Shown: piece after piece, positions 1 to 34,952 of the stretch | Numbering within the stretch: the first letter of the stretch is position 1 | Layout of the letters: the number at the start of each line of letters is the position of its first letter | Assembly: GCA_003153775.1 (NCBI GenBank) | Contig: PMBI01000064.1 | Location: 1 to 34,952, forward strand | DNA length: 34,952 nt | DNA from: Syntrophaceae bacterium | Lineage (GTDB): Bacteria; Desulfobacterota; Syntrophia; Syntrophales; UBA2185 | Direction of reading: 5' to 3' | Program-made: the position numbers and the translations under genes | Notes under the pieces: model-generated | Databases searched by the model: none | The model's input: the letters and a program-made list of their open reading frames with translations, nothing else | What the model was told of the DNA's origin: nothing

Positions 1-489
1 GCAAAACCTCTTGATTCACAGGAAGTGTTCGTCACTCTCGGTCTTAATACACTCCTTACGCCGACTTTAACTGCCTATAAGGAAATTGACCATTATCACC
101 AGTATTATTTCCTGTTGGGGATTTCCCATACCTTTGAATTCAACAAGACCGTTTCTCTGCAATTGGGCGCATCCGCGAGCTACTTGCTCAGCGACTATGC
201 CGATGCGACCCTTTACAATGTGAATCCATCGTATGGCGGGTATCCAAAGTTCAATGATAATTATCAGGCGACAAACGACAAGTTCAGTAATTTCCATGAC
301 GGTGTGCTCACGGCGAACCTCCCCATAAGTGTGGCAAAGTACCTGACCGTGGCCCCGACGATATCCTATTCATTCCCGTTGTCGGACGATGCAAAAAATG
401 AGATCAAGGCCCGAGGCAAATTGACCAATCCGGGCGAGAACGACAGCAGTTACCTTTACGGCGGCCTGACTGTTACTTTAAGCTTCTAA
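1..489 (+). CDS. outer-membrane beta-barrel-like protein, C-terminal part
   Basis: The reading frame is open from base 1 with no stop upstream, so the gene is cut by the window edge; a GTG at 25 is in frame but has no convincing ribosome site and is probably internal. About 162 residues are visible. They show alternating hydrophobic and polar stretches rich in Tyr, Thr, Ser and Asn, and the chain ends in LTVTLSF with a terminal Phe, as in the BAM-recognised last strand of outer-membrane barrels. No named family was recognised. An outer-membrane location is inferred from composition and the last residue. The next gene (627) follows after a 137-base gap on the same strand, so an operon is possible but not shown. 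Confidence 0.6.
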   Translation, partial: AKPLDSQEVFVTLGLNTLLTPTLTAYKEIDHYHQYYFLLGISHTFEFNKTVSLQLGASASYLLSDYADATLYNVNPSYGGYPKFNDNYQATNDKFSNFHDGVLTANLPISVAKYLTVAPTISYSFPLSDDAKNEIKARGKLTNPGENDSSYLYGGLTVTLSF

Positions 490-626
490 CATATCCTCCG
501 TCGCAGCCATTCATGCACTGCGCGGAACGATACGGAGCATCTTAAACAGACAGAAGGGATTCACAAGCTAGCGCCGGGTGGAATGTACAGTTCATGAATC
601 TGGAACTCGATGGGGACAAGTAAAAT

Positions 627-2306
627 ATGCCTGTTGAAAATCGAGCAGATGCTTTCTTGAGGATGATCCGCAGGTCCCAGCGCGGCCACCTGAAGATATA
701 CTTAGGTTATGCCGCGGGTGTTGGTAAGACCTACCGGATGCTCCAGGAAGCGCACCAGCTCAGGAATGAAGGGATCGACGTGGCCGTGGGACTCGTCGAA
801 ACCCACGGCCGGGTCGATGTCGCCAAGCTTCTCGAAGGGCTGGAAATTATCCCGAGGCGGAGACAAGAATACCGAGGGATTATCCTTGAGGAGATGGACG
901 TTGATGCGATACTTGCCCGCAAACCCCAGATTGTACTTGTCGACGAACTGGCGCACACCAACGTGCCAGGCAGCCGCAATGCAAAAAGGTACCTGGATGT
1001 CCAGGACATCCTCGCCCACGGGATTCACGTCATCAGTACCCTGAACATCCAGCATCTCGAAAGCCTCTACGACGTGGTAGAGAAGGCGTCCGGTGTCAGG
1101 GTCCATGAACGGCTTCCGGATGCCGTCCTCGTTGAAGCGGATCAGATCGTGAACGTCGATCTGACCACAGAGGACCTCAGTGAACGTCTCAAAGAAGGAA
1201 AAATATATCCTCCCGAACGCATCGAGACGGCGCTTACAAATTTCTTCAAGAAATCGAACCTGGAGCAGCTCCGGGAGCTTACCTTGCGTGAACTCGCTTC
1301 ACAGATTGACCAGCGATCACGTGATAAGCTGGAAGAGGAGGTTCCGGCTACTCCCGATCAGGTGATGGTGTGCCTGAGTTCAAAAGGCCAGAACAGCGAG
1401 AAGCTGCTCCGTTATGCCTCACGCCTCGCCGGACGGCTTAATAGAAACTGGTACGCCGTCTATGTCCAGACGCCGTCAGAGGCGCCGACTGCGATCGATG
1501 CGCAGACGCAGCGCATTCTGTCAGGCACGCTAACCTTGGCAAAGCAGCTGGGGGCAATCGTCTTCACCTTCAAGGGAGAAGATATCGTCAAGACCATTCT
1601 TCAGTTTGCCAGGGAATACAGGGTCGGTCACATCGTGATCGGAAGCCCGAGAAAAATTCCCTTCTGGAAGCAGATGATGGGCGAACGCAGTGTCGCCGAA
1701 CGCCTGATCCACGATGCGAGGGGCGTGACGGTCGTTGTACTTGACACGCAGAAATCCGATGTGGCTTCTCCTCCGGCGGTTGAGGAAGAGATCATACAGG
1801 AGGAGAATGCCCCTGCACCACGTGAAGCAGAAGACGCTCGCACACGTTTAACGGAATTCATATCCGAAGACAGGATTATCATCTGGGAGGCGCCCATCAC
1901 AAAAGATGATTTGCTGAAAAGCCTCTCAGACGTTGCCTGTGAAGACGGAAGCGAAGATAAATTGAAGGGTCTTAATGCAATCCTGGAAAGAGAAAAACAA
2001 GGCTCGACATTCTTCAACGAAGGCGTGGCCTTTCCCCATGCGAGGATCGAGGGACTCAAACGCTCATGCGTGGCCATCGGTTTGACACACGGCGGTCTTT
2101 CCGACGTGGCGACGGAAAAACCCATTGAATCTGTTTTTTTGATTTTTTCACCGGCGGATCTTCCCGACGAACAGATCCAGATACTGGCACTTGTCAGCAA
2201 AGCCGCCCTCGACAGGCAGCTTATGGATACGTTGCGGTCGGCGAGAAACCCCGGCGAGGTCTATCAAGCCATTCGGGCATGGGAAATTGCGGAGCAAACC
2301 GGATAG
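627..2306 (+). CDS. KdpD N-terminal domain / universal stress / PTS EIIA fusion without kinase
   Basis: The protein has 559 residues. Residues 20-230 match the cytoplasmic N-terminal domain of the K+ sensor KdpD, with Walker A GYAAGVGKT at 27-35 and a Walker-B-like IVLVDELAHTN at 102-112. Residues about 244-373 form a universal-stress (USP) domain, as in KdpD. The membrane segments and histidine kinase of full KdpD are absent. After a charged linker (about 375-405), residues about 408-555 resemble a PTS EIIA domain of the fructose/nitrogen type, with likely phospho-His471 in FPHARIEGL. Known biology: the KdpD N-terminus senses ions, nucleotides or c-di-AMP, and EIIA-Ntr regulates K+ uptake and KdpD in some bacteria. 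A soluble regulator joining both signals is inferred. No kdp genes are visible nearby. Confidence 0.85.
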   Translation: MPVENRADAFLRMIRRSQRGHLKIYLGYAAGVGKTYRMLQEAHQLRNEGIDVAVGLVETHGRVDVAKLLEGLEIIPRRRQEYRGIILEEMDVDAILARKPQIVLVDELAHTNVPGSRNAKRYLDVQDILAHGIHVISTLNIQHLESLYDVVEKASGVRVHERLPDAVLVEADQIVNVDLTTEDLSERLKEGKIYPPERIETALTNFFKKSNLEQLRELTLRELASQIDQRSRDKLEEEVPATPDQVMVCLSSKGQNSEKLLRYASRLAGRLNRNWYAVYVQTPSEAPTAIDAQTQRILSGTLTLAKQLGAIVFTFKGEDIVKTILQFAREYRVGHIVIGSPRKIPFWKQMMGERSVAERLIHDARGVTVVVLDTQKSDVASPPAVEEEIIQEENAPAPREAEDARTRLTEFISEDRIIIWEAPITKDDLLKSLSDVACEDGSEDKLKGLNAILEREKQGSTFFNEGVAFPHARIEGLKRSCVAIGLTHGGLSDVATEKPIESVFLIFSPADLPDEQIQILALVSKAALDRQLMDTLRSARNPGEVYQAIRAWEIAEQTG

Positions 2307-2358
2307 TGAGCAGTGCTTGAATTATGCTGGAGCATCTGAAGTTATAAACAGGCCGGCT

Positions 2359-2448
2359 CTAATGGAGGCTGGAGAAGAGAAAGTCCACCACGAACATCAG
2401 GGCGATGAGATACATGAGGGGATGGACGTCCCATTTATCATTCATCAT
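2359..2448 (-). CDS. putative 29-residue single-pass membrane peptide
   Basis: A short frame begins with ATGATG at 2448. Its first ATG overlaps the TGA of the reductase gene as ATGA, the classic arrangement for translational coupling, and it ends with TAG at 2359-2361. The peptide starts MMNDKWDVHP, followed by a hydrophobic stretch LMYLIALMFVVDFLF (residues 11-25) long enough for a short membrane helix, then SSLH. No family was recognised. It may anchor or modulate the reductase encoded just upstream; that is inference from the coupling. It could also be a chance frame, because it is very short and no strong SD is seen. Confidence 0.4.
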   Translation of the reverse strand: MMNDKWDVHPLMYLIALMFVVDFLFSSLH

Positions 2449-3215
2449 GGCCTGCTTACCTGCCAGGCGAAATTTTCCTTTTCTATCGCTTTTTGATCCA
2501 CATTCAGGCTGCCGGCTTCTGCAAGTGCAGATTCCATCATGGGAGGCGGGCCGCAGAGATAGAAGGATGCTTCTTTAGCAGCTCCGTGCCTCTTTAGGAT
2601 ATCCCCGCTCAAACGTCCCTTCTCATAGAAGACACCGGGGTACTCTTGCCGGTAGTAGCCCTCCACATCGTCGGCACGGCTGAGACAGTAAATCACCCTC
2701 AGATTGAGGTCCCTGGTCATGCCCTGGACCTCATCTGTAGCAAACACGTCTTCCATGGTCTTGTTCACCCAGAAGAGTGTGACAATATTTCGCGCTTTGA
2801 TATTTCTGAAGTGCCGGAGGATGCTCAGGAAGGGCGTTATACCCACTCCTCCGGCCATCATGACAATTGTAGGCTTGGCGTCAATATCCTTGCAGAAGAG
2901 ACCCAGGGGACCCATGCACCTTACTTCAGTCCCCGACTTCAAATCCGGAATGGCGGAGGTGAATTGGCCCGTCTTCTTGATAGTCAGGCACAAAACCGGA
3001 TCCTCCGGAGCGTTGGCTATAGAAAATGGGTGAGGATCGCTCCATCCGTCAGGCGTCATGATGCTTACGGATACAAACTGGCCTGCCCTTCTCCTGGCAA
3101 ACTTCTCGTCAGATCCTTCAAGAAAGAGCGAGTAGGTATCAATGTTCTCAGGCACTACTTTGATTATCTTCCAGATGTTCTTCTGCTCCTGGCCGCTGCT
3201 TTTTGCGTCCGTCAT
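2445..3215 (-). CDS. FAD/NAD(P)-binding oxidoreductase, ferredoxin-reductase family
   Basis: The protein has 256 residues from the ATG at 3215. A GTG at 3233 is in frame, but the SD GGGAGGAG lies between it and this ATG, so 3215 is preferred. The N-terminal barrel holds the flavin motif HPFSIANAP (62-70). The Rossmann half holds AGGVGITPFLSIL (121-133) and the C-terminal NAD-binding motif CGPPPMM (221-227). No [2Fe-2S] domain is present. This is the two-domain FNR fold of ferredoxin/flavodoxin reductases and phenol-hydroxylase or sulfhydrogenase reductase subunits. It passes electrons between NAD(P)H and a partner not identified here. It starts 14 bases after the thiol peroxidase stop, so co-transcription is likely, and a role in feeding electrons to that peroxidase system is a possible inference. 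Confidence 0.85.
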   Translation of the reverse strand: MTDAKSSGQEQKNIWKIIKVVPENIDTYSLFLEGSDEKFARRRAGQFVSVSIMTPDGWSDPHPFSIANAPEDPVLCLTIKKTGQFTSAIPDLKSGTEVRCMGPLGLFCKDIDAKPTIVMMAGGVGITPFLSILRHFRNIKARNIVTLFWVNKTMEDVFATDEVQGMTRDLNLRVIYCLSRADDVEGYYRQEYPGVFYEKGRLSGDILKRHGAAKEASFYLCGPPPMMESALAEAGSLNVDQKAIEKENFAWQVSRP

Positions 3216-3229
3216 ATTATCTCCTCCCT

Positions 3230-3853
3230 TCACCTGACGAGCTTCTGGGCCTCCTCAAATGCCCGTTCCATGTCCGGCAGGTGGCTGATCTCCGGAACGA
3301 CCTGGATGTAGCGCACCTTTCCTTCTTTATCCACGATGATGACCGAACGCGCCAGAAGCATTAACCCATCCATCAGGAGACCGGTGGCGCGGCCGAAAGC
3401 GCCCTCCTTGTAATCGGAAAGAAATTGGATATTCTTAGTCTTTGCCTCCATCGCAAATCTTTTCTGGGCAAACGGCGTATCGCGGCTGATGGTAATCATC
3501 TTGGCCTGAGGCGGGAGCTTGTCTCCGTGATCATTGAGGTAGTGGGTCTGCGCCTCGCAGACGGCGGTGTCTAAAGAGGGAACGATGCTCAAGAAGAGGA
3601 TGAAGCCTTTCATATCTTTGGAGAGGTTCACGCGCTGCATCGTCATGGCATCCACCATGTCTACCGACGGCAACCTGCCGCCTACGTCTATTGGCTTCCC
3701 CAGCAGGTTAAGGATCATGCCTTCCCTCGCCACGGCGGAACCCGGTGCGACTGAGCCCTTCTCGACGGGGATAATGGCGTAGCTTGCCGCGCAGGCAGAA
3801 AGAAAAAACAAAGATAGGAATAATGCAAGCAAACGCATTTTTCTTGGTATCAT
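3230..3853 (-). CDS. tpx: exported lipoprotein thiol peroxidase, resolving Cys missing
   Basis: The protein has 207 residues with SD AAAGGAG 9 bases before the ATG. Residues 1-20 form a signal peptide ending in lipobox LSAC, so Cys21 is probably lipidated. The thioredoxin-fold body carries the Tpx peroxidatic motif PSLDTAVCEAQ with Cys99. The later motif ITISRDTPFAQKRF is Tpx-like, but where typical Tpx has its resolving Cys (after RF) this protein has Ala134, so it would act as a 1-Cys enzyme needing an outside reductant. Function by family: reduces H2O2 and alkyl hydroperoxides. A periplasmic, membrane-anchored site is inferred from the lipobox. The gene leads an apparent operon with the FNR-type reductase. 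Confidence 0.85.
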   Translation of the reverse strand: MIPRKMRLLALFLSLFFLSACAASYAIIPVEKGSVAPGSAVAREGMILNLLGKPIDVGGRLPSVDMVDAMTMQRVNLSKDMKGFILFLSIVPSLDTAVCEAQTHYLNDHGDKLPPQAKMITISRDTPFAQKRFAMEAKTKNIQFLSDYKEGAFGRATGLLMDGLMLLARSVIIVDKEGKVRYIQVVPEISHLPDMERAFEEAQKLVR

Positions 3854-3965
3854 GGCAAATCTCCTTTCTCTTCTTTAATGATCTTCAAGGTTCTTGTAAC
3901 ACCTGTCATTACCGCAGTGGTTTTGAGCGGGAGTCCACCATCAGAGCCGGGTTACCTTAGGGCAA

Positions 3966-5633
3966 TTAAGTTCGTCGCGATGCCGCAGCCGCCAATGCGC
4001 CATTGACTATGGTCTGCGCCTCCTCCAGGATCAGCCTGAGATGCTCCTTTCCGCGGAAGCTCTCGACGTAGATCTTATAGATGTCTTCCGTTCCCGAAGG
4101 ACGCGCTGCAAACCAGCCGCTTTCGGCAATCACCTTTACACCGCCGATGGGAGCGCCATTGCCCGGGGCATGCGTAATTATATTTTGGATCTTTTCGCCT
4201 GCCAGTTCTGTGAATGGAACCTGATCGGCGGAGAGTTTTCCGAGCGCCTTCTTCTGCTCCGGCGTGGCCGCGGCATCAACACGGTCGTAGACGGGATCGC
4301 CCAACTCACGCGAGAGGTCGCCGTAGATCTCGCCGGGATCGCGTCCCATCCGGGCGGTAATCTCCGCCGCAAGGAGGACGGAGATGATGCCGTCTTTGTC
4401 CGTTGCCCATACCGTGCCGTCACGCCTGAGAAAAGATGCGCCCGCACTCTCCTCGCCCCCGAATCCGAGGGAACCCACGAGCAAACCGTCCACGAACCAC
4501 TTGAAGCCGACGGGCGTTTCGTAAAGCTTCCTCCCGAGCTTTGCGGTAACGCGGTCGATCATCTCACTGCTCACCAGGGTCTTTCCCACGGCTGCATCCG
4601 CCCGCCATCCGGGCCGGTGCTGGAAAAGATAGTGCACCATTGCCGAAAGATAGTGATTGGCCGGAAGCAGCCCCGCGCTCCGCGTAACAACCCCGTGCCG
4701 GTCATGATCCGTATCGCACGCAAAAGCAACGTCGAAGCGGTCTTTCAAACCGATCAGCCGCTGCATCGCGTAATGAGACGACGGGTCCATGCGGATGCGG
4801 CCGTCCCAGTCAAGCGTCATGAAGCGGAAGGTCGGATCAACGGCGTCATTGACAATGGTGATGTTCAATCCATAGCGCTCCGCAATCGGCCTCCAGTAAT
4901 TGACTCCGGCGCCGCCAAGAGGGTCCACGCCCATGCTGATCTTAGCGCCGCGAATAGCGTCCATGTCAATCACGTTTCCGAGGTCGTCGACGTACGCTCG
5001 AATATAATCGTGCCGGTGTGTCGTGGAAGCGCGAAATGCCTTTTCAAAGGGAACTCGTTTAACACCCGCGAGGCTGTTTGCGAGAAACTCGTTTGCCTTT
5101 GTCTCTATCCAGCCCGTGACAACTGGCTCCGCCGGCCCGCCTTCAGGGGGATTGTATTTGAAGCCGCCGTCTTCAGGGGGATTATGCGATGGCGTGATGA
5201 CAATGCCGTCGGCAAGGCCCTTTTTGCGTCCGCGGTTGTATGTGAGAATCGCATGGGAAATGGTCGGCGTCGGTGTGTATTCATTTCCTTCTGCAATCAT
5301 GACGTCTATGCGGTTTGCCGCAAACACCTCCAGAGCGGTCTGAAAGGCCGGCACGGAGATCGAGTGGGTATCTATGCCGATAAATAACGGGCCGTTGATC
5401 TTGTGTTGCTTGCGGTACAGACATATGGCTTGTGTAACGGCGAGAATATGCGCTTCGTTGAAGGATTTTTCGAACGGCGAACCGCGATGTCCCGATGTCC
5501 CGAACGCGACCCGCTGCGCAGGGATAGACGGGTCGGGCTTCTCCGCGTAGTACGCCGTAATAAGTTTGGTAACGTTAACGAGCATCGAAGGTTCCGCACG
5601 CTTCCCCGCCATTGGATTCGCTTTCGCGGTCAT
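3966..5633 (-). CDS. pgm: phosphoglucomutase (alpha-D-glucose phosphate-specific)
   Basis: The protein has 555 residues, close to the roughly 546 of E. coli Pgm. Active-site Ser149 sits in [16 protein letters not shown], the Mg2+-binding loop is DTDHDR (307-312), and the C-terminal phosphate-binding loop reads [12 protein letters not shown]. The start is fixed by SD GGAGGG, and the ATG overlaps the pgi stop as ATGA, so the pair is translationally coupled. It interconverts glucose-1-phosphate and glucose-6-phosphate in the cytoplasm, linking glycogen or surface-sugar metabolism to glycolysis. Together with pgi it forms a two-gene sugar-phosphate unit. Confidence 0.97.
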
Positions 5634-7285
5634 GACCGCCCTCCTTTGATTTTGCGATAGCGCCGGATGAGATTGTTCGTCGAACTGTCGTGCTTGAGTC
5701 GCGGCTCAGCGACGCTTTCCAGCTCAGGGATGATCCTTGTTGCCAGGACCTTGCCGAGCTCGACGCCCCATTGATCGAAGGAATCAATCTGCCAGATTGA
5801 TCCCTGGACGAAGACGCTGTGTTCATAGAGCGCAATCAGCTTGCCGAGTATCTCCGGAGTGAGCCTTTCTGCGAGAATGGTGTTAGTCGGACGGTTGCCC
5901 TCGAAAACGCGATGCGGCGCCAGCCCTTCCGCCGTCCCTTCTGCTCTGACCTCGTCCTCCGTCTTTCCGAAGGCCAGCGCTTCGGTCTGGGCAAACAGAT
6001 TCGCCATGAGCACTTCGTGATGACGGCCGACGGGATTCAATGTCCTGCAGAATCCGATGAAGTCGCACGGGATCAGTTTCGTTCCCTGATGGATTAGCTG
6101 GTAGAAAGAATGCTGGCCGTTCGTACCCGGCTCGCCCCAGTAGACAGGTCCCGTCTGATAGTTGACGGCGGCGCCTCCCACAGTCACTCGCTTGCCGTTG
6201 CTCTCCATCGCCAACTGCTGGAGGTAGGCGGGGAAGCGCTTGAGATACTGGTCATAGGGCAGGACGGCAACGGTCTCCGCGCCGAAGAAGTCATTGTACC
6301 AGAGCGAGAAGAGCGCCATGAGCACCGGCAGGTTCTTCTCAAACGGCGCGGTGCGGAAGTGCTCATCCATCGCGCGGAAGCCGGCTAACATCGCCCGGAA
6401 GTTTTCCGGGCCGATGGCTGTCATGGTCGAAAGGCCGATGGCCGAGTCCATGGAGTAGCGGCCGCCCACCCAGTCCCAGAACCCGAACATATTCTCCGTG
6501 TCGATGCCGAACTTCGCCACCTCCGTGGCGTTCGTCGAAACGGCCACGAAGTGGCGGGCCACAGCTCCCTGATGATGCAGGGCCGAGAGTGCCCACGCGC
6601 GCGCGGTATGCGCATTGGCCATGGTCTCCAGTGTCGTGAAAGTTTTTGAAGAAATGATAAAGAGCGTCTCTTCCGGGTTGAGATCACGGGTGGCCTCCTC
6701 GAAGTCCGTGCCATCGACGTTCGATACGAAACGGAAGGTCAACGCCCTTTTGCTGTAATGCTTGAGCGCCTCGTAGGCCATGACAGGGCCGAGATCGGAA
6801 CCTCCAATGCCGATGTTGACGATGCAGTGGACGGGCTTCCCTGTGTATCCCAGCCACTCGCCGTTTCGCACCCGCTCCGAAAAGACAGCCATCTTGTCAA
6901 GAACCGCGTGCACCTGCGGCACGATATCGACGCCGTCGACCACAATCTTCTCGCTCCTCGGCGCCCGCAGGGCGATATGAAGGACTGCGCGGCCTTCCGT
7001 GACGTTGATCTTCCGGCCTTCAAACATGGACTCGATGCACTCACGGAGGTTGCACTCACGGGCAAGATTCACCAGCAGCCTTATCGTCTCATCGGTGATG
7101 CGGTTCTTGGAGTAGTCTAAGTAAAGGCCGGCGGCTTCCGCCGTCAGGCGCGCGCCGCGGCGGGGATCATCGGCGAATAGCGACCGCAGATGTACATTGC
7201 CGATCTTTTTGTAATGCTCTGCGAGAGCCTTCCATGCTGGGCGTCTCGTCAATGTCTTTACAGCCGCTGTTCTTCTTTTCGTCAT
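5630..7285 (-). CDS. pgi: glucose-6-phosphate isomerase
   Basis: The protein has 551 residues from the ATG at 7285. A GTG at 7300 is also in frame, but GAGGA lies 8 bases before the 7285 ATG, so the latter is preferred. Family signatures are clear: [15 protein letters not shown] with the catalytic Glu361, [11 protein letters not shown] with His392, and [14 protein letters not shown] with Lys512. It converts glucose-6-phosphate to fructose-6-phosphate. The TGA stop overlaps the pgm start. A 325-base region without a gene lies upstream and separates it from the divergent prenyltransferase, so the pgi-pgm promoter is expected there. Confidence 0.97.
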
Positions 7286-7458
7286 CGTCTTTGTCCTCAC
7301 AATTAGATGCTGTCCCTGTTTGATAATTATGAAAAGATGGGAATCCTACGCACGAAATTTATTTACCTGAAAACGCGAAGCCGCTCAGGAAAAGCGAGCA
7401 TATCCAGGAGCATTGATGAATCTTACTATTATGTAGCAAATTATTTTTATTAAAAATA

Positions 7459-7495
7459 GATAAATCAGCAATAGGGATATAGCTGATTTATCCCT
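7459..7495 (+). promoter_or_regulatory. overlapping alternative hairpins in prenyltransferase leader
   Basis: In the 325-base gap between pgi and the prenyltransferase, GATAAATCAGC (7459-7469) pairs perfectly with GCTGATTTATC (7482-7492). AGGGATA (7473-7479) can instead pair with TATCCCT (7489-7495). The two stems share bases 7489-7492 and so exclude each other. No U-tract follows on the plus strand. This could be a leader switch or a protein-binding dyad; function is unknown. The rest of the gap is AT-rich with nothing else recognised. Confidence 0.35.
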
Positions 7496-7610
7496 GCATA
7501 ATGCCTTATCTGATGTTTGCGTAAAATATGTATTGAAAAACTACATGATTACTTTACCATTAATCATAAGAGACATTGTTAAACGCTTTAATAGAGATGA
7601 GGTGCCTGCG

Positions 7611-8570
7611 ATGCCGTTAAAGATGAAGCTCGTACGGAAAGACGGGAACCCCTTGGGCAGCGCCGGCACATGGATTCAGGCGTTCCGCCTGCATTACGTG
7701 CCCACGAGCATCTTCCCCGCCCTCTTGGGAAGTGTCATTGCGTGGGCGGCATTAGGAAAATTCAATTTATTGTATTTTGTCATGGTCATTATCGGTGTGA
7801 CGATGCACCACATAGGCCTCAACATGATCGATGACGTCTTTGATTATCTCCATGCTGTGGATCGTTCACACGGTGAGGAGAAGAATCCTTATACAGGGGG
7901 GAGCGGCGTTCTGACGGGTGGCCTCCTTTCCGCAGAATACGTGCTGGCGGCAGCGATTGTTTGTTATCTCATCGGGGTCGCCATAGCCATCTGCCTGACC
8001 ATCATGGTCGGCTGGCCGGTGCTCTTATTCGCGGCTATTGGCGTTTTCTCTTCCGTTTTTTACACCATGCCGCCCATCAGGTACGGCTACCGGGGCTTCG
8101 GCGAATTGAGCCTGCTCATCAATTTCGGCCCCGTTATCTGTCTCGGTGCATTCTATGTGCAGACGCAAACGATTGCCTGGGAACCCTTTATCATTTCCTT
8201 TGTTCCCGGCTTCCTCATGTGGTCCATGATCGTCATCAACGAGATACCCGATTATGAGGAGGATCGTGAAGCAGGCAAGCTCAACCTCGTTGCCCGTCTC
8301 GGGAAAAAGCAGGGTGTAATATTGTATGTTGCGGGACTCGTTTGCGCTTACGCTACCGTGTTCCTCTCGGCTTCCTTGGGACTCACCTCATTCGGTGTCC
8401 TCCTTGCGCTTCTTACCTTGCCGGTTGCATACGATGCGTTTCGCATACTGAATAAGAACTACATGGATAAAATAAGAATGGCGCCCGCGAACCTTGCCAC
8501 AATAAAAGTCCACGCACTCACACTCTCTTGTCTCATCATAGGGTATCTTGCTACGGGAGTTTTGTCATAG
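7611..8570 (+). CDS. UbiA-family prenyltransferase (MenA/UbiA-like)
   Basis: The protein has 319 residues from the ATG at 7611, which follows GAGGTG by 6 bases; the frame also extends to a TTG at 7533, but that would add an uncharacteristic N-terminus. It is strongly hydrophobic with about eight or nine membrane segments. Two Asp-rich motifs that bind prenyl-diphosphate Mg2+ are visible: NMIDDVFDYLHAVD (71-84) and NEIPDYEEDREAGK (210-223). The family attaches polyprenyl chains to aromatic acceptors such as 1,4-dihydroxy-2-naphthoate (menaquinone) or 4-hydroxybenzoate. The form of the first motif looks more MenA-like than heme-O-synthase-like, but the acceptor cannot be fixed. No quinone genes are adjacent. 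Confidence 0.85.
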   Translation: MPLKMKLVRKDGNPLGSAGTWIQAFRLHYVPTSIFPALLGSVIAWAALGKFNLLYFVMVIIGVTMHHIGLNMIDDVFDYLHAVDRSHGEEKNPYTGGSGVLTGGLLSAEYVLAAAIVCYLIGVAIAICLTIMVGWPVLLFAAIGVFSSVFYTMPPIRYGYRGFGELSLLINFGPVICLGAFYVQTQTIAWEPFIISFVPGFLMWSMIVINEIPDYEEDREAGKLNLVARLGKKQGVILYVAGLVCAYATVFLSASLGLTSFGVLLALLTLPVAYDAFRILNKNYMDKIRMAPANLATIKVHALTLSCLIIGYLATGVLS

Positions 8571-8635
8571 CAGGTTTTTGGCACAAAGCTCTCATGCTCG
8601 CTCAATGCCGCCATAAGTCCAAATGACCGCATAAC

Positions 8636-10222
8636 CTATTCGGCGGAACGCACCGGGAGCGCACGGCTATACTTATGCACCCCCTGAGGATCGACCTCAT
8701 CGCCATAGTACTGAAGGTATCGGGAATCGGAAGACCAAACCCACCAACAGGTAAGATGAATCAATGCCGTTAAATGGACATTATAACCACAATCAGAACG
8801 ATAAGTCTTACTCTTGTCAGACAATGCCCCCAGTTCAGCGATCGTCGGCATCCGCCAGTCCGTATGCTCGCCCCCGCGATAATTATCGCAATAGGACTTG
8901 GCGCCCGCCCAATCTTTTATACTGCTCCCGTTGTCCTGTGCCGCCCACATCAGATTTGTCTTTGTATCCAGGACCGTACCGTCGTCATATGCAATGAACC
9001 GACCGTTGTTCCTGATTTCCTTCGGCAGAGTCTTACCCATTGCCCTGAGTCGTTCCAACTTTTCTATCCGTGTGCTTGCATATTTCCGAATCTCATCACC
9101 TTTGGCAGTGCGCTCATCCGGCAGGGTTGCCATGAATTGTTGCCACACCTGAATCTTCTCGGACAAATTCGAGCTTTCGTTTTCAATCTTCTTTGCGTCC
9201 TCAAAATCCTTAACCCACTGACTTTCCTTCTCCCGTCTTTCTTCCATCTTCCTTTTAAGATCTTCAAAGGATGAACGCTCCGGAGGCTGAACCGGGGCAG
9301 ATGGTCTTTCCACATCTTCCTTCTGCGTCTGCTTTCCCGGCACTTCTTTCGTCGCCGAATCAGGCACAAAATAGAACTTCCCCTCTAACGATGATAACTC
9401 CCAGGGCACCTGGCCCGTTTCCTTCTTTAACTTCGTTCGCACTTTAATAAGAACGTCACTTATGGTTAGTCCAGGCTCCTGCATGAACTTGATCAACGCC
9501 GCCGTATAAGGGCTGTTGCGTCCTTCACCGTCACGGGCCACGTTTCCGGGACTGGTGGAATAGGAAATGAAAGTGCCCGACGGGGCGCTGCTGACGATGG
9601 CCAGGCCCCTTGAGGCGCTTCGGAAGCTGCGGGCAAAAGGATTGTCCCGACAGGCATCGAGCATTACAATATTCAGGCCATTGTTGGCGGCGGCCATTTC
9701 ATCGAGGATCTTATTGGCGTCAACAGCCTGATATTTGATGTCCGCTTCCTTGTTTATTTTTGCACCAATCGGCAGCAGGTAATTCGTCCCATTTATCTGA
9801 ACGCCATGTCCGGCATAGTAAAACAAACCCACGCCGCCTCTCTTCAGCCGGTTGCCAAACGCCTCAACTGCGTCGTCCATTTCCTGCAACCTGGCGTTTC
9901 TCTTGAGCGTAACGGTAAAGCCGAGTTTCTTCAGCAAGGCGGCCATGTCTGCCGCATCGTTGACAGGATTCCTCAAAGGACCGGAGCTGTAGGCGCTGTT
10001 GCCGATGACAAGGGCTGTCCGCCGCTCCGGGGCGGCAATCGATCCGGGTAAGACTTCTGCCGACTCACTCTTGCCGGCATTGGGCTTGGGGATTTCTGCC
10101 GGCGAGGGCGACTCCTTCTCGATATCAGGCGGCGGTTGTATACGTTTGGCAATCAATGAAGACGGAAAGATTAAAATAAGTATAAACAGGATAAGGAAGA
10201 TTCTTATAGGCATGGCTTGCAT
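8636..10222 (-). CDS. exported caspase-like (C14) protease with DUF1566/Lcl tail
   Basis: The protein has 528 residues. A signal peptide or N-terminal anchor (about 1-25) is followed by a Pro-rich linker. A caspase-fold domain (about 66-295) starts RRTALVIGNSAY and shows the catalytic pair His139 in YYAGHGVQ and Cys191 in LDACRDNPF. Residues about 310-390 are charged and helical, probably coiled coil. The C-terminal 130 residues resemble DUF1566 (FimH-like/Lcl C-terminal lectin-type fold): DGTVLDTKTNLMWAAQDNG, DWRMPTIAEL, WWVWSSDS and a final RALPVRSAE. SD AGGGGG precedes the ATG. Caspase-like proteases cut after Arg, Lys or Asp depending on the subgroup; the substrate is unknown. A periplasmic or surface role is inferred. 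It converges with the prenyltransferase. Confidence 0.85.
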   Translation of the reverse strand: MQAMPIRIFLILFILILIFPSSLIAKRIQPPPDIEKESPSPAEIPKPNAGKSESAEVLPGSIAAPERRTALVIGNSAYSSGPLRNPVNDAADMAALLKKLGFTVTLKRNARLQEMDDAVEAFGNRLKRGGVGLFYYAGHGVQINGTNYLLPIGAKINKEADIKYQAVDANKILDEMAAANNGLNIVMLDACRDNPFARSFRSASRGLAIVSSAPSGTFISYSTSPGNVARDGEGRNSPYTAALIKFMQEPGLTISDVLIKVRTKLKKETGQVPWELSSLEGKFYFVPDSATKEVPGKQTQKEDVERPSAPVQPPERSSFEDLKRKMEERREKESQWVKDFEDAKKIENESSNLSEKIQVWQQFMATLPDERTAKGDEIRKYASTRIEKLERLRAMGKTLPKEIRNNGRFIAYDDGTVLDTKTNLMWAAQDNGSSIKDWAGAKSYCDNYRGGEHTDWRMPTIAELGALSDKSKTYRSDCGYNVHLTALIHLTCWWVWSSDSRYLQYYGDEVDPQGVHKYSRALPVRSAE

Positions 10223-10484
10223 GGAAATACCCCCTATTTAATTAACAAGGTGATGTTTCTTATACTTCAGCCATCACGAAATGGCAACCGGATGTTGCGG
10301 ATTTCCGATTGAACAGTTGCATGGACGGAGAAAGTCAGGCACGCGACATTTCAGGAAGGATCTGATTGGCCTTCATTGTTCAGGTCTTTCCTTATCAATG
10401 AAAACTGCATGCAATGCAGGGTCCAGACTGTCATTAGGGGGCCATGACAATACGATCAAGATCGGTATTACTGCGAGATTGTGT

Positions 10485-10528
10485 CTAAAAAATCAAAAGG
10501 GACTCATTATTTACCTGAGTCCCTTTTG
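10485..10528 (-). terminator. Rho-independent terminator of the Lys-rich protein gene
   Basis: A perfect 13-bp stem is formed by CAAAAGGGACTCA (10494-10506) and TGAGTCCCTTTTG (10516-10528) around a 9-base loop. On the minus strand the stem is followed by ATTTTTTAG, a U-tract. It lies 28 bases past the stop of the minus-strand gene ending at 10556. The rest of the 333-base stretch between the caspase gene and that gene shows nothing else convincing and should contain the caspase promoter. Confidence 0.9.
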
Positions 10529-10555
10529 AATGAATTCTTACAATGGTGAGGCAAG

Positions 10556-10837
10556 CTATTGTTTCGGGACGCCCGATTCAGGTGCAGGCTTGCTCTTCAC
10601 GGCCTCTTCTCTTGCCTTCTTCCTTTTTTCCTTCTTTGCCTTCTTTGCCTTCTGCTTCTCTTCCTTAGTCAGCTTCTTCTTCTCTGGCACCTTCTTCTCT
10701 GGCGTCGGTGCTGTCATCGCATCCTTACTTGGATCAACTGTGGGCTTAGCCGGTGCGGGCTGAGCCTGAGCAAAGCATAAGCCGTTTAAAGAAAGTGCAA
10801 ACAGAATAGCGATAAGTATTGTCGTTAGTTTCTTCAT
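10556..10837 (-). CDS. small exported Lys/Pro-rich protein, unknown function
   Basis: The protein has 93 residues from the ATG at 10837, 8 bases after SD GGAGG; a GTG at 10846 falls inside the SD and is rejected. Residues 1-24 form a clear signal peptide ending LCFAQ. The mature chain is low-complexity: Pro/Ala-rich, then an extremely basic run of Lys, Glu and Arg (about 48-82), then a short Pro-containing tail. No family was recognised. Such basic exported proteins may bind anionic surface polymers, but that is speculation. It is monocistronic: a strong terminator follows and a candidate sigma-54 promoter with two upstream palindromes precedes it. Confidence 0.75.
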   Translation of the reverse strand: MKKLTTILIAILFALSLNGLCFAQAQPAPAKPTVDPSKDAMTAPTPEKKVPEKKKLTKEEKQKAKKAKKEKRKKAREEAVKSKPAPESGVPKQ

Positions 10838-10875
10838 TCGTCTCACCTCCTTTATTTTGGTTTTCTATTAAGATA

Positions 10876-10890
10876 GCAATAACCATTCCA
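10876..10890 (-). promoter_or_regulatory. candidate sigma-54 (-24/-12) promoter
   Basis: The minus strand reads TGGAATGGTTATTGC followed by T. This keeps the invariant GG at -24 and GC at -12 at exact spacing (consensus TGGCACG-N4-TTGC). The implied start of transcription is near 10864, leaving a leader of about 27 bases that holds the SD of the gene starting at 10837. Two palindromes lie about 110 and 130 bases upstream, where enhancer-binding proteins usually sit. Confidence 0.5.
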
Positions 10891-10966
10891 CAATGAAGAT
10901 AAATAACAATAAGTAACAATGATAATGAGTTACCAACATATAATGATGGTATATGCCTCTTCGTTG

Positions 10967-11000
10967 GGGAAGTACTTCCCTTGCCTTGGGGAATAATTCC
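10967..11000. promoter_or_regulatory. tandem palindromes, likely activator-binding sites
   Basis: GGGAAGTACTTCCC (10967-10980) is a perfect 14-bp palindrome and GGAATAATTCC (10990-11000) a perfect 11-bp one. Both are preceded by TTGGGGAA on the plus strand. Their centres are about 21.5 bp apart, close to two helical turns, as expected for paired dimer sites on one DNA face. Nothing else was recognised in the 392-base gap between 10838 and 11229. Confidence 0.5.
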
Positions 11001-11229
11001 TCATTATCCTAAAAGACCCCAAAAGATTTAATTACATGTTGTCTTGAGGTTTTTCTCTTTTGATTATTCCCAGTTCTAATGTACGATAAGAGAGCAAAAT
11101 AGATAAATCAAGACTTCAGTCCTCCTGCCTTTCCATGATTCATACTTATAACGTACAATATCACATTAACAATTCTTATACATGAACTCATGGTAGGAGG
11201 AAGTTAGAAACAGACGTCATCCGTTTCGT

Positions 11230-12024
11230 TCACCTGTGCGTCCCGGTCCGTTGAAATCCCGCGGCCTGGAACGCCGCTCGCCCCGCGGGGGAATCTATAA
11301 AAGTCACGAATGCTCGAGCGACATCGGGTGTCTTACTTGACTTGAGCGCCACGGCAGCATAAGCAATCGCGTTCTGAATACCCGCAGGCAGTGGGCCGAC
11401 CAGTTCCGCGCCGGGAACGGCGACGATCTCGCTCGACTGGACGATTACGATCTCCGATTCTCCATTGACTACGCGGCGGACTGCGTCCTCACCTACTGCC
11501 GTCAACTCGCTTTTGCCCCGCATCTGCTCGGCGATGCCGAGACGCGGAAGCACTACCGTCGCAAAATATGTGCCCGACGTCCCACCGCGGGCAGGATCTG
11601 CATAGGTGATCGATTTTGCCGCGAGGAGCGTTTCGCGAAAGTCTTCCAATGTGCCGATCTTGGGTCGCGTCGTTCCTGCCTTGATGCCTACTCCCACCCC
11701 GACGCTGCCCACTTCCAGCCGTGAGTCCGGTATTGCCAGCCCAGCTTTCTCGAGCTCGGAAATTCCTTTGGATGGAAGCACGGTGACATCGGCAGGTGCG
11801 CCCGCGGCAATCTGCTTCTGGATTCCGCCGCCCGTGCCGAAAGTAAACTTGATGGTGTGGCCGGTCTGGCGCGCGAAAGCAGCAGCGGCGCCCTCGACAG
11901 CAGACCTGACTCCGCCCGGTGCGTACACGCTAAGTTCGGCAGCCGTTGCGCAAATTGGCAATGTACCAAGGATGCCCGCAAACACCGCCACGCCCCAGAA
12001 TGAGATTACTTGTTTTATTGTCAT
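11230..12024 (-). CDS. ModA-like (molybdate-type) ABC substrate-binding protein, orphan
   Basis: The protein has 264 residues with SD AGGAGG before the ATG. A signal peptide ends near residue 28 (ATAAELSVYAP). The mature chain is a type-II periplasmic binding protein of the ModA/Wtp-like group, with an early GGV/FGTGGG anion-binding segment, PADVTVLPSKGISELEKAG, and a C-terminal SPAGRAAFQAAGF. The family binds molybdate, tungstate or related ligands, but the ligand here is unproven. No permease or ATPase gene is adjacent. The coding sequence looks clearly more GC-rich than its AT-rich flanks, with codons unlike its neighbours, which suggests acquisition from a high-GC proteobacterium. Confidence 0.85.
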   Translation of the reverse strand: MTIKQVISFWGVAVFAGILGTLPICATAAELSVYAPGGVRSAVEGAAAAFARQTGHTIKFTFGTGGGIQKQIAAGAPADVTVLPSKGISELEKAGLAIPDSRLEVGSVGVGVGIKAGTTRPKIGTLEDFRETLLAAKSITYADPARGGTSGTYFATVVLPRLGIAEQMRGKSELTAVGEDAVRRVVNGESEIVIVQSSEIVAVPGAELVGPLPAGIQNAIAYAAVALKSSKTPDVARAFVTFIDSPAGRAAFQAAGFQRTGTHR

Positions 12025-12322
12025 CGCTCTTCCTCCTGTCAGAGGCGGCTGTCGGGTGTAGCTGATCCCGATTTTCGCTTTAGAATTGAACTGCGGATCA
12101 GACGCTGCCTGTTTATCATGGTAGTATTAGCTTACTATTATACTTATATTAAACCACCATTGAGATATGTAATTTTATGCATTAATAGATATATGAAGAA
12201 TATCATTTTGTCATAACCTCAAGCAAACCATTTATTGGACAGTAGGGTAAGAAAATCAGCAGATCAAGAAAAGAGGGTGGGTTTTAAACAATTCAATTCT
12301 AAACAGGCGAAGGAGGAAAACT
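12025..12322. other. AT-rich divergent intergenic region
   Basis: This 298-base stretch separates the ModA-like gene (minus) from the OB-fold protein gene (plus). It must hold both promoters. It is rich in ATTA/TATA-type runs, so several weak -10-like boxes exist and none can be chosen. No convincing palindrome or small gene was seen. Confidence 0.5.
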
Positions 12323-12802
12323 ATGCGAAAGTTGGCAATAGGGATTGTCGTGGTTGTTGCGATTAGTATGTTGTTAGTGCCGGTGGCGTTTGCTCAGAGC
12401 TCACAGGCGGCAGGGTCTACCGTAGCAGGAGGTGCGTGGAGCCTGGGGCTTCCCTCATCAGATACCCTAGGACCCTTTACAGGAAACGAGGCTATTGTGG
12501 TTGAATCCGGCAAGGTAGTGAAAATGGAGAAAATGGCCGGAGTAAAAGAAGGCCTGCAGATGAAATTCAAGAATGAGCAGGGTAATGTTTATACTGTTTA
12601 CATGGGGCCCAAGTGGTTCATTGAAAATCAGAAGATTAAATTTAAGGCTGGTGACAGCGTGATGGTGAGGGGGAAGAAATTTGGTTCCGCCATCGTAGCA
12701 ACAGAAATCAGCAAGGGCGATTGGACCATGAAACTTCGTAATGAAGAAGACGGCCAGCCAAGCTGGGAATGCTGTTTCCCAGGAAAAGTGAAAATGCAGT
12801 AA
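12323..12802 (+). CDS. exported OB-fold-like protein (MamS/MamX C-terminal-domain-like)
   Basis: The protein has 159 residues with SD AAGGAGG 7 bases before the ATG. A signal peptide is clear (1-24, ending AFAQ). The mature part contains the pattern GKVVKMEKM, then YTVYMGPKWFIENQ, then FKAGDSVMVRGKK and a late KLRNEEDGQPSWE. This succession recalls the OB-fold-like C-terminal domain of magnetosome proteins MamS/MamX and their many non-magnetosome relatives; the match is from memory of motifs. Two adjacent Cys (ECC) near the end could bind metal or form disulfides. No magnetosome genes are near, so a magnetosome role is not claimed. An imperfect hairpin lies about 190 bases downstream. Confidence 0.6.
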   Translation: MRKLAIGIVVVVAISMLLVPVAFAQSSQAAGSTVAGGAWSLGLPSSDTLGPFTGNEAIVVESGKVVKMEKMAGVKEGLQMKFKNEQGNVYTVYMGPKWFIENQKIKFKAGDSVMVRGKKFGSAIVATEISKGDWTMKLRNEEDGQPSWECCFPGKVKMQ

Positions 12803-12988
12803 GAACCAGCGACCCACCCAATTTCTTTTAGCTGGTTTTAAATTTACCCATTGTGCAGATTTGCTTTTGATACGCGTTGCTTGTCGGTAACAGGAAGGGA
12901 TACGAATAATAAGAGGCAAAAGGTAAAGGTATTTTAACTATAGCTTCCTCCCTCCGCTTTTCTCTCATTCGGAGAGAGGTTGTTCTAA

Positions 12989-13035
12989 GGGAAGCCCGAA
13001 GCGGATACTGTCAGTTCAATCGCTTGGGGCTTTCC
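12989..13035. terminator. long imperfect hairpin between converging genes
   Basis: GGGAAGCCCGAAGCG (12989-13003) pairs with CGCTTGGGGCTTTCC (13021-13035), about 13 of 15 positions, around a 17-base loop. It sits between convergent genes (plus gene ending 12802, minus gene ending 13058). The following bases are only moderately T-rich, so it may be a weak bidirectional terminator or a dispersed palindromic repeat. Confidence 0.4.
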
Positions 13036-13057
13036 TGTTCTTATAACACCCGACCAT

Positions 13058-13387
13058 TCACACGCCCGATCTCTTGCCTTCACATTTCTTGAAACTTTCC
13101 AATGCAAATTTACAGAAATTTCCCCATGAGGAAAAGTCATACCACCAGGCTTCACCCGTATGGCCTTTAGCTTTAAAATCGTCGCTCAGTTCTCTCAGCA
13201 TCTTGAATAGCACATGCTTCCCCGGAAAATCAGGTTCAGCTTCAGGCAAATTACCCTTGCTGCCCAGGACATAGACATTATGTCCCTGATCTCCGTTACG
13301 AAAACCCTGCCCGGTATTTGCAGAAACTAATTTCTTCAGCCCCATATAAATCAATTCTTTCTCTGCCATCGGAATATTTTGAAACAT
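13058..13387 (-). CDS. hypothetical protein, 109 residues
   Basis: The start ATG at 13387 follows AGGAG by 8 bases. The protein is soluble-looking, with no signal peptide or membrane segment. Visible features are an aromatic cluster GEAWWYDFSSWGNFCKF (about 80-96), a segment PEAEPDFPGKHV (about 48-59) and two Cys near the C-terminus. No family was recognised. The short frame just upstream (13421-13645) has a similar AEPxxPG segment, so the two may be related or form a small operon. Confidence 0.6.
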   Translation of the reverse strand: MFQNIPMAEKELIYMGLKKLVSANTGQGFRNGDQGHNVYVLGSKGNLPEAEPDFPGKHVLFKMLRELSDDFKAKGHTGEAWWYDFSSWGNFCKFALESFKKCEGKRSGV

Positions 13388-13420
13388 AAAACATTCTCCT
13401 AACGTTTATTTTTAACAATA

Positions 13421-13645
13421 TCATGTATCCTGCTTTCTATCATATATCTCAATACCCAGTCCACAGCACTTTTCATGGGGTTTCATTGTGCTGCCGGGCA
13501 GATTCGGCTCCGCTCCCGCAAAAAGATTTGCCCCGGAAGGCATGGGTTCTTGCAAGATGGCTTTCTTTGAGTCATGCGAAATTGACGGACAATTGGTGAA
13601 AATTTCTGATTTTTGTTTAAGCGTTTTCAGAGATGAGCAGCTCAA
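13421..13645 (-). CDS. doubtful small ORF, 74 residues
   Basis: The frame opens with TTG at 13645 directly after an in-frame stop and has no SD; an internal ATG gives only about 40 residues. The translation contains AGAEPNLPGS and a Cys pair KCCG. The AEPxxPG segment resembles one in the next gene (ending 13058), 33 bases downstream on the same strand. This might be a genuine small gene, the remains of a longer one, or noise. Function is unknown. Confidence 0.25.
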   Translation of the reverse strand: MSCSSLKTLKQKSEIFTNCPSISHDSKKAILQEPMPSGANLFAGAEPNLPGSTMKPHEKCCGLGIEIYDRKQDT

Positions 13646-13727
13646 CTAATACATATTGATGTTTAACAGATGATAATCAAAGACAAAAAAACGAATTCTT
13701 ATTTGCGCTTTGCCATAAGCAATAATT

Positions 13728-13742
13728 TGGTATGGTAGTTGC
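13728..13742 (+). promoter_or_regulatory. candidate sigma-54 promoter
   Basis: TGGTATGGTAGTTGC followed by T fits TGGYAYG-N4-TTGCW with exact -24/-12 spacing. The implied start of transcription is near 13754, about 60 bases before the ATG at 13815. No upstream activator palindrome was found. Confidence 0.5.
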
Positions 13743-13814
13743 TATCTGGTTTCTTTACCTTGTTCGTGTAATGCTTCTTGGGATGATATAATTTCGCTGA
13801 CAGGACAACATCAT

Positions 13815-14132
13815 ATGAGGACTATGAAGATACGAGAGATAATCAATACCCAAAAACGTAAAGCCGTCATAGCAATGGTTTCAGGAATGGCCGTATTCTT
13901 GGTCAGTCTAATCATAAGCCCGGATTATACGGTTATGTCCTACGTGGCATTGGCTGGATTTGCTGTTGCCATGGGAGCCATCACGTTCCTGGAGCTCGGC
14001 CTCAGTTGCCCGCAGTGCCGGGGTCGCATTGGTTGTGCGGTAAACTATCCGGGCAGGCCTCTTTCCGTTTCATCAAAAATTCGCTTTTGCCCATTTTGCG
14101 GAGTCTCATTGGACTCACGCCTCAAACTATAA
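13815..14132 (+). CDS. membrane protein with C-terminal zinc ribbon, unknown
   Basis: The protein has 105 residues. After a basic N-terminus it has two hydrophobic segments (about 18-34 and 40-61), then a Cys-rich tail with two CPxC knuckles, CPQC (65-68) and CPFC (92-95), which together should bind one Zn2+ (zinc ribbon). The start at 13815 follows a weak ACAGGA; an ATG three codons later is an alternative. The family is unknown. A candidate sigma-54 promoter lies 73 bases upstream of the start and a good terminator follows, so it is probably a single-gene unit. Confidence 0.65.
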   Translation: MRTMKIREIINTQKRKAVIAMVSGMAVFLVSLIISPDYTVMSYVALAGFAVAMGAITFLELGLSCPQCRGRIGCAVNYPGRPLSVSSKIRFCPFCGVSLDSRLKL

Positions 14133-14180
14133 GAACATAATTTCCGGCAGCAGTAATATTTTTTCACTTTCAGCAAAAAG

Positions 14181-14207
14181 GCAGGGTCAATTAGCCCTGC
14201 TTTTTTT
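14181..14207. terminator. bidirectional Rho-independent terminator
   Basis: GCAGGG (14181-14186) and CCCTGC (14195-14200) form a stem around an 8-base loop, extended by an A-run on the left and TTTTTTT (14201-14207) on the right. It serves the plus gene ending at 14132, and on the other strand it could end the minus-strand operon finishing at 14334. Confidence 0.85.
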
Positions 14208-14333
14208 ATTTGATCAGACTAATGATCGCCGATTGTAATCTTCAACGGAGGACAGATATTGATTTTGAGGCCTTCAGGAACAATTGCAATTCTGCATTCG
14301 CATCCTGAATTAGAAGAACACTGTATCAGCGAA

Positions 14334-15767
14334 TCATTCTGTGAAGGAACATTCTTCGGAAACGGATTTCTCCGATTTCCGGGAGTCCTTTCGACGAACG
14401 ACGTATATCAGCCATAGTAACAATACCCACGCGGGCGCGACGACCAGGGACGGGCGCATGTCCGGGATAAAGGCCATGAGAACCATCGTCATGATGAGAA
14501 AGGCCGCCGCAAAGTAAATGCTGTATGGATAAAGCGGCGTGGGAAAAGCGGGCATCTCTCGCTCACGGGACATGCGGCGCCGGAAGAAGATCAGCGTGAA
14601 GAGGATCATGAGCCAGCTTATCAATACCGAAATGGAAGCAATAGACATCATGATGAAGAAGACCTTCTCGGGAATCAGGAAATTCAGGGCCACAATGATC
14701 AGCGTTATGAGTGACGAAAAGATGAGACCGTTTCTCGGAATGCCGGAAGCGCTCAGGCGGGCAAACAGCGCCGGGGCGTCTCCCTGGCAGGCGAGGTTGT
14801 ACAACATCCGGCCGTTGCTGAAAAGCATGCTGTTGTAGACGGACAGAGCCGCAGTTATGATGACGAGGTTCATGACTGACGCCGCTTCCGGGATACCCGA
14901 CTTGGCAAATATCTGGACGAAGGGACTTGCCTCAAGGCCGATCGCGCGCCACGGAAAGAATATGAGCATCACGGTAAAGGAGCCGACGTAAAACAGGAGG
15001 ATGCGCCAGACCAACTGACGGATGGCAACGGGAATCACCTGCTTCGGCTTCTCCACCTCTCCGGCAGCCATTCCCACCAACTCCACGCCGCCGAAGGAAA
15101 AGATCACGAGGGCAAAGGAGAGAAACAGCCCCTTGATGCCGTATGGCAGCCAGTCACCCATGGTATTGAGGCTTGCCAATCCCGCAGCAGGACGATCATG
15201 CATATATCCGGATACGATGAGAAACGTCCCCATGATGATCATGAGGCAGATGGCCGTCACTTTTATGAGAGAAGCCCAGAATTCAAATTCCCCGAAGACC
15301 CTCACGCGGAACAGATTGACGAAGGTGATGACCGCCCAGCATATCAATGCGCTCGTCCACGAAGGAAAGGCGGGCCACCAGAAAGAGATGTAGATGCCCA
15401 CCACGGCGAGCTCGGCCATGCTGACGCTGATGTAGCAGAACCAGTAATTCCATCCGGAGAAAAATCCGGCAAAGTCGCCCCAGTATCGATAGGCGTAATA
15501 GCTGAAAGAGCCGGTCACCGGTTCATGGACGCACGTCTCTCCCAAGGCGCGCATTATCACGTAAATGACGACACCGACGACGGCATAGGAAACAACGATT
15601 GCAGGGCCTGCAATCTGGAGTACGTGCGCAGAGCCATAGAACAGGCCCGTTCCCACGGCCCCGCCGATGGCGATCATCTGCAGGTGGCGGTTCTTCAGGG
15701 AGCGATGCAGATGTTTCATAGGCTGCTCTTCATGTAGATGGTTGGGCACCGATACGATTCTTTGCAT
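14334..15767 (-). CDS. amino-acid permease, APC superfamily (CycA/AAT-like)
   Basis: The protein has 477 residues and about 12 membrane helices. The family signature near the N-terminus reads HLQMIAIGGAVGTGLFYGS followed by AGPAIVVSY. Other CycA/AnsP-like landmarks are GWNYWFCY, FGEFEFW, FGGVELVG and PRNGLIF. The family imports amino acids by proton symport; general resemblance is to E. coli CycA (D-Ala, D-Ser, Gly), but the substrate is not certain. The start may be the ATG at 15767 or the ATG at 15719, which has GAAGAG upstream and matches the family N-terminus well. It is the last gene of the minus-strand run, 44 bases after the oxidoreductase. Confidence 0.9.
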   Translation of the reverse strand: MQRIVSVPNHLHEEQPMKHLHRSLKNRHLQMIAIGGAVGTGLFYGSAHVLQIAGPAIVVSYAVVGVVIYVIMRALGETCVHEPVTGSFSYYAYRYWGDFAGFFSGWNYWFCYISVSMAELAVVGIYISFWWPAFPSWTSALICWAVITFVNLFRVRVFGEFEFWASLIKVTAICLMIIMGTFLIVSGYMHDRPAAGLASLNTMGDWLPYGIKGLFLSFALVIFSFGGVELVGMAAGEVEKPKQVIPVAIRQLVWRILLFYVGSFTVMLIFFPWRAIGLEASPFVQIFAKSGIPEAASVMNLVIITAALSVYNSMLFSNGRMLYNLACQGDAPALFARLSASGIPRNGLIFSSLITLIIVALNFLIPEKVFFIMMSIASISVLISWLMILFTLIFFRRRMSREREMPAFPTPLYPYSIYFAAAFLIMTMVLMAFIPDMRPSLVVAPAWVLLLWLIYVVRRKDSRKSEKSVSEECSFTE

Positions 15768-15811
15768 CTACTCTTGCGATATTTTTAGCGGAATGATTTG
15801 TCGGTCAATCC

Positions 15812-17056
15812 CTATACCTTTTTTGCCCGGCAGTCGATAGGATCGTTCCCTACTGGCAGGCAGGCATTGCAGGAAACGCATTCCGCCTTGTCCGGCCCCT
15901 TTCCGGAAAACCATAAGTTCGGCAGATCGGGTTGCCGGATGAGGGGCCTGCTCATGGACACGAAATCCACCGCCCCCGATTCCAGCACTTCTTCGATTCT
16001 GCTGAAGGACTTGAGGCCACCCACGAGGATGATAGTCGCGTTTGTTTTTTCTTTGATCGCTTTCGCACCCGGGAGAAAGTAGGCCTCCTGATCTTTATGC
16101 TTGATGCCCGTCCGCGCTTCGGCCATGAAGAGGGGCGGCCAGCCGAGCTCTTCCTGCTTCCGGGTCAGCGTCTCATACATGCCGCCGCTCGTTTCGATGG
16201 CGGTGAAACCGGTCTCGGTTATGATCTTTCCTATCCGCAACGCTTCATCAAGGTCGACGCCGCCAGGGAGGAAGTCGGAAACGTTCGTCTTAATGAGTAT
16301 GGGGAAATGATCACCAACCTTCCCTCTGGCACGCCGGTAGATATTTCTGATGATCCTGGTGCGATTCTCTGTCGAACCTCCGTATTCATCATCCCTCACG
16401 TTTGTCCGCGGTGACAGAAAAGAACTCAGAAGATAGCCGTGGGCGGCGTGAATCTGCACCCCGTCGAAACCCGCTTCCTGGGCCCTTCGCGCACCCTCGG
16501 CAAAGGCATCGATGATTCTTTCAATTTCTTCCCTGGTCAACGCCCGCGGGGTCCGATCGAAGAAGGCGTCATAGACTGCAGACGGGGCCGTCGGCTTCAC
16601 AATGTGCGGCGCTCCCTCGCGGGGAGTCAATATTTCAGGATGCTTCATAACGTAAGCAACAAAGGCGGGCGGAGCGACCGGCCTGAATTTGGCAGCGTCC
16701 TCCCGGTTCACGACCTGTCTTCCAGGGTGGTGCAACTGCAGAATTACTTTGCAGCACGCGGCGCCTTCGCGCACCGCTTGCGGAATCTTTTTGAGACTCT
16801 GTATTAAGGAATCGTCGTCCGCTCTCATGATCAGATGCGGTGCAATCGCCTCGGAATATACGCCGGTAATGCCGGTGATGATCAGTCCCACACCGCCTTT
16901 GGCCAGAGCGCGATAAAGATCGACGAGAAAGTCCGATACCTCGCCTTCACTTGTAGCTCCGTTCTCGTAGGTGGCCGAACGCACCAGACGGTTTTTGATT
17001 TCGAGGTTACCGATGCGTCCCGGCGTGAAGACTACCGACTTTTTCCTTGCAGACAT
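15812..17056 (-). CDS. NADH:flavin oxidoreductase (Old Yellow Enzyme family) with C-terminal Cys cluster
   Basis: The protein has 414 residues with SD GGGAGG before the ATG. The TIM-barrel landmarks of FMN-dependent ene-reductases are present: KNRLVRSATYE (21-31), the active-site HAAHGYLLSSFLSP (203-216) and EYGGSTENR (224-232). The C-terminus has Cys393, Cys396, Cys399 and Cys409 (C-x2-C-x2-C-x9-C). Related 2,4-dienoyl-CoA or 2-enoate reductases carry a [4Fe-4S] cluster with about C-x2-C-x3-C-x11-C, so a cluster is likely here, but the spacing is short and the FAD/NAD domain that usually follows is absent. A separate electron donor is therefore expected. Substrate unknown. Confidence 0.9.
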   Translation of the reverse strand: MSARKKSVVFTPGRIGNLEIKNRLVRSATYENGATSEGEVSDFLVDLYRALAKGGVGLIITGITGVYSEAIAPHLIMRADDDSLIQSLKKIPQAVREGAACCKVILQLHHPGRQVVNREDAAKFRPVAPPAFVAYVMKHPEILTPREGAPHIVKPTAPSAVYDAFFDRTPRALTREEIERIIDAFAEGARRAQEAGFDGVQIHAAHGYLLSSFLSPRTNVRDDEYGGSTENRTRIIRNIYRRARGKVGDHFPILIKTNVSDFLPGGVDLDEALRIGKIITETGFTAIETSGGMYETLTRKQEELGWPPLFMAEARTGIKHKDQEAYFLPGAKAIKEKTNATIILVGGLKSFSRIEEVLESGAVDFVSMSRPLIRQPDLPNLWFSGKGPDKAECVSCNACLPVGNDPIDCRAKKV

Positions 17057-17092
17057 AGCTTTCCTCCCTGCTTGACGTGCAGAACTTCGTGC

Positions 17093-17515
17093 TTAAGCAG
17101 GTTCCGCTGACAGCTTGACCCTTTGCCCGTCAATCTCAAGCGTGGTCTTGGAAAAGGTATTCTTGCTGATTATCTTGCCATCCTTGAAATGCATCACGTC
17201 GACGCCGCGCCTTCGCTCGGGCTTTCCCCGGTATCCTTTCTCGCCTGAAGGCCAGTCCAACGTCCACTGGAAAAGAACTTTTTGACTGCCCTCATCAATG
17301 AAGGTGTCCTCCTCAGTGAAGCGGAACCCGCCGTGATTTTTGAACCAGGGATCCCAGGCCTGGTGGATGGCCTTCTTGCCCTTTGCTTTGCCGCCTGTCC
17401 AGTTCTCGAAGACAGCGTCCTCGTGAAAGAGTTCCATGACCCCGACGAGGTCATGGGCATTCCAGGCCGCATACCAGCGGGCCAGGGCTCTTCTGATTTC
17501 CTTTTCGCTAAGCAT
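17093..17515 (-). CDS. SnoaL-like / NTF2-fold protein
   Basis: The protein has 140 residues with SD GGGGAGGAAGAGG before the ATG. The pattern ALARWYAAWNAHDLVGVMELFHEDAVFENW is typical of the SnoaL-like NTF2 superfamily, followed by GKKAIHQAW and, near the end, GVDVMHFKDGKIISKNTF. These small cone-shaped proteins act as isomerases, cyclases or ligand binders; the activity cannot be read from the sequence. No signal peptide. It sits 36 bases before the ene-reductase gene, so a shared small-molecule pathway is possible. Confidence 0.85.
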   Translation of the reverse strand: MLSEKEIRRALARWYAAWNAHDLVGVMELFHEDAVFENWTGGKAKGKKAIHQAWDPWFKNHGGFRFTEEDTFIDEGSQKVLFQWTLDWPSGEKGYRGKPERRRGVDVMHFKDGKIISKNTFSKTTLEIDGQRVKLSAEPA

Positions 17516-17548
17516 AGACCTCTTCCTCCCCGTTACCTGCTAAATCAA

Positions 17549-17980
17549 TTATCTTCTTTCCAGCGTCATCTTTAAACCGTCACTGTCATCAATTACAATC
17601 TTATTGCAGTCCTTGCTCATCTCCACTTTGCCGTCCGACCAATCCTTATCGGGTCGCGTTATCTGAACTTTTTTAATCCCGTCTTTATCTAATTCGCCGC
17701 GTATCTTTTCGGTGCCCGCCGGTGTGAATCCGGTGTCTATCATCGATTTCCCGACGAACATATTACCTTGCTGTGTTATCTTTATCATGCTCTTCATCTT
17801 TCCAAAATGCTGCATCGGTCCGTAAGGTTCATACAATGTGTTCCACTCACCGTTGAGATCACAAACCAACTCACCATCTGGAAGCCTTACAGTATTCTTC
17901 CCCGTCTGGGAATAAGCGATGGAGGTGAAAGTCAACGTGGCAACAAGAACAAATAGAAATGAAAAGATTTTTCTTATCAT
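17549..17980 (-). CDS. small exported protein, unknown function
   Basis: The protein has 143 residues with a signal peptide (1-24, ending IAYSQ). The mature chain is about 119 residues and appears beta-rich: GEWNTLYEPYG, MIKITQQGNMFVGKSM, KIRGELDKDGIKKVQI, then DWSDGKVEMSKDCNKIVIDD. Two Cys (in LVCDLNG and KDCNK) could form a disulfide in the periplasm. The alternating strand pattern suggests a lipocalin-like or similar barrel, without a named match. It starts 26 bases after the DUF4384 gene and 33 bases before the SnoaL-like gene. Confidence 0.7.
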   Translation of the reverse strand: MIRKIFSFLFVLVATLTFTSIAYSQTGKNTVRLPDGELVCDLNGEWNTLYEPYGPMQHFGKMKSMIKITQQGNMFVGKSMIDTGFTPAGTEKIRGELDKDGIKKVQITRPDKDWSDGKVEMSKDCNKIVIDDSDGLKMTLERR

Positions 17981-18006
17981 TGTTCATTCACCCACTTTCT
18001 TCAATA

Positions 18007-18819
18007 TTATCTCTTGAGATTGTAACCCGCGGTGTTCTCTGTCCAGTCCGTAAGTTCGATCTGGTTCAGCCTCCTGACAAGGTCGCTGATCATCCCGGTT
18101 GACTTGGCATCATACACCTGGAAAATCCCTTCTCTAAAACCGATGGAAAGCAGTGCTTCCTTCTGCCGGGTCGCGATGATCTTGATTCGTTCTTCAGCAA
18201 AGGCTTCCTTTTGGTTCGGCAGGAACATGGCTTTCAGATGAATGGGGCTGTCTGCCGGAGGGAATTGGTATGCCCTTCCCGCTCTCGTAAAATTGTCCTG
18301 CATATTTGAATTGGGAAGAAGGAGAGTGACGGAGCCGTCTGCAGCAATGGAAAAAATATAGACATAAGAATCTCCACTCACCTGATAGAATATCTTTACT
18401 TCATCCCCTTCCTTCAGGTCTGTTTTCGAGAGGGACAGCTTTACGGAGAGGCCTTCTCCCTTCTCAGGATAGACGGGTTCGATCAGGGCTTTGATTTTTA
18501 TTCTGTAGAGGTTTCTTTCTTTTGCATCCCAATCCGATGCGATGATTTGTTCCTTTGTGATTTTTCCCCTGACAGCGGCGTAGATCAGGTCTTCGGCGAT
18601 CTGGCTGTTGGAGACTAATGTGCGGGATCTGATAAATGTACCAACTGCAGTTTCTATCGCCTTGCTCTCTGCATCCCGCTTGGCCCTGTCTTTTACCTCC
18701 TTCAGTGTATCCATCTCTGATTGATACGATGTGCCGTCAGCCGTAACCCAAAGGGGCTTATCAGCAGAAGCCACAACAGGGATCAGGAGGAAGGCCAGGA
18801 TAAAGAGTATTGTTTTCAT
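18007..18819 (-). CDS. exported DUF4384-domain protein
   Basis: The protein has 270 residues from the ATG at 18819, whose SD GAGGGG overlaps the stop region of the caspase-fusion gene 7 bases away. A TTG nine codons earlier is in frame but has no ribosome site. A signal peptide (1-19, ending VVASA) is followed by a charged region resembling LPP20/FlgT-type lipoprotein repeats (about 25-115). DUF4384 covers about 122-210, seen in KLSLSKTDLKEGDEVKIFYQV, SYVYIFSIAADGSVTLLLPN and the later PIHLKAMFLP. DUF4384 is often found beside or inside caspase-like and Ser/Thr-kinase surface proteins; its role is unknown. The tight coupling to the fusion gene suggests partners in the periplasm. Confidence 0.85.
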   Translation of the reverse strand: MKTILFILAFLLIPVVASADKPLWVTADGTSYQSEMDTLKEVKDRAKRDAESKAIETAVGTFIRSRTLVSNSQIAEDLIYAAVRGKITKEQIIASDWDAKERNLYRIKIKALIEPVYPEKGEGLSVKLSLSKTDLKEGDEVKIFYQVSGDSYVYIFSIAADGSVTLLLPNSNMQDNFTRAGRAYQFPPADSPIHLKAMFLPNQKEAFAEERIKIIATRQKEALLSIGFREGIFQVYDAKSTGMISDLVRRLNQIELTDWTENTAGYNLKR

Positions 18820-18826
18820 AAACCCC

Positions 18827-20203
18827 TCAATTTTTCTTCGCCCCAATCAACTGCGGCGTTTGTTCGTTGTTGTACTGCTTCCGAGCAATGCGTTCAACTT
18901 GAGGCTTCAGGTAGCTGAACAAGTCTGTAAGTGCAATTGATCCGTCCTTTTTCACTACATCTTCATTCTTGATTCCCTTCAACATGAAATATGTGAAAAG
19001 CCCGTGGCCTTTTTCCTCATAGGTCGAGCTGATCTGGTCCCCGGACGCGGCGCTCAGTACAGCCACTTTTTTCGGGATTGATTCGCTGCTCATGGTCATA
19101 ACCAGCGGCCTCGCGCCCTTGGCAATCACGCTCCTTCCGCCCGCTCCGGAGAAACATGAATCAAGCGCCACGATTATTTCCTTCGCAGGGAGTTTTCCGA
19201 GTGCATCATAGAGCCTTCGGAGCGGATAGCCGGTCTCCCCGATAAACGCGGGGTCTCCGTCATACGGAACGAGATAGGCGTCACCCGTCTTGGGATTCGG
19301 CGCACCATGCCCGGAATAATAAACAAACACCGTGCCGCCTTTTTCAACATTGTTCGGCAGCCATTTTTCAAAATATTTTACGAAGTCTCCCAAAGCGGCA
19401 AGGTCATTCGTGAGCGTTACAACATTCTCTTCCGGATAGCCCATCGCCTTTGTGAGATATTCCGTTACCAACTTTGCATCGGCGGCCGCGAAATCGGCCC
19501 TGGGCAGCTTTTGGCGGTAGTTCTCGATGCCAATGACTATCGCATATGCCTTGCTGTTGGGCCGTGCCTGTGCATTAGGGGGAAGAGAGATGTCCGTTTG
19601 ATCAGGAGCGGGAACAGTTTTTTGCGGCTGCGCCGTGACAATCGGCTTTCCATCAAAGTACGCCATTAATACATCCGCAGGAGCATATCCGATCCTTCTC
19701 CGTCCGTCAGGAAAAATGGTGGTCGGAACGCCGGTGATATTCAAAGACTGTGCGAGCGCGATGGTCTTATCGACAGCGTCGCTGTTGCAGTCCCGTGCGG
19801 GGATCGGCTTGTTTTCAAAATTGTCTTCAAGCATCTGCAAGGAAGAGCTGCAAAGGATGCTTTTTGATTTCCAGTAAGCGTCCTTGTGCATTGCCAAAGG
19901 AAAAAGTCTTATATAGAAGGCAACGTCGTTGCGCTCTGCCACAATTTTTTTAAGCTCTGCGTGAAGTTTCAGGCAATAAGGACAATCAGGGTCGGTAAAA
20001 ACCACGGCCTTTTTCGCTGCCGCAGGGTTGCCCATGACAAGAGCGTGTTCCTTCGTAAGGTCGCTGAAAGATGCATCTGGCTGCTTGACGGTAAACCCGT
20101 AAGCGTATTGTCCGTACGAGACTACCAGAAAAACAATCAGACAAACTGACGCAAACTTGACTGACATAGATATGCGACCTATGTTTCTTCCTCTTGCTTT
20201 CAT
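18827..20203 (-). CDS. DsbC-like thiol-disulfide domain fused to caspase-like protease
   Basis: The protein has 458 residues with SD AAGGAGAGG before the ATG. A basic N-terminus and hydrophobic stretch (about 14-36) should direct export. Residues about 40-190 form a DsbC/DsbG-type thioredoxin fold: FTDPDCPYCLKLH with redox pair Cys74/Cys77, cis-Pro160 in TGVPTTIFPDG, and a second Cys pair 118/139 spaced as in DsbC. After a Pro-rich linker (about 192-215), a caspase fold (217-455) begins KAYAIVIGIENY, with catalytic His299 in YYSGHGAP and Cys350 in LDSCFSGAGG. The fusion is in one uninterrupted frame. Either module is common; the combination is not one I recognise. A periplasmic redox-controlled protease is an inference. 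It leads a six-gene run. Confidence 0.9.
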   Translation of the reverse strand: MKARGRNIGRISMSVKFASVCLIVFLVVSYGQYAYGFTVKQPDASFSDLTKEHALVMGNPAAAKKAVVFTDPDCPYCLKLHAELKKIVAERNDVAFYIRLFPLAMHKDAYWKSKSILCSSSLQMLEDNFENKPIPARDCNSDAVDKTIALAQSLNITGVPTTIFPDGRRRIGYAPADVLMAYFDGKPIVTAQPQKTVPAPDQTDISLPPNAQARPNSKAYAIVIGIENYRQKLPRADFAAADAKLVTEYLTKAMGYPEENVVTLTNDLAALGDFVKYFEKWLPNNVEKGGTVFVYYSGHGAPNPKTGDAYLVPYDGDPAFIGETGYPLRRLYDALGKLPAKEIIVALDSCFSGAGGRSVIAKGARPLVMTMSSESIPKKVAVLSAASGDQISSTYEEKGHGLFTYFMLKGIKNEDVVKKDGSIALTDLFSYLKPQVERIARKQYNNEQTPQLIGAKKN

Positions 20204-20240
20204 GCCGGCACCTCTCCTTCAGATTCTATCCTTAATTGGT

Positions 20241-20376
20241 TACGGACGCTTCCGTCCGTATCGAATTCGGCAGCGAGCACATTCCCCGTGGCGCGCCGCG
20301 GGGTAAGCGAGCGAATGGGCAACATTATTATTCCTTGAGGATCGAAGATTCTCCGCAGTTTACTGCGGAGAGCTTC
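20241..20376. repeat. mosaic of palindromic repeats upstream of the caspase-fusion operon
   Basis: Three hairpins lie in tandem: TACGGACG/CGTCCGTA with a CTTC loop (20241-20260), CCCCGTGGCG/CGCCGCGGGG (20284-20303, one G-T pair), and CTCCGCAGT/ACTGCGGAG (20351-20370) inside flanking GAAG/CTTC. CGAATTCG (20262-20269) is also palindromic. The look is of a dispersed palindromic (REP or MITE-like) genomic repeat; only this copy is in the window. It fills most of the 300 bases between the divergent caspase-fusion and symporter genes. Confidence 0.6.
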
Positions 20377-20503
20377 AATTGCTTCCAGAGTTTCTACCAC
20401 ATATTAAGATTTTGTAAAAATCAAAAAAACTACAGAACTCTATATGAAAATATGGTAACAATATCGGCCGTGGGTCAATTAACTTTTTCAGAAGGAGTTA
20501 ATT

Positions 20504-21976
20504 ATGAAAGCAGAACCGGATTCCTTCAGCAAGCGCTATGGCCTGATTATAAGTGTTCTTGTGTTATTGGGGATCGTTCTAATGCCGACGCCGGAAGGAT
20601 TAACAGTAGCCGGTCAGAGAATGATCGCTATGCTTATCTTTTCGATAATAATCTGGATGACCGAGGCTGTTTCTTATCCGATCAGCGCCGCCATAATCTT
20701 GGCGATTATGGTCTTCCTGCTCGGCACATCACCCGATGTTGCGAATCCCAAAGCCGTCATGGGAACTTCCAAGGGTCTCTCCCTGGCATTGGGCGGATTC
20801 AGCAATCCCGCGACTGCATTAGTGGGCGGGGCGCTCTTTATCGCCGCCGCCATGATGCAGACCGGCCTCGACAAGCGGATCGCCTTATCCATCCTCTCCA
20901 AAATAGGGACTAAGACCAACCGTATTCTGATCGGAGTAATCTTTGTGGGTTTCGTCCTCAGCTTCTTCATTCCCAGTACAACCGCAAGGGTTGCCTGTCT
21001 GGTTCCTATTGTGATGGGGATTATCCTGGCCCTTAATGTAGACAAGAAGAGCAAATTCGCCGGCGTCCTGATGATCGCCACCGCCCAGGCTGATAGTATC
21101 TGGAACGTTGGTATTAAAACGGCTGCCGCACAAAACATGGTCGCCATCGGTTTCATTGATAAACTGCTTAACAAACAGATTACCTGGCTCGAATGGTTTA
21201 TTGCCGCCGCTCCCTTCGCCGCGATTATGTCTGTTGTCTTGTATTACGTGTTGATGAAGGTCATGCCGCCTGACACCGAGGAAATACCCGGCAGCCGGGA
21301 AACTATCGCAAAAGCTCTGACTGACCTTGGTCCTATGAAACTGAACGAGAAGAAGCTGTTCGCTGTATCGCTTACTCTGCTGTTCTTCTGGTCTACCGAA
21401 ATGATACTCCACAATTTCGATACTGCCTCTACGACCCTCGCTGCCGTGGCCATCATGCTGATGCCTGTTGTAGGTGTAATGACATGGAAAGAAGCACAGG
21501 CAAAAATCCCCTGGGGCACGCTGATGTTGTTCGGGATAGGCATAAGCCTTGGGTCGGCTCTTCTTTCCACGAAAGCCGCTGCCTGGCTCGCTAAGATGAT
21601 CGTCACCTGGTTTGGCATACAGACCATGCCTGCCTTGATAATTCTGGCTGTCTTTGCCGCTTTCCTCATCATCATCCACCTCGGGTTTGCCAGTGCCACC
21701 GCTTTGGCGTCAGCTATGATACCGATTGTGATTTCGGTGTTGCAGGAGGTAAAGATGGCGGGAATGAACGTATGGGGCATGACAATGATTTTACAGTACG
21801 TGGTGAGCTTCGGGTTTATCTTGCCGGTAAATGCGCCGCAAAATATGGTGGCATACAGCACAGAAACATTTGAGGTTAAAGATTTCATACGAACAGGCAT
21901 CCCTTTAACAATCATCGCCTATATCATCATTCTTCTGTTAGGGGCCACATACTGGAAGTGGCTTGGATACGTATAA
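20504..21976 (+). CDS. anion:Na+ symporter, DASS/SLC13 family
   Basis: The protein has 490 residues and about 11-13 membrane helices, with SD AGAAGGAG before the ATG. Two family repeats each carry an SNT-like motif: SFFIPSTTARVACLVPIV (about 149-166) in the first half and GFASATALASAMIPIV in the second. The family takes up dicarboxylates, sulfate or similar anions with Na+. The ligand cannot be fixed. A gamma-glutamyltransferase follows after only 45 bases, so the imported or exported anion might be related to glutamyl compounds; this is inference from position. Confidence 0.9.
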   Translation: MKAEPDSFSKRYGLIISVLVLLGIVLMPTPEGLTVAGQRMIAMLIFSIIIWMTEAVSYPISAAIILAIMVFLLGTSPDVANPKAVMGTSKGLSLALGGFSNPATALVGGALFIAAAMMQTGLDKRIALSILSKIGTKTNRILIGVIFVGFVLSFFIPSTTARVACLVPIVMGIILALNVDKKSKFAGVLMIATAQADSIWNVGIKTAAAQNMVAIGFIDKLLNKQITWLEWFIAAAPFAAIMSVVLYYVLMKVMPPDTEEIPGSRETIAKALTDLGPMKLNEKKLFAVSLTLLFFWSTEMILHNFDTASTTLAAVAIMLMPVVGVMTWKEAQAKIPWGTLMLFGIGISLGSALLSTKAAAWLAKMIVTWFGIQTMPALIILAVFAAFLIIIHLGFASATALASAMIPIVISVLQEVKMAGMNVWGMTMILQYVVSFGFILPVNAPQNMVAYSTETFEVKDFIRTGIPLTIIAYIIILLLGATYWKWLGYV

Positions 21977-22021
21977 GCATCAGGGACCTGTGTAGAAAAT
22001 TCTTCTAAAGGATTGACGAAA

Positions 22022-23629
22022 ATGCAATATGATCCTTTGTATCATCCTTATCCGTCGAGGCGCAGCATGGTTTTCGCCAGGAAGGGCATGGTTGCAACTT
22101 CGCAGCCGCTTGCAGCCCAGGCGGGCCTGGAAATTCTCAAGAGAGGAGGCAATGCAATTGACGCGGCAATCGCAACTGCAGCTTGTCTGACGGTCGTTGA
22201 ACCAACGTCCAACGGTATAGGCGGTGATGCTTTCGCCCTGGTTTGGAGCAAAGGTAAACTTCACGGTTTGAATGCAAGTGGACCTTCACCTAAAAATATT
22301 TCTATCGAGGCGCTAAAAAAAGCGGGGCATCAGGAAATCCCGAAATACGGAACGATCCCGGTGACTGTGCCGGGAGCCCCTTCAGCCTGGGCCGCGTTGT
22401 CGAAGCGCTTTGGCAAGCTTCCCTTTGTGGAAGTCTTGATGCCCGCAATCGAGTATGCGGAGGAGGGCTTCCCGGTATCGCCAGTCATCAGCAAGCTCTG
22501 GAAAGCCGACTTTGACAATTATAAGAAGGAGCAAGCTGAAGAGTTCAAGTACTGGTTTGAAGTGTTTGCTCCACAGGGACGACCGCCGGCGGCCGGCGAG
22601 ATCTGGCGGTCGCCGAGGCATGCCGCCACACTCAAGTCGATTGCGGAAACCAACGCCGAGGCATTTTACCACGGTGAACTGACAGAGAAGATCGATGTCT
22701 TCTTTAGGCAGTACGGGGGATATTTGCGCAAGGAAGACATGGAAGCCTTTCAGCCGGAATGGGTGGAGCCGATAAAAATAAATTATCGAGGCTGCGACGT
22801 CTGGGAAATTCCACCCAACGGGCATGGCCTGGTGGCATTGATGGCCCTTAATATTTTGAAAGGGTTTGAGTTCCCGGCAAAGGAAACAGTCGACACTTAC
22901 CATAAGCAAATTGAAGCTATAAAACTTGCATTCGCTGATTGCCGGAAATATGTTACCGACCCGCGGCACATGACCGTCAAAGTGGAAGACCTGTTGTCTG
23001 ATTCGTTCGCGTCAAAGCGGCGCGGCCTTATTGGCAAGCAGGCGCTCCAGCCGGCGCCCGTCCGCCCCACTGGCGGCGGCACGGTCTATCTGGCTGCGGC
23101 CGACTCAGAGGGAAACATGGTTTCCTTCATTCAGAGTAATTATATGGGCTTTGGTTCTGGTCTGGTCGTTCCGGGAACCGGCATCAGCCTTCATAACCGC
23201 GGGCATAATTTCTCATTTGATTCAGCGCATGACAATCGTCTTGAACCGGGAAAGAAACCTTACCATACTATCATGCCGGGCTTCCTGACCAGAGATAACG
23301 AAGCAGTGGGACCCTTTGGCGTCATGGGCGCATTCATCCAACCGCAGGGCCACCTGATGGTAGTGATGAACACAGTCGATTTTCATCTTAATCCGCAAGC
23401 GGCGCTCGACGCACCGCGGTGGCAGTGGGTGGAAGGCAAGACAGTGGACATCGAGCACCTGTTCCCGGAACATATTGCCGACGCTTTAAATAGGCGCGGC
23501 CACGTCATCAGGCGCGGTGTGGTCGGAGCGACAACCTTTGGCCGCGGTCAGATTATCTGGCGAAACAATGAAGGTGTGCTGGCTGGTGCAACAGAACCGC
23601 GAACGGATGGCGTTGTTGCTGCTTGGTAG
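22022..23629 (+). CDS. gamma-glutamyltransferase family protein, cytoplasmic type
   Basis: The protein has 535 residues from the ATG at 22022, with SD AAAGGA 9 bases before; a TTG at 22013 directly abuts that SD and is rejected. The N-terminal part shows GMVATSQPLAAQAGLEIL, GGNAIDAAIA and PTSNGIGGDAFALVW. The nucleophile should be Thr354 in PTGGGTVYLAAADSEGN, where the precursor self-cleaves into two subunits. The C-terminal part shows GFGSGLVVPGTGISLHNRG and PYHTIMPGFL. There is no signal peptide, unlike E. coli Ggt, so it resembles YwrD-like cytoplasmic members, which may be amidases or transferases of gamma-glutamyl or other substrates. It is in an apparent operon with the DASS symporter. 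Confidence 0.9.
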   Translation: MQYDPLYHPYPSRRSMVFARKGMVATSQPLAAQAGLEILKRGGNAIDAAIATAACLTVVEPTSNGIGGDAFALVWSKGKLHGLNASGPSPKNISIEALKKAGHQEIPKYGTIPVTVPGAPSAWAALSKRFGKLPFVEVLMPAIEYAEEGFPVSPVISKLWKADFDNYKKEQAEEFKYWFEVFAPQGRPPAAGEIWRSPRHAATLKSIAETNAEAFYHGELTEKIDVFFRQYGGYLRKEDMEAFQPEWVEPIKINYRGCDVWEIPPNGHGLVALMALNILKGFEFPAKETVDTYHKQIEAIKLAFADCRKYVTDPRHMTVKVEDLLSDSFASKRRGLIGKQALQPAPVRPTGGGTVYLAAADSEGNMVSFIQSNYMGFGSGLVVPGTGISLHNRGHNFSFDSAHDNRLEPGKKPYHTIMPGFLTRDNEAVGPFGVMGAFIQPQGHLMVVMNTVDFHLNPQAALDAPRWQWVEGKTVDIEHLFPEHIADALNRRGHVIRRGVVGATTFGRGQIIWRNNEGVLAGATEPRTDGVVAAW

Positions 23630-23875
23630 GCATATCAGATCACAGCACTCGATGTGGTTATTTATTTTCTCTTTCCCTCAGATAGGTAAAGCTATCTGCA
23701 TTTCAATTCCTAATAGCAACTTCCGTTACTGCAAAAAGAATTCGGACTCTTATCTGTCGACGGGCATTTATCCCCATTGCTTTTTACATGGATATCAAAT
23801 ATTTTTAGCAAAGATATCCAGTCAGATTTCAGATAAATGAAAAAGCATTGAAAACGTCACAGGAGACAACAGCAG

Positions 23876-24268
23876 ATGTTTAAGAAGGTCATTACGCCAA
23901 GAGTATCCGAAACGAATATAACGGGACATATCGGCCACACCGAAATTCCGGTCTGGCTGGAGGAGGGCTACGAGGAAATCATTCGGCTGTTTAGCCGGAA
24001 TCTCGCCGAACCGAGCCTGATCACAGTCAACATGAATATAGATTTTCTACATGAGATATTCTTTGGCAAGGATGTGGAAATCTTAACCGGTGTGAAAAAG
24101 ATTGGCACCTCAAGTTTCATCCTGCACCAGGAGATATATCAGGACAGTAAGCTGTGCGTTCGAGCTTCGACCACCCTGGTCCACTTTAATTATTCGATCC
24201 ATAAACCGGACCCGATTCCAAAAACTTTTCTCGATATCCTCAAAGAGCATATGTTGTCGGGCTCATGA
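23876..24268 (+). CDS. acyl-CoA thioesterase, hotdog (4HBT) family
   Basis: The protein has 130 residues with SD AGGAG 10 bases before the ATG. The hotdog pattern is visible: SETNITGHIGHTEIPVWLEEGYEEIIRLF, matching the D-x-x-GHVNN-x-x-Y-x-x-x-x-E layout with Glu in the catalytic helix, then INMNIDFL-type strand VNMNIDFLHEIFFGKDVEI and GTSSFILHQEIYQDSKLCVRA. The usual Asp of 4-hydroxybenzoyl-CoA thioesterase is replaced by Glu/Thr, so the exact chemistry is uncertain. The family hydrolyses acyl-CoA thioesters in the cytoplasm. It lies 246 bases after the gamma-glutamyltransferase; the gap shows nothing recognisable. Confidence 0.8.
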   Translation: MFKKVITPRVSETNITGHIGHTEIPVWLEEGYEEIIRLFSRNLAEPSLITVNMNIDFLHEIFFGKDVEILTGVKKIGTSSFILHQEIYQDSKLCVRASTTLVHFNYSIHKPDPIPKTFLDILKEHMLSGS

Positions 24269-24283
24269 ACTGTCACGGGTGAT

Positions 24284-24586
24284 TCAGAATTCTGCACGAG
24301 ACCGGCTGGTTCTATCCGGCATTGACTTCCACCTGGATTCCCCTCTTGTGCGCTGTGCCGATAACTGAGGCGTTCTCTTCGCATGTAAAGGAATAAGCTT
24401 TGATGAGGCGCTCGGCTTTTGCCTTAACAAATTATTTGCCGACGGTGTCGGTGCAAGATTCTTGGGGATAGAAATAGATTTGCCTCTTGCATTGAGGGGT
24501 GTCGTGTCGGCGGCATTGGAAATGGGACAGAGTGTGAATGCAAAGAAGGCAGTAAAGATTAACACCTGTGCAGAAAGTCTTCTCAT
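24284..24586 (-). CDS. possible exported small protein or decayed gene
   Basis: The frame of 100 residues starts at an ATG with AAAGG about 9 bases upstream. Residues 1-25 form a believable signal peptide (ending SNAAD). The rest is Ser/Arg/Lys-rich with no fold signal and runs to the edge of the convergent thioesterase gene, as if the original C-terminus was lost to a frameshift or deletion. No family recognised. Confidence 0.35.
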   Translation of the reverse strand: MRRLSAQVLIFTAFFAFTLCPISNAADTTPLNARGKSISIPKNLAPTPSANNLLRQKPSASSKLIPLHAKRTPQLSAQRTRGESRWKSMPDRTSRSRAEF

Positions 24587-24876
24587 TGGATGCGCCTTTC
24601 ACAAGAACTATTATAATATATTGACTCTGGTCTCTACAACCTGATGACAATCGTTGCAAACCATATACCAATATCGCTTTCCTCATGCATCTGAGCCAAT
24701 CGCAAGATTTATCAATAAGTTAGATTGATATTATCGCCTGGCGCCTTGAGGTAAATAGTGCCCTTTGGCGGCCGCACGCGGCAGAATATTCCACGATGAA
24801 TCGACAATCGTTTGCCGCCCGGCAGTTATCCCGGGAAGAAGACGCGCGGATGATATCCCCGAAATTCTGTATTTGC

Positions 24877-25482
24877 TCAGATCGTCTTTAGCGTCAATTT
24901 GTCGAGAGCAAGGCGCGGCCTTGCCTTCGGTGACTGGTCAGGATGCCCCACAGGCATAAGCACGACCGGGTGGATGTTTTCGTTTAGCGCCAGATATTCC
25001 TTTACCTTGTTGCGATCAAACCTTGCGAGCCAGCAACTGCCGAGACCCAGATCGACGGCCTTGAGAGCGATGTGCTCTACTGCTATCGCCACATTCATGG
25101 AAAGATAGGCCTTGATCTCTTCCGTGTTTACGATAGGGATGGTGGTGATTGATGTATCGTTCATATCTATATCCACGCCCGTGAAGGCGCCTTCTTGCAC
25201 CAGTTCCCCCATGCGAAGCTCTCTTGTTGTCATGACCGTCAGGTCAGCGCAGCAAACAAAAATAGCCGCTGCCTTGACTATAAACTTGTAAGGCGTACAC
25301 CGGCCAAGAGCCTCTTTGGCGGCGGGTGATTGAGCGATGACAAAGCGCCAGGGCTGGAGGTTTGATCCCGAAGGAGCAAGCCGCGCCGCCTCCAGTAGCA
25401 GGTGGACAGTGTCGGCAGAAATATCCTCCTGTCTGAATTTACGAATGCTTCGCCGTGAAGCGATAACTTCTGATAATTCCAT
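24877..25482 (-). CDS. nitroreductase family protein (FMN-dependent)
   Basis: The protein has 201 residues with SD GGAGGTG before the ATG. FMN-binding landmarks are present: SRRSIRKFR (9-17), APSGSNLQPWRFVIA (36-50) and the C-terminal-half GLGSCWLARF (146-155). The middle region 84-128 is longer than in the smallest members. The family uses NAD(P)H to reduce nitroaromatics, quinones or other substrates, or fragments flavins; the native substrate is unknown. The 290 bases past its stop, up to the doubtful ORF ending at 24586, contain no convincing gene. Confidence 0.9.
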   Translation of the reverse strand: MELSEVIASRRSIRKFRQEDISADTVHLLLEAARLAPSGSNLQPWRFVIAQSPAAKEALGRCTPYKFIVKAAAIFVCCADLTVMTTRELRMGELVQEGAFTGVDIDMNDTSITTIPIVNTEEIKAYLSMNVAIAVEHIALKAVDLGLGSCWLARFDRNKVKEYLALNENIHPVVLMPVGHPDQSPKARPRLALDKLTLKTI

Positions 25483-25576
25483 TGTGGCACCTCCATCGAA
25501 ATATTATCAACTAAACTTTACAATTTCCCGGTGGGCATGTCAAACTTAGGATAGCAGGAAGCCCCAGTGTGTTTCC

Positions 25577-25629
25577 GTAGTGCAGACCTTCAGGTCTGCT
25601 GTGTAAGCAGGACTAAAGTCCTGCACTAC
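25577..25629. repeat. double-hairpin palindromic repeat
   Basis: The 53-base element is bounded by GTAGTGCAG and its complement CTGCACTAC. Inside are two hairpins: GCAGACC/GGTCTGC with loop TTCA (25582-25599) and GCAGGAC/GTCCTGC with loop TAAA (25607-25624). This layout is typical of small dispersed palindromic repeats. Confidence 0.75.
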
Positions 25630-25687
25630 ACTATTATGATGATAAAGAGGAGTCGAAAGACAAGAAGAAATCGAACCCATACTTGTG

Positions 25688-25852
25688 TCATTCCCGCCCT
25701 CATTTATGTCATTCCCGCGAAGGCGGTAATCCACGTTTAGTGTCATTTCGGTGACCCGAAGCCCTGAACACAGTGAAGGGGAAGGGAGAAATCTTAATAG
25801 CGTTCTGTCAGGTCAAGACAAAGATTTCTCGCGTTGCTCGAAATGAAAGGAA
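25688..25852. repeat. cluster of intergenic repeats (GTCATTCCCG type and an inverted pair)
   Basis: TGTCATTCCCG occurs at about 25688 and again about 21 bases later, the second followed by CGAAGGCGGTAATCCA, a common dispersed-repeat motif. A further inverted pair begins TGTCATTTCGG at 25741 and contains GAGAAATCTT, mirrored by AAGATTTCTC and CGAAATGA near 25820-25846. Together with the double hairpin at 25577 these fill most of the 589-base gap between the nitroreductase gene and the gene at 26072; the remainder is featureless. Confidence 0.65.
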
Positions 25853-26071
25853 AGAATATGACCCCCCTTTGATAACTGAAACGTTGAAGCTAAGCTAAAG
25901 GAATACGGCCGGAAAGCCGATAGATACACTGAAACTGGTAAAATTGTTGGGCAAAAAAAGCGGCTCAACTTATTTTTGCGTTCTTTTCCGGGGAATATAT
26001 AATCAAAGGCAATACGATCGTGTTCCTGAGGGATGAACGGTGACAATAATTAACAAGGATTACTGCGCAAT

Positions 26072-26413
26072 ATGGGCTTTCCTAAGTGGTTGGTGGGATC
26101 AAGAAAGGGTCATGTCAGTGGAACGGCGAAAACCGTTGCACAAGGCTGGAAGACCATCAAGGAAAGAAACCCCGGGATGAGCCCGGTGGATATTGCACAT
26201 ACATATGTCAGGAAACGTTACACGGCGACAGGGGATATGCATCTGGCAAAAGAAGTCCTCCGCATGCTGCGCAACGTCAATCCCCTGAACCTCTCGTGGG
26301 CAATTCTGATGGTTGAGAACAAAGATGAATCCATCAATCTGTATGATCGTATGTCCGAGTGGCAGCATATAATGACACGGGAAATAAGAAAACATGGGAT
26401 AGACCCGGAATAA
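26072..26413 (+). CDS. hypothetical protein, 113 residues
   Basis: The start ATG has AAGGA about 12 bases upstream. The protein is basic and helical-looking, without signal peptide or membrane segments. Segments include GWKTIKERNPGMSPVDIAHTYVRKRY and DESINLYDRMSEWQHIMTREI. No family was recognised. The HDOD gene starts 76 bases downstream on the same strand, so they may be co-transcribed and this could be a signalling or regulatory partner, without direct evidence. Confidence 0.7.
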   Translation: MGFPKWLVGSRKGHVSGTAKTVAQGWKTIKERNPGMSPVDIAHTYVRKRYTATGDMHLAKEVLRMLRNVNPLNLSWAILMVENKDESINLYDRMSEWQHIMTREIRKHGIDPE

Positions 26414-26489
26414 AAGTTTCTTCTCATCATCGAGCAGTTAAGTGTGGGGCGCGGGCCTCATACCTCTCAGAAAATCGCAGGAGGCTAAC

Positions 26490-27347
26490 ATGGTGAAACG
26501 CAAGAAACCGGAAGCCCTCCTCCAGGGATGGGTGGAATTGTCATCCCTGCCCTTCATCTATATCAAGATCAATAACGCAATTAACGACCGCCACTCTTCC
26601 ATAAAAGATATCAGCGATATAATAAGCGGTGACCCGAGCCTTACCACGCGCCTGCTCCGGCTTGTCAACAGCGCGTTCTATGGTTTCCCATCGAAGATCG
26701 ACACAGTCAGCCGCGCCATTCTTGCCGTGGGCACGAACCAGTTACGCGATCTTGCCCTGGCAACTTCCGTACTTAGTCTGTTCAAAGGGATACCGGCAGG
26801 CCTTGTCAGCATGGAATCGCTCTGGAGGCACAGTGTCGCCTGCGGCCTCGCCGCCAAGATACTCTCAACAGCAAGTCGGCGCGAGGCGAACGTGGAGCGT
26901 TTCTTTACAGCAGGCATCATTCATGACATAGGCAGGCTCGTTATATACAAGATGATGCCGGATGCAGCACATGAAATGATTCTTCGCTGCCGGGTCAACA
27001 ATGAGTCTTTATATCTGGTTGAAAAAGAAGTGATCGGTTTTGACCATGCGGACTTGGGGCGTGCGCTCGCGCAATTATGGAATCTGCCGGCCAGCCTGGA
27101 GGAGATGATAGCCTGCCATCACTCTCCCTCGGAAGCGAGACTGTATCCTGTCGAGGCGTGCGTGGTACACATAGCTGATTATATTGCCCATGAAATGCAG
27201 TTGGGAGAGAGCGGAGAACAGTACATCCCGCCTTTGGACAAGAAGGTCTGGAAACTCGTGGGAATCCCCGAAACCGCGCTGTCTTTCATCACGGATCCAT
27301 TAAGGGCGGAGTTCGAAGACGTCGTGCAGTCGCTGTGGGAATTGTAG
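26490..27347 (+). CDS. HDOD-domain signalling protein
   Basis: The protein has 285 residues from the ATG at 26490, 6 bases after SD AGGAGG; the frame extends upstream but without another ribosome site. The HDOD domain covers about 10-210: ISGDPSLTTRLLRLVNSAFYG (46-65), ILAVGTNQLRDLAL and GIIHDIGRL with His145/Asp146, then FDHADLGRALAQLWNLP and CHHSP. HDOD proteins are HD-related domains that mostly lack phosphohydrolase activity and act in c-di-GMP, chemotaxis or stress signalling. No second output domain is present. Confidence 0.92.
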   Translation: MVKRKKPEALLQGWVELSSLPFIYIKINNAINDRHSSIKDISDIISGDPSLTTRLLRLVNSAFYGFPSKIDTVSRAILAVGTNQLRDLALATSVLSLFKGIPAGLVSMESLWRHSVACGLAAKILSTASRREANVERFFTAGIIHDIGRLVIYKMMPDAAHEMILRCRVNNESLYLVEKEVIGFDHADLGRALAQLWNLPASLEEMIACHHSPSEARLYPVEACVVHIADYIAHEMQLGESGEQYIPPLDKKVWKLVGIPETALSFITDPLRAEFEDVVQSLWEL

Positions 27348-27420
27348 ATATAAGGGTTGCCTCGTCCATATCCTCCAACCAGGCTGGAGCTAATAATGAA
27401 TAGAACCGTGCCCGAATGTT

Positions 27421-27525
27421 AATCTCAGATTTTATATATGCGTTTTGATTATCACGATTCCCATTTGTATTCTGCAATGAAAATCAAAGATGGCAGTTTG
27501 TTGACTTCAGGAAAGAGCCGAGTGT
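27421..27525. repeat. direct repeat, copy A
   Basis: This stretch matches 28581-28690 (copy B) over about 100 bases at roughly 80 percent by eye. Shared blocks include TTTGATTATCACGATTC, AATGAAAATCAAA and GACTTCAGGAA. Both copies keep an open plus-strand frame encoding FDYHDSHL, MKIK and TSG at matching places. Copy A lies past the 3' end of the KNH-like gene. Confidence 0.75.
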
Positions 27526-27604
27526 CCGCACAAGCCGCGGTAGGATGCCTACCCGGCAGACGGCAAATACTTGATTCAATCTCAAAATCATTGCGATGGT
27601 TGAT

Positions 27605-28420
27605 TTACTTCATTACTTTGATCGAAACTTCATCATTATAGTATGTTCCGGGAAATGAAGCCAGGGTTGACAAAACAACCAACCGGAAATTGGTGGTACT
27701 GTCAAGAATAGGACTCGTCGGAACGGTGATGTTCGCAGCACCCGTGTTTGCCGTATTGGTCGAGGACAAGAACATCGCGGAGAATCCACCGCCTGCCTCG
27801 ATATTTATTTGCATCGGCCATGGGGCAGGTCCGGTACTCTGCCACGTTACAGGATACGTCTTTCCGACATACCATGTGTCGCCATTTTTGGGGCTCGTGA
27901 TCTTGAGTCTGGGAATGACCAGGGAAAGAGGGACTTCCTTTTCGTACGTCTTTCCTCCATCATAAGCTATCAGCTTCAGCTTTCCCGCGGTATCGCTGAG
28001 TACAGTCTTGGTTCCACCATAACCCGTTGCAACTTGCTTGCTTTGAAATGTCAACCCATTTATTTGCCAGGAAAACTTTCCCGACCTGGGAAGGTTATCT
28101 GCGATGAAGTACTCTCCTTTACCGGGCAGCACAAATCTGATCTTTATCTTGAAGCTTTCCGGGATAGCTATTGTATTCCACTGGATGTCGCGGGTCTCGC
28201 CTCCATACCAGGTATCCCCGTCGACGGGATTTATGATTACCACCTGCGGCGGAATATCTTTCATCGCCTGTGTCACTTTTGCGGGCCCTGCCGCCGGAGG
28301 TGCTGCAATCTGCTTACTTGGGGCAGCGCTTTTCGTTTCCGCCGGCCACGCAGCAGTCACGACACACAGCCAAGAACAAAAAAATGTAACAAGGAATATT
28401 AAGGGCCTATTCGTCTTCAT
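27605..28420 (-). CDS. exported protein with two KNH/Ig-like repeats
   Basis: The protein has 271 residues with SD AAGGAG before the ATG. A signal peptide ends near residue 28 (AWPAE) and a Pro/Ala-rich linker follows. Two homologous beta-sandwich repeats are visible: VVIINPVDGDTWYGGETRDIQW (about 60-81) and LKITSPKNGDTWYVGKTYPVTW (about 172-193), each starting a module of about 100 residues. This matches the Kre9/KNH-type Ig-like domain found in bacterial surface proteins. Its role is probably adhesion or assembly at the cell surface; that is inference. It is the last gene of a run of exported proteins on the minus strand. Confidence 0.85.
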   Translation of the reverse strand: MKTNRPLIFLVTFFCSWLCVVTAAWPAETKSAAPSKQIAAPPAAGPAKVTQAMKDIPPQVVIINPVDGDTWYGGETRDIQWNTIAIPESFKIKIRFVLPGKGEYFIADNLPRSGKFSWQINGLTFQSKQVATGYGGTKTVLSDTAGKLKLIAYDGGKTYEKEVPLSLVIPRLKITSPKNGDTWYVGKTYPVTWQSTGPAPWPMQINIEAGGGFSAMFLSSTNTANTGAANITVPTSPILDSTTNFRLVVLSTLASFPGTYYNDEVSIKVMK

Positions 28421-28580
28421 TTTTTCTCCTTTTCAAAATCATTGAGACTGTTCTTGGATTACAAGGGGAACCAGAATAACTTTGGTCGTCATTTCGGACG
28501 CTTTCTCGTCGCTCTTTTGAGAAACGGGGTTTCAGTCATCAGTCCATGGCACTCTAACGCAATGTTAAAGGGGTTATGAA

Positions 28581-28690
28581 TTTTAATCTCTGAATTTATT
28601 TATGTGCTTTGATTATCACGATTCTCACTTGAAATCTACAATGAAAATCAAACATGGTGGTTTGTGGACTTCAGGAAGAACGAGATGAAA
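28581..28690. repeat. direct repeat, copy B
   Basis: This is the partner of copy A (27421-27525), found in the 385-base gap between the KNH-like gene and the next exported gene. Its plus-strand frame opens with ATG TGC TTT and ends in TGA after 28 codons. The rest of the gap (28421-28580 and 28691-28805) shows no gene. Confidence 0.75.
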
Positions 28691-28805
28691 AGGATGGTAT
28701 TTGTTACATCTACAGACAGTCAGGTTAATACCATTTCCGGGACTGGGAATTACGACTTGAAATACACAATAACAAGTTAGGGTTATTGCTCTGCCCCCGC
28801 CTTAA

Positions 28806-29300
28806 TTATCGTATATTGTTTATGCTGTTCTTGGCCGTATCGTGCTTGTTCTTCATAATGTTAGACACTAAGGAAAATTGCCGATTTTCATCCTGCATAG
28901 CCTGTTGTAACGCAAGGTACTGCAAGTTGAAAGACTGATTCATTTCCATCATCTGATTTTGTTTGGAAATTGGGCCTGGATTTTTCTCCATGTTGGTGAG
29001 GCTGGAATGCCACCGGTTCGCCAATTCATCGAGTTTTTGACTGCAGTCTTTCAGCCACTTTGTGTACCTCTCGGCTTCCCGCTTTTCTTTATCGGAAAGC
29101 TGTGCAGGAAGAGGCTGGGCTGCAAGCTCTCGCAATGTCCCCGCAGTCTGCTGTAGTATCTTTATACGGTACTTCGCGAAATCCGCTGTACCCATAGATG
29201 GATCTGACCTCTGCGCGAAAGCTTCCAACTGCAAAACAAGCAAGCTCATCAGGAGGATAATTGAAAATAAACTACAGACCAAAATAACTCGATTTTTCAT
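28806..29300 (-). CDS. small exported helical protein, unknown
   Basis: The protein has 164 residues from the ATG at 29300, with AGAGG 6 bases before; two earlier in-frame ATGs (29333 and 29315) would put charged residues before the signal peptide. The signal peptide is MKNRVILVCSLF-type, ending EAFAQ near residue 30. The mature part is helical and polar, with KEKREAERYTKWLKDCSQKLDELANRW and, late, FNLQYLALQQAMQDENRQFSLVSNIM, suggestive of a coiled coil. No family recognised. It belongs to the run of exported proteins from 31436 to 27605. Confidence 0.75.
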   Translation of the reverse strand: MKNRVILVCSLFSIILLMSLLVLQLEAFAQRSDPSMGTADFAKYRIKILQQTAGTLRELAAQPLPAQLSDKEKREAERYTKWLKDCSQKLDELANRWHSSLTNMEKNPGPISKQNQMMEMNQSFNLQYLALQQAMQDENRQFSLVSNIMKNKHDTAKNSINNIR

Positions 29301-29382
29301 ATCAGCCTCTTTCATACGAGAGTAACTCTCCATTCACCGGGGTGATCTTGTCGCTGGCTTGCCCCTTCTCGCCACGGGCGGG

Positions 29383-30075
29383 CTAATCATCCTGCGGTAG
29401 CCCTGCGCCTGCTGCTGGTGGACCGGCGCCTCGCTGCCCGGTAGTTGCCTTATCCACGGTCAGGCCTGAGGCCGGCGTGGTTCTTGTCCCCGGCGTGGCT
29501 TTTGCCCCCGGCGTGGTGTCTTCTCTCTTATTGTCGGCCGGAGTGAGCTTGCCTGAGGCTAAGGCGGCACTTCTTAGCTTGTTCAACGCATCCTGGTCGC
29601 GCTGGAGTTTATACTGCGCGTTGTTCAGGTCGTCTTGTTCTTTTGCTATCTTCTGCTGATTTTTCGGTATTAAATTCGTCAGTAAATCGTTTATTCGCGC
29701 CTGTGTCGTCGTTATCTTTGTCTGCAGGTCGGCCACTGCTTTCTGGTTGTGCGCTGCCTGCGCGCTCTGGAGCTGCTTATTCAGATCGTCCAGCCCTAAC
29801 CGGGTCGCATGGAGCTCCTTCTTCAGGGCGTCCAAATCCTGCTTATCGTTGGACAGCAAAGCTAACGTTGCCGCTATAACCTGCTGATCCTGGTATACGG
29901 TGTTTTGCGCGGCCAGTATCTGACGCGATAAGTCATCTTGCCCCGTACTTGATTGCGCTGCGTTTGGCTGCCCTATCCCCGTCTGCTGGCCGTAAGCCAA
30001 TCCGGCAAAACACACTGCCGGCAAAAAGCAGAGACAGAACACAAAGGGTCGAGTATGGAAAGAAAATGTCTTCAT
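29383..30075 (-). CDS. exported coiled-coil protein with Pro/Thr/Gly-rich tail
   Basis: The protein has 230 residues with SD GGGAGGTG before the ATG. A signal peptide ends near residue 30 (GLAYGQ). Residues about 46-170 are heptad-rich with alternating Leu, Gln and Asp/Lys (DLDALKKELHATRLGLDDLN, ARINDLLTNLIPKNQQK), a long coiled coil. The last 50 residues are disordered: PGAKATPGTRTTPASG repeats ending in a PPAAGAG segment. Such proteins may act as periplasmic spacers or envelope linkers. The coding sequence of the tail is GC-rich. Confidence 0.75.
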   Translation of the reverse strand: MKTFSFHTRPFVFCLCFLPAVCFAGLAYGQQTGIGQPNAAQSSTGQDDLSRQILAAQNTVYQDQQVIAATLALLSNDKQDLDALKKELHATRLGLDDLNKQLQSAQAAHNQKAVADLQTKITTTQARINDLLTNLIPKNQQKIAKEQDDLNNAQYKLQRDQDALNKLRSAALASGKLTPADNKREDTTPGAKATPGTRTTPASGLTVDKATTGQRGAGPPAAGAGLPQDD

Positions 30076-30172
30076 GAGTTTTCACCTCCCGATGATTTCA
30101 AACCCGACGGTCCGCCCTTGTTGCCTGATTCCATAGCGGAGCAACGATGTCTATGGGTTGATGCCCTGCAGG

Positions 30173-30508
30173 TTATTCTAAGTTGAGAATATCAAAAATG
30201 CTCTTATGTAATTCCTTTGCATGCTTTTCGGTCTTTATGGCCGTGCTGTCCATCGAGTGTGTGTCTAACATAACTTTGTCATGCGCTTGCTCTATGCAAT
30301 TCTGAAAAAGTAATTTGCTGCATTGAGCGATCGTCGTGCTATCGATACAATGCGCGTTTTTCTGATCTTCCGTGGTATAGCTCTTATTTCTGCATTCGTT
30401 CACCTTGTTCCGATAGTTGGAGGTGCTCTGTTCCAACTTCGGGAGCATCTTGGCTATTTCCCCATTATCCAGACTTATGTTTTGCGCCGCTGTCTTGGCT
30501 TTCTCCAT
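30173..30508 (-). CDS. Cys-containing small protein, possibly the shifted C-terminal part of the CARDB protein
   Basis: From the ATG at 30508 the frame gives 111 residues with four Cys (NECRNKSY, NAHCID, AQCSK, QNCIEQ), predicted helical, no signal peptide and no convincing SD. The same frame stays open upstream to about 30630, reading RRGETLTVQDILDIDIILPT before the ATG, and overlaps the end of the CARDB gene. The two frames would join by removal of one G from a G6 tract at 30604-30609. It may therefore be the C-terminal domain of the CARDB protein cut off by a frameshift, which would also explain the missing signal peptide and SD. Confidence 0.5.
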   Translation of the reverse strand: MEKAKTAAQNISLDNGEIAKMLPKLEQSTSNYRNKVNECRNKSYTTEDQKNAHCIDSTTIAQCSKLLFQNCIEQAHDKVMLDTHSMDSTAIKTEKHAKELHKSIFDILNLE

Positions 30509-30539
30509 AGCACCATCGATCCTGGCTGGTGTATCTTTA

Positions 30540-31436
30540 TTACGAGCCGGTACTGTTGGGAGGATGATATCGATATCCAGGATGTCTTGGACGGTTAGGG
30601 TCTCCCCCCGACGGAGTATTCGTACAATCTAGCGACCGCTCAATGCGATTGTCTTGCCTGTTTGTTTCCGGGATTTCATTGTCAGGATCAACGATAAAGA
30701 TAAGGGAGTGAACTCCCGTAGTATTAAAGGTATAGTCGCGACTGATCTGTGCAGTTCTGCCGGGCTCTAACGGGACTGTGGCATCACGTGCGGTGCTTCC
30801 GTCTATTATTAGCCTAATCTTAACTCTTGTAAGGGAAACGTTGCCGTTATTGGCCACGGTGCCGACCACCAGAAAGGGATAGCCGACCCACATTGCAACA
30901 TTAGGCGCTAAAGGATCTCCCGCCACTATGACTTCCAGCTTCGTGGCGCGTATATCGTAGACGGCAGTTGTGGCAACGATAACTTTCTCAACGCGGTTAT
31001 TGTTTTTGTTTGTTTCCAAAATCTGATTGTTCGGGTTTACCAGCAAGGCTATAGTATGGTTGCCCGGCGTGGTAAAATTATAGCTCCAGGTAAGGTCCTG
31101 CGAACCGCCTACGTTGAGCGTCAGGTTGTCCTCGCGAACACGCACGCCGTCTACTTCGATTCTTGTCATCAGATTCGTAAGTATTATACTGCCTTTATTG
31201 CTGACGGTGGCCCGTATGGAGCCCCTTTGATTTGTCAAAACATTAGTTGTGACCCGGCCATCTTCAGTAAGGTATTCGATCCTGGAGGCCTCGGCATCTC
31301 CTGCTACCTGTTCCGCAGCCCTTATGCCGGCTCCGGCTACCCCTGGAGTGCCAGCACGTTGCCCCACCTGTGCGTTGGTTTCCTGACAATAACAGCATAT
31401 CAAAAGGGACAAAACAACCATTACCACGTTCTTCAT
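30540..31436 (-). CDS. exported CARDB-repeat protein
   Basis: The protein has 298 residues with SD AAGGAGGG before the ATG. A signal peptide (about 1-22) is followed by two CARDB (cell-adhesion-related) beta-sandwich repeats: about 65-155, ending NPNNQILETNKNNNRVEKV, and about 160-270, ending DPDNEIPETNRQDNRIERS. This DxDNxIxETNxxDN ending is diagnostic for CARDB and may bind Ca2+. The remaining tail (GGDPNRPRHPGYRYHPPN) is Pro/Arg-rich and may be a frameshift product, because a G6 run encodes residues 276-278 and the alternative frame continues into the next ORF. Role: extracellular or periplasmic adhesion or scaffold, inferred from the family. Confidence 0.88.
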   Translation of the reverse strand: MKNVVMVVLSLLICCYCQETNAQVGQRAGTPGVAGAGIRAAEQVAGDAEASRIEYLTEDGRVTTNVLTNQRGSIRATVSNKGSIILTNLMTRIEVDGVRVREDNLTLNVGGSQDLTWSYNFTTPGNHTIALLVNPNNQILETNKNNNRVEKVIVATTAVYDIRATKLEVIVAGDPLAPNVAMWVGYPFLVVGTVANNGNVSLTRVKIRLIIDGSTARDATVPLEPGRTAQISRDYTFNTTGVHSLIFIVDPDNEIPETNRQDNRIERSLDCTNTPSGGDPNRPRHPGYRYHPPNSTGS

Positions 31437-31723
31437 CGTTCCCTCCTTCTTTGTCGCAAGTCAAGGTTGCATTGATGTTGTTACGAACAAGAACCCTACA
31501 CGAATTTACTATTATTGATCTTGATTTGAAAAAAGCTGCCTCTTTGATGGGTCAATTATAAGTTAAGGCATTTTTATGTCAAGAAGAATACAGATAACGG
31601 GATATTCACGGTCCCGATAGAATGATCATTACCAAGAGAAAGCTTGAAGAATTTTCTTATCAGTACATGACCGTATCATTGAGAGTCATTGATTACGATT
31701 CGCACTGTTCAATATGCCACCAT

Positions 31724-33634
31724 CTATCTTCTATCCAACTCTGTCCTCACGGCCATTCCCAGTTTCTCTATGACATACGGCTTCCTCACATAGACGCCCG
31801 CACCGAGGGTCTGGGCTGCACGCACTTGATCCGACTCCGAAAAACCGCTCACGATTATCGCCTTTTGTCGGGGATGGATCTCAACGATGCTTCGGTAGGT
31901 GTCCAGTCCATCCATACCTGGGTCCATAATCATGTCCAGAACTATGAGATCAATCTTGCGTTCCTTTAAGTACGCTATTGCTTCCTCACCACTGGAAACA
32001 CTCGCTACATTGTAATTCAGTTTCCCGAGCATGCCTGCCGCCAGCTCACACTGCTCCTTGACATCATCCACAATGAGAATGGATTCTCCTTTGCCTACGT
32101 ATTCGGATATTGATATGGCAGCAGCTTCAGCAGAGATATCTTCCCTCGTTACGGGAAAATAAATGGTAAAGGTACTCCCTTCCCCTTCTTCGCTCTCTAC
32201 GTTGATGTATCCGTTATGATCCTTCACCGTGCCCCAGACCACCGTCAACCCCAATCCGGTCCCGCTCCGCCCCATGACCTTTTTCGTATAAAACGGCTCA
32301 AAGATATGCTTCAGATCGAAAGCCACTATACCTTCTCCCGTGTCAGATACGGAAAGAACAACATAGTCTCCCTCCCTGACATCATCATAGCCTTGAATGG
32401 GTTTATCCAGATACTGATTGGCCGTTTTGATGGTTACAATGCCGCCTTTCGGCATGGCCTCAGTCGCATTTGAAAGCAGATTGAATAAGGTCTTGCCAAG
32501 ATGCACGGAGGAACCGGAAATATTCAAGAGCCCCCGATCAAGATCGGTCTTGATCTTTACAGAGGGGTGGTAAGAAGACAGCTTCTCAAACTCCGGCGAC
32601 TGCTGACAGTCAGCGATGATCTTATTCAGATTAAGGACCTCTCTGTTGGAGACTCCTCTTCTCGTCAGTGTCAGCAGATCCTGAACAATCGCAGCAGCCT
32701 TCCGTGCCCCGTCCATAATTTTCACGAGCCTGGGTCCGATTGATCTTGACTTATCATCATCCATAAGGAGCATTTCTGCATAACCGACGACAATGCCCAT
32801 AACATTGTTGAGATCGTGGGCGACGCCGCCTGCCAAAGTCCCTAATAATTCCATCTTCTCGGCTCGCTGTAGACGCTCCTGCAGCCTTCTCTTCTCCTCT
32901 TCGGCCTGCCTGTGTTCTGTAACGTCGCGAATGATGCCACGAAACCCGATGGGTTGTCCTGTTGGATTCCGTATAAGAGAAGCGGAGGCTTCAACATTTC
33001 TTTTCGACCCATCTTTCCTTATCATTTCTCCATCAATCCGCGTACGAGGTTTTCCAGTTGTGTAAATTTCATTGAAGTATTTAAAGGCCTTTTTTGCATT
33101 ATCCCCCTCAGCAAGCTTGAAAGCATTCATGCCCATCAATTCCTCTCGAGAATATCCATAAATCCTCCGGCATGCCTCATTAAAAAAAGTAACGTTGCCG
33201 ACAAGATCCAGTTCATAATAGCCTTCTTCAATGTTCTCGAGAATGTTGCCATACTTCTCTTCACTTTCGTGCAATTCTTTTTTCGTTTGATCTAGTGACT
33301 CTGTAGTTTTCTCAAGACGCTCTATCAGGCGGTTTAGAGAGGATGATATTTCATTCAACTCCACTGCTTCCTGGCGGATATTCAATGATAATCTTTCGCC
33401 GCCTTCCGTTGCTTTTTTTAGGAAATCAGCAGTGTTGGAAACCGCATCAAAAACATAACGGACTAATATGATGCCAATAACAGCCAGTGCTATAATAAGA
33501 AAAAAGAGGATGATATGGGCTGGAGATAAGGAGACATTTTGCTCGTAAAAAATGTAAAATAGGACAATAAACGGTAAGACGAAAATACAGGAAATAATGA
33601 TCATCAACCTGTTACTCAAATGTTCTGCTTGCAT
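31724..33634 (-). CDS. membrane-bound hybrid histidine kinase (PAS-HisKA-HATPase-REC)
   Basis: The protein has 636 residues with SD GAGGAG before the ATG. Two membrane helices (about 10-30 and 40-60) enclose a very short loop, then a linker about 60-120 (HAMP-like) and a helical segment. A PAS domain (about 125-245) carries the PAC tail GFRGIIRDVTEHR. HisKA has phospho-acceptor His273 in GGVAHDLNN. The ATPase holds N389 (NLLSNATEAM), DTGEG (431-435) and SGTGLGL (457-463). A C-terminal receiver has Asp567 in LIVLDMIMDPGMDG. The signal probably is intracellular or membrane-borne, as no large periplasmic domain exists. The output regulator is not adjacent. It lies 287 bases upstream of the CARDB gene, so linkage to the exported cluster is only positional. 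Confidence 0.95.
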   Translation of the reverse strand: MQAEHLSNRLMIIISCIFVLPFIVLFYIFYEQNVSLSPAHIILFFLIIALAVIGIILVRYVFDAVSNTADFLKKATEGGERLSLNIRQEAVELNEISSSLNRLIERLEKTTESLDQTKKELHESEEKYGNILENIEEGYYELDLVGNVTFFNEACRRIYGYSREELMGMNAFKLAEGDNAKKAFKYFNEIYTTGKPRTRIDGEMIRKDGSKRNVEASASLIRNPTGQPIGFRGIIRDVTEHRQAEEEKRRLQERLQRAEKMELLGTLAGGVAHDLNNVMGIVVGYAEMLLMDDDKSRSIGPRLVKIMDGARKAAAIVQDLLTLTRRGVSNREVLNLNKIIADCQQSPEFEKLSSYHPSVKIKTDLDRGLLNISGSSVHLGKTLFNLLSNATEAMPKGGIVTIKTANQYLDKPIQGYDDVREGDYVVLSVSDTGEGIVAFDLKHIFEPFYTKKVMGRSGTGLGLTVVWGTVKDHNGYINVESEEGEGSTFTIYFPVTREDISAEAAAISISEYVGKGESILIVDDVKEQCELAAGMLGKLNYNVASVSSGEEAIAYLKERKIDLIVLDMIMDPGMDGLDTYRSIVEIHPRQKAIIVSGFSESDQVRAAQTLGAGVYVRKPYVIEKLGMAVRTELDRR

Positions 33635-33850
33635 ATCGACTCCTCGCTTGCTCGCACAAACCTACTTAACCCCGGAAACAGAAAAAGCCTGCATCTCACT
33701 TAGCCAAAAGCTCCTCTAACCACTTCCACAACACACATAATACTCTTAAAGGCAAATATTTCTACAGTATACTATTAATAAATACCACAGATTCTGAAAA
33801 ATATTATGAAAATTAGACAGCCAAAAAATTTAAGATTACCTATAATCAAA
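33635..33850. other. intergenic, no gene seen
   Basis: These roughly 215 AT-rich bases between the histidine kinase start and the transposase remnant should hold the kinase promoter. No palindrome or small gene could be supported. Confidence 0.5.
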
Positions 33851-33852
33851 TT

Positions 33853-34050
33853 TTACAGAAGACCGACGACCTGAATAAATGGCCTTGGCTTTTTCAAAAA
33901 GTGGGCCTCCCGCCTCATCCGATATTTCTCAAAGTAAATGAGCTCCGTTTTCAACGTACGAAAGAACGATTCCATTATGGCATTGTCATAACAATTACCC
34001 GTCGAACTCATGCTCTGTAAAAAACCGCACTGAGTCCCCCGAACTGAAAC
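33853..34050 (-). pseudogene. IS3-family transposase (OrfB) C-terminal remnant
   Basis: The minus strand encodes [20 protein letters not shown] followed by [20 protein letters not shown], the catalytic-core end of IS3-group rve transposases (with the DDE Glu in MESFF). Upstream of RGTQ the match stops, and about a dozen residues normally between RGTQY and HGFLQSM are missing, so there is an internal deletion as well as loss of the 5' part. After KYRMRREA the frame no longer matches, so the 3' end is lost too. Adjacent bases up to 34080 (GTTCACTAAATTGGGGGAAG) resemble an IS3-type terminal repeat. The element is dead. Confidence 0.85.
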
Positions 34051-34235
34051 TCTTTGGGGTGTTCACTAAATTGGGGGAAGATCAGGCAGAAATGTGCAGG
34101 ATCATAAGAATGACTGTGGAGTGGGTTGGGTTCAACAACCCACTCCTCCTCGTTCAATTACATTAGAGCAGATTTCCCTTGGATTACTATTTCGCAATGC
34201 AAATATTCAAAACAGTCTGACACTCTTCCGGTTGA

Positions 34236-34691
34236 TCATTCCACAAAATGTCTATCAGGCGCTTTCATTGCTGGAGTGAAAACTGAAACAGCTATCAATG
34301 GCTCAGTACCGGTATTTTTTGTAGCATGGACTTTATTCATAGGGTTGAAATGAAGACTTCCCGGTTTAACATCAACCCATTTGCCATTGATGAACATTTG
34401 TCCTGTTCCTTTAATTACATATACGGCTTCATCGTGTGTTTTATGAAGATGTGGTTTTATTACAGCACCCTCAGCTACTCTCAGGACTGAAAGGGTGACC
34501 GTATCGTCTTGAGCAATGTTGATCAACTGAAATTTTTCACCAGCCTTTAAGGGATTGTCTTTAAGTATTTCGTCTATATTGGTGATGATCTGAGAGGTTG
34601 TGTCTGCCGCATGTATGGAAACTGAAGGTGCAAGGAAAATGAACAGAAAAACAATAATTCCGCAAATAGTCATATTTCTTCTTAATAACAT
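34236..34691 (-). CDS. exported cupin-domain protein
   Basis: The protein has 151 residues with SD AAGGAG before the ATG. A signal peptide ends near residue 29 (SIHAAD). The cupin barrel covers about 55-140: motif 1 is KPHLHKTHDEAVYVIKGTG with candidate metal ligands His81, His83 and Glu88, and motif 2 is GSLHFNPMNKVHATKN with His122. A single-domain cupin of this size usually binds one divalent metal; substrate or sensing role unknown. Upstream of its start (34692-34952) no further gene was recognised. Confidence 0.88.
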   Translation of the reverse strand: MLLRRNMTICGIIVFLFIFLAPSVSIHAADTTSQIITNIDEILKDNPLKAGEKFQLINIAQDDTVTLSVLRVAEGAVIKPHLHKTHDEAVYVIKGTGQMFINGKWVDVKPGSLHFNPMNKVHATKNTGTEPLIAVSVFTPAMKAPDRHFVE

Positions 34692-34952
34692 AATGATTAC
34701 TCCTTTCTGATTTGGTTAGTAACTTTTATCTTGGGATGAAAAAATCGAGGGGCCTCCAAAGGGTTCGAGTCCGCGGTGAGAGGTTGATTCGAGATCCGAT
34801 GGTTTGATAGAACCTACTTATTTTTAATGAAACCGTCAAGAAGATTTAACGATTACGCTTTGAATCAGTGTATTGAATGGCGAAAATTCAAAATCATCCT
34901 TTCAGGAAGTTACAAATACAATCTTTATCAGAAAATTTCACGCTAAGAACTA

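Follow-up and report, generated by a model that had tools for sequence, protein, structure and literature searches.

The small gene at positions 10837 to 10556 of the window (the whole stretch of 34,952 nucleotides of Syntrophaceae bacterium DNA that was analyzed) is probably a free-standing sigma-54 unit, in which an enhancer-binding protein (EBP) of a two-component system acts on a pair of upstream palindromes and a signal-induced, Sec-exported polycation is made whose role in the cell envelope would be comparable to that of ZraP. The earlier note had described an EBP unit controlling a very basic exported protein, and this remained the best reading given the presence of rpoN, the conservation of the promoter element and the palindromes, and the activators linked to the gene in relatives.

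The gene runs on the minus strand from an ATG at 10837 to a stop codon at 10556 and encodes a lysine-rich protein of 93 amino acids with a signal peptide. Translation of this minus-strand gene gives a product that begins with MKKLTTILIAILFALSLNGLCFAQA and continues as a tail of Lys, Glu, Ala and Pro. If the leader is taken to end at residue 24, the remaining chain contains 20 Lys, 2 Arg, 8 Glu and 2 Asp and is computed to carry a net charge of +12, with a pI of about 10.1 and neither aromatic residues nor Cys. The upstream neighbor (11230-12024, same strand), which appeared by inspection to encode a ModA-like binding protein, lies about 390 bp from the start codon of the small gene. Contig C26 of the window's genome holds two further tandem copies of the family, each with a like promoter unit. 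Two exported proteins elsewhere in the window (8636-10222 and 18827-20203, minus strand) appeared caspase-like by inspection, one of them behind a thioredoxin-like domain.

The predicted sigma-54 element, TGGAATGGTTATTGC (TGG-N8-TTGC, followed by TA), lies at 10890-10876 on the minus strand, 38 nt before the ATG, and the ribosome-binding site AGGAGGT is at 10851-10845 (minus strand; transcription start predicted near 10864), in agreement with the earlier description of an element at exact -24/-12 spacing just upstream of the Shine-Dalgarno sequence. The terminator claimed for the gene was likewise recovered as a strong intrinsic one, with a 14-bp stem, a 9-nt loop and a T6 tail (10529-10487, minus strand; -22.2 kcal/mol, z -5.95). 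It was absent from the consensus scan, whose loop limit is 8 nt, and similar hairpins were seen by eye 3' of several homologs. No sigma-70 promoter was listed by the consensus scan on the minus strand within 10400-12330.

A motif scan for rpoN sites, proposed earlier as a check, recovered the element, but the string alone did not exceed chance: the window holds 6 sigma-54 strings with a score of at least 18 vs. 4.4 in simulated sequence, and a second chance estimate gave 3 vs. 1.49. The string was rejected as stand-alone evidence because of this chance-level frequency. Absence of rpoN had been named as grounds against the unit; since the gene is present in the window's genome (E 4.9e-65), that objection falls. 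Two further strings were noted in the window, where such strings occur at chance level: TGGTATGGTAGTTGCTA at 13728-13744 (plus strand), which is very like the family -24/-12 element and precedes an ORF at 13815-14132, and TGGTATATGGTTTGCAA at 24670-24654 (minus strand), which precedes a small ORF (24284-24586, minus strand) for an exported protein that looks basic.

Two palindromes, each a presumed EBP site without strand, lie upstream of the element: the promoter-proximal GGGAAGTACTTCCC (10967-10980) and the promoter-distal GGAATAATTCC (10990-11000). Counted from the TGG they lie about 84 and 105 bp upstream, and counted from the predicted start about 110 and 131 bp, which fits the distances of about 110 and 130 bases given before; their centers are about 21.5 bp apart (21-22 bp), consistent with the claimed two helical turns. 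Paired palindromes that are conserved, in helical phase and 80-150 bp upstream are thus present, as in an EBP-controlled unit. The 14-bp palindrome occurs once vs. 0.10 expected, and the pair gave one match vs. none in 100 shuffles, for a pattern written after the site was seen. The window's copy differs slightly from those of relatives, with one site 13 rather than 12 bp across and a spacing of 21 rather than 22. Tandem Repeats Finder detected a 21-bp array in L111 and none in L110 or at the window's palindromes.

A protein search of 60 genomes gave 27 places in 20 genomes, the window's own included; one of these (L021 in G009) was a false match to a different, longer protein and was dropped, which left 26 places in 19 genomes. 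The search was insensitive, and two copies in G031 that it missed were seen later. When the 26 upstream regions were aligned on the start codon, all 26 had a sigma-54 element with a score of at least 16 at 37-52 nt upstream of that codon (null 1.7%), and a GGGAA/TTCCC palindrome pair with 20-23 bp spacing was found in 18 (null 0.04%, with sites defined once they had been seen). The eight members without the pair by this strict count were three of f6, three of f13, the single f8 member and a short copy in G002; f6 and f13 are the families with a linked two-HTH regulator, yet all their members lack the strict pair.

The best-conserved upstream parts were the element, both palindromes and the ribosome-binding site. 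Across 15 promoters of the window's family, column identity was 94% at the proximal and 93% at the distal palindrome, 94% in the TTGC part and 97% at the ribosome-binding site (AAAGGAGGTG), vs. 72% in the AT-rich stretch from the element to the sites (10891-10966, minus strand; a possible bending region) and 47% in the 60 bp further upstream. The element is judged real because it is kept across relatives, even though the string itself is at chance level. From distal site to element, f1 promoters measured 110-112 bp and f10 promoters 119-122 bp, G047 being the exception at 100 bp, and these differences correspond roughly to whole helical turns, one or two.

When one genome per species (84,980 species, contigs of at least 3 kb; the window's own records are possibly outside this sample) was searched for exact copies of GGGAATWWTTCCYCA-N6-GGGGAATWNYTCCYCA, 16 matches in 15 records were obtained, each before the window's gene family and all 110-122 bp before the family sigma-54 element; for L090 and L098 the starts were taken from contigs of matching length, L011 and L017. 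All 15 records are metagenome-assembled and are labelled Syntrophaceae, Syntrophus, Syntrophobacterales, Deltaproteobacteria and, once, Pseudomonadota; judged by these names, the order would be Syntrophales and the phylum Desulfobacterota. The search overlaps the 60-genome protein search, in which 9 of the 15 records appear to be contigs already matched. A looser pattern with one mismatch matched 21 of the 155 genomes of the order, comprising 9 of 9 in f1, 10 of 11 in f10, G066 and G039, and the reversed pattern matched none of the 155. The double-site matches in G066 and G039 were judged to be due to chance, the former (L183) being without an element above 15.

The window's own double site was caught only at two mismatches, and up to that limit just three promoters in its genome matched, all of the family. 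The earlier suggestion that a genome search for the palindrome pair would find the regulator therefore failed, since matches confined to family promoters gave no lead to a regulator gene. Single palindromes near EBP genes of the window's genome were two-mismatch matches only; in that scan, the loci of genus g3 hold the known sites. Genus g3 (G005 and G008) has extra promoter copies at five places, with the element at 110-111 bp. At four of the five (L114, L115, L184/L200 and L198/L201) the next recognizable gene encodes another exported protein.

Families f13 and f6 have a histidine kinase gene and the gene for a sigma-54 response regulator (519-527 amino acids) immediately upstream of the small gene. 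Each of three f13 regulators scanned against Pfam contained a receiver domain, a sigma-54 activation domain and two HTH_8 stretches, and the G013 regulator (f6) had a two-HTH tail by alignment. The two-HTH form was found in 7 of the 60 genomes (G013, G020, G031, G036, G045, G048 and G055) and a single-HTH form in G037; the kinase was present in exactly these eight. Across 395 genomes of the phylum, with 10 candidates scored per genome, the two-HTH profile had one full-length match, which was G013 itself, and eleven other genomes matched one half of the profile with E <=1e-18. A 49-residue HTH profile gave 32 matches in 30 of the 395 genomes at E <=2.8e-20; beyond these, E values jumped to 3.5e-18 and then tailed off slowly (167 genomes at 1e-12).

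Seven regulators (in G272, G379, G252, G288, G260, G192 and G227) contained the helix SYKT(F/L)WYR, a class chosen after the results were seen, and together with the eight strong matches from the 60 genomes they formed a set of 15 linked-type regulators. For 13 of these 15, a count that includes the post hoc helix class, a small exported gene with at least 18% Lys was directly after the kinase and regulator genes, the exceptions without an adjoining small Lys-rich gene being G055 and G379; the figure was 9 of 11 without the four seeds (G013, G020, G036 and G048), which had been found through adjacency. The 13 positive cases span six families, with four (G192, G227, G260 and G288) from one genus. 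Twelve of them had a sigma-54 element scoring 16-19 at 39-72 nt before the start, and in G227 the element (18) was further upstream. Beside the 21 other regulators that were read among the matches of the 49-residue profile (20 with an LQYR helix; L246 left out), a small exported neighbor with at least 15% Lys was found in five cases and with at least 18% in four. As a control, a Lys-rich small gene was beside none of 20 EBPs of the window's genome and another leader ORF was beside three, with a filter that is imperfect in that it missed the gene after G252's regulator.

Operators at the linked genes were compared by eye. A similar TTCCC-AAA-GGGAA core was seen at several genes of the WYR type, for example TGGGAAAATTTTCCCA in G252 and TTTCCCAAATGGGGAAA in G288, and two LQYR-type cases (G323 and G170) had TATACCAAATGGTATA instead. 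The operator region of G036 is a 21-bp tandem array, counted by eye as 4-5 units, and no clear operator was seen in f6. Genes for VTT-domain (DedA/TVP38-like) membrane proteins by Pfam were found near the small gene in two families (L110 14592-15233 and L106 9776-10447).

The linked arrangement in relatives points to a signal-driven cell-envelope response. The regulators resemble NtrC-type EBPs in their receiver, AAA+ and Fis-type HTH domains, and the palindromes, paired about 21 bp apart with a sigma-54 promoter downstream, are also of that type; unlike NtrC-type EBPs, the regulators of f13 (HTH_8, Pfam) and f6 (by alignment) have two tandem Fis-type HTH domains. ZraSR-ZraP of E. coli and Salmonella appears to be the closest working analogue, with a histidine kinase, a sigma-54 response regulator and a small exported target with a sigma-54 promoter, although the small protein itself is not ZraP. 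There, a small periplasmic chaperone with its own sigma-54 promoter is under the control of the two-component pair (PMC4987338). The linked loci differ from it in that kinase, regulator and target follow one another on one strand rather than being divergent, and the window differs in that no kinase and regulator genes stand beside the small gene, as they do in other families. The Lys-rich protein differs from ZraP in that its Pfam scan gave zero families above cut-off, and none of the ZraP/CpxP type was listed. The system is a variant of known two-component sigma-54 control, to which it adds a conserved module, two-HTH activators and the absence of the regulator from the window's lineage.

The Asr acid shock protein of enterobacteria is also a small exported protein rich in Lys and Ala, and asr is not known to be a sigma-54 gene. 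Searches of the literature for sigma-54 or RpoN in Syntrophus or Syntrophaceae, and for lysine-rich proteins with sigma-54 in Deltaproteobacteria, gave no paper, each a weak negative as subscription journals were mostly outside coverage. Single passages of PMC4641369 and PMC12316311 contained no operator or family matching the window's unit.

From its composition and by analogy, we infer that the small protein acts in the envelope as a disordered polycation that the cell makes on demand. A less favored assignment, improbable in our judgment but still to be taken seriously, keeps the unit as described and makes the product a secreted matrix, adhesion or extracellular nucleic-acid-binding protein in the aggregates of syntrophic consortia. 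Its polycationic nature, its lack of a Pfam family over cut-off and the labelling of the records as syntrophic lineages would suit such a function, as would the extra part carried by equivalent proteins in some families (DUF5666 above cut-off in G037; CusF-like, with weaker matches, in others). The profiles of the linked proteins do not advance this assignment, as they gave little guidance on role, all scores being below cut-off. The linked f13 regulator scored 473 bits for AtoC (cut-off 714), 447 for NtrC (558.6) and 442 for TIGR02915, the PEP-CTERM-box response regulator family (502.6), with ZraR next in order, and differs from the first three of these families in its second HTH; the one linked kinase scanned matched AtoS best and then ZraS, again below the cut-offs. 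An envelope protein remains the preferred reading of the product.

The window's genome has 20 strong EBP matches plus some partial ones. No EBP gene was found in the window, which had one weak receiver-domain match only, or in the stretches of up to 20 kb around the f1 and f10 family genes. The linked-type regulator was not found in the window's genome, where the best profile matches had E values of 2.3e-9 and 5.3e-12, vs. 2.8e-20 to 1.2e-31 for the 49-residue profile in genomes having the linked regulator, nor was the linked kinase (best kinase profile match 1.8e-13). With no linked-type pair found, the operator and the gene persist in f1 and f10 without it, and the activator in the window's family must be another EBP that uses the kept operator.

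The presence of 21 EBP C-terminal parts was compared across seven operator-bearing genomes, and six EBPs (L062, L065, L069, L074, L077 and L078) were present in all seven, so that the presence profile was rejected as a pointer to the activator. Among these six, GAFTGA was found in L062 and L065. L062 was set aside since E 1e-140 was passed in 43 of the 60 genomes, many without the operator, and failed in the operator-bearing G006. L061, with the helix NQRSLWHRIKK and a pseudopilin-like gene beside it, was suggestive but had no match in four f10 genomes or in G005. The kinase/EBP pair of L062 adjoins a gene (L206 6520-6774) for an 84-amino-acid, lipoprotein-like protein with a family-like leader, MRKLLAIILSILFVVAVTF, and a Gly-Ala-Pro repeat tail; the promoter of this gene looked sigma-70-like by eye.

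Re-use of a conserved regulator of the genome, either L065 (contig C85, AtoC/ZraR-like) or L078 (contig C63), as activator in the window's family is, in our judgment, improbable but likewise to be taken seriously. L065 is the genome's best HTH match, has the GAFTGA motif noted above and has an ortholog in each of the seven operator-bearing genomes tested, but its recognition helix differs (SERMLRYKLKKY vs. SYKTFWYRWEKF) and regulators that end in a like HTH are also present in G042 and G026, both without the operator. L078 likewise has orthologs in all seven, and in G015 (f8) the small gene is about 2 kb away from a kinase and a regulator 74% identical to L078 (L109 4623-9761), with the regulator in the opposite direction; against it, L078 has GAYTGA rather than GAFTGA and has different gene neighbors in the window's genome. 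Presence does not discriminate between candidates because four more EBPs are also found in all seven genomes.

It is very improbable that the palindromes are sites for a repressor or a sigma-70-type activator, with TGG-N8-TTGC incidental and a sigma-70 promoter in use, since, even though the window contains at least as many such strings as chance would give and ordinary dimeric regulators could also bind paired palindromes, all 26 members keep the string at a constant distance while the flanks diverge, the minus-strand scan listed no sigma-70 promoter and the adjacent gene in other families encodes a sigma-54 activator.

The sigma-54 unit would operate in the manner of NtrC-type activators, in which two dimers seed a hexamer, the intervening DNA loops and the sigma-54 promoter is opened with ATP. 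The gene would stay off as long as no envelope or extracellular signal is perceived. A phosphorylated two-component EBP would then bind the palindrome pair as two dimers and oligomerize, the AT-rich DNA would loop, and contact of the EBP with sigma-54 polymerase would open the promoter at the expense of ATP and give strong expression. Export by Sec would yield a polycationic, probably disordered mature protein, which would most likely coat or shield an anionic envelope partner such as outer-membrane lipid, peptidoglycan or misfolded proteins.

A broader and more tentative history, which we consider somewhat short of likely, is that an envelope-sensing module widespread in the phylum consists of the membrane kinase, the sigma-54 activator and the polycationic, disordered exported output, that the HTH was duplicated in part of the order, plausibly so that a single dimer can span two adjacent palindromes of a 21-bp array, that the pair was lost in f1 and a substitute activator took over, and that in one genus the promoter was copied before other exported genes.

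What began as a single promoter prediction is now a conserved and testable module of gene control in uncultured bacteria that are probably syntrophic; relatives supply candidates for the regulator, the operator is defined and the output is one small gene. Two-HTH activators provide a natural test of how EBPs recognize paired sites, and the window's family, in which the regulator is missing, offers a clean case for the study of regulator replacement on a kept operator.

Follow-up and report, generated by a model that had tools for sequence, protein, structure and literature searches.

We describe a bacterial gene that encodes a DsbC/DsbG-like thiol-disulfide domain and a caspase-like protease in one chain, and we propose, at a little under an even chance, that the Dsb-like domain would act in cis as a thiol reductase or redox gate for the catalytic cysteine of the protease, Cys350. 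The gene lies in a stretch of 34,952 nucleotides from Syntrophaceae bacterium (contig PMBI01000064.1, genome G000), hereafter the window, where it occupies 18827–20203 on the minus strand and comprises 458 codons and a stop. An initial annotation had correctly recognised the uninterrupted 458-residue frame but left out its strand; the plus-strand translation of the same interval is full of stops. Every residue to which that annotation had assigned a role (CPYC at 74–77, Cys118, Cys139, Pro160, His299 and Cys350) is present in the sequence as described. The features of the gene and of its downstream neighbour are as follows.

18827–20203, minus strand: fusion gene for a DsbC/DsbG-like and caspase protein of 458 amino acids (open frame; Pfam; ortholog with 96% identity from end to end)
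20096–20203, minus strand: probable Sec signal peptide without a lipobox, residues 1–36 (recognised by eye from a basic n-region, a hydrophobic core and AYG-F)
19643–20053, minus strand: DsbC/DsbG-like catalytic domain without DsbC_N, residues 51–187 (Pfam Thioredoxin_2 at 64–182; PDB matches to DsbC and ScsC)
19973–19984, minus strand: CPYC redox motif, residues 74–77 (sequence and Dsb-domain alignment)
19850–19852, minus strand: Cys118, first of the second cysteine pair (kept in 24/24 aligned Dsb domains)
19787–19789, minus strand: Cys139, second of that pair (kept in 24/24 aligned Dsb domains)
19724–19726, minus strand: cis-Pro160, within GVPTT (158–162) and preceded by Val159 (Dsb-domain alignment)
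19577–19597, minus strand: junction motif TDISLPP, residues 203–209, corresponding to the family motif SD[IV]DxLP (motif common to 36/56 close relatives)
18830–19558, minus strand: constant caspase module, residues 216–458 (Peptidase_C14; MALT1/metacaspase fold; no amino-acid change against the ortholog)
19307–19309, minus strand: His299 of the catalytic dyad (His in 71/72 homologs)
19154–19156, minus strand: Cys350, the nucleophile and only cysteine of the caspase domain (Cys in 71/72 homologs)
18007–18819, minus strand: downstream DUF4384 gene, a candidate partner (Pfam DUF4384, E 7.9e-20; ATG start at 18819)

Both domains are intact, as the initial annotation had maintained. Pfam places Thioredoxin_2 at residues 64–182 (E 7e-17, above the curated cut-off) and Peptidase_C14 at 220–452 (E 5.3e-13; 49.6 bits against a curated cut-off of 21.4), and sequence searches of the PDB return DsbC proteins for the first half (best match 3gv1, 4e-14) and metacaspases for the second. 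An AlphaFold2 model, built on an alignment of 34 sequences, shows two domains with confidence (mean pLDDT 73.9), joined by an unordered linker of low confidence at 188–200; residues 1–44 are also of low confidence. In structure comparisons the first half matches ScsC and DsbC (Z about 18.5), and residues 213–458 match MALT1 (Z 20.5), followed closely by plant metacaspases and procaspase-7. The cysteines of the protein stand at positions 21 (in the signal peptide), 74, 77, 118, 139 and 350, and the fusion protein is probably exported from the cytoplasm.

The source genomes are fragmented draft assemblies, in which an assembly error or a frameshift might join two genes, but we regard this explanation as scarcely credible. 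An equally fused ortholog, 96% identical over 458 residues, is found in a second genome of the same genus (Syntrophaceae bacterium fen_1164, PLMX01000119.1; G001), with flanking genes as in the window and a surrounding stretch of 8.5 kb that is approximately 95% identical in DNA, and a third fusion is found in another family (G034). Because of the syntenic ortholog in a congeneric genome, the fusion is not an assembly artefact, and a sequencing-induced fusion, which the initial annotation had named as one finding that would undo its claim, is ruled out. The DsbC–caspase fusion is real, the product neither of chance nor of sequencing.

The first half of the protein shares with DsbC and DsbG a thioredoxin-like catalytic domain with a CXXC motif, a cis-proline and a second cysteine pair, and its CPYC is that of DsbG. 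It departs from both in the absence of the dimerisation domain DsbC_N, for which Pfam returned no match at E values up to 1, in the replacement of Thr by Val before the cis-proline, and in its C-terminal caspase. In DsbC, DsbC_N forms the substrate-binding cleft of the dimer. Standalone relatives in the order consist of DsbC_N and the catalytic domain and are mostly 49–57% identical to the fused Dsb domain; one such paralog, with DsbC_N at 4.3e-13, is encoded in the window's own genome (contig C53, L110). CPYC and the second cysteine pair are kept in all three fused copies, and the residue before the cis-proline is Val, Val and Leu in these copies as against Thr in 21/21 aligned standalone relatives. 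Threonine is usual at this position in DsbC and DsbG; valine or leucine there recalls oxidases or thioredoxins, and valine is typical of disulfide-generating enzymes (PMC5909903). The NCBIfam equivalog cut-offs are missed both for DsbC (41.8 of 215 bits) and for DsbG (26.7 of 124), and, judged from its sequence, the fusion protein is not to be filed as a member of either. Among the standalone DsbC-like relatives, five (L056, L057, L058, L060 and L061; Nitrospirota/Thermodesulfovibrionales or uncultured) have an in-frame TGA at the first cysteine of CXXC (TDPD-TGA-P[YF]C), at the same position in each, and these are probable selenocysteine DsbC proteins. The frame of the standalone DsbC in G034 (C15, L135:1998-2786) breaks at the same place in CXXC.

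The second half belongs to a large and apparently undescribed family, in which a constant exported caspase is combined with swapped N-terminal modules. About 70 proteins, from related genomes and from 84,980 species, match over the last 250 residues, mostly at 50–80% identity; they derive from Thermodesulfobacteriota, Nitrospirota and a few other groups, and differ in their N-terminal parts. Peptidase_C14 matches all members of the resulting set of 72 proteins, whose N-termini carry ankyrin repeats (27), PDZ (6), CARDB (5), TPR (3) or thioredoxin-like domains (3), and in single members an S41 protease, LamG, DUF2846, PEGA or no recognised domain. By a simple pattern, 46/72 have a lipobox, and the genes often stand in tandem, with up to six at one locus (L040). 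On a tree of the caspase module the N-terminal labels require 40 changes, compared with 48.9 for shuffled labels and a minimum of 24, and hence exchange of the N-terminal modules has taken place many times; the caspases nearest to that of the fusion protein are preceded by ankyrin modules or by modules of unknown type. The caspase domain possesses exactly one cysteine, the nucleophile, in 56/56 close relatives. The acidic residue before the nucleophile, Asp348, is conserved in 72/72 homologs and, as in metacaspases, suggests cleavage after Arg or Lys.

Several variants were seen within this family. A canonical EF-hand-like loop (e.g. DMDKDGAIEMAEL) occupies the last third of the constant caspase in 16/72 relatives, including L043, L044, L045, L046, L047, L052, L053 and L054, and may place the enzyme under calcium control; the loop is degenerate in the window's caspase. 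One CARDB-caspase homolog (L050:6989-8773) has zero cysteines in its caspase domain and is probably catalytically dead. At two loci (L017:2016-4268 and L051:283-2478) an S41 C-terminal-processing protease (PDZ) is joined to the constant caspase, giving two proteases in one exported chain. The window itself holds a second caspase gene at 8636–10222 (minus strand), which encodes a caspase with an Lcl_C domain and is of the same subtype as the caspase fused in G034. A third, a TPR-PDZ-caspase (DACHSG), lies on the same contig just outside the window (G000 C10, 37251–39300; L133:3252-5300) and adjoins an S41/PDZ protease gene.

The fusion gene is followed by the DUF4384 gene, for which an alternative TTG start at 18846 would give an overlap of 20 nt with the caspase gene. 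Across the family a DUF4384 gene directly follows the last caspase at 20 loci, mostly within 35 bases; it is absent at 27 loci that have room for it, and 4 further loci are cut off. The window's genome contains one other DUF4384 match (contig C78), with no caspase on its upstream side and its downstream side cut by the contig end. The model of the protein resembles LPP20 in its first part and an Ig fold in its second, and its PDB matches are weak: macroglobulin-like Ig domains reach the highest Z, 9.2, and LPP20-like proteins about 7. By its position, the DUF4384 protein is likely to serve the caspase module as partner or substrate. When these two genes were scanned with PADLOC profiles, the caspase matched a generic caspase profile only (2.4e-15) and the DUF4384 partner matched none; these two genes lend no support to an anti-phage defence reading. 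The gene upstream of the fusion is a divergent Na/sulfate-type symporter gene, and a scan of the locus for promoters and terminators gave nothing convincing.

The pairing of Dsb domain and caspase is rare, being present in three of 155 genomes of the order (G000, G001 and G034). No further fusion was found in 395 genomes drawn from the phylum or in 297 genomes searched with the whole protein, and a pattern scan of 84,980 species, which missed G034 and so is not exhaustive, found one further copy (L016, which is from the same assembly as G001). Long frames in G329, G349, G393 and G326 were considered as fusions and rejected, as they proved to be extended or spurious and to contain no caspase. 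On a tree of Dsb domains the three fused copies group in a single clade (support 99/100). In G034 (locus L008), from another family of the order, the Dsb domain is 67% identical to that of the window but is followed by a caspase of another subtype (LDACRDNP) and by an FKBP domain; its junction (TDLSVPAAARASHNAMPYA) resembles that of the window (TDISLPPNAQARPNSKAYA), and its caspase is 62% identical to the window's other caspase at 8636–10222. On the simplest reading, the constant caspase would have been the first partner of the Dsb domain, and another caspase would have taken its place later in the line leading to G034. The Dsb module would thus have been kept with a caspase through an exchange of the caspase itself, and this is our best evidence that the pairing matters.

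The two halves also differ in how they have changed. Between the window's gene and the G001 ortholog the caspase shows 0 nonsynonymous and 15 synonymous codon differences, and the Dsb domain 11 and 18 (Fisher p 0.008 against the caspase), a pattern of purifying selection that points to very strong constraint on the caspase half and weaker constraint on the Dsb half. At fourfold-degenerate sites the two orthologs differ at 5/116 positions in the caspase module compared with 10/56 in the Dsb part, and the flanking genes are also higher; gene conversion or recent exchange is a possible cause of the low fourfold divergence at 18830–19558.

In the mechanism that we propose, the gene product would be an exported, modular caspase-type cysteine endopeptidase in which the Dsb-like domain works as a reductase within the same chain, keeping Cys350 in its thiol form, or returning it to that form, in the oxidising envelope. 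Because the caspase domain has exactly one cysteine, no disulfide switch can operate within it; the only courses open to the thiol of Cys350 are oxidation to a sulfenic acid, a mixed disulfide with a second chain or domain, or renewed reduction. DsbG, described as a protector of single-cysteine envelope proteins (PMC7089426), would provide a parallel by acting likewise on single-cysteine envelope enzymes, and S-nitrosylated caspase-3 is reactivated by mammalian thioredoxin (PMC9598160). Protease activity would be tied to the redox supply of the envelope, that is, to CcdA/DsbD-type electron input as opposed to VKOR-type oxidation. The genome contains one DsbD_TM/CcdA-like gene and one VKOR-like thioredoxin-fused gene, which makes reducing and oxidising routes both plausible; no match to DsbB was found in it.

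That the Dsb domain might switch or protect the caspase cysteine had been suggested by the initial annotation, and the suggestion stands in part. It gains indirect support from the single cysteine of all 56 close relatives and from the recurrence of one Dsb clade on two caspase subtypes, and it is weakened by the exchangeability of the N-terminus and by the lack of a redox domain in most relatives that share this caspase and its single cysteine, so that such a domain is not generally needed in that compartment. Also against a reductase in cis are the presence of a redox domain in only 3/72 members, the rarity of the fusion within the order (3/155 genomes), the Val or Leu before the cis-proline in place of the Thr typical of DsbC and DsbG, and a model in which the linker is floppy and the active sites make no contact.

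In the main alternative the Dsb-like domain, like the other N-termini, would select substrates for the constant caspase, catching envelope proteins with free or mispaired cysteines and passing them to the protease. The N-terminal slot has been swapped repeatedly and is filled mostly by binding modules (ankyrin foremost, with PDZ, TPR, CARDB, LamG and PEGA), the Dsb half has changed faster than the caspase half, and the FKBP folding-catalyst domain in one fused copy fits the handling of misfolded proteins. Yet 3/3 fused copies retain the catalytic cysteine pair as well as the fold, and the DsbC_N domain that would supply a binding cleft is missing; we consider this role possible, though somewhat doubtful. 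The Val before the cis-proline, typical of disulfide-generating enzymes (PMC5909903), and the VKOR-like gene of the genome would suit an opposite polarity, in which the domain, as a monomeric sensor of the oxidase type, would hold Cys350 in a mixed disulfide and keep the protease silent until the surroundings become reducing. Such an oxidative off-switch seems unlikely to us, given the Leu at this position in the third fused copy and the lack of contact between the two active sites in the model. Rarity and the faster change of the Dsb half might even indicate a neutral by-product of module shuffling in which the Dsb half no longer matters, but the catalytic residues are intact in all three copies, which come from two families of the order, and the retention of the Dsb module through caspase exchange adds to this in making a non-functional fusion highly improbable. 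Reduction or gating of Cys350 in cis is the reading we retain, and in its widest form, a self-maintaining protease whose cysteine is kept active or gated within its own chain, belonging to an undescribed exported-caspase family with a DUF4384 partner gene and re-aimed by N-terminal swaps, we offer it tentatively.

The fusion belongs among the modular bacterial caspases, a known kind. With bacterial metacaspases and orthocaspases (Asplund-Samuelsson 2012, PMC3501461) it shares Peptidase_C14, the His-Cys dyad and an association with many accessory domains, and several caspase genes per operon have been reported for Deltaproteobacteria (PMC3501461); that survey covered 671 prokaryotic caspase homologs, and neither 'thioredoxin' nor 'ankyrin' appears in its main text. 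The nearest published design is that of the EACC1 systems (Kaur et al. 2020, PMC7159879), in which the caspase stays constant, its C-terminal domains vary and the partner is a membrane protein; they resemble the present family in having a constant caspase, an exchangeable domain and a conserved neighbouring gene. However, the variable domain is C-terminal in EACC1 systems and N-terminal here; their partner is a single-TM EACC1 protein encoded 5' of the caspase, whereas the conserved neighbour here encodes an exported DUF4384 protein and lies on the 3' side; and, unlike EACC1 systems, members of the window's family carry signal peptides or lipoboxes. On these sequence features the fusion is not to be filed as a member of an EACC1 system. 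Among NCBIfam families the caspase half matches NF047832 best (E 6.8e-24), and 72/72 relatives match it too, but the caspase half misses its cut-off (84.5 of 140 bits). DUF4384 has been tied to caspase domains in pseudo-orthocaspases (PMC6426788) and cyanobacterial orthocaspases (PMC7475262); the reported combinations are in one chain, whereas here DUF4384 forms an exported protein of its own, encoded by the gene immediately downstream. No description of the Dsb-caspase architecture was found in the open-licence papers searched, and no Pfam or NCBIfam family spans both domains, which is in line with the earlier statement that no named family with this arrangement was known.

If the proposed mechanism is true, the fusion would be a case of a caspase-type protease, active outside the cytoplasm, whose redox control is built into its own chain, and a covalent counterpart of the link between thioredoxin and caspase in animals. 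The locus also exposes a family composed of one near-constant exported caspase, many N-terminal modules, tandem arrays and one partner gene. This constitutes a natural experiment, in which versions of one protease that differ in their front ends can be set side by side to learn what role bacterial caspases play in the cell envelope.
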